Shown piece after piece: positions 1 through 49,077 of a stretch of 49,077 bases of DNA. Numbering within the stretch: position 1 is the stretch's first letter; every line of letters starts with the position of its first letter. Both the position numbers and the translations under genes were made by a program. The notes under the pieces are model-generated. The model saw only the letters and a program-made list of their open reading frames with translations, searched no databases and was not told where the DNA came from. Origin of the DNA: Lachnospiraceae bacterium (GTDB lineage: Bacteria > Bacillota > Clostridia > Lachnospirales > Lachnospiraceae); NCBI GenBank assembly GCA_016282915.1, contig JAEELW010000074.1, forward strand, positions 1 to 49,077. The letters run 5' to 3'.

Positions 1-32
1 ACATAATCAGCTAAAAGTGTTATAATGTCCAT
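1..32 (-). CDS. 5' end of a gene cut by the window edge, product unknown
   Basis: Only ten complete codons are visible (reading MDIITLLADY) before the window ends, so no family can be named. The start is supported by an AAAGGAGG ribosome binding site upstream, although the spacing of about 12 nt is long. An extended -10 promoter lies further upstream on the same strand. The short hydrophobic start would fit a small membrane protein, but that is a guess. Confidence 0.35.
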   Translation of the reverse strand, partial: MDIITLLADY

Positions 33-99
33 GAGTATTGGTTTCCTCCTTTGTTTTTCTTTGGTCAGAAAACATTATACCAAGGATTCCAATACTCAT
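31..99. repeat. 11-bp perfect inverted repeat around a leader/promoter
   Basis: ATGAGTATTGG at 31-41 is the exact reverse complement of CCAATACTCAT at 89-99, with 47 nt between. One arm overlaps the start codon of the truncated minus-strand gene and the other lies just upstream of its -10 box. Transcribed, it could sequester the start codon; as DNA it could be an operator pair. It might also be the end of a mobile element, but no transposase is visible. Confidence 0.5.
74..82 (-). promoter_or_regulatory. Extended -10 promoter for the truncated edge gene
   Basis: On the minus strand the sequence TGGTATAAT is a perfect -10 hexamer with the TGn extension. No convincing -35 is seen 16-18 nt upstream, which is tolerated by extended -10 promoters. 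It lies inside the inverted repeat, so access may be regulated. Confidence 0.45.
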
Positions 100-187
100 T
101 CTTTTTATTTTCTTATCAACTGTCTATTTCTTTACTCCAATCGGGGAAATGCCGCTTATCCGCTTATTCTGTCCGTGCCTTCCGAAA

Positions 188-3100
188 CTACGGCGTCACG
201 GTGACTTTGATCATGATCTTTTTTCCGTTCACTTTTGCGGTGATCGTCGTTTTTCCGGCATTCACCGCATGAATCACGCCGTATTCATCCGCAAAGGCCA
301 CGGTTGCTTTACTGCTGGTAAACAACAGCTTCTGCTGTCCGGCATAGCCGTCCTCCGAAAGTATCTTTATCCGGAAATCCCCGCCCGCGGCCTGCTTTAA
401 TGTCAGTGCATAGCTGTATTGATCGGAACGTTTTACGCGAGCCAGCGTGTCATCCTCTTCCAACGCCCAGTTTTCCGCATGTACCAGGGTACGGAATTCG
501 AAGCCTTCATAGCTGCAGCTGATCACTGCCACCCCGGTTTCTGCAGCCGTTACAACACCTTTATCGCTTACCGATACCACGGAAGGGGCATTGCTGACAA
601 AGTCCGCCTTCGCGTTCTTTACTCCGTAAAATCTGAGCGTACTCTTCTTCCCGACATTCAGGAACAGCTGCCGCTCCTGCGGCTCCGGCACACTGACATT
701 CATCGAAAACCTTCTGCCGCTTTCATCCGTAAAAGCGATCGTACAAGTGCCGCTGCCGACTGCTGTCAGCTTTCCGCTGCTTTCGATGCGCAGCACGTCA
801 TTTTCGTATGTCGTCTTCTTTCCTTTGGTCACGGAGCGCAGCGGCTGATCGGAAGTCCACTCCCTGTTCTTAAAACTCACGCCCTGCAGTTTCAGCGTAC
901 ATTTCTGGAGCGGCTGTAAGGTGATGTCGGACAGTTTTACATCACTTCCGGCAGACTCCTGCGTAAGTACCGGCTTTGTCGTATCCGCTACCGTGACCTT
1001 GCATTTATAAGCCTTTCCATTCACATAAGCCGTGATCGTGGCACTGCCCTTTGAGAGCGCCGCCACGCGTCCCCCGCTTACCATAGCCACGGAAGGCGCA
1101 CTGCTGTGCCAGGCCGCCGGGTATATCTGCGTCAGCTCTCTGCTGCCGCAGAAGAGGCGGAGATCCAGATCTTCCTCATCTCCCGGAAGCATCCGGAGAC
1201 TTTTTCTGCTCAAAACAGGTTCTGCCACATATACTCTGATATCCCGCGTTTCTCCATCCGCCGCTTTTGTGATCGTCAGGGAAGCTTCGCCTGCTTTCTT
1301 TGCCTTGAGCACGCCTTTCTTTGAAAGAGCGACAAAAGAAGTCCCCTCCGTGAGCATGCAGCTGCCTTCCTTTGACAGATCCACGCTCTGTCCTTTTACC
1401 AAATAGAGTTCATTATCGATCAGAAACGCGGTCGGATCCAGTGCGGATCGTTTCTCTTTCGCATCCTCTTCAAAGGAGGCATCCAGACGCAGATCATGCA
1501 TGACGGGCATCAGCGGATCCCAGAGTTCACCCGCTTCCCTGTCATACCAGCCGAGTGAGGCTTCGGCTTTGGGAATCTCCTTTACACAGTCGCCCTGATT
1601 GACCGAAACATTCCCGACCAGCTCATCATGGGCATAAAAATCCACACGGCAGATCACCGCATCCACTTTCACCGCGCACTGCGCCGTAAGCGTTCCGCTT
1701 TTTACAAGGATCGTCGTTTCACCGTTTCCGCAGGCCGTGATCCGGCCTTCCTCATCAACGGAAGCCACGCCGGGATCCAGGCTCTCAAAGTGAAGCTCCG
1801 CGTCCCCGTCCGTATCTCCGCGATGGTCTCTTACGGTCGCCGTAAGTTTCCGGCATCGTCCGATCCGGATAAAACGCATACTTTCCGCGGAAAGCGTGAT
1901 ACCCGCCTTATCGACCACCGGATAGTGGAATTCCGCGACCGGGCTGTCCTTATAATACGCAGCACTGGCAAAGGCCTTTATCACCTTTTCCTCACCCAGA
2001 TCTTCTTCTCCGATGATGATGGGGCTGCTGTATATGGCAGATGCAGCAGTCGGCTCGATGCCGTCCGTGGTATACCGTATCTCTGCACCTTCCTTGTCCG
2101 TGAACAGCCGGATACTGTCGGCGTACAGCAGTTCCGTTTTGTCCGCGGGATCGGCCGTCGGCGGGGAAAGCATCAATAATTCAACGTTTACGGAACATTT
2201 TTCCATAAACTCACCACAACTGACGGATATATAAGTATTTCCGTCATATACCGCCGTGACAAGCCCTTCGGCGCTTACCGCCGCTACATTTTCATCCTCA
2301 CTGGCGAAGATGAGCACAGCAGAAGTGTCTTCTTTCCCGTCTTCGCCGATCAGCATGCCCTCCAGCTGCGCTTCCGGCTGCGTGGACCGCAATTGAAGCG
2401 TTTCCGCCGAAAGGACGATACCCGCATGATCCGAGAATGCCACCTTTACCCTGCATACAGCGGAAACATCCTCGCAGCTGACAACGACCTGCGCAAATCC
2501 GGCGTTCACCGGTACGATCTTCCCATCTTCATCTACTGTCACAACATTCTCGTTTGTGCTGGCAAAGCTCAGTTCCGGCTCATCGATGATCTCACCTTCC
2601 TTATCCTTTACCACAGCCGTAAGCTTTACGCTCTGCCCCGCTTCCGTGAATTTCAATTCGTCCCGGTCCAGGCTGATCTCTGCCGGGATCTGTACCGTTT
2701 TTACGGTATAACTGCCCACATAGGCCTTATCCATGGCTTTATCCGGTCCGGTCACCACCCAGTAACGGATCACATTATCCTGCGTGGACAGCCCATAGAT
2801 ATATCCCTTCGCCTGCTCGTTCTCGCTTAAGCCATAAACCTTTCTCTGCTTTCCTTCCGTTGTCATGGAATATATGCTGTCGCATGTTGAATAAAAAAAG
2901 CGGTCTCCGACGGCCACGGCCTGGGCAAACTCCCCTTCCCACCATCCGTAGCCGCCGAAAACAGGCCAGGAACCGCCGTTAACGGCATAATCCGTGCTCC
3001 GGCCGGTACTGAAATCGTAGATCTTTCCCGTCTCCCCGCTGACCGTCAGGGTAAGACGTCCGACCCTGGGCAGGGCCGAGGTGATATCACTCCAGAAATA

Positions 3101-4081
3101 ACTGTCATACAGGCTGCTGCCGGGAATGTTCGCATCAAGATCTGCTCCGTCTTCCGCACCGATCCAATCCGATGAACTGTGCCTGGTAGCACGCATGCCG
3201 GCTGCACTTCTCAGGAAATTTGTATGTCCGCAGTAGGGGCCGTAGCGTCCGAGCGGATCATCCCAGGTACAGTCGATATAAAACCATTTTCCGTCCATTT
3301 TCAGCACATTCCAGGCATGATTGATCCCGTTGCTGGTGACCACCTGTCCGTCCACGCCGATCCTTTGCAGCAGATACTCAAAGCCTTCCGCATAACCCTG
3401 ACATACGGATTCCCCCTCCACCAGCGAATTATAGGCATTATACTTGCTGTAAGGTTTTGATCTCTGATAATCACAGTGTGTGACAAGATAATCATGGAGA
3501 TACAGCACTTTCTCCAGCTTCGACCAGGATGCATCCACGCCTTTGAGAATGGAATCCACCTTATTATAAAACTTTTTCACATGCGACTGGTTGTACTCGG
3601 AAGAATAAGTCGGGCGGTACCTGCCGACACAGTCTCCCACCGGTGACAGTGAAACTCTGCCCTCCACATAAAACAGATCCGGGTGCCTGTTCAGAACACG
3701 GAAATAATAGTCTCCCGCCCCCTGCCGCGGAATCCCGTAAGCCGAAACATCGATCTCCGGCTGGAAATTCCGGAGCGCATCAACAATGGCCTCCTCGGCG
3801 GATCCGAGATCCACATCTCCGATACGGTCGGCTTCTGCCATATCCTCCGCTTCCGGAAACCCTCCCATACGGACAAGCTTGTCCGTATAATCCAGTTCAA
3901 ACCACTCCTCTTCGCCTTCCCCGGCAGCCGTCTCTTCCTGCAACGGCTCCCCGCTCCGGTCCTGATCCTCTTCTCCGGCGTTTATTTCCTGCTCCGTTCC
4001 CGCGGCACAGACCGGCAGCAGCTCGCCTGCCGCCAGCACCAGAGAAAGAATTCCCGTAAGGATCCTGTTTCTGATCTTCAT
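188..4081 (-). CDS. Secreted transglutaminase-domain protein with Ig-like (Big2) repeats
   Basis: A 1297-residue exported protein. The signal peptide (residues 1-27, KIRNR then a hydrophobic core ending near VCAAG) is followed by an acidic linker and a transglutaminase-like core at about 165-290. The catalytic triad is visible as Cys227 (GESVCQGY), His255 (INHAWNV) and Asp270 (FYIDCTWDDP). After it come several Big2-type Ig folds, one chitobiase C-terminal-like repeat (YTTDG motif) and a roughly 400-residue C-terminal module shared with the two genes upstream. No LPXTG signal or C-terminal membrane anchor is present. It is the last gene of a three-gene operon, 27 nt after its neighbour, with a GGGGG ribosome binding site. 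Family knowledge suggests a crosslinking or protease-like enzyme at the cell surface; the substrate is unknown. Confidence 0.85.
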   Translation of the reverse strand: MKIRNRILTGILSLVLAAGELLPVCAAGTEQEINAGEEDQDRSGEPLQEETAAGEGEEEWFELDYTDKLVRMGGFPEAEDMAEADRIGDVDLGSAEEAIVDALRNFQPEIDVSAYGIPRQGAGDYYFRVLNRHPDLFYVEGRVSLSPVGDCVGRYRPTYSSEYNQSHVKKFYNKVDSILKGVDASWSKLEKVLYLHDYLVTHCDYQRSKPYSKYNAYNSLVEGESVCQGYAEGFEYLLQRIGVDGQVVTSNGINHAWNVLKMDGKWFYIDCTWDDPLGRYGPYCGHTNFLRSAAGMRATRHSSSDWIGAEDGADLDANIPGSSLYDSYFWSDITSALPRVGRLTLTVSGETGKIYDFSTGRSTDYAVNGGSWPVFGGYGWWEGEFAQAVAVGDRFFYSTCDSIYSMTTEGKQRKVYGLSENEQAKGYIYGLSTQDNVIRYWVVTGPDKAMDKAYVGSYTVKTVQIPAEISLDRDELKFTEAGQSVKLTAVVKDKEGEIIDEPELSFASTNENVVTVDEDGKIVPVNAGFAQVVVSCEDVSAVCRVKVAFSDHAGIVLSAETLQLRSTQPEAQLEGMLIGEDGKEDTSAVLIFASEDENVAAVSAEGLVTAVYDGNTYISVSCGEFMEKCSVNVELLMLSPPTADPADKTELLYADSIRLFTDKEGAEIRYTTDGIEPTAASAIYSSPIIIGEEDLGEEKVIKAFASAAYYKDSPVAEFHYPVVDKAGITLSAESMRFIRIGRCRKLTATVRDHRGDTDGDAELHFESLDPGVASVDEEGRITACGNGETTILVKSGTLTAQCAVKVDAVICRVDFYAHDELVGNVSVNQGDCVKEIPKAEASLGWYDREAGELWDPLMPVMHDLRLDASFEEDAKEKRSALDPTAFLIDNELYLVKGQSVDLSKEGSCMLTEGTSFVALSKKGVLKAKKAGEASLTITKAADGETRDIRVYVAEPVLSRKSLRMLPGDEEDLDLRLFCGSRELTQIYPAAWHSSAPSVAMVSGGRVAALSKGSATITAYVNGKAYKCKVTVADTTKPVLTQESAGSDVKLSDITLQPLQKCTLKLQGVSFKNREWTSDQPLRSVTKGKKTTYENDVLRIESSGKLTAVGSGTCTIAFTDESGRRFSMNVSVPEPQERQLFLNVGKKSTLRFYGVKNAKADFVSNAPSVVSVSDKGVVTAAETGVAVISCSYEGFEFRTLVHAENWALEEDDTLARVKRSDQYSYALTLKQAAGGDFRIKILSEDGYAGQQKLLFTSSKATVAFADEYGVIHAVNAGKTTITAKVNGKKIMIKVTVTP

Positions 4082-4108
4082 TCCGATACCCCCGTCCCTG
4101 CCTTTTCG

Positions 4109-7100
4109 TTACGGCGTCACGGTGACTTTGATCGTGATCTTCTTTCCGTTCACTTTAGCCGTGATCAGCGCATTTCCGCTTTTCCTCGCTTCGACCCGCC
4201 CGTTCTCGTCCACGAACGCGATCTCGTTTTTATTGCTCGCAAACAGCACGGACTGGTATACACCATAGTAATCGTCGCCCATGCGGAAGCGGAGACTGTA
4301 CGGCTCGCTTCCCTTCCTGATCCGCAGCTGGTAATGGTACTGGTCTCCGTCCTGATATAAACCGTCTCCGGTTTCCAGTGCCGCATATTCCGTATACACA
4401 TGGGTGATGAAGGTAAAATTCCCATAGGTACAGCTGACGGTCGTCTCCCCTGCCTTGAACGCCTTTACCGTTCCCTTTGAATCGACCTTTGCCACATTCT
4501 GGTACTCACTCCTGAAGACCGCCGTCGAATTTTTAACGCCATAGAACTTCAGCTTGCGGCTTTTCCCACTGTTCAGGTACAAAACCCGCTCCACAGGCTC
4601 CGCAACGTTCAGCGGCAGACGGTATTCGGTATCATACTCATCCTTAAAACAGACAACACAGCTGCCGCTGCCGATGGCTGTGATCTTTCCTTTCTCATCG
4701 ATCCTTACCGTCCTGCTCTCATAAACATTCTTCTTCCCGTCATACTTAAGCTTCAGCTTTCCGTCTTCCGAATACCATGTCCGGTTTTTAAAGCTGAGCC
4801 CTTTCAATTTAAGCGTATAGCTCTGCAGCGGCTGCAGCGTGACCGCCGAAAGCGTTACCGCCTCCTCTCTGCTCTCTACAGACAGTGCCGGCTTCTCCGT
4901 ATCCGCAACCTTTACCTTGCATTTATAGGCCTTCCCGTTCACATAGGCTGTGATCGTGGCGCTGCCTTTTGAAAGGGCGCGGATCTCTCCGTCGGGAGTG
5001 ACGCTTGCTACTGCAGGTGCACTGCTAACCCAGTATACCGGGTATTGTGCCGACAGTTCCGCGCCGTAACAGCTGCGTGATACATACAGCGTTTCCGTCT
5101 CTCCCGGGACAAGCTTTACAAGTGTCTGACTGAGAGCCGGTTCGACCACAATGATGTCATAACGCCCCTGACCGACTCTGAGCACCGCCTTCCCTTCTTT
5201 TTTCGCTGTGACGATCCCGTTCTTCGCGAGCGCTATCGCCCCGCTCATATCAAAGATCACAGGTATTCCTTCCCCGGTCACATCCAGCTTCTGCCCCTTC
5301 ACAAGATAGAACGCCTGATCTTCCGTTACATGCGGTACCGGATCCATAGGGGACGGACCGGACTCCGGTCCGGGCTTCGGGATTTCTTTTACCGTATAGC
5401 TGAAACTCTGCTCCTCACTGGCTTCATAGCCTTCTGCAAGCGCGATCGCACGGATCGTCAGCGTCATCCCTGCCATATCCGCCGTCACGGCAATGGGTTT
5501 CCCGTACAGCGCCGATGCCTCACCCGCTTCCGTACCGTCGGTGGTATAGAAGATCTTAGCCCCCTCCGTCTCGCAGCTTAAGGAGATCGTATCCCCAACG
5601 GAAAGCTTTGTGCCGGATGCGGGATCTGCCGTGGGTGCCGCCGTCTGCGCCAGGGGAACATCCTCAACTACCGTATAAACGAATTCTTCCACACTGCTTG
5701 CCGCATATCCTTCTGCCACAGTCATGGCTTTGACGGTAAATACCGTTCCGGGAGCACTCTCCGGTACAACGATCTTATCCTTATATAACAGCGAGCTCTC
5801 GTCCGGATCAGACCCATCCGTTGTATAATAGATCTTTGCCTTACTCATTGCGCAGCTCAGCCGGATCGTATCGCCGACAGCCACCTTACTCCCGCTTTCC
5901 GGATCCGCAATCGGTGCCTCCGTCCTCACGCCCGTCAGCGCTACCGCAACAGAGCAGGATGCATAAGCATTACCACAGCTCACCAGGATGCTGGTAGCAC
6001 CGGTCGCAACGGGTCGGACATTTCCATCCTCATCCACCGTGGCAACCCCGCTGTCCCGGCTTTCAAAGTTAAGCTGCGGATCCGTGATCACCCTGTTGTT
6101 CGTATCCGTTACCGTAGCGGTCAGCTTCTCTGACTGATCAGCTGCGGTAAAGCTCAGGGCAGTTTTGTCCAGTACAATGATCGCAGGGATCCGTTCCTCC
6201 TTAGCGCGCACTGTCACCTGGCACTTTGCCGTATGACTGCCGTACGTTGCCGTGATCGTGGCCTTACCGCTTTTCACCGCCTCTACGGTCGCCTGCTGAC
6301 CGATAACGGTCACGACCGCCACAGTACTGTCACTGCTTTCAAAAGACACCTCCGCACTGCTGTCAATATTTCCGTCACGGTCTTTTACCGTAGCCGTGAT
6401 CGAGCCACTCATTCCGATCTCCAGCGAAAGCGAAGCGGGATTCAGTTTCAGGCTGCTCCTGTCACCGCTGCCGGAAACATTGGTAGTATAAGCTCCCAGA
6501 ACAAAATTGTATTTTCCGGTAGAATGGCTGTCTGTCCAGCTTCTGGCATTCGATGAATAAAAACTCTGTCCGCTCTGTGCTCCCGGAGATACACTGAAAC
6601 CGTTGGTCATGTATGTAGCCCCTTCAACGGTAGCTGAATAACCGTCCGTTCGTTTCAGAACTACAGCATAGTATTCCCCCTCTTCCAGAGGAACAGCTTC
6701 CTTCAGTTCCACCGTATAGTAACCGTTGAAATAGATCGTTCCTCCTGTAACAGAGGCTTCGTGAAGCGTTCCCGTGGACGGATCCCCTCCTGGCGCCAGG
6801 TCAGTATAGACCTGCAGTTCATAATCCGTCCCGGAAGACGAGACTGCTTTTATCGAAAAACCAACAGCTTCCAGCAGTTCGGAACCGCCCTCGTTTCCCT
6901 GTGCCCGATAAACGTTTGCGCTGTAACAGTTTGCGCCCTCGCCGTAACCGAATGCATTCTCTCCGTGAGGCTCCGAGTCATAAAAATAGTGATTGTCATA
7001 GCTTTCGGTATCTGCCTCAAAGACCCATGCGATATCACTGAGACTCGTATCGTCATAAGATAACCAGAAATAACAATAAGAACTCAGCGTATCCATCTCT

Positions 7101-8194
7101 CCAAGAAAATTCCAGCTGTTGCGTATCAGCCAGGCACCGTTCCGGGAAGCCTGGCCGCCAAAGGCAGCCGCCGGGAAATCATCATCCCAGCCCACGATGC
7201 ATACAGCATGGTTGGTCTTGGTCCGGTCCGTACAGATGTAGGAGTTGTGCTCACTGTTATAGTACACATCATCCCAAAATAGAGATACACCAACGATACC
7301 GTTGCTGATCACGGCCTGCTTCAGCTGCTCCACATCCTCCGTGCTGATCTCGTAGGAACAGGTCAGATATGCGCTGTCCAGGCGCTCTGTTGAAGCAGCA
7401 GGAGTTGTCACGGAAACATCCTGATAAGATATATTGCCTTTATACTCCGGGTAAGGTGCGACACTTTCGTCCACGAAGCCCCTCCCCTGAGCCAGCGTCT
7501 GGGCTGCAAATCTCAGATTTCCTCCTCTGTAGAGTTTTTCATTGATCGAACTGTAATAAAATGAAACCTTATCCCCGGTATCCCCTGCAAGTGATGGCGT
7601 TCCCTGGGTATTGCAGAACCACGCCATATGCAGCTCACTGAAATCCACTGCCGTCCGGTCACTGAGCTTTCCGTGGGTTGCCAGATAGAATTCCCCAAGG
7701 CTCATTGCGGAATGTGCCCAGCAGGAACCGAAAGGATTCTGGTTCCTTGCGGGAGGGAAATACGTGTTGAAATAATCCGTGATCGATGCTTCTTTTGTAT
7801 AGGAATAAGGGAAGGCCCGGTCCGTGGCACTCGCCCGGTCTGCCTCTGCAGAATAGTAGTATTCCTCTTCGGCGTCGCCTTCCACAAGCGCACTCCGCAG
7901 TTCGCGGTAGCTCTTATCCGTATTGAGGATCGTGACTTCCTCATCTTCCGGAAGCTCGATATATCCCGGCACAAAAGCATAATCACCGGCAGCATCCGTT
8001 TCCTTCGAAAGGACTTCCTCCGCTCCCTCTTCATCCGCCGGCTCCGTATCTGTCCCGTCCCCGGCCTCTCCGGTCACAGCTGCTTCCTCCGCAGCATATT
8101 CCGTATCCGTCCCCTCCGCATATACCGGCAGCAGTTCTCCCATGACTACCGTAAAAGAAAGCAGTCCCGCAAGGATCCTGTTCCTGATCTTCAT
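4109..8194 (-). CDS. Secreted papain-like (C1) cysteine protease with lectin-like and Ig-like domains
   Basis: A 1361-residue exported protein whose signal peptide is nearly identical to that of the gene upstream. The C1 peptidase domain spans about 135-395, with oxyanion Gln152, nucleophile Cys158 (GSCWAHS), His329 (TNHAVCIVGWDDD) and Asn359 (LIRNSWN). A lectin-like domain follows at about 400-570, the same order as in Clostridioides difficile Cwp84. Then come Big2 folds, two chitobiase C-terminal-like repeats (YYTTDGSDP, FYTTDGTEA) and the C-terminal module ending in NGKKITIKVTVTP. It starts 19 nt after the upstream gene and has an AGAGG ribosome binding site. I infer a surface protease that processes cell-wall proteins. 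Cwp84 has cell-wall-binding repeats, which are absent here. Confidence 0.88.
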   Translation of the reverse strand: MKIRNRILAGLLSFTVVMGELLPVYAEGTDTEYAAEEAAVTGEAGDGTDTEPADEEGAEEVLSKETDAAGDYAFVPGYIELPEDEEVTILNTDKSYRELRSALVEGDAEEEYYYSAEADRASATDRAFPYSYTKEASITDYFNTYFPPARNQNPFGSCWAHSAMSLGEFYLATHGKLSDRTAVDFSELHMAWFCNTQGTPSLAGDTGDKVSFYYSSINEKLYRGGNLRFAAQTLAQGRGFVDESVAPYPEYKGNISYQDVSVTTPAASTERLDSAYLTCSYEISTEDVEQLKQAVISNGIVGVSLFWDDVYYNSEHNSYICTDRTKTNHAVCIVGWDDDFPAAAFGGQASRNGAWLIRNSWNFLGEMDTLSSYCYFWLSYDDTSLSDIAWVFEADTESYDNHYFYDSEPHGENAFGYGEGANCYSANVYRAQGNEGGSELLEAVGFSIKAVSSSGTDYELQVYTDLAPGGDPSTGTLHEASVTGGTIYFNGYYTVELKEAVPLEEGEYYAVVLKRTDGYSATVEGATYMTNGFSVSPGAQSGQSFYSSNARSWTDSHSTGKYNFVLGAYTTNVSGSGDRSSLKLNPASLSLEIGMSGSITATVKDRDGNIDSSAEVSFESSDSTVAVVTVIGQQATVEAVKSGKATITATYGSHTAKCQVTVRAKEERIPAIIVLDKTALSFTAADQSEKLTATVTDTNNRVITDPQLNFESRDSGVATVDEDGNVRPVATGATSILVSCGNAYASCSVAVALTGVRTEAPIADPESGSKVAVGDTIRLSCAMSKAKIYYTTDGSDPDESSLLYKDKIVVPESAPGTVFTVKAMTVAEGYAASSVEEFVYTVVEDVPLAQTAAPTADPASGTKLSVGDTISLSCETEGAKIFYTTDGTEAGEASALYGKPIAVTADMAGMTLTIRAIALAEGYEASEEQSFSYTVKEIPKPGPESGPSPMDPVPHVTEDQAFYLVKGQKLDVTGEGIPVIFDMSGAIALAKNGIVTAKKEGKAVLRVGQGRYDIIVVEPALSQTLVKLVPGETETLYVSRSCYGAELSAQYPVYWVSSAPAVASVTPDGEIRALSKGSATITAYVNGKAYKCKVKVADTEKPALSVESREEAVTLSAVTLQPLQSYTLKLKGLSFKNRTWYSEDGKLKLKYDGKKNVYESRTVRIDEKGKITAIGSGSCVVCFKDEYDTEYRLPLNVAEPVERVLYLNSGKSRKLKFYGVKNSTAVFRSEYQNVAKVDSKGTVKAFKAGETTVSCTYGNFTFITHVYTEYAALETGDGLYQDGDQYHYQLRIRKGSEPYSLRFRMGDDYYGVYQSVLFASNKNEIAFVDENGRVEARKSGNALITAKVNGKKITIKVTVTP

Positions 8195-8213
8195 AACGTA
8201 TACCTCTTCAAAT

Positions 8214-11200
8214 TCATTCCTGTGCCGCTTCCACTACAAGCCTGATCGTGATCTTTTTGCCGTTAAGCTTTGCACTGATCACGGCTTTTCCGCTTTTTCT
8301 CGCCTCGATCACACCGTATTCGTTTACAAATGCGATATTGTTCTTGTTGCTCTTAAAAAGTACGGGTTGGAACACACCGTAGCCCTCCCCCGTTTGGAAA
8401 CGAAGTCTCTGTGTGCTGCCGGCTTTCATCCGCAGGCTATAGCTGTTGCCTTTGCCCCTCTGAAGCCCACCTTCTTCCACAAGGATTGCATTCTCCACGT
8501 AGACGCAGGTGCGGAATTCCACGCCATTATAAGTACAGCGGATGACCGTCATTCCGGCGCTTACCCCGCTTACGCTTCCCTTATCATCAACCTTCGCCAC
8601 CGAAGTATCTTCGCTCACAAATTCTGCCGCTGCATTCTTCACTCCGTAAAACTTCAGCTTGCAGCTCTTTCCCGCATTTACGAAGAGCCGGCGTTCCTGG
8701 GGCTCGACCACATTCACGTACAGACTGTATTCCGTTTCATTCTCATCAAGGAACGCGAGCGTACAGCTTCCCACACCAAGGGCCGTGATCTTACCGTTAC
8801 CGTCGACCTTCACATAATCGTTTTCAAAAACCTTCTTTCCGTCACCACTCTGCTGCAGATCGCTGTCCTCGGAGTACCAGTCACGGTTTTTGAAACTGAT
8901 CCCTTTGATCCTGAGCGTATAGCTCTGGAAAGGCTGAAGCGTAAGCGCTGAAAGTACGACCGTATCCCATTCCTCATAGATATCTTCAACGGAAACATCC
9001 GCTTTCTTTGTATCCGCCACCTTCACCTTGCAGCTGTAGCTCTTTCCGTTGACGTAAGCCGTGATCGTTGTGCTGCCTTTTGCGATGGCATAGACTTCTC
9101 CGCCGTTCACACTGACGATCTCCGGAGCGCTGCTGTACCAATAGACCGGATAATGCTCCGATACATCCTCACCGCTGCACAGGCAGCGGACAGTCAGCTT
9201 TTGAGCGGCCCCGGGGATCAGGGACAGGCTCTTTACTGCCTGGCCGTTCAAAAGGAGTGCCGGTTCTATGACGCAGAAGCTGTACTTTACCGTTCCGTTG
9301 ACCTTAAGGGTCTCCGTTCCCGCTTTCTTCGCTGATACAACGCCCTTCTTCGACAGTTTGAGTGTTCCGTTATCCAGGCCCAGCTCGAGCGTTCCTTCCG
9401 CGCTCATATCGATGCTCTGGCCTTTTACCATATAGAAGCTGCTTTCCGTTATGGCCGGGAGCGGATCCAGTGCGGAGTGTCCGTTTTCCAGGTCCTCGTC
9501 AAAACAGGCATAAAGCTGCATGTCTCTCGTTACGGGAGCTGCGGGATCCCAGATCTCCCCGGCCGCCCCGTCATACCAGCAGACCAGGCCTTTCACTTCG
9601 GGGATATCTTCCGCATATTTTCCTCGTTCCACGCTGATGCTGGAAACAAGCTGTTCTTCCTGATAGAAGTCCAGGGTACAGAACACGGTTTCCTCCTCTG
9701 TCTGCGAGAGCATGACCGTAACTTTACACTCTGCGGAAAGCTTCCCGCTGCGCGCCGTTACCGTTGCGATCCCATTCGCCACCGCGCTCAGCACTCCGTC
9801 ATTACTGACCGTGACCACCCCCGTATTTCCGCTTTCAAAGCTTACTTCCGCATTATCATCCTCCTTCCCGTCCGGCCCGTATACCGTGGCCTTCAGACGG
9901 ATCGTTTTATCTTTGGACGTGATGCGTACACTTTCCCTGTCCAGGGTAAGCTTCGAAAGATCCGAAACAGTATATGTGAAACTTACTTCCGTGCTGTCTT
10001 CAAGCCCCTCACTGACTGCGAAGGCTTTGACCGTCAGCGCCTTTCCTGCCATTTCCTTTTCCACGACAATGGGGGCCTTATAAAGGGCCGATTGTTCCGT
10101 CGGCTTCGTACCGTCCGTTGTAAAATAGATCTTCGCGCCGGCCGTCGCACAGCTTAAGCCGATCTGATCCCCAACCTTCAGCGTACTTCCGCCTGCAGGC
10201 TCCGCTGTGGGCGCTGCCGTCTTTTCCTCCGGAAGCATCTCTTCCACACTGTAGCTAAAGCTCGCCACGCTGCTCGTCACATAAGCTTCTGCCACGGCAA
10301 TGGCTTTCAGCGTAAAGCTTTTGCCTGCTGCACTCTCCGGTACGACGATGGCACTCTGATAAAGAGTCGAACTTTCCGTCGGTGTACTGCCGTCCGTCGT
10401 ATAACGGATCTCCGCGCCTTCCGTCGTGCAGCTTAAACGTATCGTATCACCGGCCTTGAGGCTGCTGCCGTCCGCCGGATCTGCCGTGGGCACTGCTGCC
10501 ACTTTTTCTTCCGCCGCTGCGATCACATAAGTAAAGCTTACGGCCTCACTGTTCAGGAAGCCTTCCGCCATGGCAATGGCTTTCAGCGTAAAGCTTTTGC
10601 CTGCCGCACTCTCCGGCACAACGATGGCATTCTGATAACGTGTCGAGCTTTCCGTCGGCGTACTGCCGTCCGTCGTATAATAAATGCTTGCCCCTGCCGT
10701 CGCGCAGCTTAAGGTGACCGTATCTCCCACGGACAGGCTTGCTCCGCTTGCGGGAGATGCCACAGGTGTTGCCGTCTGCTCCTGCGGAGCAATTTCAGCA
10801 ACCGTATAATAGAAAGCTGCCACATTACTCACAAGATATCCTTCGGCTACAGCGATTGCTCTGACTGTGAATCTTTTTCCTGCCGCACTCTCCGGCACAA
10901 CAATGACATTTTCATAAAGCGCCGAATTTACCGTTGGCGTGCTGCCGTCCGTCGTATAATAAATGCTTGCCCCTGCCGTCGCGCAGCTTAAGGTGACCGT
11001 ATCTCCCACGGACAGGCTTGTCCCGGTTGCTGGAGATGCCACAGGTGTTGCCGTCTTTTCCTGCGGAGCAGCCTCTGCCACCTTCACGCTGCCGGTATAG
11101 ACCACTTCCGTATCCGGCGAAGTTCTCAGACTGTACACCACGCTCGATTCATCCTCGCTAACGCTCAGTCCGTAGATATAACCTTTCCCGCTCTCCGTGC

Positions 11201-12488
11201 TGTTCAGGGTATATACTTTCTTCTGGGTACCGTCCAGCGCAAAGGAATATATGCTGTCATTGGTGGAATAATAAAACTTCCCGTCCACCGCAACTGCCTG
11301 CGCAAAATCACCTTGCCAGCAGCTGTTTTTGGAGCCCCAGACATACCAGATCCCCGTATTTATCGTATAATCCTGTGAGCTCTTATCCGAGAGATCATAG
11401 ACCGTTCCTTTTGTTCCCGAAACTGTAAGCGTCTTCGTCCCAACGAGCGGAAGCAGCGATGCGATGTTACTCCAGAAATAGCTGTCATAGGTCGTCCCAC
11501 CGGGGATCGTCTCGTCGATGTCGGCACCATCCTCCGCGCCGACCCAGTCGGTGGAGGTATGACCGGTCCCGCCGTTTTCCTTTGACTTATACATCCCATC
11601 CCTGCTGCGCAGGAAGTTCTTATGTCCGCAATACGTACCGCCACCGTTGGTGGGATCGTCCCAGGTATTGTCAATGTAATACCACTGCCCATCCAGCCGC
11701 AATACATTCCAGGCATGATTGATGGCAGAGCTGGATACTACCTGTCCTTCCACTCCGATACGCTGCAAAAGATATTCAAAGGCCTCCGAATACCCCTGGC
11801 AGACGGCTTCGCCTTCCACCAGTGCGTTATAGGCATCGTATTTACTGTAAGGCTGGCTCTTTTGATAATCGCAATGGGTCACAAGATAATCATGAAGATA
11901 AAGAACTTTTTCCAGTTTCGGCCATGAGGGATCCACCTTTGCGATGATGCGGTCTGCAGTCGCATAAAAAGCCTCGATATGGCTTGTATTGTACTGTGCG
12001 GAGTACTTCGGCGTGATCACAGTCACATACCCGCCCCGGTATCCGTAACTGAACGCACCGGTCACATAAAACAGATCCGGATGTGCATTGACTATGCCCT
12101 GGAAAAACGCTCCCACATCTGCAGTCGAAACATTATATGCGGACACATCGATGCTCGCAGCCCGATTTCTGAGCGCAGCCACGACAGCCTCCTCCGCTTC
12201 CTCAGAATAAGCTGCAGCATCCGCTTCTCCACTACGGTCCGCTCCCGCATTCTCCCCTGCCGCAGAAAACGCGCCTTCATGGATCAGCGGTATCGTGACT
12301 TTGACCATTCCGTCCCCATCCGCTTTCTCTGTTATTTCCGCGTCATCCTCATCTCCGGCTTCCTCCGCTGCATGCACCTCTTCCGCCGTATATTCCTGAT
12401 CGTCCCCCGCCGCATATACCGGCAGCAGCTCTCCCATAACTACCGTGAAAGAAAGCAGTCCCGCAAGGATCCTGTTCCTGATCTTCAT
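8214..12488 (-). CDS. Secreted transglutaminase-domain protein with four chitobiase-type repeats
   Basis: A 1424-residue exported protein and the first gene of the operon. An in-frame start ten codons upstream exists, but GGAGG sits 8 nt before the ATG used here and the signal peptide starts at this Met (MKIRNRILAG). The transglutaminase core has Cys230 (GEAVCQGY), His258 (INHAWNV) and Asp273 (YIDNTWDDP). Four consecutive repeats of about 92 residues carry the YTTDGSTPT motif, followed by Big2-like folds and the shared C-terminal module. The 5' half is closely related to the last gene of the operon, so this looks like a gene duplication with domain shuffling. No wall-anchor motif is seen. Substrate unknown. 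Confidence 0.87.
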   Translation of the reverse strand: MKIRNRILAGLLSFTVVMGELLPVYAAGDDQEYTAEEVHAAEEAGDEDDAEITEKADGDGMVKVTIPLIHEGAFSAAGENAGADRSGEADAAAYSEEAEEAVVAALRNRAASIDVSAYNVSTADVGAFFQGIVNAHPDLFYVTGAFSYGYRGGYVTVITPKYSAQYNTSHIEAFYATADRIIAKVDPSWPKLEKVLYLHDYLVTHCDYQKSQPYSKYDAYNALVEGEAVCQGYSEAFEYLLQRIGVEGQVVSSSAINHAWNVLRLDGQWYYIDNTWDDPTNGGGTYCGHKNFLRSRDGMYKSKENGGTGHTSTDWVGAEDGADIDETIPGGTTYDSYFWSNIASLLPLVGTKTLTVSGTKGTVYDLSDKSSQDYTINTGIWYVWGSKNSCWQGDFAQAVAVDGKFYYSTNDSIYSFALDGTQKKVYTLNSTESGKGYIYGLSVSEDESSVVYSLRTSPDTEVVYTGSVKVAEAAPQEKTATPVASPATGTSLSVGDTVTLSCATAGASIYYTTDGSTPTVNSALYENVIVVPESAAGKRFTVRAIAVAEGYLVSNVAAFYYTVAEIAPQEQTATPVASPASGASLSVGDTVTLSCATAGASIYYTTDGSTPTESSTRYQNAIVVPESAAGKSFTLKAIAMAEGFLNSEAVSFTYVIAAAEEKVAAVPTADPADGSSLKAGDTIRLSCTTEGAEIRYTTDGSTPTESSTLYQSAIVVPESAAGKSFTLKAIAVAEAYVTSSVASFSYSVEEMLPEEKTAAPTAEPAGGSTLKVGDQIGLSCATAGAKIYFTTDGTKPTEQSALYKAPIVVEKEMAGKALTVKAFAVSEGLEDSTEVSFTYTVSDLSKLTLDRESVRITSKDKTIRLKATVYGPDGKEDDNAEVSFESGNTGVVTVSNDGVLSAVANGIATVTARSGKLSAECKVTVMLSQTEEETVFCTLDFYQEEQLVSSISVERGKYAEDIPEVKGLVCWYDGAAGEIWDPAAPVTRDMQLYACFDEDLENGHSALDPLPAITESSFYMVKGQSIDMSAEGTLELGLDNGTLKLSKKGVVSAKKAGTETLKVNGTVKYSFCVIEPALLLNGQAVKSLSLIPGAAQKLTVRCLCSGEDVSEHYPVYWYSSAPEIVSVNGGEVYAIAKGSTTITAYVNGKSYSCKVKVADTKKADVSVEDIYEEWDTVVLSALTLQPFQSYTLRIKGISFKNRDWYSEDSDLQQSGDGKKVFENDYVKVDGNGKITALGVGSCTLAFLDENETEYSLYVNVVEPQERRLFVNAGKSCKLKFYGVKNAAAEFVSEDTSVAKVDDKGSVSGVSAGMTVIRCTYNGVEFRTCVYVENAILVEEGGLQRGKGNSYSLRMKAGSTQRLRFQTGEGYGVFQPVLFKSNKNNIAFVNEYGVIEARKSGKAVISAKLNGKKITIRLVVEAAQE
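9957..11065 (-). repeat. Four tandem coding repeats (chitobiase C-terminal-like), about 277 bp each
   Basis: Four in-frame units of about 92 residues, each with a GD(T/Q)(V/I)xLSC start, a Y(Y/F)TTDG core and an AIVVPES-like stretch. The first two units share an exact stretch of about 79 bp (10663-10741 and 10942-11020), which points to recent duplication or gene conversion and makes copy-number change by recombination plausible. Confidence 0.85.
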
Positions 12489-12535
12489 AATGTATACCTC
12501 CAGATTCAATTCAGACATAGGGAAATTCAGGATAT

Positions 12536-12564
12536 ATTATAGCAGAAAAAAGCCGCGGACACAA
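12536..12564 (-). promoter_or_regulatory. Promoter of the three-gene surface-protein operon
   Basis: On the minus strand, TTGTGT (12559-12564) and a perfect TATAAT (12536-12541) are separated by 17 nt. The predicted transcript starts near 12529, giving a leader of about 40 nt with a GGAGG site. The -35 lies inside a hairpin-forming inverted repeat. Confidence 0.6.
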
Positions 12565-12575
12565 TCATCCGCGGC
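12544..12575 (-). terminator. Perfect 8-bp hairpin with U-tract, overlapping the promoter
   Basis: GCCGCGGA (12552-12559) pairs with TCCGCGGC (12568-12575) across an 8-nt loop. On the minus strand the stem is followed directly by six U residues. It would end any minus-strand transcript coming from the diguanylate cyclase region, and as DNA it overlaps the -35 box and spacer of the operon promoter, so it could also be an operator. Confidence 0.6.
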
Positions 12576-12624
12576 AAGCGCATCATCGAATACCCATAAG
12601 CGGATATACCTTACGGCAGAAATA

Positions 12625-12633
12625 TGATATAAT
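12625..12633 (+). promoter_or_regulatory. Extended -10 promoter of the diguanylate cyclase gene
   Basis: TGATATAAT is a perfect -10 hexamer (12628-12633) with the TGn extension. No good -35 is seen. The start codon lies 35 nt downstream, preceded by GAGGAGG. Confidence 0.5.
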
Positions 12634-12667
12634 ACCGTTCGGATACCGTTTATGAGGAGGATATGTC

Positions 12668-14065
12668 ATGGATTTTGACCGTATACTGTCCGCATATAAA
12701 AGCAAGACCTGTGTTATGTCCGTAGAAAGATTTCCCGACGGGAAATACGGAAATATCCGGATCGCTGCGGGAAACAAAGCCCATTGCGATGACATGATGA
12801 ATGTCATGCACCGGCCGTTTATCCCCGATTCCCCCTATGCGGAATACTTCCCGGAGAATAAAAACTTTGAGGATTTCTGTTACCGCTGTGCCTTTCAGGG
12901 GCAGCCCCTGCATTCCTATGTCCGCCTTCCCCAGATGGGGCTGTGGCTGAATATGTTCCTTCTCCCGCTGGAATCCGACAAAGAAAATACCGGCTACTGT
13001 GTATATGCCTATGATGTCACGCCGGACTCGGCTTCCGAACAGCGTGCAACCCTTTCCGCCGATACCTCCGCCGCCGTATTACAGACCTGCATCAAGCTGC
13101 GCGGAGGAGATCACACCCGCCGGACTTTCTGTGATGTGATCCGGGATATCCGCAATATCTGTGATTCGGAATACTGCTGTATCCTTCTTATGGATCAGGA
13201 GGAACGCAGATGTACGAATCTGTGCGAAGCCTTCCGTGACGAGACGATCGCGGATTCAAATTCCATCGACCGCTACAATGACGATGGTTTTTACAGCATA
13301 GTGGACAGCTGGAAGGATACCATCGGTAACAGTACCTGTCTCATCATCAAAGACCGGGCAGATATGGACTGGCTTGCCACGACCAATCCGGCATGGCACA
13401 GATCGCTGGAAGCCGCGAAAGTAGACAGTATCATCGCCTTCCCGCTGAATTATAACGGAAAACTTCTCGGATATATGTGGGCGAGCAATTTCAATGTCGG
13501 AAATACCGTAAAGATCAAAGAGACGCTGGAGCTTTCCACCTTCTTCATCGCATCGGAGATCGCCAATTACCTGCTTGTACAAAGGCTTGAGATCCTCAGC
13601 ACCATCGATATCCTTACCGGCCTGATGAACCGCAATACTATGAACAATACGATCGATGAGATCAAAACGGGAAAGCGCAAGCCGAAGGCTCCTTACGCCG
13701 TACTCTTTGCCGATCTGAACGGCTTAAAACAGGTCAATGATGCCCGGGGACACAGTGCCGGCGACCACCTTCTCAAAAAAGCCGCTTCCATGCTCCGCGG
13801 CGTATTCTATGACAGTGAGATCTTCCGTGCCGGCGGCGATGAATTCATGCTCATCGCGGAAGCCATGACGGAAGAAGAAGTATCTTCAAGACTTGAACGG
13901 CTGAAGGAACTGTCCTCGAAGGAAGACGGCCTGTATTTTGCTGTGGGCGTATGCTTCGTCGATGGGGATACCGACATCCTCAAAGCCATGCGTATCGCTG
14001 ATGAGCGTATGTATGCATCCAAGAAAGAGTATTATCTCGCCAATCCCGAGCAGAAATACAGGTAA
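12668..14065 (+). CDS. GAF-like sensor diguanylate cyclase (GGDEF)
   Basis: A 465-residue soluble protein that should make c-di-GMP from two GTP. The C-terminal domain (about 310-462) has the LTGLMNR start, DLNGLKQVND and an intact GGDEF at 389-393 (FRAGGDEF). The residues upstream of GGDEF do not form an RxxD inhibitory site, so product inhibition is unlikely. Residues about 140-305 form a GAF-like sensor that resembles the N-terminus of the 1200-residue cyclase/phosphodiesterase in this window (CCILxxD, FPLxxxxxxLGYxWAxNF). The first 125 residues may be a PAS-like domain. GAGGAGG lies 7 nt before the ATG. It is convergent with the next gene. The ligand is unknown. Confidence 0.9.
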   Translation: MDFDRILSAYKSKTCVMSVERFPDGKYGNIRIAAGNKAHCDDMMNVMHRPFIPDSPYAEYFPENKNFEDFCYRCAFQGQPLHSYVRLPQMGLWLNMFLLPLESDKENTGYCVYAYDVTPDSASEQRATLSADTSAAVLQTCIKLRGGDHTRRTFCDVIRDIRNICDSEYCCILLMDQEERRCTNLCEAFRDETIADSNSIDRYNDDGFYSIVDSWKDTIGNSTCLIIKDRADMDWLATTNPAWHRSLEAAKVDSIIAFPLNYNGKLLGYMWASNFNVGNTVKIKETLELSTFFIASEIANYLLVQRLEILSTIDILTGLMNRNTMNNTIDEIKTGKRKPKAPYAVLFADLNGLKQVNDARGHSAGDHLLKKAASMLRGVFYDSEIFRAGGDEFMLIAEAMTEEEVSSRLERLKELSSKEDGLYFAVGVCFVDGDTDILKAMRIADERMYASKKEYYLANPEQKYR

Positions 14066-14093
14066 GCGTCCTCCGGTCCGGGCCCGGAAACGA

Positions 14094-15242
14094 TCAGTCC
14101 AGTTTATATATATTCTTCAGCGCACCATCTGTCTCATCCGTATTATAACTCTGTACCGTAACGATCGCCGCGTAATCTCCGCGGATCAAATACAGCTGCT
14201 TTGTATACACTTTTATGCCGCTGCTCGTGCCCGATGAAACAAGGGCCGTATATTCCGAATCCGCTGTTCTGACTTTCTCGCTGCTGACAGAAACATTGCT
14301 GAGACCCGATCTTTCCAGAGTTCTCTTTAACTCGGGCAGCATTTCGGGGATGGCAGCAGTAAAATCTTCCTCCGTGAACGTAGTCCCAAACTGCTGTTTC
14401 ACATTCTGGACCTGCACATTGACCGTTGCCAGATTATCGGGAGCCGAAGCCCACATGACCAGTACATAACCGTTTTTGTCAACGATCTCCTGTATATCTT
14501 CAGGAAGATTACCCTTGATCCCGCTGATCTCGGCCAGCCGTGCTTTATCGGCAAAGGTCCATCCCGCCAGTCTGCAGCCGAAACCGAGACTCTCATTTTC
14601 ATATGTGTCTTTTGTTGTCGTTCCGAGGCTGAGATCTCCGGATGCCGTATCCGGATCTGCTGCAGCTGAACCGCTCTCCGAACCGGTGATATTGTACACC
14701 GCATCTGCAGCTTCCCTTATGGGTTTCACTTTCTCATCCAGTTCCTCGACTTTCGCTCTTAATTCTTCCTGTGCTTTAGTGGCATCAAAACTGTAAGTCG
14801 GAGCGGGCTTTCTGCCGCTCAGTTCTTCTCCGATCGCCCTTCCGCAGGAACGTCCCACATATCTGCCGACAAATACACTGACTATGATCAGAAGGATCCC
14901 GCCGATGGAAAGACCTGCCTTCCCTGACTTTCCCGGCTTGCCCTGCCGCGTTCCCTGCGGCATTCCCTGCTGCATTCCCTGAGAAAAACCCTGCGGAGTC
15001 TCCTGGAAAGATCCCTGTGAAGATCCCTGGGTAAAGCCCTGCGGATTTCCCTGGAAAGCCCCCTGCGGAGTTCCCTGGGTAAAGCCCTGCGGAGTTCCCT
15101 GGAATGATCCCTGTGAAGATCCCTGGGTAAAGCCCTGCGAAACATTGGATCCCATCACGGGATTCCCCTGTAAAGCCGCACCGCAGCAGATACAATTCGC
15201 TGCATTATCAGCATTTTCTGTATTACAGAACGGACATTTCAT
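14094..15242 (-). CDS. Zinc-ribbon, GQ-repeat, single-pass membrane protein
   Basis: A 382-residue protein of unknown function. It begins with a zinc-ribbon knuckle (Cys3-x2-Cys6 and Cys17-x2-Cys20). Residues 36-101 are a low-complexity stretch built from Q-G-[FST]-x units (QGFTQGSSQGSFQG type). A basic linker and one transmembrane segment (about 110-129) follow, and a C-terminal domain of about 180 residues (215-382) should lie outside the membrane. The topology, cytoplasmic zinc ribbon then TM then soluble domain, is common among Firmicutes zinc-ribbon membrane proteins, but I recognise no specific family. A strong promoter and a GGGAGAAG ribosome binding site precede it. The gene ends 28 nt from the convergent cyclase gene. 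Confidence 0.75.
   Translation of the reverse strand: MKCPFCNTENADNAANCICCGAALQGNPVMGSNVSQGFTQGSSQGSFQGTPQGFTQGTPQGAFQGNPQGFTQGSSQGSFQETPQGFSQGMQQGMPQGTRQGKPGKSGKAGLSIGGILLIIVSVFVGRYVGRSCGRAIGEELSGRKPAPTYSFDATKAQEELRAKVEELDEKVKPIREAADAVYNITGSESGSAAADPDTASGDLSLGTTTKDTYENESLGFGCRLAGWTFADKARLAEISGIKGNLPEDIQEIVDKNGYVLVMWASAPDNLATVNVQVQNVKQQFGTTFTEEDFTAAIPEMLPELKRTLERSGLSNVSVSSEKVRTADSEYTALVSSGTSSGIKVYTKQLYLIRGDYAAIVTVQSYNTDETDGALKNIYKLD
14940..15137 (-). repeat. Tandem coding repeat for the GQ-rich linker
   Basis: About 66 codons made of short imperfect units rich in CAG and GGA/GGG codons (CCCTG recurring on the plus strand). Several units recur almost exactly, for example the segment encoding GFTQGSSQGSFQ occurs twice. 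Such a tract is expected to change length by slippage or recombination. Confidence 0.75.
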
Positions 15243-15293
15243 TTTTCTTCTCCCTTTTTTCTGTTTTCACGGATAAACTACCGACCGCATCCC

Positions 15294-15323
15294 ATTATAA
15301 TTTTCGGCATAGAGGAATGTCAA
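15294..15323 (-). promoter_or_regulatory. Strong promoter of the zinc-ribbon protein gene
   Basis: Both hexamers are perfect on the minus strand: TTGACA (15318-15323) and TATAAT (15294-15299), with an 18-nt spacer. The 329-nt intergenic stretch 15243-15571 holds only this promoter, the divergent ABC operon promoter and their leaders. Confidence 0.75.
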
Positions 15324-15423
15324 GCGGCCCCGGACGAACGTTCCGCTGCCGTGCCATTCATCATTACCGCTCAGCGGCCTGCCGTACACGGAACAGTATG
15401 CTTTTATCATAAATACAGGAAAA

Positions 15424-15450
15424 GCGCCCACTTGCACTTAAGACGGGCGC
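15424..15450. promoter_or_regulatory. Inverted repeat over the -35 region of the ABC operon
   Basis: GCGCCC (15424-15429) and GGGCGC (15445-15450) are complementary and flank the -35 box. This is a possible operator; on the minus strand it is followed by UUUU and could instead act as a weak terminator. Confidence 0.35.
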
Positions 15451-15460
15451 ATGATAGAAT
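15432..15460 (+). promoter_or_regulatory. Promoter of the plus-strand amino acid ABC operon
   Basis: TTGCAC (15432-15437) and TAGAAT (15455-15460) are 17 nt apart, and the -10 carries a TGn extension (TGATAGAAT). The leader of about 105 nt can fold TGTCCGG (15470-15476) against CCGGACA (15509-15515). Confidence 0.5.
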
Positions 15461-15571
15461 ACAGATTGCTGTCCGGCGCCTTCTGCGTTCCCGGTGCACG
15501 GTGATGGTCCGGACAGAACGTACAAATTGCTTCCGGGTGCAGTCAAAGCATGCCGGGAAAGGGAGGATATC

Positions 15572-16420
15572 ATGAAAAAGAAACTCATCAGCTTATTTGC
15601 TGCCGTACTCGGCGTTATGTGCCTTGCAGGCTGTGGGGAAAGCAAGCCCGCACAGACAGAACCTGACGCCAACGGTGGCCAGACTGCCGCAAGCAGCGAT
15701 TATGACTACATCAAAAACAACGGAAAGATGGTCATCGGCATCACGATCTACGAGCCGATGAACTACTACGACGAAAACAACAACCTGACCGGCTTTGATA
15801 CGGAATTTGCCGCGGATCTCTGCTCACGCCTGGGTGTGACCCCGAGTTTCCAGGTCATCGACTGGGATATGAAGGAGACCGAGCTGAAATCCAAGAACAT
15901 CGACTGCATCTGGAACGGCCTGACTGTGACCGAAGAACGCCGTGCGAACATGGACTTCACAAAGACCTATCTCCTGAACCGCCAGTGCGTGGTGGTCAAG
16001 TCCGAAAATGTTTCCAAGTATAAGGATAAGGAATCCCTTGCTTCCGCCATGATGAGCGCCGAGAGCGGCTCTGCCGGCGAGAGTGCCATCGTTGACGATC
16101 CTGTCCTTTCCGCTGCAAGCTATACGGCTTCCAATTCACAGCAGGATGCGCTGGTCGCCCTGAATGCAGGAAACTATGATGCCATCGTCATCGACTACAC
16201 CATGGCCTCTTCCACCGTGGGCAAGGGAGATTTCTCCGGCCTCAGCGTTGTGGACGGGATCGAGCTGGCCAACGAGGAATATGCCATCGGTTTCCGTGTG
16301 GGTTCCGATATGACCGCCCGCGTAAACGACGTGATCACCGAGATGATCACGGACGGCACTCTTGCCGCCATCGCCCAGAAATATGATATGACGGATCTGT
16401 ACGAATCCGCAGTAAAGTAA
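15572..16420 (+). CDS. Polar amino acid ABC transporter substrate-binding lipoprotein
   Basis: A 282-residue lipoprotein. The start is set by GGGAGG 7 nt upstream and by the signal peptide; an in-frame start further upstream lacks a ribosome binding site. The lipobox LAGC places the acylated Cys at 21. The mature part is a family 3 solute-binding protein, with GKMVIGITIYEPMNYYD, GFDTEFAADLC, and a WNGLTVTEER motif typical of polar amino acid binders. It is followed by its permease and ATPase genes, so it should deliver its ligand to that complex at the membrane. The sequence does not fix the substrate; glutamine, cystine or another polar amino acid are possible. Confidence 0.9.
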   Translation: MKKKLISLFAAVLGVMCLAGCGESKPAQTEPDANGGQTAASSDYDYIKNNGKMVIGITIYEPMNYYDENNNLTGFDTEFAADLCSRLGVTPSFQVIDWDMKETELKSKNIDCIWNGLTVTEERRANMDFTKTYLLNRQCVVVKSENVSKYKDKESLASAMMSAESGSAGESAIVDDPVLSAASYTASNSQQDALVALNAGNYDAIVIDYTMASSTVGKGDFSGLSVVDGIELANEEYAIGFRVGSDMTARVNDVITEMITDGTLAAIAQKYDMTDLYESAVK

Positions 16421-16438
16421 TGTAACGGAGGAGCAGCT

Positions 16439-17122
16439 TTGGAAACCTTTCTTTCGGTAAGCGCAAAACTCGCACAGGGCTTCGGAACCACACTGGCGCT
16501 CTTTTTCCTTACGCTGCTCTTCGCCATCCCTCTGGGACTCTTATTTGCCTGCCTGGCCCGCGCGCGCTTCAAGCCCGTGCGCTGGCTCATGCGGGCTTTT
16601 ATCTACATCATCCGCGGTACACCGCTTCTTCTGCAGCTTATGATCGTGGTGTACCTGCCGGGTATCGTCTTCGACCATCCCCTGACCAAATGGGAGATCT
16701 TTCACCAGAGCACGGACCTCGCCTATTTCTGCGGCGCGCTCTTCGCTTTCGTGATCAACTATGCCTGCTATTTTTCCGAGATCTTCCGCGGCGGCATCGA
16801 GAATATCCCCAAGGGGCAGTACGAGGCCTGCGAAGTGCTGGGCATGAGCAAAAGCCAGGCCTTTTTCAAGGTGATCCTGCTGCAGGTGATCCGTAATATC
16901 ATCGCTCCCATGAGCAATGAAGTGGTCACCCTGGTCAAGGATACCGCTCTCGCAAGAACGGTATCGGTCGTGGAGATCTACTTCGCTGCCAGCGAGATCC
17001 TCCGGCTGCAGTTCATCATCTGGCCGCTCTTTTATACCGGTGCGTTCTATCTTGCTTTCAGCGCACTGGTCACGCTTTTCTTCGGGATCGTCGAAAAGAA
17101 ACTTTCACGTTATTGGAGATAA
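16439..17122 (+). CDS. Amino acid ABC transporter permease (HisM/GlnP type)
   Basis: A 227-residue inner-membrane permease with about five transmembrane segments. The EAA loop that contacts the ATPase is visible at about 122-150 (GGIENIPKGQYEACEVLGMS). The start codon is TTG, with GGAGGAG 5 nt upstream and no better ATG nearby. It lies 18 nt after the binding-protein gene and 3 nt before the ATPase gene. A single permease gene suggests a homodimer. Confidence 0.92.
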   Translation: METFLSVSAKLAQGFGTTLALFFLTLLFAIPLGLLFACLARARFKPVRWLMRAFIYIIRGTPLLLQLMIVVYLPGIVFDHPLTKWEIFHQSTDLAYFCGALFAFVINYACYFSEIFRGGIENIPKGQYEACEVLGMSKSQAFFKVILLQVIRNIIAPMSNEVVTLVKDTALARTVSVVEIYFAASEILRLQFIIWPLFYTGAFYLAFSALVTLFFGIVEKKLSRYWR

Positions 17123-17125
17123 GAT

Positions 17126-17899
17126 ATGGCACTCTTGGAAGTACGGGAACTGAAGAAGAATTTCGGCGAGACCGAGGTGCTCAAGGGCATCAGCTTTGAT
17201 CTGAACGCAAACGAAGTGCTTTCGATCATCGGCTCTTCCGGCAGCGGCAAGACCACCCTGCTCCGCTGTTTAAACTTCCTGGAGCATGCGGATCACGGCT
17301 GTATCAGCGTGGACGGTAAGCGGATCTATGACGCCGCCGATCCCGCCACGCGCGCACCGAAAGCCATCCATAAAAACCGTACCAACTTCGGGCTGGTCTT
17401 CCAGTCCTTCAATCTCTTCCCGCAATACAGCGTTCTGGAAAACCTTACGCTGGCTGCTATGCTCAAGGCAAAGGAAAGCGGCGAAGGAAAGATCAACAAA
17501 AAAGAACTGAAAGAAAAGCTGGAACAGCAGGGCATGGAGCTTCTGACACGCATAGGTCTCGCGGACAAGAAGGATGCTTATCCCTGCATGCTCTCCGGCG
17601 GTCAGCAGCAGCGTGTCGCCATAGCCCGCGCCCTGATGCTCACGCCGCGCATCCTCTGCTTTGACGAACCGACCAGTGCCCTGGATCCGGAGCTTACGAA
17701 AGAAGTGCTCCACGTGATCAAAGACCTGCGCGCTGCCGGAAATACCATGATCGTTGTTACCCACGAGATGGAATTTGCAAAGAACGCTTCCGATAAAGTC
17801 ATTTTCATGTCCAAAGGCGTCATAGAAGAAAGCGGCACGCCGGAAGAACTCTTCGGCTCCCCGAAGAGCCCCGTCCTCCGCTCCTTCCTGATGCAGTAA
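17126..17899 (+). CDS. Amino acid ABC transporter ATP-binding protein (GlnQ type)
   Basis: A 257-residue ATPase. Walker A is GSSGSGKTT (36-44), the Q-loop region is GLVFQSFNLFP, the signature is [15 protein letters not shown], and Walker B is ILCFDEPTSALDP, followed by the H-loop in VVTHEM. It is the last gene of the three-gene importer operon. The stop codon is only 10 nt from the stop of the convergent operon, and no clear terminator separates them. Confidence 0.94.
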   Translation: MALLEVRELKKNFGETEVLKGISFDLNANEVLSIIGSSGSGKTTLLRCLNFLEHADHGCISVDGKRIYDAADPATRAPKAIHKNRTNFGLVFQSFNLFPQYSVLENLTLAAMLKAKESGEGKINKKELKEKLEQQGMELLTRIGLADKKDAYPCMLSGGQQQRVAIARALMLTPRILCFDEPTSALDPELTKEVLHVIKDLRAAGNTMIVVTHEMEFAKNASDKVIFMSKGVIEESGTPEELFGSPKSPVLRSFLMQ

Positions 17900-17909
17900 A
17901 AACCTTCCC

Positions 17910-18659
17910 TTAATCGAACTTTAAACTCTCCAGAAAACGCTGAAGACGTTCTGTCTTCGGATAATGGAAGATCTGCTCCGCAGTTCCCTCTTCAATGATA
18001 CTGCCGCCGTCCATAAAGATCACACGGTCAGCCACGGCTTCCGCAAAAGCCATCTCATGCGTCACGATCAGCATGGTCCGGCCTTCCTTTGCAAGGGAGA
18101 GCACCAGCTCCAGCACTTCCCGCACCATCTCGGGATCCAGCGCCGCCGTGATCTCATCCAGCAGCAGAAGCTCCGGATGCATGATAAGCGCCCGGGCGAT
18201 CGCCACACGCTGTTTCTGCCCGCCCGAAAGCTGCGACGGATACTTATCCCTGTGGGCACTCAGACCGATACGTTCGAGCAGCGCCAGGGCTTCCGCCTCC
18301 GCCTCTTCTTTCTTCCGCTTCTGAACTTTGAGCGGTGCCAGGGTGATGTTTTTCAGTATCGTCTTGTGCGGGAAGAGCTCGTAGCTCTGAAAGACCATGC
18401 CGATGCGCTCCCGCATACGGAAGATCCCCGCACTTTTCGGATCCACGGGCTCGCCGTGCAGGAGGATGCGTCCCTCATCCGTCTTTTCCAGGCCGTTTAA
18501 GCAGCGCAGCAGCGTGCTCTTCCCGCAGCCGGAGGGTCCGATGATGACCACCACTTCCCCACTTTTGATCTCCAGATCGATATCCTTAAGCACCTCCGTA
18601 TCCCCGTAGGATTTTTTCAGGTGCCCGATCGTAAGTATCACTTCATTTTTCTTATCCAT
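17910..18659 (-). CDS. Amino acid ABC transporter ATP-binding protein (GlnQ type)
   Basis: A 249-residue ATPase with Walker [10 protein letters not shown], signature [15 protein letters not shown], Walker [14 protein letters not shown] (Ile replaces the usual Pro after DE) and VTHEM. The start chosen overlaps the end of the permease gene by 8 nt (ATGGATAA), so translation is probably coupled; a longer frame upstream lies inside that permease gene. It is the last gene of the composite importer operon and should power the two HisM-type permeases encoded just before it. Confidence 0.93.
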
Positions 18660-19341
18660 TTGCTTTTTTCTCCAGATAACGTGACAGCAGGCTGATCGGG
18701 TAGCAGGCCAGGAAGTAAAGAAGAAATACCGTTGCAAATACGCCGAAGGCCGCATTGGGTGAGCTTTTCCTGTTTGCCTCTATGATCTGCTGCCCCACCT
18801 TCAGTACCTCCACGATGCCGATCATCATCACAAGGCTGGTGGTCTTGATCATGCGGGTGATGAGGTTGATCGTATTCGGCAGGATACGCCTTATGATCTG
18901 CGGAACGATAACGAAGCAGTAAGTTTTGGCGGTGTTCATCCCCAGGGCTGCGCTGCTTTCATACTGGGCGCGCGGTATGCTCTGTACGGCTCCCCGCACC
19001 AGATCCGACATCTCCGCCGTTCCCCATAAGGAAAAGACGATGAGGGAGGACAGCTCCGGCGAAAGCTTGAGACCGAAGGCTCTGGTCGCCCCGAAATAGA
19101 CGATAAAGAGCAGCACCATCTGCGGCATGATCCTTATGATCTCCAGATAGAGCCTGCCAAAAAAGCGTATCCCCTTCCGCTTCAGCGACATGAGCACGCC
19201 GAGCAGTCCGCCGAGCGGAAGGCTGATCAGTACCGCGATCATGCTGATCCGCAGGGCCACAAGCAGTCCTTCCAGCAGCCGCATTGCATTATTTCCTTTG
19301 AATAGTACATCAAATCCGAGATCTGTTATGATACTCTCCAT
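18652..19341 (-). CDS. Amino acid ABC transporter permease (HisM/GlnP type)
   Basis: A 229-residue permease with about five transmembrane segments and an EAA loop at about 115-140 ([20 protein letters not shown]). It lies 95 nt after the other HisM-type permease, the largest gap in this operon downstream of metN. The two permeases differ in sequence and may form a heterodimer, as in HisQM-type importers. Confidence 0.92.
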
Positions 19342-19436
19342 AATCCTGTCCCATCCGTCAGCTCTTTACTGTCCTGTATCCGCCGGCATACGAAAAAAAA
19401 TTTCCTTTTCCTCCGCAGCAATACCATTAATCCCGC

Positions 19437-20096
19437 TCACGTCCCGCTCCGCCCGAATTCGAATTTCTTCTCCAGCTTCCTGCCCAGCAGCGACACCGGC
19501 AGGAGCATGACGATATAAAACAGGACCAGAAGCACCAGGCACTCCGTGGTATCGTAATAAAGTCCGATCAGATCCTTTGCCGTAAACATCAGATCCATGA
19601 GGCTGATGGCCGAAAATACACTGGTCTCCTTTAACAGAAAGATCACATTGGCCACCACGGAGGGCGTGCTTATCGCAAAGGCCTGCGGAAGCACCACATG
19701 CACAAACAGCTGTCGTCTCGTCATTCCGAGACTCAGGGCACTCAGGCTCTGCGCCGGCGGCACCGCATCCAGGCCGCTGCGGAAACTTTCCGCCATATAG
19801 CTGCCTCCCAGAAGCCCCAGCCCCACTGCACCGCAGAGCTCCGGCGATACCGTAAAGCCCAACTTCGGCAGGCCGAAGTAGATAAAGAAGAGCTGCACCA
19901 GTAAGGGCGTGTTACGGAAAAGCTCAATATAGCCCGCCATGAGGCCCGACAGGAGCGGTATCTTAAAATGCCTGATGAACGCAGCTGCAAGGCCGATCAG
20001 GAGTGAAAGAGCGATCCCTGCCCAGCCGATCCTTAAGGTGAGCAGGAACGCCTCTCCAAAACGCGGGAGATATTCTCCCATTACCGCAAGATCCAT
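19437..20096 (-). CDS. Amino acid ABC transporter permease (HisM/GlnP type)
   Basis: A 219-residue permease with an EAA loop (SGLDAVPPAQSLSALSLGMT). It starts 2 nt after the metI stop codon, and its ribosome binding site (AAGGCAGGG) lies in the 3' end of metI. This places polar amino acid permeases in one transcript with the methionine-type importer genes. It probably pairs with the following permease. Confidence 0.92.
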   Translation of the reverse strand: MDLAVMGEYLPRFGEAFLLTLRIGWAGIALSLLIGLAAAFIRHFKIPLLSGLMAGYIELFRNTPLLVQLFFIYFGLPKLGFTVSPELCGAVGLGLLGGSYMAESFRSGLDAVPPAQSLSALSLGMTRRQLFVHVVLPQAFAISTPSVVANVIFLLKETSVFSAISLMDLMFTAKDLIGLYYDTTECLVLLVLFYIVMLLPVSLLGRKLEKKFEFGRSGT

Positions 20097-20098
20097 AT

Positions 20099-20767
20099 TC
20101 AGCCCTGCCTTTTCCGGTGATCGAGTTTTCTTACGATCATCATCCCGAGGTTCTGTATCAGCTGGAAGATCAGGATGAGCAGCAGTACGGTGACCACCAT
20201 GATACCGGTCTCCCAGCGGTAGTAGCCGTAGCGTACCGCGATATCACCCAGGCCGCCGCCGCCCACGGTCCCCGACATGGCCGAATAACCAAGCAGTATC
20301 CCCGTTGTGATCGTTGCTCCCGACAGGAGTGCGGTCCTGGCTTCCACGAGCATGACCTTCGTTACGATCTGAAGATTATCCGCCCCCATGGCTTTGGCCG
20401 CCTCGATCACGCCGGGATCCACTTCATTGAGCGCCGCCTCCACCACTCTTGCCACATAGGGCGCCGCGCAGATCACCAGCGGAACGATGGTCGCCGTGGA
20501 ACCGTAGCTCTTCCCCACCAGCGCCCTGGTAAAGGGAATGAGCAGGATCAGCAGGATCAGGAAGGGGACGCTGCGTATGATATTGCAGAGAAAGCCCAGG
20601 CTTCCGTGGATGATACGGTTCGGGTGCAGCCCCTCTTTTCCGCTGACGGAAAGCAATATGCCGGCGGGAAGCCCCAGTACATAGGCCACGGCCGTAGAGA
20701 TCAGGGTCATGTAAAGCGTATCTCCGATCCCTTCCAGAAGCATCTGTATGGTCTTTTGATCAAACAT
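20099..20767 (-). CDS. metI: Methionine-type ABC transporter permease MetI
   Basis: A 222-residue permease of the MetI family with five to six hydrophobic segments. The MetI-type coupling region is visible around NEVDPGVIEAAKAMGADNLQ. Its ATG overlaps the metN stop region by 8 nt, so the two are probably translationally coupled. MetI forms a dimer that works with MetN and a NlpA/MetQ lipoprotein, here fused to another binding domain in the first gene of the operon. Confidence 0.93.
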   Translation of the reverse strand: MFDQKTIQMLLEGIGDTLYMTLISTAVAYVLGLPAGILLSVSGKEGLHPNRIIHGSLGFLCNIIRSVPFLILLILLIPFTRALVGKSYGSTATIVPLVICAAPYVARVVEAALNEVDPGVIEAAKAMGADNLQIVTKVMLVEARTALLSGATITTGILLGYSAMSGTVGGGGLGDIAVRYGYYRWETGIMVVTVLLLILIFQLIQNLGMMIVRKLDHRKRQG

Positions 20768-21773
20768 AGTCTCTCACCTCCGTCACCGTAAGTCCCCGCT
20801 CCCTGAAATAGCGGATGATGGCTTCTCTTTTTTCTTTATCTCCGGGCAGACCCAGGATCATCTCTCCTTTGGCCTTTCCGTTCACATTTCTGGTATCGGC
20901 CTTTAAGATATTGATCGGCGTTCCGAATTTCAATATCGTATTGGCGATGAGCGGTTCAAAGGAGGAATTCTCCCGGAACACGATGCGTACCGGCGTTCCG
21001 TTTTCCGCTTTCTCAAGCGGCATGTACGCTTCTTTTGTTCCCGAGATGAGCTCCCTTGCGGCATCCGTCTGCGGTGCTTCAAAGATACACTCCACAGGTC
21101 CTTCTTCTACGAGCTTTCCGTTTTCCACGATGGCCACCCGTTCGCAGATCTCGGTCACGACATTCATCTGATGTGTGATGATCACGATGGTCAGCTTCAG
21201 CTTTTCGTTGATCTCTTTCAGGAGCCTTAAGATCGAGCCGGCGGTCTGCGGGTCCAGTGCACTGGTGGCCTCGTCACAGAGCAGGATCTTCGGATCCGTG
21301 GCCAGCGCCCTTGCGATGGCCACACGCTGCTTCTGTCCGCCGGACAGCCGTGAGGGATATTCCTTTTCCTTCTCCTCCAGGGCTACGGTCTTTAAAAGCT
21401 CCCTTGCCTTCGCATAGGCTTCTTTTTTCTTTATCCCGGCGAGCCTCATCGGAAAGCAGACATTGTCGATCACGTTTTTCTGTTCCAGCAGGTTGAAACC
21501 CTGAAAGATCATTCCGATGCGGCTGCGTTCCTTCCGAAGCTGCTTCGCCGTGAGACTGCTTAAGTCCACCCCGTCGATCAGGACCTGCCCCTCGCTGGGT
21601 TTTTCCAGAAAGTTGATCGAACGTACCAGGGTGCTCTTGCCTGCGCCCGACATGCCGATGATCCCGTAGACCGTTCCGGAAGCGATGCTCAGATTCACAT
21701 CGTCCAGCGCCGTCAGTGTATGCTCTTCCGCTTCAAATCTTTTTGTCAGATGTCTGATCTCGATCGCGCTCAT
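20760..21773 (-). CDS. metN: Methionine-type ABC transporter ATP-binding protein MetN
   Basis: A 337-residue ATPase. Walker A is GMSGAGKST, the signature is [15 protein letters not shown], and Walker B is ILLCDEATSALDP with the Ala typical of MetN. A C-terminal NIL domain (about 260-337) is present; in E. coli MetN this domain binds methionine and inhibits transport. GGAGAG precedes the ATG. It lies 59 nt after the binding-protein gene, with a hairpin in between that may lower its expression relative to the lipoprotein. Confidence 0.94.
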   Translation of the reverse strand: MSAIEIRHLTKRFEAEEHTLTALDDVNLSIASGTVYGIIGMSGAGKSTLVRSINFLEKPSEGQVLIDGVDLSSLTAKQLRKERSRIGMIFQGFNLLEQKNVIDNVCFPMRLAGIKKKEAYAKARELLKTVALEEKEKEYPSRLSGGQKQRVAIARALATDPKILLCDEATSALDPQTAGSILRLLKEINEKLKLTIVIITHQMNVVTEICERVAIVENGKLVEEGPVECIFEAPQTDAARELISGTKEAYMPLEKAENGTPVRIVFRENSSFEPLIANTILKFGTPINILKADTRNVNGKAKGEMILGLPGDKEKREAIIRYFRERGLTVTEVRDYV

Positions 21774-21795
21774 TTTTCTCTCCGCCCGTATAGAA

Positions 21796-21822
21796 AAGGG
21801 AGGGCCTTGACGGTCCTCCCTT
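21796..21822 (-). terminator. Intercistronic hairpin between the binding protein and metN
   Basis: AAGGGAGG (21815-21822, minus-strand reading) pairs with CCTCCCTT (21796-21803) around an 11-nt loop and is followed by UUC. This is a partial terminator or mRNA-end stabiliser, as often found between an abundant binding protein and its less abundant membrane parts. Confidence 0.5.
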
Positions 21823-21832
21823 CTGTCCGTTC

Positions 21833-23515
21833 TTACTTTTTAAAGAAGATCACCGCTCCGTCGTATGTATCCGTGATGAATTTTTCGATCTCTTCAGATC
21901 TTAAAACGCTTACCAGCGCCTGGATCTTTGTGCTGTTTTCGTTTCCTTCATAGACCGCGATGATGTTCACATAGGTCTGTGCCGCTACGGAATCGCTGGA
22001 CTCGTATGCGATGGAATCCTTTCCTACCGAATAACCGGCTTCCAGTGCGTAGTTTCCGTTCAGTACCACAAACTCCACTTCACTCACGACTCTTGCGACC
22101 TGCGCTGCTTCCAGCTCCACAAATTCGATCTCATAAGGGTTCTCGGTGATATCGTTGATCGTGGCCGTAAGTCCGGCGTCATCTTTCAGCTTCAGCAGGC
22201 CGTTATCCTGCAGGAGCAGAAGGGCACGTGCTTCATTGGTGGTATCGTTGGGAACTGCGATACGGTCTCCCTTTGCGATATCGGAAAGGCTGTTTTTCGT
22301 TCCCGGATAGATCCCGAAGGGCTCGTAGTGGATATCGCCGGCATCTACAAGGTGGGTTCCCTGCTCTTCGTTAAAGCTATTCAGGTAAGGTACGTGTTCC
22401 ACATAGTTGGCGTCAAACTCGCCGGATTCCACCACCAGGTTGGGCTGTACATAATCTTCAAATTCCACGATGTCCAGGACATAACCGTAATCTTCAAGGA
22501 TCTCTGCGGCTTTTTCAAGGATCTGTGCGTGAGGGATCGGGGATGCCGCGATCCTGATCACTTCACCGTTTCCCTGCGGGATATCGAGCCCTTCTCCAGA
22601 CTGCACAACAGCATCATTCTGCACATCTGCGGGCTGCTCTCCATTTACGACACCGCCTTCCACGACCAGGGTTTCCTCATAATCCTTACCATAGGTATCC
22701 AGAAGGGTTGCTTCATAATCGGCATGGAAGAAATTCTCTTTTCCCAGATTTCTGATCTCGTCGTTCAGCCAGTTCAGAAGCGTGCTGTTGCCCTTCGAAA
22801 CGGCCGGTGCAATGGTATCCTGACTGCCGAGGGAAGGAATGCCCACAACATAACCCGGATTCTCGATGGCGTAGGCGATCACTTCCGTATTGTCATTGGC
22901 CCAGGCAACGCCGCTGCCGTTCTCAAAGGAGGTCTTGGCTGCCGCATAGGTATCGAATTTCTGCAGCTTGATCTCCGGGTTGTTCTGCTCAAGATAAGTC
23001 TCGGCTGTGGTGCCCGAGATGACGATGACCTGGTCATCCGCTCCGATCTGGCTCAGATCGGTGATCACGTTTCCTTCGGGGGAAACAACACCCAGTGCAA
23101 CATTCATGTAGGGAAGCGCGAAATCAACCTTCTGTGCTCTTTCCTCGGTCACCGTGAAGTTTGCAAGGACGATGTCCACCTTTCCGGTCTCGAGGTACTC
23201 CACCCTGCTGGCGGCTTCCGTGGAGACGTAATTGATATTCACTCCCAGATCCTGGCCGATGCGCTCTGCAAAATATACATCATAGCCCTGGTAAGTTCCG
23301 TTCTCATCCACATAACCGAAGGGGTTCTTGTCGGAGAAAACGCCGATGTTCACGGTTCCGCTCTCTTTGATCTCATCCAGGGTCCGGTAGATCTTTGCGC
23401 TGTCTGCCGGTGCATCCGCTTCCTTATCCGCCGCCTGGGCATTGCCGCAGCCCGTCAGCAGCGCGGCTCCGAGTCCCAGTGTTAATATGCCTTCCAGAAT
23501 TCTGTTCTTTTTCAT
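21833..23515 (-). CDS. Fused dual substrate-binding lipoprotein: family 3 binding domain plus MetQ/NlpA domain
   Basis: A 560-residue lipoprotein with lipobox LLTGC (Cys23). Residues about 40-275 are a family 3 polar amino acid binding domain (GTVNIGVFSDKNPFGY, YQGYDVYFAERI, ANFTVTEER). An acidic Gly/Gln/Val-rich linker (about 285-315) leads to a complete NlpA/MetQ domain at about 318-560 (EVIRIAASPIPHAQIL, DANYVEHVPYLNSF, VPNDTTNEARALLLL). Each half has roughly the length of a free binding protein, so both look functional. The downstream genes supply matching partners: MetNI for the second half, two HisM permeases and a GlnQ ATPase for the first. GGAGG precedes the ATG. The leader encodes a Cys-rich peptide and attenuator, which suggests cyst(e)ine and/or methionine as substrates. 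Confidence 0.92.
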   Translation of the reverse strand: MKKNRILEGILTLGLGAALLTGCGNAQAADKEADAPADSAKIYRTLDEIKESGTVNIGVFSDKNPFGYVDENGTYQGYDVYFAERIGQDLGVNINYVSTEAASRVEYLETGKVDIVLANFTVTEERAQKVDFALPYMNVALGVVSPEGNVITDLSQIGADDQVIVISGTTAETYLEQNNPEIKLQKFDTYAAAKTSFENGSGVAWANDNTEVIAYAIENPGYVVGIPSLGSQDTIAPAVSKGNSTLLNWLNDEIRNLGKENFFHADYEATLLDTYGKDYEETLVVEGGVVNGEQPADVQNDAVVQSGEGLDIPQGNGEVIRIAASPIPHAQILEKAAEILEDYGYVLDIVEFEDYVQPNLVVESGEFDANYVEHVPYLNSFNEEQGTHLVDAGDIHYEPFGIYPGTKNSLSDIAKGDRIAVPNDTTNEARALLLLQDNGLLKLKDDAGLTATINDITENPYEIEFVELEAAQVARVVSEVEFVVLNGNYALEAGYSVGKDSIAYESSDSVAAQTYVNIIAVYEGNENSTKIQALVSVLRSEEIEKFITDTYDGAVIFFKK

Positions 23516-23616
23516 ATCTTTGATCCTCCGTTTGTTTTTTCTTTTGATCTGTACCGGATCCCTTCTGCGGGATCCCTCTGTTATTCTTTATTACCGGGCC
23601 GCTTATGTCCTTTCCC

Positions 23617-23643
23617 GCGGAGGGAACTCCTCTTTCCCTCCGC
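23617..23643 (-). promoter_or_regulatory. Stable 10-bp hairpin in the leader, after the attenuator
   Basis: GCGGAGGGAA pairs perfectly with TTCCCTCCGC around a 7-nt loop. No U-tract follows, so it is not a terminator. A second hairpin (GGCCGG 23656-23661 with CCGGCC 23674-23679) lies just before it. Both should be in the mRNA only when the attenuator is read through; they may protect its 5' end. Confidence 0.45.
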
Positions 23644-23687
23644 CCCGCTGCCCCCGGCCGGCGTGCCCGTTCACCGGCCTGATGGGC

Positions 23688-23712
23688 AAAAAAATTCCGG
23701 GATCACTCCCGG
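23688..23712 (-). terminator. Attenuator terminator of the composite importer operon
   Basis: On the minus strand CCGGGA (23707-23712) and TCCCGG (23697-23702) form a stem with a GTGA tetraloop, followed by AA and seven U residues. It stands about 30 nt after the stop of the Cys-rich leader peptide and 173 nt before the first structural gene, so transcripts must pass it. The 5' arm with flanks (23706-23714, GCCCGGGAG) is perfectly complementary to 23795-23803 (CTCCCGGGC) inside the leader-peptide frame, which would be the antiterminator. Confidence 0.72.
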
Positions 23713-23742
23713 GCTCATGACTACGTCTATCTGAAATGACAG

Positions 23743-23850
23743 TTAACACGCATGGGGACACGACAAATGAGCCGCTTCCCCGGTCATCCTCATCGCCCGG
23801 GAGAAACACATTCGACACATACACCAACACTGTCTGTCTGTTCGCTTCAT
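23743..23850 (-). CDS. Cys-rich leader peptide (35 aa) of a predicted attenuator
   Basis: A 35-codon frame with an excellent ribosome binding site (AAGGAGG, 8-9 nt before ATG). Codons 8-15 read CWCMCRMC; in all there are six Cys and, besides the start, four Met. It ends with Cys-stop (TGT TAA). The antiterminator segment (23795-23803) begins at codon 16, so a ribosome stalled on the first Cys codons would leave it free to pair with the terminator arm. A ribosome that finishes would cover or pass it and allow termination. I therefore infer cysteine-responsive, possibly also methionine-responsive, transcription attenuation. The peptide itself probably has no other function. This frame is too short for standard gene finders. 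Confidence 0.7.
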   Translation of the reverse strand: MKRTDRQCWCMCRMCFSRAMRMTGEAAHLSCPHAC

Positions 23851-23919
23851 CAGTATTTCCTCCTTCTTCCGGAACCCTCACAGATCATCTCTTCCTCCTG
23901 CGCGGTTCCTCAAATTTCT

Positions 23920-23998
23920 GCCTCCGCTTCTGTCCCGCATCCCCTCGGCGGGGTCCTTCCTCTTTAACGAGGAAGGCTTGCATCACATTTTCGGAGGC
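23920..23998 (-). ncRNA. Multi-helix leader RNA of unknown class
   Basis: In the first 100 nt of the leader, GCCTCCG (23992-23998) pairs with CGGAGGC (23920-23926) and encloses two hairpins: an 8-bp stem CCTTCCTC/GAGGAAGG (23955-23976, 6-nt loop) and CCCC/GGGG (23941-23953). The result is a three-way junction with two purine-rich joining strands, each containing GATGC. I cannot match it to a riboswitch class: the SAM-I core (GGCCC, GGCAACC) is absent. A small hairpin ATCGTC/GACGAT precedes it. Confidence 0.4.
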
Positions 23999-24031
23999 GT
24001 ATCGTCTGCTTTGTTTTCTGACGATGGTATG

Positions 24032-24060
24032 AATATATCACCACTCCCCTAGTATGTCAA
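24032..24060 (-). promoter_or_regulatory. Promoter of the composite importer operon
   Basis: On the minus strand a perfect TTGACA (24055-24060) is followed after 17 nt by TATATT (24032-24037), with a TGn extension (TGATATATT). Predicted start near 24025, giving a leader of about 510 nt. The gene-free stretch 23516-24259 thus holds this promoter, the leader RNA elements described separately, two hairpins (24123-24142 GGACAGA/TCTGTCC and one just after with GCCCCGA/TCGGGGC) and the divergent dus promoter. Confidence 0.75.
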
Positions 24061-24204
24061 TAGGTTTTGTAGATTTTTTTATTTATTTTTTTCAAAGTTG
24101 TTTTTGGGAACACGGTTGCAGGACAGATGAGTTTCTGTCCGGCCCCGAGCCAGGCACTGCTGCGTGGCTTCGGGGCGATTCTTTGATCCGCAGGCATGCC
24201 GCCC

Positions 24205-24234
24205 TTGTCTTTACGGCTCTGCTGCTGATATAAT
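24205..24234 (+). promoter_or_regulatory. Promoter of the tRNA-dihydrouridine synthase gene
   Basis: TTGTCT (24205-24210) and TATAAT (24229-24234) with an 18-nt spacer; the -10 has a TGn extension (TGATATAAT). The leader before the ATG at 24260 is about 20 nt and holds AAGGAG. Confidence 0.6.
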
Positions 24235-24259
24235 ACTTTGTATTAAGGAGATAAGCAGA

Positions 24260-25258
24260 ATGGACTTCTATCTTGCCCCACTGGAGGGGATCACAGGCTA
24301 TATATACCGGAACGCGGTCCGGGAGTTTTTCGAGGAAGGGATCGTGAAATACTTCACCCCCTTTATCGCGCCCAGACAGGGACGGGGGATGAAACGGAAC
24401 GAAGAACGGGATATCCTGCCGGAGAACAATAAAGAACTGAAACTCATACCGCAGATCCTGACAAAGGATGCGGAAGACTTTCTTTCCCTTTCCCAAAGGA
24501 TCCACGAAGATTACGGTTACGACGAGATCAACTTAAACGCCGGCTGCCCCTCAAAGACCGTGACTACCCACGGAAAAGGTGCTGCTCTCCTGTCCGACCC
24601 GGAAGCGCTGGACCGGCTGCTTGACGGGATCTTCTCAAAGAGCTCTCTCCGGATCTCCGTTAAAACCCGCATCGGCGTGGAGTCGGAGGAGGAATTCGGC
24701 CCCATACTGGAAGTGTATAAGCGCTATCCTCTTTCTGAGCTCATCATCCATCCGCGTACGCAGACGGACGGCTACGGCGGACAGATCCGCATGGCCGCCT
24801 TTATCCGTGCCTTTCGGGAATGCAGCTTTCCCGTGATCTACAACGGTGATATTTTCAACATAAGGGACTATCAGGAAAAGATGAATGTGATCCGCAGCAG
24901 CACTCCGGACGGAAAACTTCCCCCGGCCGTGATGCTGGGCCGCGGCCTTATTTTCGATCCGGCCCTGGCCAGGGAACTCAGCCGCTGTGACAGCAATATG
25001 CTTAGCGAAGCAGAGGAAAGCGCTCCCGCGGACAGCGCTGCCTCCCTTACGGAACTCCGTGCCTTTCACGACCGCATCTTTACCGCCTATGAGGAGATCC
25101 TGGACGGTGACACGCCCCTGCTCTTCCACATGAAGGAGCTCTGGGGATACATGGGAAGGCTTTTCCCGGGAGATGCGAAAAAACTGAAAAGCATAAGGAA
25201 AGCCACAAAAAAAGCGGACTACCTTACGGCTGTCCGCAGCATCCTTCCATTATACTAG
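24260..25258 (+). CDS. dus: tRNA-dihydrouridine synthase family protein
   Basis: A 332-residue flavoenzyme that reduces uridines in the D-loop of tRNA with FMN and NAD(P)H. Visible Dus motifs in order: LAPLEGITGYIYRN near the N-terminus, LNAGCPSKTVTTHGKGAALL with the catalytic Cys, VKTRIGV, IHPRTQ, VIYNGDIF and MLGRGLIFDP. The start is set by AAGGAG 9 nt upstream; the frame is open further upstream but without a ribosome binding site. Which tRNA position it modifies cannot be told. It stands alone between a divergent importer operon and the convergent exosortase operon; only a weak hairpin (CCCGC/GCGGG near 25295-25321) lies after it. Confidence 0.93.
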   Translation: MDFYLAPLEGITGYIYRNAVREFFEEGIVKYFTPFIAPRQGRGMKRNEERDILPENNKELKLIPQILTKDAEDFLSLSQRIHEDYGYDEINLNAGCPSKTVTTHGKGAALLSDPEALDRLLDGIFSKSSLRISVKTRIGVESEEEFGPILEVYKRYPLSELIIHPRTQTDGYGGQIRMAAFIRAFRECSFPVIYNGDIFNIRDYQEKMNVIRSSTPDGKLPPAVMLGRGLIFDPALARELSRCDSNMLSEAEESAPADSAASLTELRAFHDRIFTAYEEILDGDTPLLFHMKELWGYMGRLFPGDAKKLKSIRKATKKADYLTAVRSILPLY

Positions 25259-25324
25259 TGCCTGCCAGCTTTTCCCGATAACACAGCCGAAATCCCGCAG
25301 CGCAGTAAAAACAACGCGGGCCGC

Positions 25325-27820
25325 TCAGCTCCCCGTTTCCGCGGAAGGAGTCCCCGCTGCCTGCGCTGCGCCTGCAGCATTCTCCTCTTTCTCCTTCATC
25401 TTCCCGGCCGCTGCAAAAAGCAGTACCAGCAGGGCGGCCGCAAAAAGACTCAGCGCCAGACCGCCGAAGAAGTACGGATACTTAATCTTTATCTCGGTCC
25501 GGCCGGCATCGACATAGCAGAGATGGAAACGCTCCTTAAGCGTGCTCTCCGTCTCAAAACAGTCATGCCAGGACAAGGTGGTATTGACGCCGTTCTCGGG
25601 AGAATCGATCACGATCCTGTCTTTTTCAACGCTCATCGTAAGAGGCACCACACGGCGGGCGGGCAGTTCACTGTCCTCCACCGCAAAGCATTCCCGCAAT
25701 ATCCCCTCCACCGAAGGATCCAGTGTCAATGCGTAATGATAGGACAGGTTCAGTCCCAGGAATATGATATTCTTATTATAGACCGTCCCGTAGAAAGCCA
25801 GCGTCAGGTCATCCTCGGCCACGCTGCCGTACACCTCGGACAGGCCGTTTAAGTAAACCGTTTCCCATTCGCTGAAGCCCTCCGCAAAAAGATCCGTATT
25901 CAGAAGCTCTCCATGGACCGTCATATCGGGATAACCGTTTTTAAAGCGCACCGTGTTGCAGTCCACGCCCAGGAAGCTCTTTCTGCGGATCGAAGGATCC
26001 TCCGGCATGCCGTCCGCCATGATCACCACGCGCACTCCCGCATCCGCAAGCCTGCGCAGCATATCCTCCGCAGCTTCCCGCTCGCTTGCTTCAAAGCCGT
26101 TTAAGTAGACCGTGCGGTATTTCGACAGTTCCTCAAAGCTGTAATGGCTCAGGTCGGGATCCGAGGTCTCTTCCACATCCGGGAAAGTCAGCGAGATGCT
26201 TCCCGCCCCGCTGCCGATGCCGATGGCGTCATAATGGCTTACCAGGCCGAAGCATTCCGGCAGATCCGCATGATAGAGACGCCAGTCCCCGTTCTCCGCG
26301 AGCAGCCCGTAGCCGCTTCTTGCAGCCTGCGCATCCATACTCTGCCAGTTGTCATAGCCTTCCGGTGCGCAGAGGGTGCGGACCAGCACGCTGTCATTTC
26401 CCATTTCCAGTGCCCGGTCAAACAGATAGGCGTAGTGCCCGCGTTCCACCGCACGATTCAGCTGCGCGATATTTGCCGCCGTGGTCGCCGACTGCCAGCC
26501 GGCTCCATAGGTTCCGGCCGTACGCACATCGATGCCGCTTACGATAAAAGGTCCCCCGGCTCCCAGGGTACTCAGATCCATCAGCGCCAGGCGCTGCTTT
26601 GTCACATTCTTTGCACGGTCGAGCAGGGATTCCGTACTCACCTGCGCAAGGCGCTCCTCCGCCGTACTTCCGCTGCCGTTCCCTGCCATGAGCTGCAGCC
26701 CGCAGATACAGTCCAGAAGCAGCAGGAAACAGATCCCGGCCTGCACGGGTTTTTTCAGGCTCTTCCAGCAGAGGCAGCCGTACAGAACAAAACAGATCGA
26801 AATGGACAGAAAGCGCAGCATCCAGAGGTACTGGCTGCCCGGCAGGAGTTTCAGTAAATAAAATGCGGATCTGCCCGTCAGAAGGAAGATCAGCAGTCCC
26901 GAAGCAAACAGGGGGCGGCTGCGACGTCCCGAACAGAGCAGGCCGAAGACTGCCGTCAGAAATACCGCGATACCGAAATAATAATCCAGCACTCCCTCGC
27001 GAAACCACTTCGTCGGATCCAGCGAACGGAATATATTCTGGAAAAACTCCGCCATCACCTCGGAGGAATCCGTATTGGAGATCCCGCCGATCAGGGAAGG
27101 CAGGAGCCAGATCCCCGTGAGCAGAAAGGCCGCCACGATGGTCCCCGTGAGCATGGCAGCACGTTTGAAGCAATGGTTGGCCGATGCATAAAACAGAAGC
27201 AATACCAGCATGGACAGGGCGATCATGCCGGCGTAGCCGGAATGGCAGAGCACGATCAGCACGAAATACAGCGCCGTCCACAGAAGCCGGGACTTCTCTC
27301 CTTCCTTCAGATAGCTTTCCGCCTCATAGACAAAAAGCGGCAGAAAGATCATGGAAAGCGAGCGCGGCAGATTTCCTTCGGCAAAGAGCGCATAGAGATT
27401 GTTGGGGATAAAGAACCAGAGCAGACCGAAAAACGCCCCGATAAAGGGTCTTTTCAGCCGCAGTCCCACATAAGCAAAGGCCAGGCCTCCGAAAAAGACG
27501 ATCACCCCCACAAAGATCAGATAGCCCTGCAGGGGATCCCCGCCCCCCAGAAACTGGCAGAAGGCCAGCACGTAGACCGGCAGCGGTGCCCAGTAACGGA
27601 GCATCTCCACACCGTTGTACCACATGGGATCATAGAGCGGATACCACTCTCCCTCGCGGATCGCACGGTAGAGCACATCGCCCTTATAGATATGGCAGAA
27701 AGTATCCGAGCCCGAGGGATAGATACCGTTCTGCGCCACCACCTGCGTACAGAGAAAAGCTGCCAGGGCATAGACCAGGCCGCAGACAAGTATGAAGATG
27801 AGGCTGCGCTTTCTGCTCAA
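25325..27820 (-). CDS. Large multi-TM membrane protein, PTPS-related family, exosortase locus
   Basis: An 831-residue membrane protein. About ten transmembrane segments fill residues 8-390, a large extracytoplasmic domain spans about 395-775, and a last TM segment (about 778-800) precedes a charged Ala-rich tail. The N-terminus (SDTFCHIYKGDVLYRAIREGEWYP) resembles the membrane family named 6-pyruvoyl-tetrahydropterin-synthase-related because it accompanies PTPS-like proteins; its polytopic GT-C-like plan suggests a lipid-linked sugar transferase or flippase, which is inference. The TTG start overlaps the stop of the PTPS-like gene by 4 nt (TTGA). It is the last gene of the operon. Confidence 0.7.
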   Translation of the reverse strand: MSRKRSLIFILVCGLVYALAAFLCTQVVAQNGIYPSGSDTFCHIYKGDVLYRAIREGEWYPLYDPMWYNGVEMLRYWAPLPVYVLAFCQFLGGGDPLQGYLIFVGVIVFFGGLAFAYVGLRLKRPFIGAFFGLLWFFIPNNLYALFAEGNLPRSLSMIFLPLFVYEAESYLKEGEKSRLLWTALYFVLIVLCHSGYAGMIALSMLVLLLFYASANHCFKRAAMLTGTIVAAFLLTGIWLLPSLIGGISNTDSSEVMAEFFQNIFRSLDPTKWFREGVLDYYFGIAVFLTAVFGLLCSGRRSRPLFASGLLIFLLTGRSAFYLLKLLPGSQYLWMLRFLSISICFVLYGCLCWKSLKKPVQAGICFLLLLDCICGLQLMAGNGSGSTAEERLAQVSTESLLDRAKNVTKQRLALMDLSTLGAGGPFIVSGIDVRTAGTYGAGWQSATTAANIAQLNRAVERGHYAYLFDRALEMGNDSVLVRTLCAPEGYDNWQSMDAQAARSGYGLLAENGDWRLYHADLPECFGLVSHYDAIGIGSGAGSISLTFPDVEETSDPDLSHYSFEELSKYRTVYLNGFEASEREAAEDMLRRLADAGVRVVIMADGMPEDPSIRRKSFLGVDCNTVRFKNGYPDMTVHGELLNTDLFAEGFSEWETVYLNGLSEVYGSVAEDDLTLAFYGTVYNKNIIFLGLNLSYHYALTLDPSVEGILRECFAVEDSELPARRVVPLTMSVEKDRIVIDSPENGVNTTLSWHDCFETESTLKERFHLCYVDAGRTEIKIKYPYFFGGLALSLFAAALLVLLFAAAGKMKEKEENAAGAAQAAGTPSAETGS

Positions 27821-28305
27821 CTTCCTTCCTCCTCCGTGGCATCCAGCATGTCGTCCAGCACGGTGTCAATCACCTCATCCCTCACCTGCTCGGTATAGGC
27901 TTTCATCTCATAATCGTCAAAAGTCCGGTTCATATTGATGATATAACTGCGGGTAGGCGTTTCGCTGCCCTCGATGGAAAGCAGCCTTCCCCCCACTTCC
28001 TTTACGATCTCACGGATATTGTTTCCGAAATATTCCACCATATTCTCCAGAGACGGCACGATACCGTTGAAAGGATCGATACCGTTCAGCACCTGGTTCT
28101 GGTAAGGTGCAAGCAGCTTTTCGACCCTCTGTTCAAAATAATTGAACTGCACGAAGCTCTCCCTTCCCACCAGGATATTGATCGTGAATTCCCAGGTGTG
28201 AGGATGGGTCTCGCCCCGCCGGTCACCGATGATCATATAATGGTTTCCGTTCAGGTAAAACTTCAGACGGTATTCCCGAAACAGGCGTCCTTCCGGCTTT
28301 TCCAT
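27817..28305 (-). CDS. 6-pyruvoyl-tetrahydropterin synthase-like protein, exosortase locus
   Basis: A 162-residue protein with the fold signature of PTPS/QueD: three zinc-ligand His (His22 in GNHY, His34 and His36 in HPHTWEF), a NYFEQRVEKLLAPYQN segment and the ending SEGSETPTRSYII-like strand. The catalytic Cys found between the first His and the HxH pair in QueD is absent, so a standard pterin or queuosine reaction is unlikely. PTPS-related proteins are a known companion of XrtG exosortases in Firmicutes. A second, divergent PTPS-like gene opens the same operon. The start lies 1 nt after the upstream stop. Confidence 0.78.
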   Translation of the reverse strand: MEKPEGRLFREYRLKFYLNGNHYMIIGDRRGETHPHTWEFTINILVGRESFVQFNYFEQRVEKLLAPYQNQVLNGIDPFNGIVPSLENMVEYFGNNIREIVKEVGGRLLSIEGSETPTRSYIINMNRTFDDYEMKAYTEQVRDEVIDTVLDDMLDATEEEGS

Positions 28306-28306
28306 A

Positions 28307-29395
28307 TCACATTCCTTTCGTTCTGCTGAGCAGGCCTTCCGAAAATTCCAGAAGATCTCCGCTGCCGCTCCACTGTTCCACGGCCAGGATCTGCGTCTGT
28401 ATGCTCATCAGGAAATTCAGTGAGAACATCGCATTGTCATGGTCACAGCGCACAAATACAAGCAATAGCTTTCCTGCCACATCCGCCCCGTCCAGCAGCT
28501 CTGCATTTCCTTCCAGCTGGAAACGCAGCACGCCGCGGTCCAGAAGGATCTGGGACTGATCCAGGAAGCTGCGCTCCCTGGCGCATTTGACCACTGCCAG
28601 CGTTACCGGCTGTATCCCCTTTGCCTGGATACGGCGCAGGAAATCCCGTATCATGCTTTCCTGGAAAAGGGTACGCTTCGTATCGTAAGTCGTACGCACC
28701 ATGAGCTTTTTGTTCAGATTGCTCACGTTCTGCGTCAGCTCCGTAATGGTCGCTTCCTTTTCCTGAAGCCGCTGGTAATAGATCCCCATGCGTCTCGAAA
28801 ACCACATGGTTCCCACCACCATGATAAAGACCGCGATCAGGAAGCTGATACCCACGTTGACCTTGCCCTGCAGGAAATCGTTATTGTCCAGGACCACCTC
28901 GCGGTTGGTCAGAAGGCAGAGGCGGTATTCCGATTCGTTATAAAGAAAGATCACGCCGCTGGCCACATAGGTCTTTTCCTGGATCTGTATGATCGAATGG
29001 GTCACGCGGTTCCGCTGAAGCCCGTCCAGAAAGGCGCGCGCGCTGTCGGAAACATAATAGGTCGCCGTCGTAAAACCGCGGTATTTACTGGTCTCCAGCA
29101 CATCCTTTACAAAGAGCATGGCCTCGTCACGGGAAAAGGTCCAGTATTTGTTTGCGGAAGCATCCAGGGAACTCAGGATCCCGCTGATGATATCCTCGTC
29201 GTCACGGTTCTCCTTCAGGTTGATCTGGTCCAGCACGAGCTGCACATAGGCATCCTGCTGTTCCGCCGCCACCTGCAGCACGCCGTCTTCAAAACGGCCG
29301 ATAAAGATCCAGCCCACGATACCCACGGCCAGGCCCAGAAGCAGCGCGATCCCGGCCGCAAGGGCAAAAAAGCGTTTTGCCGTCTTCTCTCTCAT
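28307..29395 (-). CDS. Two-TM membrane protein, putative sensor in the exosortase operon
   Basis: A 362-residue protein with a TM segment at about 9-32, an extracytoplasmic domain (33-180), a second TM segment (about 182-202), a short coiled coil (205-240) and a cytoplasmic domain of about 120 residues. This plan is that of a Cache-type sensor. The C-terminal domain vaguely follows a GGDEF fold but lacks the GGDEF motif and the metal-binding Asp, so if related it is degenerate. It directly abuts the glycosyltransferase stop (TAAATG). I infer control of the polymer machinery by an outside signal; this is uncertain. Confidence 0.6.
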   Translation of the reverse strand: MREKTAKRFFALAAGIALLLGLAVGIVGWIFIGRFEDGVLQVAAEQQDAYVQLVLDQINLKENRDDEDIISGILSSLDASANKYWTFSRDEAMLFVKDVLETSKYRGFTTATYYVSDSARAFLDGLQRNRVTHSIIQIQEKTYVASGVIFLYNESEYRLCLLTNREVVLDNNDFLQGKVNVGISFLIAVFIMVVGTMWFSRRMGIYYQRLQEKEATITELTQNVSNLNKKLMVRTTYDTKRTLFQESMIRDFLRRIQAKGIQPVTLAVVKCARERSFLDQSQILLDRGVLRFQLEGNAELLDGADVAGKLLLVFVRCDHDNAMFSLNFLMSIQTQILAVEQWSGSGDLLEFSEGLLSRTKGM

Positions 29396-30778
29396 TTACA
29401 CATCTCCGATCTCTTCATTATTGACCAGTTCCCTGAGCTTTTGGATCCAGCGGACGGGCTTACGGAAATCCTCCCTGAGCACTTCCTTAAACGCATTCTT
29501 TTCATCCGTCAGGTTCCGGGTCTTCCAGGCGCTGTCGGTACCGATACTGTTGATGATCCCGGCTACGCGGATAAAAAATACCATCAGGTTAAAAAACGGG
29601 AGCAGGGCCACGACCCAGAAATTCTTCCGGTAGTATTTTCCCAGATCCTCAAATTCCTTCAGAAAGATACTTACGCTGAAGAAATACAGATAGCCCACAA
29701 GGATATAGATCAGGAAGATCGCCAGCGTGGAAAAGATGATCATCCCCGCGGAATAATTCAGAAAGAGCAGGCAGAACATGGCCAGATACCAGATCAGGCG
29801 CGGGAAGGCAAAGGTATGATCATAGAGCAGCGTGTGAACGTTCACATCCATGAAATTCTTCCCGAAATTATTGTTTTTGTCCAGAAACTGCTTTGCCACT
29901 TCCAGGCTGCCGCGCTGCCAGCGCTGCCGCTGGGTATAGAGCTTGTTGAAGCCTTCGATGGGATCCACCAGGAAGAGCGCGTTTTCGCAGATCTCCACCT
30001 TCTCCTTCTGGAGATAGCGCATCTGGAAGGTGATATGGGTATCCTCGCAGATCGTATTGGTATTGTACATGCGGGATTTGAGTATCGCCGATTTCCGGAA
30101 TGCGGAAAAGGCCCCCGAAAGCGTATAAAGCGAATTGGTCTCGGAGGCATAGCTGCGCCCGGCCAGAAATGCCTGTCCGTATTCCATGAACTCCAGTTTC
30201 CGTAAGAGCCGCTGTATGCCTCTCGGGTATTCCTCGATCATGGAAGGCGTCGTCAGGATGGCGCCGGTCATGACGTTCAGTTTGGGATGGGCCTCGAATT
30301 TATCCACCAGATTGGTCAGGGCATGCTTCTCCAGCACACCGTCGCTGTCCAGATTGATGATGTATTTCCCTTCACTGTTGTAAAGCGCCAGATTCAGCGC
30401 CCGTGATTTGCCCTGCTCCGCCTCCAGCCATTGCATATGCAGCTCCGGATAGCGCTTCTGCGCTTCGGAAAACACAAAGAAGCTGTCATCCTGCCCGTGA
30501 TTGTTGACCAGAAAGATACGGATCCGTTCATTGGGATAGGTACTTTCGTCTACGGAACGGATACAGTTCAGCAGGGTATCCTCGGAATTATATACGGGAA
30601 TGATGATGGAAAGCTCCGGATACAGCGCCGGTTTCTTATACTCCTTCCGCATCTTCATGCGCCGGGAAAGCAGCAGGAAAAAGCCGCCGAAAGAGGGTAT
30701 GATCTCCATCAGGACCGGTATGATGATCCACGCGCCCCAGAAGATGAATGATTGAAAAAAGCGGTCAATGACTGTCAT
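29396..30778 (-). CDS. Processive family 2 glycosyltransferase, exosortase G-associated type
   Basis: A 460-residue membrane glycosyltransferase. TM segments near the N-terminus (about 10-38) precede a GT2 catalytic domain: PELSIIIPVYNSEDTL, DSD at 144-146, ED at 245-246 and QRQRW at 283-287, the D, DxD, ED, QxxRW set of cellulose- or hyaluronan-synthase-like enzymes. Several TM segments (about 315-405) form the translocation part. The start lies inside the end of the exosortase gene (14-nt overlap). It probably builds a surface polysaccharide or glycolipid; the sugar is unknown. Confidence 0.88.
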   Translation of the reverse strand: MTVIDRFFQSFIFWGAWIIIPVLMEIIPSFGGFFLLLSRRMKMRKEYKKPALYPELSIIIPVYNSEDTLLNCIRSVDESTYPNERIRIFLVNNHGQDDSFFVFSEAQKRYPELHMQWLEAEQGKSRALNLALYNSEGKYIINLDSDGVLEKHALTNLVDKFEAHPKLNVMTGAILTTPSMIEEYPRGIQRLLRKLEFMEYGQAFLAGRSYASETNSLYTLSGAFSAFRKSAILKSRMYNTNTICEDTHITFQMRYLQKEKVEICENALFLVDPIEGFNKLYTQRQRWQRGSLEVAKQFLDKNNNFGKNFMDVNVHTLLYDHTFAFPRLIWYLAMFCLLFLNYSAGMIIFSTLAIFLIYILVGYLYFFSVSIFLKEFEDLGKYYRKNFWVVALLPFFNLMVFFIRVAGIINSIGTDSAWKTRNLTDEKNAFKEVLREDFRKPVRWIQKLRELVNNEEIGDV

Positions 30779-31358
30779 AGCTGAATGTCCCCACGCGCAT
30801 CTTTACAACCTGCGGCTTCGTAAATACGTAAAAATACAAAAGTACCGATAAAACATAGAAAAAGATCCTGCCGATATAGGTGTGTGCGATGTTATAGCAC
30901 GAGTTGCCGCCGAAATGGATGATCTCGCAGATCAGGATGATGCGCAGCGCATTGGCCAGGATGATATAAAAGATCCCCAGAAGGCCGATCAGAATTTTTT
31001 CCTGTCTCGTATAGACCTCGAAAAAAGCAAGCAGAGCCAGAAAGGCCATGATCTCCAGGATCCCCGAACACTCAAAATCGATCTGCATGGTCATGGCTCC
31101 CGCAGAAGTGGGGATAAAGATCGTAGCAAAACGGAAATAGGGAGTAAAGGTTCCCGTCGCATCCCCGAAAAAGCCCGCCACGGCCGCCACGCCCTGGGCA
31201 AGCGGCATCGTGACATAAGGACGCACAAAGAACATCATCAGGAGAAATAAGCCGGCGCTCCCCCACAGGAAGCGCCAGAAAGAGATCTTTGCCTTCGTCA
31301 GAGCATGCAGAACATAGAGCCAGACCGCGGCTCCGAGGAGCCCGAGGATCAGTTTCAT
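30765..31358 (-). CDS. xrtG: Exosortase family protein, XrtG-like
   Basis: A 197-residue integral membrane protein with about six TM segments. The exosortase/archaeosortase active-site trio is visible: Cys97 (DFECSGILE), Arg139 (ANALRIILI) and His159 (NIAHTYIGR). Such enzymes are transpeptidase-like and act on C-terminal TM sorting signals. The gene overlaps the stop of the gene for the likely substrate by 4 nt (ATGA), which has a matching C-terminal tripartite signal. The length, Gram-positive context, associated GT2 and PTPS-like genes all fit XrtG. Confidence 0.88.
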   Translation of the reverse strand: MKLILGLLGAAVWLYVLHALTKAKISFWRFLWGSAGLFLLMMFFVRPYVTMPLAQGVAAVAGFFGDATGTFTPYFRFATIFIPTSAGAMTMQIDFECSGILEIMAFLALLAFFEVYTRQEKILIGLLGIFYIILANALRIILICEIIHFGGNSCYNIAHTYIGRIFFYVLSVLLYFYVFTKPQVVKMRVGTFSYDSH

Positions 31359-32872
31359 ACTTCTTCTCCCCGTTTTCTGCGCCGCAGGACTGCCATAGCC
31401 GCAACGGACGCGCAGATCGCGATCCCGGCCACAGCCCCGCTGGAGGCGCCCGCCGTCTCGATCCAGCGGTCACCGATCTGTTCGTATTTGACTTCGATGG
31501 TCTTGATATCCGTCACATCCACGCCGAGACGTTCGGCCAGCAGCGGCAGATCGCACCACCATTCGCACTCGTCACTGGTCTCCCTGACCGAGATATGGAC
31601 ACGGCCGTAATAACCGTCACGGTCCACCCCCTGCTCCTGGAGCTCCTTCAGATTTTTTGCATTTCCCCAGCCATGTACGTCGGTGAGGATGAATTCGTAA
31701 TCGCCGACCGGAAGATTTTCCAGCTGCGGATGCCAGTCGATATTCCCTTCCGCATCCAGAGCCGCATAGCGGAATTCGAAATAGTTTTTCGGGCTTCCGC
31801 CTTTGTTGATCCGGAGCACGACGCCCTCGAGCATCTCGTTCCCGCCTTCCAGCTGGTGACGGTCCATGATCGTGATGCAGTGTCCGTAAAGCACATCGCC
31901 CTGGGTATAGAGCGCGCCTTCGCCGTCCACCACTTTTTCTTCGGTACCGTCGGTCGCATAATGGATCAGTACGTGGGGATAATCGGTCCAGTCTCCGTAA
32001 AGACCGTCATAGACGATGCCGTTGAAGTCACCGCCCTTTTTCCCACTGTATCTTACGTCGGTGATGCCTTCCACGAAACGGTCGCCCTGGTAAAAGCCGA
32101 AGGAATAGCTGCCGATATTTTCCGGAAGATGATCCACCGGAACGGCGATCTCCCACTCACCGTATGCATCGCCCCATTCAAAGCTGTATGCGGCGCTGGC
32201 GCCATCCACGCCAAGGATCTGCGCCGGATTGTTCTTCAGCTGAAAGATCGTCGTATAACCCAGATCGGATACAAAACTGAATTTACCGTCGGTATGCGGG
32301 CCGGCCCAGGCTGCGCAGCAGTTGCCGTCATCCCTTATGTAAAGATAGACATAATTCTCATCCTGTACCGCAGCGGCAAGCTGGAGGGTACCCGTCGCGT
32401 TATATTTCGGAACGGCGTCCCAGTCCGAAAGATCGCCGTCGATGGTGATCCCCGTATAAACCGCCTGTCCCGCAGGCTTTCCCTTCTCTTCGCCACCGGA
32501 CGCTTCCTCTTCTTCCGAAGCGGCCGCAGCTTCGGCGCTCTCTTCGATCCCGTTTTCCGAAACCGCTTCTTCGGCGCTGTTTTCCGAAACCTGACCGGCT
32601 TCGTTCTCCGAAACCGCATCTTCCGTCCCGTTTTCCGAAGCTTCTTCCTCCGTGCCGTTCTCCGAAACCGATCCTTCCGCACCGTCTTCCGGAAGTTCCC
32701 CGGCTTCGTTTTCCGAAAGGGTTTCCTCTTCCGTATCCTCCGCCGGCGTACCGGCCTCATTCCCGGAGGGCGTATCTTCCGCAAGGCTGTAAAAAGGGAT
32801 CGACGCGCAGCCCAAAAAAGCTGCCGTTCCGATCCCCGTTATGATCCTTTTTATTACATCTTTTCTTTTCAT
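31355..32872 (-). CDS. Secreted Firmicu-CTERM protein with CBM9-like domain, likely exosortase substrate
   Basis: A 505-residue exported protein. A signal peptide (about 1-31) is followed by an acidic repeat region (52-112, six SEN units), a CBM9/DOMON-like beta domain from about 138 (GITIDGDLSDW) and a second beta region. The C-terminus (about 467-505) is a tripartite sorting signal: WIETAGASSG, a small-residue TM stretch and the basic RRRKRGEEV. This matches the Firmicu-CTERM idea, the expected XrtG target. The start chosen is the ATG after GGGAAG; a TTG seven codons upstream is in frame but would disrupt the signal peptide layout. Confidence 0.83.
   Translation of the reverse strand: MKRKDVIKRIITGIGTAAFLGCASIPFYSLAEDTPSGNEAGTPAEDTEEETLSENEAGELPEDGAEGSVSENGTEEEASENGTEDAVSENEAGQVSENSAEEAVSENGIEESAEAAAASEEEEASGGEEKGKPAGQAVYTGITIDGDLSDWDAVPKYNATGTLQLAAAVQDENYVYLYIRDDGNCCAAWAGPHTDGKFSFVSDLGYTTIFQLKNNPAQILGVDGASAAYSFEWGDAYGEWEIAVPVDHLPENIGSYSFGFYQGDRFVEGITDVRYSGKKGGDFNGIVYDGLYGDWTDYPHVLIHYATDGTEEKVVDGEGALYTQGDVLYGHCITIMDRHQLEGGNEMLEGVVLRINKGGSPKNYFEFRYAALDAEGNIDWHPQLENLPVGDYEFILTDVHGWGNAKNLKELQEQGVDRDGYYGRVHISVRETSDECEWWCDLPLLAERLGVDVTDIKTIEVKYEQIGDRWIETAGASSGAVAGIAICASVAAMAVLRRRKRGEEV
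32537..32719 (-). repeat. Acidic SEN coding repeat in the exosortase substrate
   Basis: Six copies of a [AV]-S-E-N-[GES] unit, 8-17 residues apart, give a strongly acidic, probably disordered stalk. At the DNA level TTTTCCGAA recurs in each unit on the plus strand. Length variation between strains is likely. Confidence 0.75.
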
Positions 32873-32908
32873 TTTTCTTCCCGTCAATCCCAAAGCTGTC
32901 CGAACTGT

Positions 32909-33292
32909 TCAGATGTAGGTGGAGATCACATACTGCTGCAGGGGATTCTCCCCGATCTCCAGGCGTTTCAGAACGAGTCCCCGGTCCTCCATGGTCACGC
33001 TCAGCATCGCGAAGAATACTTCTCCGATATTTTCGATCGTGGCGTTTCCGTGAAACTCCGGCATGTCGTTCAGATACTGACCTTCGAAGCGTCCCAGCGC
33101 ATCCTTTGCATAGCCCTCGCTCTTGGAAAAGCTTTCGTTCTCCAGGCCCTGTCCGCTGATGAAGATCGTGATCTCCAGCGTGTGGGAATGCATATGTTCC
33201 CGCACATTATCACCGCTGTGGGTCATGGGAAGCAGATAATGAAAACAGTATACCGCTTCTGTTCCGTTTTCCTCCCTGCTCATCCCGGCCAT
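32909..33292 (-). CDS. Second 6-pyruvoyl-tetrahydropterin synthase-like protein
   Basis: A 127-residue protein related to the 162-residue PTPS-like protein of the same operon but very divergent. It keeps the HxH pair in HSHTLEITI (His35, His37) and a His-Tyr earlier (His18), the likely zinc ligands, and a FSKSEGYAKDALGRFEGQYLND segment equivalent to the PTPS helix. No catalytic Cys is present between the ligands. It is the first gene after the operon promoter, with a weak GAGAG ribosome binding site. Role unknown; perhaps a subunit partner of the other copy. Confidence 0.68.
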   Translation of the reverse strand: MAGMSREENGTEAVYCFHYLLPMTHSGDNVREHMHSHTLEITIFISGQGLENESFSKSEGYAKDALGRFEGQYLNDMPEFHGNATIENIGEVFFAMLSVTMEDRGLVLKRLEIGENPLQQYVISTYI

Positions 33293-33372
33293 ACCACTCT
33301 CTGCTGTGCGTCGTCACAGTCACTGCTGTATTAATCGACATTTTTCACAAAAATCTTAATGATATGTGCTGC

Positions 33373-33401
33373 ATTATAACACACAAAAAAAAGCAGTACA
33401 A
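33373..33401 (-). promoter_or_regulatory. Promoter of the exosortase operon
   Basis: TTGTAC (33396-33401) and a perfect TATAAT (33373-33378) on the minus strand, 17 nt apart. The leader is about 75 nt. The -35 and spacer overlap the terminator of the upstream flotillin operon. Confidence 0.6.
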
Positions 33402-33436
33402 GGCAAAATGCTTACTATTCATGCCTCTTTCTGCTT
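33385..33436 (-). terminator. Terminator of the flotillin-yczE operon
   Basis: On the minus strand AAGCAG (33431-33436) pairs with CTGCTT (33391-33396) and, inside, AGGCA (33422-33426) with TGCCT (33401-33405), followed by an eight-residue U-tract. It overlaps the -35 of the exosortase operon, a compact terminator-promoter junction. Confidence 0.65.
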
Positions 33437-33458
33437 GATTCGTAAAAAACATCGCTGA

Positions 33459-34133
33459 TTATGGTTTTTTTGCCCCGTCATCCTCTTTCTTTCCCTTTTT
33501 CATGAGCCTTCCCACCAGCGTGATGGCAGGTCCCAGAAGCACTACCATGAACAGATGTCCGATGTTCGGCATGCTGCCGCAGAGCATCCCCACCACCACG
33601 GCTGCACCGTCATAAACGATACGCAGCAGGAAAAAGGGAATGAACTTCAGCGGTCCGTGAAGAAGCTGCGGACAGGCATCATAGGGGGAAAGCCCCACAT
33701 CCGCATTCACATAGACAGCCGCCGCGATCACAAAACCGAGCACGGCCAGTGCAAAGATCACGCCCCTTCCGGGCAGCTCCTTAAACCAGCTCTCCGGTAT
33801 CGTTTTGGACCAGATATAGCGGCACAGATCCGCGATATAACCGATGCAGATCATATTCAGGATCGTCCCGGGTCCGATATACTTTCTCCCCCAGATCAGC
33901 ACCGGGATGAAGAGAGCCGCGTTAAAGATCATCTCCCAGGTACCGAAGCTGATGCCCAGCCGTTCCGCCAGTATCACATTCATAAAAGTAAAGGGATCGG
34001 TCCCCAGATCCACCTCGATCAGTAAAGACACGAAAAAACCCATAAAGAAAATGCCGGTCGCCATGACCAGGCATTTTCTTATGGGATAGCGTTTCAAAAA
34101 CGCATTTACTGCTTTAGTGACATTCTGCGGCAA
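33459..34133 (-). CDS. YczE/YyaS/YitT-family integral membrane protein
   Basis: A 224-residue protein with about five TM segments. The N-terminal half has the family pattern of a VDLGTDPFTFMNVILAE loop followed by SFGTWEMI, and the second half repeats it (ADVGLSPYDACPQLL), as expected for an internal duplication. The biochemical function of the family is not settled. It starts 4 nt after the flotillin stop, so the two are co-transcribed and may act together in the membrane. A terminator follows. Confidence 0.8.
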   Translation of the reverse strand: MPQNVTKAVNAFLKRYPIRKCLVMATGIFFMGFFVSLLIEVDLGTDPFTFMNVILAERLGISFGTWEMIFNAALFIPVLIWGRKYIGPGTILNMICIGYIADLCRYIWSKTIPESWFKELPGRGVIFALAVLGFVIAAAVYVNADVGLSPYDACPQLLHGPLKFIPFFLLRIVYDGAAVVVGMLCGSMPNIGHLFMVVLLGPAITLVGRLMKKGKKEDDGAKKP

Positions 34134-34137
34134 GTTC

Positions 34138-35673
34138 TTATTCCCCGCTCACCGCGCCGGTCGTTACAACCGCTGCTGCCGGCACGCTCACTGCTTCGCT
34201 GCCTGCAACACCGTCCAGACCGCTTACATTGATGTTCTTGGTAACCTTCGCATCGTAGGTGCTGGCTCTCATGATCTCGGTAAAGTCCACACCGGTAGCT
34301 TCCGTCATGGTGTCAAATACCTGCTTCATGATGACGGGCATGTTGCCGGAAACCTGTGCCACGCCGCCGTCGGTTCCGCTGCCGCCGCCATAGATGCTTA
34401 CCTTATCGATGGATGCAAGGGGCTTTGCCACCTCGGCTGCCATCTCAGGCAGGATCTTGACCATCATCTCGATCACGGCTGCGCCGTTGTACTTGCGGTA
34501 TGCTTCGGCCTTCTTCTCCATGGCTTCCGCTTCTGCCAGACCTTTCGCCTTGATGGCATTTGCTTCCGCGACACCCTTTGCGGTGATACCGGCAGCTTCC
34601 TGCTCGGCTGCGTAACGGGCTGCATCTGCCTTTGCCTTCTGGGCTTCAGCTGCCTTCTCCTGCTCGTACTTCTCTGCTTCTGCCTGACGCTGTCTCTGGA
34701 TCAGGCGGGCTTCTGCATCCTTCTCTGCTTTATACTTCTCGGCATCGGCCTGACGTTCGATCTGTGCGGACAGTTCCTGCTGACGAACGATGACTTCTTT
34801 CTGCTTCAGTTCGGCTTCGCGTTCCGCACGGGCGATCTGTACGTTCACGGCCTGGGTCTCAATGGTCTTTGCCTGTTCCTGCTTCTGGATCTCGTATGCG
34901 GCATCTGCTTCCGCGCGCTTGATATCGGCCTGTACCTTCAGTTCGGAACGGCGGATATCCAGCTCGTTGTTTCTCTGTGCGATCGCCAGATCGGAGATGA
35001 CCTTTGCATCGTTAGCTTCCTTTGCCGCCTCTGCCTGTGCCACCGCCACATCACGGTCTGCGTTTGCCTTCGCGATGGAAGCGTCCTTCTGGATCTTGGA
35101 CATGTTATCCTGACCAAGTGCATTGATCAGGCCCTGCTCATCTTCGATCCTCTGGATGTTACAGGAAATGATCTGGATTCCGAGGGAATTCATATCCACC
35201 TGTGCTTTTTCCTGAACTTCGTCACCGAACTTCTTACGGTCGGTATTCAGTTCACGCAGCTCGATGGTACCGATGATCTCACGCAGGTTACCCTGAAGGG
35301 AATCGGTCAGTGCTACGATGAAGTCCTGCTCACGCATGTTCAGGAAGTTGCGCTGTGCCTTCAGTATGCCCTCTTCCGAGGTGTCTACCTTGACCTTGGC
35401 TACGGCATCGATGTCCACACCGATGAAATCCTTGGTCGGCACAAAGCCTCCGGTCTTGATATCAATGGATATCTGCTTGAGCAGCAGTCCGTCCTTTCTT
35501 TCAAGGAACGGGATCTTGATCCCCGCCCGGCCGATCAGTACCTTGGGCTTTTTCTTGATACCGGAAATGATGTAGGCCATATCGGGGGGAGCCTTCACAT
35601 AACCGCTCATCAAAATGATGAGCAAAAGGACTGCAGCGACTACGATAAGGGCAATCAGTGCTTCTCTAGGCAT
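34138..35673 (-). CDS. Flotillin family protein
   Basis: A 511-residue membrane scaffold protein. An N-terminal hydrophobic hairpin (about 5-22) is followed by an SPFH/PHB domain (about 25-200, with YIISGIKKKPKVLIGRAGIKIPF) and a long Ala/Glu-rich coiled coil (about 200-390) full of AEA and KAEAEK units typical of flotillins, then a C-terminal domain. GGAGGAAGG lies before the ATG. Flotillins organise membrane microdomains; in many Firmicutes the partner is an NfeD protein, but none is encoded here and the companion is a YczE-type protein. Confidence 0.93.
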   Translation of the reverse strand: MPREALIALIVVAAVLLLIILMSGYVKAPPDMAYIISGIKKKPKVLIGRAGIKIPFLERKDGLLLKQISIDIKTGGFVPTKDFIGVDIDAVAKVKVDTSEEGILKAQRNFLNMREQDFIVALTDSLQGNLREIIGTIELRELNTDRKKFGDEVQEKAQVDMNSLGIQIISCNIQRIEDEQGLINALGQDNMSKIQKDASIAKANADRDVAVAQAEAAKEANDAKVISDLAIAQRNNELDIRRSELKVQADIKRAEADAAYEIQKQEQAKTIETQAVNVQIARAEREAELKQKEVIVRQQELSAQIERQADAEKYKAEKDAEARLIQRQRQAEAEKYEQEKAAEAQKAKADAARYAAEQEAAGITAKGVAEANAIKAKGLAEAEAMEKKAEAYRKYNGAAVIEMMVKILPEMAAEVAKPLASIDKVSIYGGGSGTDGGVAQVSGNMPVIMKQVFDTMTEATGVDFTEIMRASTYDAKVTKNINVSGLDGVAGSEAVSVPAAAVVTTGAVSGE

Positions 35674-35698
35674 AATACCTTCCTCCTGTTCTCATTGT

Positions 35699-35751
35699 GG
35701 AATACACTTTTGTATTCCAGAGAGTTCTTTGAACTCTGTAATGCAAGTATA
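35699..35751 (-). promoter_or_regulatory. Flotillin leader: two adjacent perfect hairpins and a possible -10
   Basis: GGAATACA/TGTATTCC (35699-35718, 4-nt loop) and AGAGTTC/GAACTCT (35721-35737, 3-nt loop) stand side by side. A TATACT box (35746-35751) is 5/6 to consensus but has only a poor -35. Neither hairpin has a U-tract, so they may be operator sites or mRNA stabilisers. Confidence 0.4.
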
Positions 35752-35764
35752 CAATGCTTTCATG

Positions 35765-35830
35765 AAAAAATACAGCCCGTTTCTTGCGCACTTTTGCTAC
35801 GAAACATTGCGCAGACGGAAACCGGCTGTA
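35765..35830 (-). terminator. Terminator of the aminopeptidase gene
   Basis: TACAGCC (35771-35777) pairs with GGCTGTA (35824-35830); inside, GTTTC/GAAAC and GCGC/GCGC extend the stem. On the minus strand it is followed by six U residues. It separates the aminopeptidase from flotillin. Confidence 0.7.
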
Positions 35831-35872
35831 TCTCCGTATTTTCCGCGGTTCCTGCAGGCTGCGCCCTTTGTT

Positions 35873-37672
35873 TTACGCGAGCGCCTCCGTCACACAAAGC
35901 AGCCACTCCTGCTCCTCCGGTCCCTGCATGAAAGGAAGCAGCTTTTCCCGTACCAGCCGGTGATAGTCGTTCAGCCATTCTTTCTCCTTAGGCTCCAGTG
36001 CTTCCGGAAGTATGGCGTCCTTATCCAGCGGTACCAGGGTCAGAGGCTCAAAGCCCATGAATTCACCGTCCCCGTTCTCCGTACGCTTCACAACCTTTAA
36101 GATATTCTCGATCCGTATGCCGTGACTGCCTTCCACGTATACCCCGGGCTCATCCGAAAGGATCATGCCCGCCTCCAGGGGCGTATCGGCACTCTCTTCC
36201 CGTTTCTTCCAGCGTATGGCCGCCGGGCCCTCATGGACGTTGAGCATATAGCCCACGCCATGGCCGGTCCCGCATTTGTAGTCGCGTTCAAGCTCCCAGA
36301 CCGGTCCTCTCGCGAGGATATCCAGATTGCGCCCGCTGCAGCCCTTTAAAAAGACCGCGTTCTGCAGCGCCAGCATTCCGGCCGCCACCCGTGTGAATTC
36401 ACGCTTCTGCTCATCCGGGATACAGCCCAGGGCCAGGGTGCGGGTCACATCCGTGGTACCGCCCTCATACTGCCCGCCGGAATCCACCAGATAAAAGCCG
36501 TCGCCGGAAACTGCCGCGGAATGCTCTTCTGTCGCCTCATAATGCATCATCGCCGCATTGGGTCCGAAGGCGCTGATCGTCGGGAAGCTCAGCTCATAGC
36601 AGTCCTCCTGCGCCAGACGCATTCCGTCCAGTTCCTGCGCCAGCGTATATTCGTCCATGGCTTCCTTTCCCGCCCTCTGCTTTACGCGGTACAGGAAACG
36701 GGTCAGGACCGCGCTGTCCTTAAGATAGACCTTTTCGCTCCGGGCCAGCTCGCTTTCGTTCTTTACGGCTTTGGCAAAAAGTATCGGACTCGGCGCCCCG
36801 ACGATCCCGATGCCGCTCCTCTGGAGCATGCGGAAGATCAGATAATTGATCCTTTCCGGATCCAGGAGCACGTCGCCGTCAAAACGGAGCTTCGGAAGAT
36901 CCCTGTAAAAATCCGCATAGGGCTTCAGCGTGATGCATTCCCTTTCCGCAAAGGCACACAGTTCATCCGTTACCGCTTCCTCCTTTACATAGAGAGAAAC
37001 GCCGTACTGCGTGACCACGGTATAGGCGTAAGCTACGGGATTGCACTCCACATCCCTGCCCCGCAGGTTGAAAAGCCACATTTCTTCATCAAGAGCGCTG
37101 ATCACCGCAGCCACCGCGCCGGCCCCGGCCAGTGCGTCCCGATACTCCGAAAGCTTTTCGGCAAAGCTTTTCCCGGCCAGTTCCTCCGGAAGCAGCAGGA
37201 TCTCCTCCGCACTGTCCGCGGGCCGCTCCTCCCACAGATCCCATGCGGGATCGCTGCCGATCCTGAGCTTTGCGCCGGCTGCTTTTACAGCAGCCGCGAG
37301 CTCCCTGCCTGCCGAGGCGCTGATCCTCCGGCCGTCCAGGAACAGGAACTCTCCTTCCTGAAGCTTATCCTCAAGAAAAGCGTTCAGTGTCGGTACGCCG
37401 GCGTCTCCCATACGCATCAGCCGGATGCCGCTGCCGAAAAGCTCCGCCTCCGCCTGCACGAAATAGCGGCCGTCGGTCCAGAGCAGGGCCTCTTCCGTTC
37501 CCACCAGCAGGGTACCTGCGGATCCCGTAAATCCGCTGTAGTATTCCCGGTCATGATAATGGGCATTGACATATTCCGATCCGTGCGGATCCTCCGAGGT
37601 GCACAGATACCACTGCGCGCCGCATTCCTTCATCCTTTCGCGCAAAGCGCGGAGCCTTCCGCAAACATCCAT
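35873..37672 (-). CDS. pepP: Xaa-Pro aminopeptidase (M24 family, aminopeptidase P type)
   Basis: A 599-residue cytosolic metallopeptidase that removes an N-terminal residue preceding proline. It has two creatinase-like N-terminal domains and a C-terminal pita-bread domain with the dimetal ligands in order: the two Asp of VDSGGQYEGGTTDVTRT, His of GHGVGYMLNVHEG, and Glu of DEPGVYVEGSHGIRIEN. The length is that of the long APP1-like form. The start follows AAAGGAG at good spacing; a longer frame upstream runs through the preceding hairpin and is unlikely. A terminator follows, so it is probably a single-gene unit. Confidence 0.93.
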   Translation of the reverse strand: MDVCGRLRALRERMKECGAQWYLCTSEDPHGSEYVNAHYHDREYYSGFTGSAGTLLVGTEEALLWTDGRYFVQAEAELFGSGIRLMRMGDAGVPTLNAFLEDKLQEGEFLFLDGRRISASAGRELAAAVKAAGAKLRIGSDPAWDLWEERPADSAEEILLLPEELAGKSFAEKLSEYRDALAGAGAVAAVISALDEEMWLFNLRGRDVECNPVAYAYTVVTQYGVSLYVKEEAVTDELCAFAERECITLKPYADFYRDLPKLRFDGDVLLDPERINYLIFRMLQRSGIGIVGAPSPILFAKAVKNESELARSEKVYLKDSAVLTRFLYRVKQRAGKEAMDEYTLAQELDGMRLAQEDCYELSFPTISAFGPNAAMMHYEATEEHSAAVSGDGFYLVDSGGQYEGGTTDVTRTLALGCIPDEQKREFTRVAAGMLALQNAVFLKGCSGRNLDILARGPVWELERDYKCGTGHGVGYMLNVHEGPAAIRWKKREESADTPLEAGMILSDEPGVYVEGSHGIRIENILKVVKRTENGDGEFMGFEPLTLVPLDKDAILPEALEPKEKEWLNDYHRLVREKLLPFMQGPEEQEWLLCVTEALA

Positions 37673-37765
37673 CGTATTCTCTCCTTTGCTTCTATCGTAT
37701 AACGTAAATGCATATACCGCGTCCGAAAAGCGGAAACGGCAGCCGATCCCGTCCGCAAGTATAAA

Positions 37766-37794
37766 GAGCCGGTTCATGCAGGCATGACCGGCTC
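37766..37794 (-). terminator. Long near-perfect hairpin after deoC
   Basis: GAGCCGGTTCATGC (37766-37779) pairs with GCATGACCGGCTC (37782-37794) with a single bulge and a 2-nt turn (in practice a slightly larger loop). On the minus strand UUUAUAC follows and on the plus side UCUUUU, so it may work both ways, mainly ending deoC transcripts. Confidence 0.6.
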
Positions 37795-37849
37795 GTCTTT
37801 TAGTGCCGTATGAAAGCTTCCTATTGCTCCCTGCCGCGCACTCCCGCGA

Positions 37850-38491
37850 TCAAACGAAGCTCGCCGTCGCGGAAGCTCCCACACGGTCGCAGCCCAGAGC
37901 AAGATACTCCTCCAGCTGCTCTCTCGTACGTATGCCGCCGGCGGCCTTGATCTTTACCTCCGGACCGATATGCTCCTTCATGAGGCGCACATTTTCCGGC
38001 GTGGCCCCGGCGCTGCCGAAGCCCGTCGAGGTCTTGATATAATCCGCGCCTGCCTCGGTCACCAGCTTGCAGGCCCGTATGATCTCGTCCTCACTCAGAT
38101 AGCAGGTCTCGATGATGACCTTGAAGATATGCCCCCGGCAGCTGTGGCGCAGAGCCTTCAGCTCCTCCAGCACCATTTCGTCCTCTCCGGCCTTCAGGCG
38201 CCCCACATTGATCACCGAATCGATCTCGTCCGCACCGTTGATGATGGCGTTTTCCGTCTCAAAGATCTTCGTCACCGTCGTATTGTAGCCCAGAGGAAAG
38301 CCGATGACCGTGCAGATCTTCAGCCTGTCCCCGTAGCGTTCCTTTACATCCTTTACGTAATCCGGAGGTATGCATACGCTGGCCGTATGCAGCTTTAACG
38401 CCTCCTCACACAGTGCCATGATCTCCTCTTTGGTGGCAAAAGCCTTTAAAAGCGTATGATCCACATGCGTGATCATTTCTCCGATCTCCAT
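37850..38491 (-). CDS. deoC: Deoxyribose-phosphate aldolase
   Basis: A 213-residue class I aldolase that cleaves 2-deoxyribose-5-phosphate to acetaldehyde and glyceraldehyde-3-phosphate. The Schiff-base Lys153 lies in YIKTSTGFG, with a second conserved Lys182 in KIKAAGGIRT and the acidic site in GADEIDSVINVG. The length is normal. The longer frame upstream lies inside the preceding gene; the start used is 5 nt after that gene's stop, with GGGAG upstream. It is thus co-transcribed with a response regulator gene, an odd pairing. Confidence 0.95.
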   Translation of the reverse strand: MEIGEMITHVDHTLLKAFATKEEIMALCEEALKLHTASVCIPPDYVKDVKERYGDRLKICTVIGFPLGYNTTVTKIFETENAIINGADEIDSVINVGRLKAGEDEMVLEELKALRHSCRGHIFKVIIETCYLSEDEIIRACKLVTEAGADYIKTSTGFGSAGATPENVRLMKEHIGPEVKIKAAGGIRTREQLEEYLALGCDRVGASATASFV

Positions 38492-38496
38492 ATCCT

Positions 38497-39375
38497 TCAC
38501 TCCCTGAAAAAATGTACCCGGTTCTTGCCGGAAAGTTTTACATGATACATGGCCATCTGGAGCTTGCGGTAGAGCGTATCGTAATCCCTGCCGTGACGCG
38601 GTATGAATACCGCCGCCACCGAAGCCGTCAGCGGATCCCCGCCGCTGCGCGCGATGTTTGCCTCCTTCATGACCTGTCCGCAGATCTCCTCGCACCAGCT
38701 CATGAGCTCGGCCTCGCTCAGATCCTGGGGGATATAGATCAGGAATTCATCCTCCCCGCTCCGGCCCAGGATACTGTCGGTCAGCGCCAGGCGCTTCAGT
38801 GCATCGGCGAAACGCAGGATCACGCCGTTGGCGTTGCTCATCCCCTGTTCCTGGGTCAGAGCGGTGAAGCCGTCGATATCCACCATCACCAGCGCCGCGG
38901 GCGACTGTCCATAGCGTATGCGGCTGTCTACCTCCGCCTCCATATATTCCGCATTCCACAGATCCGTCAGAAGATCCTTTTTGCCGCTGCCCAGGATATT
39001 CCTGCGCATATCCTCCATCTGCAGCACTTTTTCGATCCTGGAGAGCATCACCTCTGCTTCAAAGGGCTTGGTGATAAAATCCAGCGCTCCCATCTTGAGC
39101 CCCTTCATCTCGCTTTCATGCTCCGTATCCGCTGTCAGAAAGATGATGGGGATATTGGCTGTGCGCGGATTCAGCTTGATCTGCTCCATGGTCTCATAGC
39201 CGTCCATCTCGGGCATCATAATGTCGAGAAGGATCAGGTCCGGCCGGTTTTTCTTCAGGAAATTCAAAGCCTGCCGTCCGGACTTGGCCATGGACAGATG
39301 GTAAAAAGGCTGTAATACTTCCGCAGCACTTTTCAGATTGGTTGTGCTGTCATCCACCATCAGGATCGATTTCAT
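38497..39375 (-). CDS. Response regulator with GGDEF-type domain (GEDEF variant)
   Basis: A 292-residue protein. The receiver domain (1-120) has Asp8/Asp9, phospho-acceptor Asp51 (LLDIMMPEMDGYE), Thr81 and Lys103, all intact. The GGDEF domain (about 130-290) has LTDLWN instead of LTGLxNR, DIDGF, and the motif GEDEF (207-211) where the second Gly is Glu. No RxxD inhibitory site is seen. Activity is uncertain; it may be a weak cyclase or a c-di-GMP/GTP sensor. No histidine kinase gene is near. It lies between thrC and deoC. Confidence 0.88.
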   Translation of the reverse strand: MKSILMVDDSTTNLKSAAEVLQPFYHLSMAKSGRQALNFLKKNRPDLILLDIMMPEMDGYETMEQIKLNPRTANIPIIFLTADTEHESEMKGLKMGALDFITKPFEAEVMLSRIEKVLQMEDMRRNILGSGKKDLLTDLWNAEYMEAEVDSRIRYGQSPAALVMVDIDGFTALTQEQGMSNANGVILRFADALKRLALTDSILGRSGEDEFLIYIPQDLSEAELMSWCEEICGQVMKEANIARSGGDPLTASVAAVFIPRHGRDYDTLYRKLQMAMYHVKLSGKNRVHFFRE

Positions 39376-39396
39376 GGAATGTTTCTACCTCAGGAA

Positions 39397-39430
39397 TAAC
39401 TGTTCCGCCCCTCCGGGTTATGAACAGTTA
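39397..39430. repeat. 9-bp inverted repeat between thrC and the response regulator
   Basis: TAACTGTTC (39397-39405) and GAACAGTTA (39422-39430) are perfect complements 16 nt apart. No U-tract follows on either strand, so an operator or an mRNA processing site is more likely than a terminator. It sits just upstream of the response regulator start. Confidence 0.45.
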
Positions 39431-39449
39431 CGGCAGCAGGTGCTTCGGA

Positions 39450-40973
39450 CTACTTCAAAAATCTTTTGACCTCTTCGGGCATCTCTTCCACTTCACACAC
39501 GATATCGTGCAGTACCGGAGCGTTCCGCAATTCCTCTACCGCCTGCGGGATCTCCATCCCCGAAGCCTTATGGAGCGCTTCGATCAGATCCATCGCTTCC
39601 TTATCCGCCGAGGCGGGATCGATGGCTTCCAGTACGGTCTTTGCAAACTTGTAGGGGCTGGCCGTGGATGCGATCACGGTGGGCGTATCGTCCGACGCCT
39701 CTCTGCGGTAATCCTCATAAACCGCCGAAGCCACCGCCGTATGCGGATCGATCAGGTAGGAACAGTCGCGGAAGATCTTTCCGATCTGTGCGACCGTACG
39801 CGCTTCGTCCGCGTAGCCGCCCCGGAAGTCTTTCAGGCGCTCCCGCATCGCTTCATCGATATGGTAAGCTCCCGTTTCCTTCAGATCCTCCATGAACTTC
39901 GCCGTCTTCTTTTCATCCTCGCCGGTCACATGATAAATGAGACGCTCCAGATTGCTGGAGATGAGGATGTCCATGGAAGGCGAAGAAGTCAGGATAAAGC
40001 TGCGCTCCGCCTTAAAGCTTCCGTCTTTTTCATCGCGCTCATGCAGCTTATCGTAGGTGCCGCTTTCAAAGAAATCGAAGAGTACGCGGTTGGAATTGGA
40101 TGCACAGATGAGCCTGCGGATGGGCACACCCAGCTGCTTCGCGTACCACGCCGCCAGGATATTGCCGAAATTACCTGTGGGCACGCAGACATTGATGGCA
40201 TCCCCTTCATTGATGCGGCCGTTTTTCAGAAGCTGCAGCCAGGCGTAGACATAATAGACGATCTGGGGTACCAGACGCCCGATATTGATCGAGTTTGCCG
40301 AGGAAAAGACAAAACCGCGCTCTTTCAGTTCCTCACGCAGCGCCGTATCCGCAAACATCTTCTTCACCGCGCTCTGCGCATCGTCGAAATTGCCTTTGAT
40401 CCCCACCACGCGGACATTCTTTCCCTTCTGTGTCACCATCTGGCGCTCCTGCACCGGGGATACGCCGTTCTTGGGGTAAAAGACCATGATGCGCGTGCCC
40501 GGCACATCCGCAAAGCCCGCCATGGCCGCCTTGCCCGTATCGCCGCTGGTGGCGGTAAGGATCACGATCTCTTCCTTCAGCGCCTGCTTCTTCGCCGCCG
40601 TCGTCATGAGGTGCGGCAGGATCGAAAGCGCCATATCCTTAAAGGCGATGGTCGCTCCGTGGTAAAGCTCCAGGTAAAAAGCCCCTTCCGCCTCCGCCAG
40701 CGGCGCGATCACCTCCGTATCAAACTTTTCATCATAAGCCCGTTCGATGCAGCTCTTCAGCTCCTCCTCCGTGAAATCCGTAAGATAAAGCTTCATCACC
40801 TCATAGGCCAGCTGTTTATAGTCCAGCTCCTTCCATTTGGAAAGCCCGGCATCCGCCTCCGGCAGCCGCTCCGGCACAAAGAGCCCGCCGTCATCCGCAA
40901 GCCCCTTCAATATCGCCTGGGAAGCGCTCAGCCGCGCTTCTTTATCTCTCGTACTGTGGTAAAAGATCTCCAT
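39450..40973 (-). CDS. thrC: Threonine synthase
   Basis: A 507-residue PLP enzyme that makes threonine from O-phosphohomoserine. The PLP-binding Lys112 lies in GATIAFKDMALSIL; the phosphate loop region is CVPTGNFGNILA and TATSGDTGKAAMAG is conserved. The N-terminus (YHSTRD, LADDGGLFVPE) is typical of the long form. The start is the ATG after AGGAGAGAGG; an in-frame GTG/ATG ten codons earlier covers the ribosome binding site. It has its own promoter and a structured leader; no threonine leader peptide is visible. Confidence 0.95.
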   Translation of the reverse strand: MEIFYHSTRDKEARLSASQAILKGLADDGGLFVPERLPEADAGLSKWKELDYKQLAYEVMKLYLTDFTEEELKSCIERAYDEKFDTEVIAPLAEAEGAFYLELYHGATIAFKDMALSILPHLMTTAAKKQALKEEIVILTATSGDTGKAAMAGFADVPGTRIMVFYPKNGVSPVQERQMVTQKGKNVRVVGIKGNFDDAQSAVKKMFADTALREELKERGFVFSSANSINIGRLVPQIVYYVYAWLQLLKNGRINEGDAINVCVPTGNFGNILAAWYAKQLGVPIRRLICASNSNRVLFDFFESGTYDKLHERDEKDGSFKAERSFILTSSPSMDILISSNLERLIYHVTGEDEKKTAKFMEDLKETGAYHIDEAMRERLKDFRGGYADEARTVAQIGKIFRDCSYLIDPHTAVASAVYEDYRREASDDTPTVIASTASPYKFAKTVLEAIDPASADKEAMDLIEALHKASGMEIPQAVEELRNAPVLHDIVCEVEEMPEEVKRFLK

Positions 40974-40997
40974 TTTTCCTCTCTCTCCTCTATAAAC

Positions 40998-41108
40998 AAC
41001 CATTTATTTCCGGTTTATACCGGTCGGATGCCGATCCCGTAATCTCGCCTGCTTCGCAGCCTCGAACGGTATCTGGCTCCTTTGTCCGGGATCACGATCC
41101 CGCGAATT
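40998..41108 (-). promoter_or_regulatory. Structured leader of thrC
   Basis: The leader of about 135 nt holds several short hairpins: CGGGATC/GATCCCG with a 2-nt turn, a nested CCGT-TCG...CGA-ACGG stem with a CTGC/GCAG tip, GGAT/ATCC, and CCGGT/ACCGG. No U-tract follows. It could be a regulatory RNA or a REP-like palindrome cluster; I match it to no named riboswitch. Confidence 0.3.
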
Positions 41109-41114
41109 GCCATG

Positions 41115-41143
41115 AGTATAACAGAAATAGCGCGCAAGAACAA
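41115..41143 (-). promoter_or_regulatory. Promoter of thrC
   Basis: TTGTTC (41138-41143) and TATACT (41115-41120) on the minus strand, 17 nt apart; predicted start near 41108. Confidence 0.6.
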
Positions 41144-41156
41144 GTGGACGGGCGAC

Positions 41157-41182
41157 AAAAACGGCGGCCTGCCCGGCCGCCG
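41157..41182 (-). terminator. Terminator of the GGDEF/EAL protein gene
   Basis: CGGCGGCC (41162-41169) pairs with GGCCGCCG (41175-41182) over a 5-nt loop, and five U residues follow on the minus strand. It lies 24 nt after the stop codon. Confidence 0.8.
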
Positions 41183-41205
41183 CTCCGAAAAATTCTGTAT
41201 AATCT

Positions 41206-44200
41206 TTATACTCTGCTCACACCGACGATGAGCTGCGGCCCGTCCTTTTCATGGACCAGTCCCACACGCAGACTGAGCTTTTCATAATCGCTGCTCAGCT
41301 TCAGACGGTAACTGAGGATGAACACCTCGCCGTTTTTCACCTTTTCGAGGATCTTCTCCCTGTCCATCCCGGCCAGGAAGCATTCCGCATCGTCGGGATG
41401 CAGCCGGGGCAGCGCCTCCTTTACCGAATCCCCGAAAAAGTCCGTTCCGGCTCTGGACGAGCCCATACGGGAATATTCATCCGTGGCACTGTAGATCATA
41501 TAAGTGCCGCTTTCGGGATCCACGGTATAGATCGCGATGAAATTCCCCATAAGTGCCGAGATCCTGGAGAAGGTGATGCTCTCCTCCCTCAGGCGCTCGA
41601 TCATCTCCTGCTGCCGCATCTGCGCATCCACATTATTGACACCGATCACAATGGAAGAACTGTCCCCCTGCATACGGACCGCTTTCATGCTCACATAGCG
41701 GGGCTCCCCGTCCATCATAAGCCGGTATGTGAGCGTGAACGCGCCGTGATCCTCCAGGGCTGCGGTCACGTTTTCTTTGGTGAATTCCCCTACAAACTTT
41801 TCCTGGTCGTCGATATAAAGATACTCAAGAGCATCCTTACGGGCCGCATTGAAGAAATCCGTTCCGTTCTTTTCTATGTAAATATCCGAGCTGCCTGCTT
41901 CCGAATGGTATTCGGAATACTCCTCCGTTTCCAGATCCACATAATACAGATCGATATAGTCGGCAGAAAGCGCTCCGGCCACGCTCATATAGGTAACGGC
42001 GTTCTCGTTTCGCGGTGTCACGCTTAAGATGGCCACAGCATAGGCATCTACGTCCTTCACCGGGTTTTCCGCCGCTTTCCGGAGCAGGGCGTTTACCGTT
42101 TCTCCGTTCTTCGTGCTTTCGGAGATAAAGACCCTCTGACCGATCTGTTCGCACTGCTTCATGGAATTGAGCAGTGTGGTCGCCACCTTTTCCGTTTCAT
42201 CGCTCCGGGTATAGCTTTCCACAAACTCCCGGTAAGAGCGGTTACTCCGGAGGATCGAAAAAGCCTGTCCGTCCGTTTCCAGGAGCGCCATGGGTATGGT
42301 ATTGAAATAATGCCCTGCGGAATCGATCTCATCGCTGGAGACCGCATCCAGGTCATACAGATTGATGGAGCTTGCGATCCTCTGGTAATCGGACTCCTCC
42401 GGAGCCTCAAAACCGATCTGTATGCCCTGACGGTTCCTTTCCAGTATCGCTTCAAAGGGAACCGGCTTGCAGAAGTGATAGCCCTGCATCTTCGTACAGC
42501 CGATCTCGCAGAGAAATGCAAACTGCTCCTCCGTCTCCACGCCTTCCGTGACCGTCTCAAAGCCCAGGCTCAGGGCCATGCGCATCAGTTCCGTGAGCAG
42601 TATCCTGGAACGGGGATTACTTTCAAACTGCCGCATAAAACGCATATCAAACTTGATGAGGTCAAAATCCAGTTCCTGTAAGAGATCCAGTGAGGAATAA
42701 CCGCTGCCGAAATCGTCCATCCATACCTGGAAGCCCAGTTCCCGGAAACGGCTGATCCTCTCCTTCATGAATTCGAAATTCTCACCGATGACGCTCTCCG
42801 TGATCTCGATGGTGATCAGGCTGTGGGGGATCCTTGCCGCATCCAGGCGGCTGCAGATCTCCTCCACGATATCACAGCATTCAAAATCCGTCCTCGAAAG
42901 ATTGACCGAGATCGGCACTACGGGAAGATGCGTTTTCCTCTGTTTCCGTATCCTCTCGCAGATGATGTCCACGATATGCAGATCCACCTTGTAGATCAGC
43001 CGCATCTCCTCCAGTATGGGGATAAAATCCGCCGGAGAGAGCATGCCTTTGACCGGATCGATCCAGCGGGCCAGCGCTTCCTCATCGCAGACCTTCTTGT
43101 TCGTGGAACGGACGATCGGCTGATAAAAGGCCGTGATCCATTTTTCCTCGATGGCACGGTCAAGATTGCTGACGATATACTGACGGTTGAGCTCACGGGT
43201 AAGCATCCTGTTATCATAATAGGTGAAATAAGAACGATTATCGTCCCTGGCGACATTACAGGCGTATTTGGCCCGGTCGCAGGCCAGGGAACTCTCCACC
43301 ATCCCCATGGAATCGGGATAGATACCGGCGCGGATGGGAAGCGTCCTGCCGCCGTTGGCTGCTTTCATTTCCCGGAATACGGCCTTCAGTTTCTGTTCCA
43401 CGCTTCCGGCTTCACAGAACGCCGCAAAATGATCCTGTCCGAAACGGCTGCAGCATTCCGCTCCGAAATGCTTTACGAGCAGTCCCGCCAGCTCCCGGAT
43501 CAGGATATCGCCTTCGGCAAAGCCGTATTTCATGTTGAAATAGCGCATCCCGCCCAGGTTCAGATATACCACTGCCGAAAGGATATCCTTTGCGTGCATG
43601 TCGTTACGCCCGCTCTCGGCCAGCTGGAAGAAAAAGGTCATGCTGGGAAGTCCCGTGAGAGAATCATAATTCATCTCCCGCAGGATCCGGTTCTCCCTCT
43701 CATGCTTTTCGGACAGCTGCATGGTCTCCGCCCCCGGAGGAAGGAGACGCCTGCGGTCTCCGTCGCTCTGCGCGGATAACTGCTCATAAAAGCGGTTTTT
43801 ATCCTCATACATGATCTCGTCCGCGCGCCGCAGCGCCATGCGGACATTACGGCAGTTCTTCTCGACACAGCCGCCGATTGAGAACGAAAGGCGGTCATAT
43901 CCTTTACAGCCCTGCCGCACTCTTTCGATCTTCTCATCCAGTTCTTCTTTGGTGATATTCCTGACAATGATCGTGAATTCGTCACCGCCGGCACGGTAGA
44001 TCTCGTTTTCGGAAAAGACCGATTTCAGGATACTGGCGGCGTTTTTCAGCAAAAGATCGCCGGCGTTATGCCCTTCCATGTCATTGATGGCTTTCAGGCA
44101 GTTGACATCAGCAAAGACCACGCCGACCGAAGTGTTCTCCTCAAGCCCGTAACTGAGCTCGTCCACCACATTGTTCATCTCGTTACGGTTCATGACGCCC

Positions 44201-44808
44201 GTGAGCATATCCCGGGTGCTTAACTGGCGCAGCCGGTCGAGGAGCAGGTGATTGCCCAGCTCCGAGCCGAGGATAAAGGTCGTGATCTCCAGGGTTTCTC
44301 TTATTTTGGCTGCCCTGCGGGCATCAAAATTGATGGCCCAGATATATCCAAGAAACTGATTGTGGGATTTCAGGGGAAAGAGTACGATATTGCGTACGCC
44401 GGCAGAAACGAGGGCCTCATGCCATACGGGATTCTTTTTCCGGAGGTGCTCCATATCCTCCCGTCCCCTGGCAAAGATACAGCTGGCAATACCGAGGGTC
44501 TTCTTCCAGGATTCAATGAATTCATAGGAACTGCTGTCGAGATACTCCGCCATCGGCATGAGTCCGGAGCCCTCCGCAAAAGCTTCGGCCAGGACGCTGC
44601 AGCTCCTTTTGGCTTCATCGATCACAAGGATACAGCAGTGATCTGCGGCACAATGCTCACGGATCCCCGCGATCACTTCCTGCATCGTCGCGTTGAAATC
44701 CGTCGTGCCCCGAAGCTTTAAACTGGTTTCCAGGACCATCCTGGCGGTTCCCGCCGAAAGATCGGAGATACTGCCGGAGCTGCTGCCCGTGATTTCCCGA
44801 AGATTCAT
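41206..44808 (-). CDS. Large c-di-GMP enzyme: GAF-GGDEF-GGDEF-EAL-PAS
   Basis: A 1200-residue cytosolic protein. Order: GAF-like sensor (about 20-195), GGDEF with intact motif at 274-278, a second GGDEF domain with degenerate GQDHF (457-461), an EAL phosphodiesterase domain (about 545-790) and PAS-like domains to the end. The EAL part keeps key residues: EALARW (577-582), SVNLSRTDF, EITES, MDDFGSGYSSL, LIKFDM, TEGVE and the MQGYHF Gln. It could therefore both make and break c-di-GMP, with the second GGDEF perhaps acting as a GTP sensor. The N-terminal half is homologous to the smaller cyclase at the other end of the window. The third Met is chosen as start because GAGG is 7 nt before it and only 1 nt before the first. 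Confidence 0.92.
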   Translation of the reverse strand: MNLREITGSSSGSISDLSAGTARMVLETSLKLRGTTDFNATMQEVIAGIREHCAADHCCILVIDEAKRSCSVLAEAFAEGSGLMPMAEYLDSSSYEFIESWKKTLGIASCIFARGREDMEHLRKKNPVWHEALVSAGVRNIVLFPLKSHNQFLGYIWAINFDARRAAKIRETLEITTFILGSELGNHLLLDRLRQLSTRDMLTGVMNRNEMNNVVDELSYGLEENTSVGVVFADVNCLKAINDMEGHNAGDLLLKNAASILKSVFSENEIYRAGGDEFTIIVRNITKEELDEKIERVRQGCKGYDRLSFSIGGCVEKNCRNVRMALRRADEIMYEDKNRFYEQLSAQSDGDRRRLLPPGAETMQLSEKHERENRILREMNYDSLTGLPSMTFFFQLAESGRNDMHAKDILSAVVYLNLGGMRYFNMKYGFAEGDILIRELAGLLVKHFGAECCSRFGQDHFAAFCEAGSVEQKLKAVFREMKAANGGRTLPIRAGIYPDSMGMVESSLACDRAKYACNVARDDNRSYFTYYDNRMLTRELNRQYIVSNLDRAIEEKWITAFYQPIVRSTNKKVCDEEALARWIDPVKGMLSPADFIPILEEMRLIYKVDLHIVDIICERIRKQRKTHLPVVPISVNLSRTDFECCDIVEEICSRLDAARIPHSLITIEITESVIGENFEFMKERISRFRELGFQVWMDDFGSGYSSLDLLQELDFDLIKFDMRFMRQFESNPRSRILLTELMRMALSLGFETVTEGVETEEQFAFLCEIGCTKMQGYHFCKPVPFEAILERNRQGIQIGFEAPEESDYQRIASSINLYDLDAVSSDEIDSAGHYFNTIPMALLETDGQAFSILRSNRSYREFVESYTRSDETEKVATTLLNSMKQCEQIGQRVFISESTKNGETVNALLRKAAENPVKDVDAYAVAILSVTPRNENAVTYMSVAGALSADYIDLYYVDLETEEYSEYHSEAGSSDIYIEKNGTDFFNAARKDALEYLYIDDQEKFVGEFTKENVTAALEDHGAFTLTYRLMMDGEPRYVSMKAVRMQGDSSSIVIGVNNVDAQMRQQEMIERLREESITFSRISALMGNFIAIYTVDPESGTYMIYSATDEYSRMGSSRAGTDFFGDSVKEALPRLHPDDAECFLAGMDREKILEKVKNGEVFILSYRLKLSSDYEKLSLRVGLVHEKDGPQLIVGVSRV

Positions 44809-44819
44809 ATACATACCTC

Positions 44820-44831
44820 ATAAAGCTTTAT
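44820..44831 (-). promoter_or_regulatory. 12-bp palindrome in the leader of the GGDEF/EAL gene
   Basis: ATAAAGCTTTAT is a perfect palindrome located directly upstream of the GAGG ribosome binding site, between promoter and start codon. It may be a small operator. Confidence 0.3.
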
Positions 44832-44841
44832 AGAAACTGTC

Positions 44842-44875
44842 ATTATATTATATCCGAAAATACAGGGTCCCGCAA
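44842..44875 (-). promoter_or_regulatory. Promoter of the GGDEF/EAL protein gene
   Basis: TTGCGG (44870-44875) and TATAAT (44847-44852) on the minus strand, 17 nt apart. A second TATAAT overlaps it at 44842-44847 (TATAATATAAT). The same -35 (TTGCGG) occurs in the DegV operon promoter. Confidence 0.65.
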
Positions 44876-44980
44876 GTCCATCCGCAGACCGGATAGACCG
44901 GAAAAACAACGCTTTATCCCTTCGCCGGCCCGGATGACTGTTAGCGTTTGCTCTCCTGCCGGCCACTGAACGTAACATGC

Positions 44981-45009
44981 TTGCCGCCTCCCCGTATTTT
45001 TGTTATACT
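44981..45009 (+). promoter_or_regulatory. Promoter of the AP2-domain gene, implying a leaderless mRNA
   Basis: TTGCCG (44981-44986) and TATACT (45004-45009), 17 nt apart. A transcript start 7-8 nt after the -10 falls at 45016-45017, exactly at the ATG, and no ribosome binding site precedes the ATG. Two GCCGGC palindromes (44924-44929 and 44958-44963) lie just upstream. Confidence 0.6.
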
Positions 45010-45016
45010 GTCTTTT

Positions 45017-45811
45017 ATGAGCAGAGATAATGCCGGAGTATACACGGCCGCAAAAAAGGACGGAAGCCTGTATTACCGCGCTTCCATCACCCATAAGGGG
45101 AAGCATATCAGCCTCGGAAGCTTCAACGATGCCGAAGAAGCGCACCGCGCCTACAATCAGGCGCGTCTTTTGCTGCGCGATCCGAAATGCGGGATCCTCG
45201 ACTATCATGAGCCCTCCCCTCTGCCCTTTGAGAAGTGGGTATGTCTGGTGAACTTCCGCGACAACGGCATTTATGTGGTCAATCCCGTCTATATCATGCA
45301 TAAGATGTTTTTTTACTATCTGAGCCCCACGGAGATCCTGAAATTTGACGCGGACGAGCTCTTTTTCTACAGCTCCCACAAGATCATGCGGCGGGGAAAC
45401 CACTATTTTGCCGCTGATTACGGGCTGCAGGTAAACATCTTAAACCGTTACGGCATCAGGAGTTACGCCGTGGAGGGCCGTGATTATTTCTTTTTAAACG
45501 GCGATATCCTGGACTTCCGCTCCTCCAATCTGAGCATCGTCAACCGTTATATCGGGGTCACCAGGGAAGTCAAAAGGGGCCGGACCATTTTCCGCAGCCG
45601 CATTCACGTGCGCGGCAATTATATCATCGGGGATTATGCCAGTGAGGACGAGGCCGCCATCGCCTACAACAAGGCCGTGGATCTTCTGAAGTTCAAAGGC
45701 AGTAAGCGTAATTATACGAAGAACTATCTGGAGCATCTGAGCAAAGAAGAATATGCTGCGATCTACTCCAGGGTGAAACTCTCCCCGAAGCTCAGGGTAC
45801 TGGAGTTTTAG
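45017..45811 (+). CDS. Protein with two AP2-like DNA-binding domains
   Basis: A 264-residue protein. An AP2/ERF-like three-strand-plus-helix domain lies at about 7-55 (GVYTAAKKDGSLYYRASI, ISLGSFNDAEEAHRAYNQA) and a second one at about 178-225 (IGVTREVKRGRTIFRSRI, GDYASEDEAAIAYNKA). Between them are about 120 residues with aromatic-rich strands. No nuclease or recombinase domain is visible, although bacterial AP2 domains often accompany HNH endonucleases or integrases. The start chosen follows the promoter directly; the frame is open for 23 codons upstream, but that part overlaps the promoter. I infer DNA binding, perhaps a regulator; target unknown. Confidence 0.75.
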   Translation: MSRDNAGVYTAAKKDGSLYYRASITHKGKHISLGSFNDAEEAHRAYNQARLLLRDPKCGILDYHEPSPLPFEKWVCLVNFRDNGIYVVNPVYIMHKMFFYYLSPTEILKFDADELFFYSSHKIMRRGNHYFAADYGLQVNILNRYGIRSYAVEGRDYFFLNGDILDFRSSNLSIVNRYIGVTREVKRGRTIFRSRIHVRGNYIIGDYASEDEAAIAYNKAVDLLKFKGSKRNYTKNYLEHLSKEEYAAIYSRVKLSPKLRVLEF

Positions 45812-45855
45812 CATCAACAGGCTTTTACGGGAGCGGCTCTGTCCGCCATGCAGAA

Positions 45856-45884
45856 GCGCCTTCGCCGACGGGCGCAGGCCTTTT
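45856..45884 (+). terminator. Weak terminator candidate after the AP2-domain gene
   Basis: GCGCC (45856-45860) and GGCGC (45871-45875) can pair, with UUUU a few nt later (45881-45884). Further hairpins (GCCGCGC/GCGCGGC near 45909-45929 and GAAGAATATC/GATATTTCTTC near 45935-45955) fill the gap before tyrA. Confidence 0.3.
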
Positions 45885-45970
45885 GATCAAAGTATCGGCC
45901 CGCAGCCGCGCAGCAGGTGCGCGGCCCGGACTGAAGAATATCGATATTTCTTCAAGGCAGGTTATCATCA

Positions 45971-47083
45971 ATGGAATCAGCAGCAGGATTTAAAATGCAG
46001 CGTTTTCTTTTTCTGGGACTGGGACTGATCGGAGGTTCGATCGCAAGAGGCCTCCGTGCCGCCAGACCGGACGTCTATATCAGCGCCTGGGCAAGGCACG
46101 CCGAGCGTATACGGCCGGCCGTGGAGGACGGTACCCTGAACAGCATCGCGGAAAGCCCCGTCTCCGATGTGGTGCAGGCGGATGTGATCCTGCTCTGCGC
46201 GCCCACAGGCAGCAATATCGAAAATCTGCGTACTATCGCCCCGCTGCTCCGTCCGGACACCCTGGTCACGGATGTGGGCTCCGTGAAAGGCGATATCCAG
46301 AAGACCGCAGAAGAACTCGGGATCGCGGCGCAGTTTCTGGGCGGTCATCCCATGACCGGCCGTGAGACCAGCGGTTACGCCGCTGCCGATGCGCGCATCC
46401 TTGAAAATACCTATTATCTCCTCACGCCTTCGTCACAGACCCGGCCGGAATATACCGAAAAGTATACGGAGCTTGTCCGCGAGCTGAAGGCGATCCCCAT
46501 GCTCAGCGATCCCGCCGGACATGATTACGCTACGGCTGCCATCAGCCACGTGCCGCATCTGATCGCCGCGCAGCTGGTACGTACCGTAAAAGAGGAAGAT
46601 AATGAAGACGAATTCATGCGCACCATTGCCGCCGGCGGCTTTAAAGACATCACGCGCATCGCATCCTCGGATCCCGCCATGTGGGAGAGCATCTGCCGGA
46701 GCAATACGGAAAATATCCGCCTGCTCCTGGAAAAATATATCGACGGTCTGAAGCGGATCGATCATACGCTGGAAGAAGGCGATTTTTCGCAGATCTCGGA
46801 ACTTTTTAAAGAAAGCGGCGCCTACAGAAACGGCATGAACGACCGCCGCTCCAGCGCGATCCCCAACGATTACCGCCTGTATGTGGACGTGCCCGATGAA
46901 ACGGGCATCATCGCCGCCGTGGCCACGCTCCTGGCCGGCGCCGGCATCAATATCAAGAACATCGGCATCACCCACAACCGTGAGCAGGCCGAGGGCGCAC
47001 TCTATATCGCTTTCTATGAAAAAGGGGATATGCAGTCCGCGATCCCCATCCTGAAAGAACACTCCTACCGTGTGATCCTGTAG
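45971..47083 (+). CDS. tyrA: Prephenate dehydrogenase with ACT domain
   Basis: A 370-residue enzyme of tyrosine synthesis that oxidises prephenate to 4-hydroxyphenylpyruvate with NAD. The Rossmann motif is GLGLIGGS (16-23); GSVKGD, GGHPMTGRETSG and ISHVPHLIA are typical of the family. Residues about 294-370 form an ACT domain (DVPDETGIIAAVATLLAGAGINIKNI), probably for tyrosine feedback. The first ATG is kept (AAGGCAGG, about 9 nt upstream); Met9 with AGGA upstream is an alternative start. It stands alone and is convergent with the DegV operon. Confidence 0.94.
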   Translation: MESAAGFKMQRFLFLGLGLIGGSIARGLRAARPDVYISAWARHAERIRPAVEDGTLNSIAESPVSDVVQADVILLCAPTGSNIENLRTIAPLLRPDTLVTDVGSVKGDIQKTAEELGIAAQFLGGHPMTGRETSGYAAADARILENTYYLLTPSSQTRPEYTEKYTELVRELKAIPMLSDPAGHDYATAAISHVPHLIAAQLVRTVKEEDNEDEFMRTIAAGGFKDITRIASSDPAMWESICRSNTENIRLLLEKYIDGLKRIDHTLEEGDFSQISELFKESGAYRNGMNDRRSSAIPNDYRLYVDVPDETGIIAAVATLLAGAGINIKNIGITHNREQAEGALYIAFYEKGDMQSAIPILKEHSYRVIL

Positions 47084-47116
47084 ATATACGATCTGCGAAA
47101 TCTTATCCCCTGAAAC

Positions 47117-47144
47117 AAAAACAGCGGCCCGAAGGCCGCTTTTC
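47117..47144. terminator. Bidirectional terminator between tyrA and the DegV genes
   Basis: AGCGGCC (47123-47129) and GGCCGCT (47134-47140) form a stem with a 4-nt CGAA loop. UUUU follows on the plus strand and a U-rich stretch (GUUUUUG) on the minus strand, so it can serve both convergent genes. Confidence 0.8.
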
Positions 47145-47151
47145 CATTCTT

Positions 47152-48018
47152 TTATACTGACGGGTGCAGCCCGATCCCCATGCCCGCCGCATTGGGGCCG
47201 GTATGGCAGGATACGCTCAGCGACAGGGGATCATAATAGGTCTCGATCCCGGGAAACGCCTCCTGCACACGATTCTGCCAGGCTTCCGCATCTGCCGGAT
47301 CCAGAAACGAACCCGCACAGCCGATGATGAGCTGGCTGTCTTCATATTCCGCGAAATGCTGCTTTCTCTCCTCGAGCATGGCCGTGATCACGGCCTCACG
47401 GGATTTCTCCACGCCGCGGATCTTCTGATGCGTATCAAATTTCTCCCCGCGGGTGACGAGCACGGGTTTGATGTTCAGAAGCCCTGCCAGCATGGCTGCT
47501 GCCGGCGTCACGCGCCCGCTGCGTTTGAAATATTCCAGGCTTTCCACGGTAAGGTAGATGCAGGATTTATAGGCATCCGCCTCCAGCCTTTCTTTGATCT
47601 GTGCGGCGCTCTGTCCCTCTGACGCAAGTCTGCAGGCCAGCATGATCGACTGCCGCTGGCTGACGGATACACGGTGATTGTCCGCCACCTCCACACGTCC
47701 GTCATAATCCTCCGCGATCATGGCCGCCGACTGGTAAGCGCCGGAAAGCCCGCTGCTCATGGGAACATAGATGATCTCGTCCGCCGTATCCAGTACCAGC
47801 TCCCACACATCCATGACCGAGGCCGGCGAAGGCTGTGAGCTGCTCACTTTATGACCGCCCATCTGCGCCTCAAAAAACTGCGCATGGGTGATGTCTTCAT
47901 TTTCATAATAGGTATGATCGTCGATGATCACAGGCATGGGAACCACATGGATCCCCATCTCCCTGGCTTCATCGCCGAAGATGCCGCTGTTTGAATCCGT
48001 TACGACTGCAGTTTTCAT
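47152..48018 (-). CDS. DegV family fatty-acid-binding protein
   Basis: A 288-residue DegV protein. Typical marks are TDSNSGI near the N-terminus, a VSSSQPSPASVMDV segment, the PMSSGLSGAYQSA loop that binds the fatty-acid carboxylate, the EYFKRSGRVTPA motif and the C-terminal HTGPNAAGMG. DegV/FakB proteins present fatty acids to the FakA kinase; no fakA gene is in this window. Its ATG overlaps the preceding stop by one nt (TGATG), so it is translationally coupled to the other DegV gene. Confidence 0.92.
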   Translation of the reverse strand: MKTAVVTDSNSGIFGDEAREMGIHVVPMPVIIDDHTYYENEDITHAQFFEAQMGGHKVSSSQPSPASVMDVWELVLDTADEIIYVPMSSGLSGAYQSAAMIAEDYDGRVEVADNHRVSVSQRQSIMLACRLASEGQSAAQIKERLEADAYKSCIYLTVESLEYFKRSGRVTPAAAMLAGLLNIKPVLVTRGEKFDTHQKIRGVEKSREAVITAMLEERKQHFAEYEDSQLIIGCAGSFLDPADAEAWQNRVQEAFPGIETYYDPLSLSVSCHTGPNAAGMGIGLHPSV

Positions 48019-48905
48019 CAGTTAACCCGCTCGTCTCCCCAGAAAAACAATGCTACGGTTCCCGGCCCGGTATGCGCGCCGATCAGATTGCCGATATAGT
48101 TGATCTTCACCCTGCCCTTCTGCTTCGGGAAACGCTCCTCGATCAGATCCGCAACGGCTTTTGCATCGTCATAACAATGCGCATGCGTGATCAGTACCTT
48201 TCCGTCATAATCCTTCCCGTTAAAAGCTTTTTCCTCCATGATGTCCACGATGCGGTTGATGACCTTTTTCTTGGTACGGATCTTTTCCCTCGGGATCAGC
48301 CTGCCCATATAATCGACATTAAGAAGCGGGCAGATATTGAGCATGGTCCCCACGAAGCCGGCCGTTTTTGAGACGCGGCCGCCGCGGATGAAGAACGTCA
48401 GATCCGTAGTGAAGAACCAGTGGTTCAGCTGTTTTTTATGTTTCTCCGCATAATCATAAACTTCGTCGATATCCTTGCCGGAATTCTTCATCTCGGCGAG
48501 CTCCCACATCAGCAGACCGTAACCGCCGCTTGCCGCCAGCGAGTCCACGATATAGAGCCTGCGGTCCGGATATTTTTCCTCCAGCATATCCTTTGCGAGC
48601 TTTGCGGAATTCAGCGTACCCGAGATCCCCGAGGAAAGCGTCAGATGCAGCACATCCTTTCCTTCCTTCAGGTATTTTTCAAAATAATTAACGAACTCTT
48701 CCACATTCACCTGAGAGGTCTTTGTATCCTCCCCGGCCACCATGCGGCGGTAAAACTCATCATAGGGAACCGTTACGCCCAGATCATCCACATAATCCTT
48801 ACCGCCCAGTTCATAATGGAACGGAACGTAGGAGATCCCCAGTTCTTCCATTTGTTCCGCCGTCAGATCCACTGCGGAACAGCAGCTCAGAATAAAATCA
48901 CCCAT
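48018..48905 (-). CDS. DegV family fatty-acid-binding protein
   Basis: A 295-residue DegV protein and first gene of the pair. It has the SCCSAVDLTAEQ N-terminus, a KTSQVNVEEFVNYF segment, the LSSGISGTLNSAK loop, FFIRGGRVSKTAGF and the C-terminal GAHTGPGTVALFF. It differs clearly from its neighbour, so the two may bind different fatty acids, as known for FakB1 and FakB2. AAGGAGAGGGAG precedes the ATG. Confidence 0.92.
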   Translation of the reverse strand: MGDFILSCCSAVDLTAEQMEELGISYVPFHYELGGKDYVDDLGVTVPYDEFYRRMVAGEDTKTSQVNVEEFVNYFEKYLKEGKDVLHLTLSSGISGTLNSAKLAKDMLEEKYPDRRLYIVDSLAASGGYGLLMWELAEMKNSGKDIDEVYDYAEKHKKQLNHWFFTTDLTFFIRGGRVSKTAGFVGTMLNICPLLNVDYMGRLIPREKIRTKKKVINRIVDIMEEKAFNGKDYDGKVLITHAHCYDDAKAVADLIEERFPKQKGRVKINYIGNLIGAHTGPGTVALFFWGDERVN

Positions 48906-48952
48906 TCTCCCTCTCCTTTAACGTAAGTTGCTGTGCAAACACTCACCAAGAC

Positions 48953-48981
48953 ATTGTAGCACAATACAGAGGATACCGCAA
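48953..48981 (-). promoter_or_regulatory. Promoter of the DegV gene pair
   Basis: TTGCGG (48976-48981) and TACAAT (48953-48958) on the minus strand, 17 nt apart; predicted leader about 40 nt. Nothing else is recognised to the window end. Confidence 0.6.
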
Positions 48982-49077
48982 GATGTAGCTTTTCCTCTCC
49001 CCTTCACCTGCTTTTACGTTTCCGGCAGCAACGCGCTGTATCAAAGCACTGCGCTGCTTTCACAGAATCGCTCAGAG

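Follow-up and report, generated by a model that had tools for sequence, protein, structure and literature searches.

The Cys-rich reading frame upstream of an importer operon in the window, a 49,077-nucleotide stretch of DNA from a Lachnospiraceae bacterium (contig JAEELW010000074.1), is very probably the leader of a ribosome-mediated transcription attenuator that reads the supply of cysteinyl-tRNA. Judged by its sequence features, the design is that of a family of leaders that gut Clostridia carry upstream of genes for sulfur amino acids. What was computed is the leader's anatomy, its conservation and covariation, the spacing and a fold switch; from these we infer the actual stalling, termination and response to cysteine.

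The elements of the leader lie on the minus strand (Table 1). An earlier note on this DNA had described a promoter, an AAGGAGG site, a 35-codon frame with Cys codons and an intrinsic terminator, all of which were confirmed for the leader at 23688-23850 (-). The AAGGAGG is located 8 nt 5′ of the leader ATG. The product of the frame, MKRTDRQCWCMCRMCFSRAMRMTGEAAHLSCPHAC, has Cys as its final residue, and Met codons 11, 14, 20 and 22 adjoin the Cys codons. The terminator arm lies 28 nt from the stop codon, and a terminator-like stem (23712-23697, minus strand) is followed by a T run. A complement of the terminator's 5′ arm, which the note had placed just 3′ of the Cys codons, was likewise observed: CTCCCGGGC (segment 2) and GCCCGGGAG (segment 3) are perfectly complementary over 9 nt. 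The promoter is about 180 nt upstream of the ORF, more distant than in most relatives; the distance from operator to core is 247 nt in the window, with a median of 113 nt, and exceeds 170 nt in 5 of 104 leaders. About 140 additional nucleotides between promoter and leader ORF (23890-24020, minus strand) contain a strong hairpin, GCCTCCG...CGGAGGC. A 12-codon mini-ORF, MICEGSGRRRKY, at 23850-23888 on the minus strand has its own GAGGA site and terminates in TGATG, overlapping the leader start codon, and translational coupling is possible.

Table 1. Positions of the leader elements and of the operon genes in the window
Feature	Positions	Strand	Basis
Operator CCTATTGACATACTAGG, overlapping the -35 hexamer; probable Rrf2-type regulator site	24048..24064	-	predicted
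Promoter-like TTGACA-17-TATATT, TG before second hexamer	24060-24032	-	11/12 matches
-10 hexamer TATATT	24032..24037	-	sequence match
Ribosome binding site of leader ORF, GAAGGAGGAA	23857..23866	-	sequence match
35-codon leader ORF, Cys codons 8, 10, 12, 15, 35	23743..23850	-	translation
Cys12 codon TGT, predicted control codon	23815..23817	-	ribosome-masked folds and spacing
CGAATG (Arg13-Met14), proposed segment 1, anti-antiterminator; weak in window	23809..23814	-	partner counts
Segment 2, CTCCCGGGC, helix A 5′ arm of antiterminator	23795..23803	-	complementarity
Helix B 5′ arm, ATGAC	23783..23787	-	register scan, covariation
CATTTG, possible CGAATG partner	23764..23769	-	partner counts; absent from window's minimum-energy fold
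Helix B 3′ arm, GTCAT	23717..23721	-	register scan
Segment 3, GCCCGGGAG, pairs with segment 2 or segment 4	23706..23714	-	complementarity, fold
Segment 4, TCCCGG and T run, remainder of intrinsic terminator	23688..23702	-	fold
Fused SBP_bac_3 and NlpA/MetQ lipoprotein, first structural gene	21833..23515	-	family matches
MetN-like ATPase with NIL domain	20760..21773	-	family matches
MetI-like permease	20099..20767	-	family matches
Two polar amino acid (cystine-type) permeases (19437-20096 and 18652-19341)	18652..20096	-	family matches
GlnQ/TcyN-like ATPase	17910..18755	-	family matches

The arrangement of these elements suggests how the leader may work. RNA polymerase would start at the operator-bearing promoter, and a ribosome would translate the leader ORF. 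With ample Cys-tRNA, the ribosome would run over segment 2, leaving segment 3 to pair with segment 4; the resulting terminator would keep the importer off. Under Cys-tRNA shortage, the ribosome would wait with Cys12 (or Cys10, or Cys8) in the A site, its front edge at about +12 from the Cys codon and just short of segment 2, which begins at +14. Pairing with segment 2 and within a further helix (helix B) could then occupy segment 3 and its 5′ flank, in which case no terminator would form and polymerase would read through into the operon. Methionine might be sensed too, through the Met codons that the cluster also contains.

The predicted switch was followed by folding with and without a ribosome footprint, a check proposed in the earlier note, with positions -14 to +15 around the P site masked in all 118 leaders of the family. 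The window leader switches: as naked RNA it gave 0.01 for the antiterminator and 0.65 for the terminator, with the A site on Cys12 it gave 0.96 and 0.02, and with the A site on Met14 the antiterminator was at 0.00 and the terminator at only 0.66. Over the 118 leaders, the antiterminator reached a mean of 0.85 with the A site on the fixed Cys codon (>0.5 in 88%) and 0.15 with that site on the Met lying two codons further along (>0.5 in 0%), where the terminator exceeded 0.5 in 75%. With the ribosome farther along than this Met, the terminator exceeded 0.5 in 92% of leaders. The computation predicts an antiterminator that excludes the terminator and lies just ahead of a Cys-stalled ribosome. The notion that an early Cys stall frees the antiterminator is supported by the masked folds, with the correction that Cys12, the last Cys ahead of the antiterminator, is probably decisive; for a stall at Met14, termination is predicted.

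Naked RNA prefers the antiterminator in 62% of leaders (the window's is not among them), and a ribosome placed at the stop codon brought the terminator above 0.5 in only 51%. The OFF state is therefore not given everywhere by equilibrium folding alone. A segment 1 hairpin, in which CGAATG pairs with CGTTCG or CATTTG, could explain this state but is unproven. For GTCGAATGC, which spans the Cys-Arg-Met codons, a partner pairing at all 9 positions is present in 38 of the 118 leaders, as against 1.0 expected, and for CGAATG a 6-pair partner is present in 64, as against 12.2 expected, clustered at +40 (CGTTCG) or +48 (CATTTG); the 6-mers adjoining CGAATG also reach 43 to 59 partners. The segment 1:2 hairpin is absent from the window's own minimum-energy fold. 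An OFF state in which segment 2 pairs with the CCGGGG that follows it was considered first and given up for the CGAATG proposal.

Relatives of the leader were sought at several levels of stringency. Blastn of the window leader on 299 genomes of the host's family matched two genomes besides the window's own. One of these leaders (G187), MKNVLLTSSSNMCMCMCRMLFSQASEMTGCMAHLSCSRK, precedes the same fused lipoprotein and has the arms CTCCCAGGC/GCCTGGGAG; the other (G075) has the same promoter as the window and the peptide ...MWCRMPVSRA.... Matches are few because the leader DNA is too diverged, and a pattern search was therefore needed. A relaxed core pattern gave matches in 17 of the 299 genomes, and five of its places without an arm (L004, L005, L006, L007 and L011) were treated as chance. 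The strict core pattern, TGYCGAATGNNNNTCTCCCRGGC, was found in at least 119 stretches across the genome collection, which together with other loci gave at least 123 distinct core places. At least 118 distinct leaders among these, the window's counted, have an arm matching at 8 or more of 9 positions and enough sequence behind it. Five places were dropped: L042 has a 9/9 arm and too little sequence behind it, L081, L136 and L137 are at the end of the available sequence, and L029 (Candidatus Sulfotelmatobacter), the sole title from outside Clostridia, has no arm and was for that reason taken as chance. According to at least 80 locus titles and the tree labels, the hosts are Lachnospiraceae, Oscillospiraceae/Ruminococcaceae, Christensenellaceae, Eubacteriaceae and other Clostridia.

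Because CRM, S(R/Q)A and segment 2 are prescribed by the core pattern, their constancy in the 118 leaders is not evidence; the set was, in addition, selected for the arm. In the Cys-codon frame, 114 of 118 leaders have a start ATG preceded by a ribosome site 4 or more bases long, compared with 7 and 2 in the other two frames; the leader appears to be a translated short ORF between the promoter and the first gene. Immediately before the fixed Cys stands another Cys codon in 76/118, and one codon further upstream Met stands in 59 and Cys in 35. At least one Cys is present in codons -4 to -1, outside the pattern, in 91/118 leaders and Cys or Met in 113/118, while at codons -12 to -9 none of the three gene classes has any Cys, and Met amounts to 3%–9%. 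Codons of the regulated amino acid are concentrated in the leader ORF, as in an attenuator. An intrinsic terminator precedes the first structural gene in the window and in the family, with a 3:4 stem of at least 5 contiguous pairs in 118/118 leaders and TTTT behind the stem in 113/118. Cys codons and arm pairing, whose conservation in relatives the earlier note had wanted checked, both recur in the 118 leaders, with compensatory changes.

These changes also answer the caveat that CCCGGG is palindromic, which would make part of the complementarity automatic, because the arms covary. Where the core is the non-palindromic CTCCCAGGC, the arm carries the matching T in 13/13 leaders (GCCTGGGAG in 12, GTCTGGGAG in 1), and where the core is CTCCCGGGC, with G, the arm has C, not T, in 105/105; this covariation of helix A concerns the single position free to vary in the core pattern.

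Helix B is newly proposed here as a second antiterminator helix, and it covaries. Its 5′ arm, ATGRC, occupies positions +30 to +34 past the Cys codon, and its 3′ arm, GYCAT, covers the stretch from 7 to 3 bases upstream of segment 3. When 12 × 11 registers were scanned, this one was fully paired in 44 of 118 leaders and the others in 0 to 30, the exception being a competing GGGGC/GCCC at +37/-1 with 46 fully paired. The mean for permuted partners was 30.7, and 0 of 5000 permutations were as high as 44. When rows carrying either commonest half were set aside, 16 of the remaining 61 were paired, as against 8.1 expected (0/5000 as high). Five pairs in some register are found in 87/118 leaders, not in all. 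Pairing types include ATGGC:GCCAT (23 leaders) and the window's ATGAC:GTCAT (7), and also TCGGC:GCCGA, ACGGC:GCCGT and ACGGT:ACCGA. On the MetY tree, CGG/CCG needs three changes in 7 rows and TGA/TCA three in 3, and on the transporter tree TGA/TCA needs four changes in 4 rows, with many forks weak and the transporter tree a quick tree. In the window's minimum-energy antiterminator, a neighboring AUGA:UCAU pairing replaces helix B.

The operator allowed a test outside the core pattern. Its pattern, CCTATTGACANNNTAGG, is present in 94 of the 299 genomes, and reversed-pattern controls were far rarer. At the 111 operator sites that were read (about five matching rows were left out), a short ORF with at least three Cys in 8 codons before the first long ORF was found 22 times, whereas the reverse strand gave 2 and shuffled sequence 1.5, so Cys leaders are a minority of operator sites. 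The window leader itself failed this automatic rule, an overlapping GTG frame having been taken as the first gene. Sixteen of the 22 are at loci without the core pattern; L003, among the other six, is a wrong-frame ORF. The 16, with L196 and L167, make up 18 operator-found leaders, a set selected for Cys. A terminator was found by rule in 14 of the 18, and L196, which fails the rule, has one by eye. When a duplex with the terminator arm was searched for, beginning 20 nt upstream of the last Cys codon, the best one started +8 to +18 after that codon in 11/14 leaders, where a Cys-stalled ribosome would end (1.5 expected; 0 of 200000 simulations); the others started at +2 (L148), +5 (L238) and +19 (L180). 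Only 7/14 duplexes individually beat shuffles at p <0.05, with a combined Fisher p of 1.4e-9. Many arms are unrelated to the core (ACCCAAGCG, TTTCCGG and TTCGGACGGGTGA, for example), which together with the spacing indicates that the letters vary but the Cys run, its spacing and the pairing persist. L143 and L220, for which no terminator was found by rule, have their Cys runs at the stop codon (RMCCCCWK and CCMCCLVTE), lie before metY-type genes and perhaps use a different output mechanism.

By family matches, the operon behind the window leader encodes a putative importer of cystine and methionine, which bears out the earlier reading as an amino acid importer operon. Its lipoprotein joins cystine-type and methionine-type binding domains and is followed by permeases and ATPases of both kinds, the makeup of a two-substrate importer operon. 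Another ABC importer for amino acids, made up of a cystine-type binding protein, a permease and an ATPase, is found at 15494-17899 (+), its end facing the first importer. A single importer leader had been described originally; the importer stands, and the picture now extends to a large family whose most frequent downstream neighbor is a metY-type gene. Sixty-one of the 113 leaders with a downstream ORF precede the MetY cluster (representative L046, TIGR01326 above cut-off), 34 the cluster of the window's SBP-MetQ lipoprotein and 5 a permease cluster; the other 13 downstream ORFs form small groups, some clearly wrong-frame. Elsewhere in the window's genome (L196, 200-500), a second operator site precedes MKFLTIDKKAKTCQYCRMLMTRAGFSGRGRRL, the arms CCGGGCAG/CTGCCCGG, a terminator and a metY-type gene; by these features it is a second leader of the window's design.

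An operator within 4 mismatches of CCTATTGACATAGTAGG is present in 104 of the 115 leaders with at least 100 nt upstream, and in 1% in shuffles. Genes downstream of bare operators include Rrf2 regulators (L161, L223), sufC, nifS, cysK and a GshA-like ligase. This occurrence before Rrf2, Fe-S and sulfur genes points to an autoregulated Rrf2-type sulfur and Fe-S regulon, with the regulator presumed to bind at the operator. We suggest tentatively that the Cys/Met attenuators may form a second control layer of this Clostridial regulon. The repressor would read the metabolite or Fe-S state and the leader tRNA charging by codon. A stall at Cys (or at an upstream Met) would give readthrough and one at the Met two codons later termination, by which cysteine shortage could be told from methionine shortage.

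The part played by the interleaved Met codons bears on what is sensed. If these are also control codons, the attenuator would sense methionine, or Met and Cys jointly. Met makes up 25%–32% of codons -4 to -1, unforced by the pattern, as against 3%–9% at -12 to -9; MetY, the commonest downstream enzyme, makes homocysteine, and the window operon has MetN/MetI/MetQ parts. However, the last codon before the antiterminator is Cys, though by construction in the core set, and the operator-found leaders, themselves selected for Cys, also end the cluster on Cys runs (CCCC, MCCCC, MCMCMCCC). A stall on the fixed Met two codons later would moreover cover segment 2 and terminate. Met co-sensing is plausible, but a methionine or joint sensor is an unlikely description of the device. 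Much less probable still is an arrest peptide, in which the nascent chain CRMxxSRA would stall the ribosome with a small molecule (cysteine, cystine or SAM). CRM and SRA do recur and the segment is constrained, but the search pattern forces both motifs, and the operator-found leaders share only Cys/Met runs (CCCTNLTQA, CCCAKSDPR, CCCCRSMFIR). Furthermore, in leaders with a one-base shift (an extra base) after segment 2, L021, L049, L063 and L072 among them, the peptide is altered while ATGGC:GCCAT is kept.

The short, conserved, Cys-rich ORF could also encode a metal- or redox-binding microprotein placed before an ordinary terminator. It is without a family match in Pfam or NCBIfam, its Cys codons are concentrated at a fixed distance before the antiterminator, and the arm complementarity and compensatory changes have no place in such a reading, which we consider extremely improbable. 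Control of the operon by a T-box or S-box (SAM) riboswitch would be usual for sulfur amino acids in Clostridia, as described in PMC2940859, and is hardly credible here. The window gave 0 Rfam matches at gathering score and sub-threshold ones only, up to E = 5; the best candidate, anti-hemB on the opposite strand, was far below its cut-off and was rejected. Neither a T-box (specifier loop and T-box sequence) nor a SAM match was found in the leader up to E = 5, nor a SAM-I riboswitch in the whole genome at E up to 0.001, whereas three control genomes gave matches. T-boxes were seen at three places in the genome, all below cut-off and none on the window's contig.

If attenuation by Cys codons is widespread, it would explain the control of many Clostridial metY and cystine/methionine transport genes. 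The leader family would be an addition to RNA families, being absent from Rfam 15 as searched here, and its more than 100 natural leaders, which vary in codon, spacing and pairing, are a test set for the coupling of ribosome and RNA polymerase in Gram-positives.

T-boxes, S-boxes and CymR-type repressors are the mechanisms commonly cited for the control of sulfur amino acid genes in Firmicutes. A literature search, with most subscription papers outside its scope, found no description of a Clostridial Cys leader family. The trp and his operons of E. coli have leader-peptide attenuators, with codons of the regulated amino acid in the leader ORF. The window family is like these in the placing of such codons and in the segment shared by antiterminator and intrinsic terminator. 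It is unlike them in its Cys/Met codons, its promoter operator and the long ORF tail past segment 2, which puts the stop codon inside the antiterminator loop.

Cys leader peptides of mycobacteria were reportedly treated by Canestrari et al. in 2020, a study cited in PMC13236596. A short ORF with a Cys codon run upstream of sulfur genes, as in the window, is described for mycobacteria, Propionibacterium and Bifidobacterium (PMC1262725). In that account, the Actinobacterial leaders are without conserved terminator hairpins and have their Cys near the stop, whereas a terminator is present in the window and family, together with an antiterminator and a ribosome site at the start. The uORFC-8-2 motif of Rhodobacterales cysS shares with the window family an ORF with Cys codons, there in tandem, an intrinsic terminator and predicted ribosome-mediated attenuation (PMC8632094); as described, it is Alphaproteobacterial and exclusive to cysS, which sets it apart from Clostridial leaders before metY, cystine/Met transport genes and cysK. 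In the Cys T-boxes of Clostridium perfringens, as reported in PMC2940859, Cys-tRNA charging controls premature termination before cysteine genes, as is predicted here, but T-boxes work without an ORF, by binding the tRNA directly. Among Firmicutes, a leader-peptide attenuator has a precedent in the His leader of bacilli, called new outside Proteobacteria and Actinobacteria by the 2010 paper (PMC2965389); unlike the window family, that leader concerns histidine and hisS/hisZ. Ribosome-mediated attenuation is already known, and its predicted Clostridial Cys form appears to be new.
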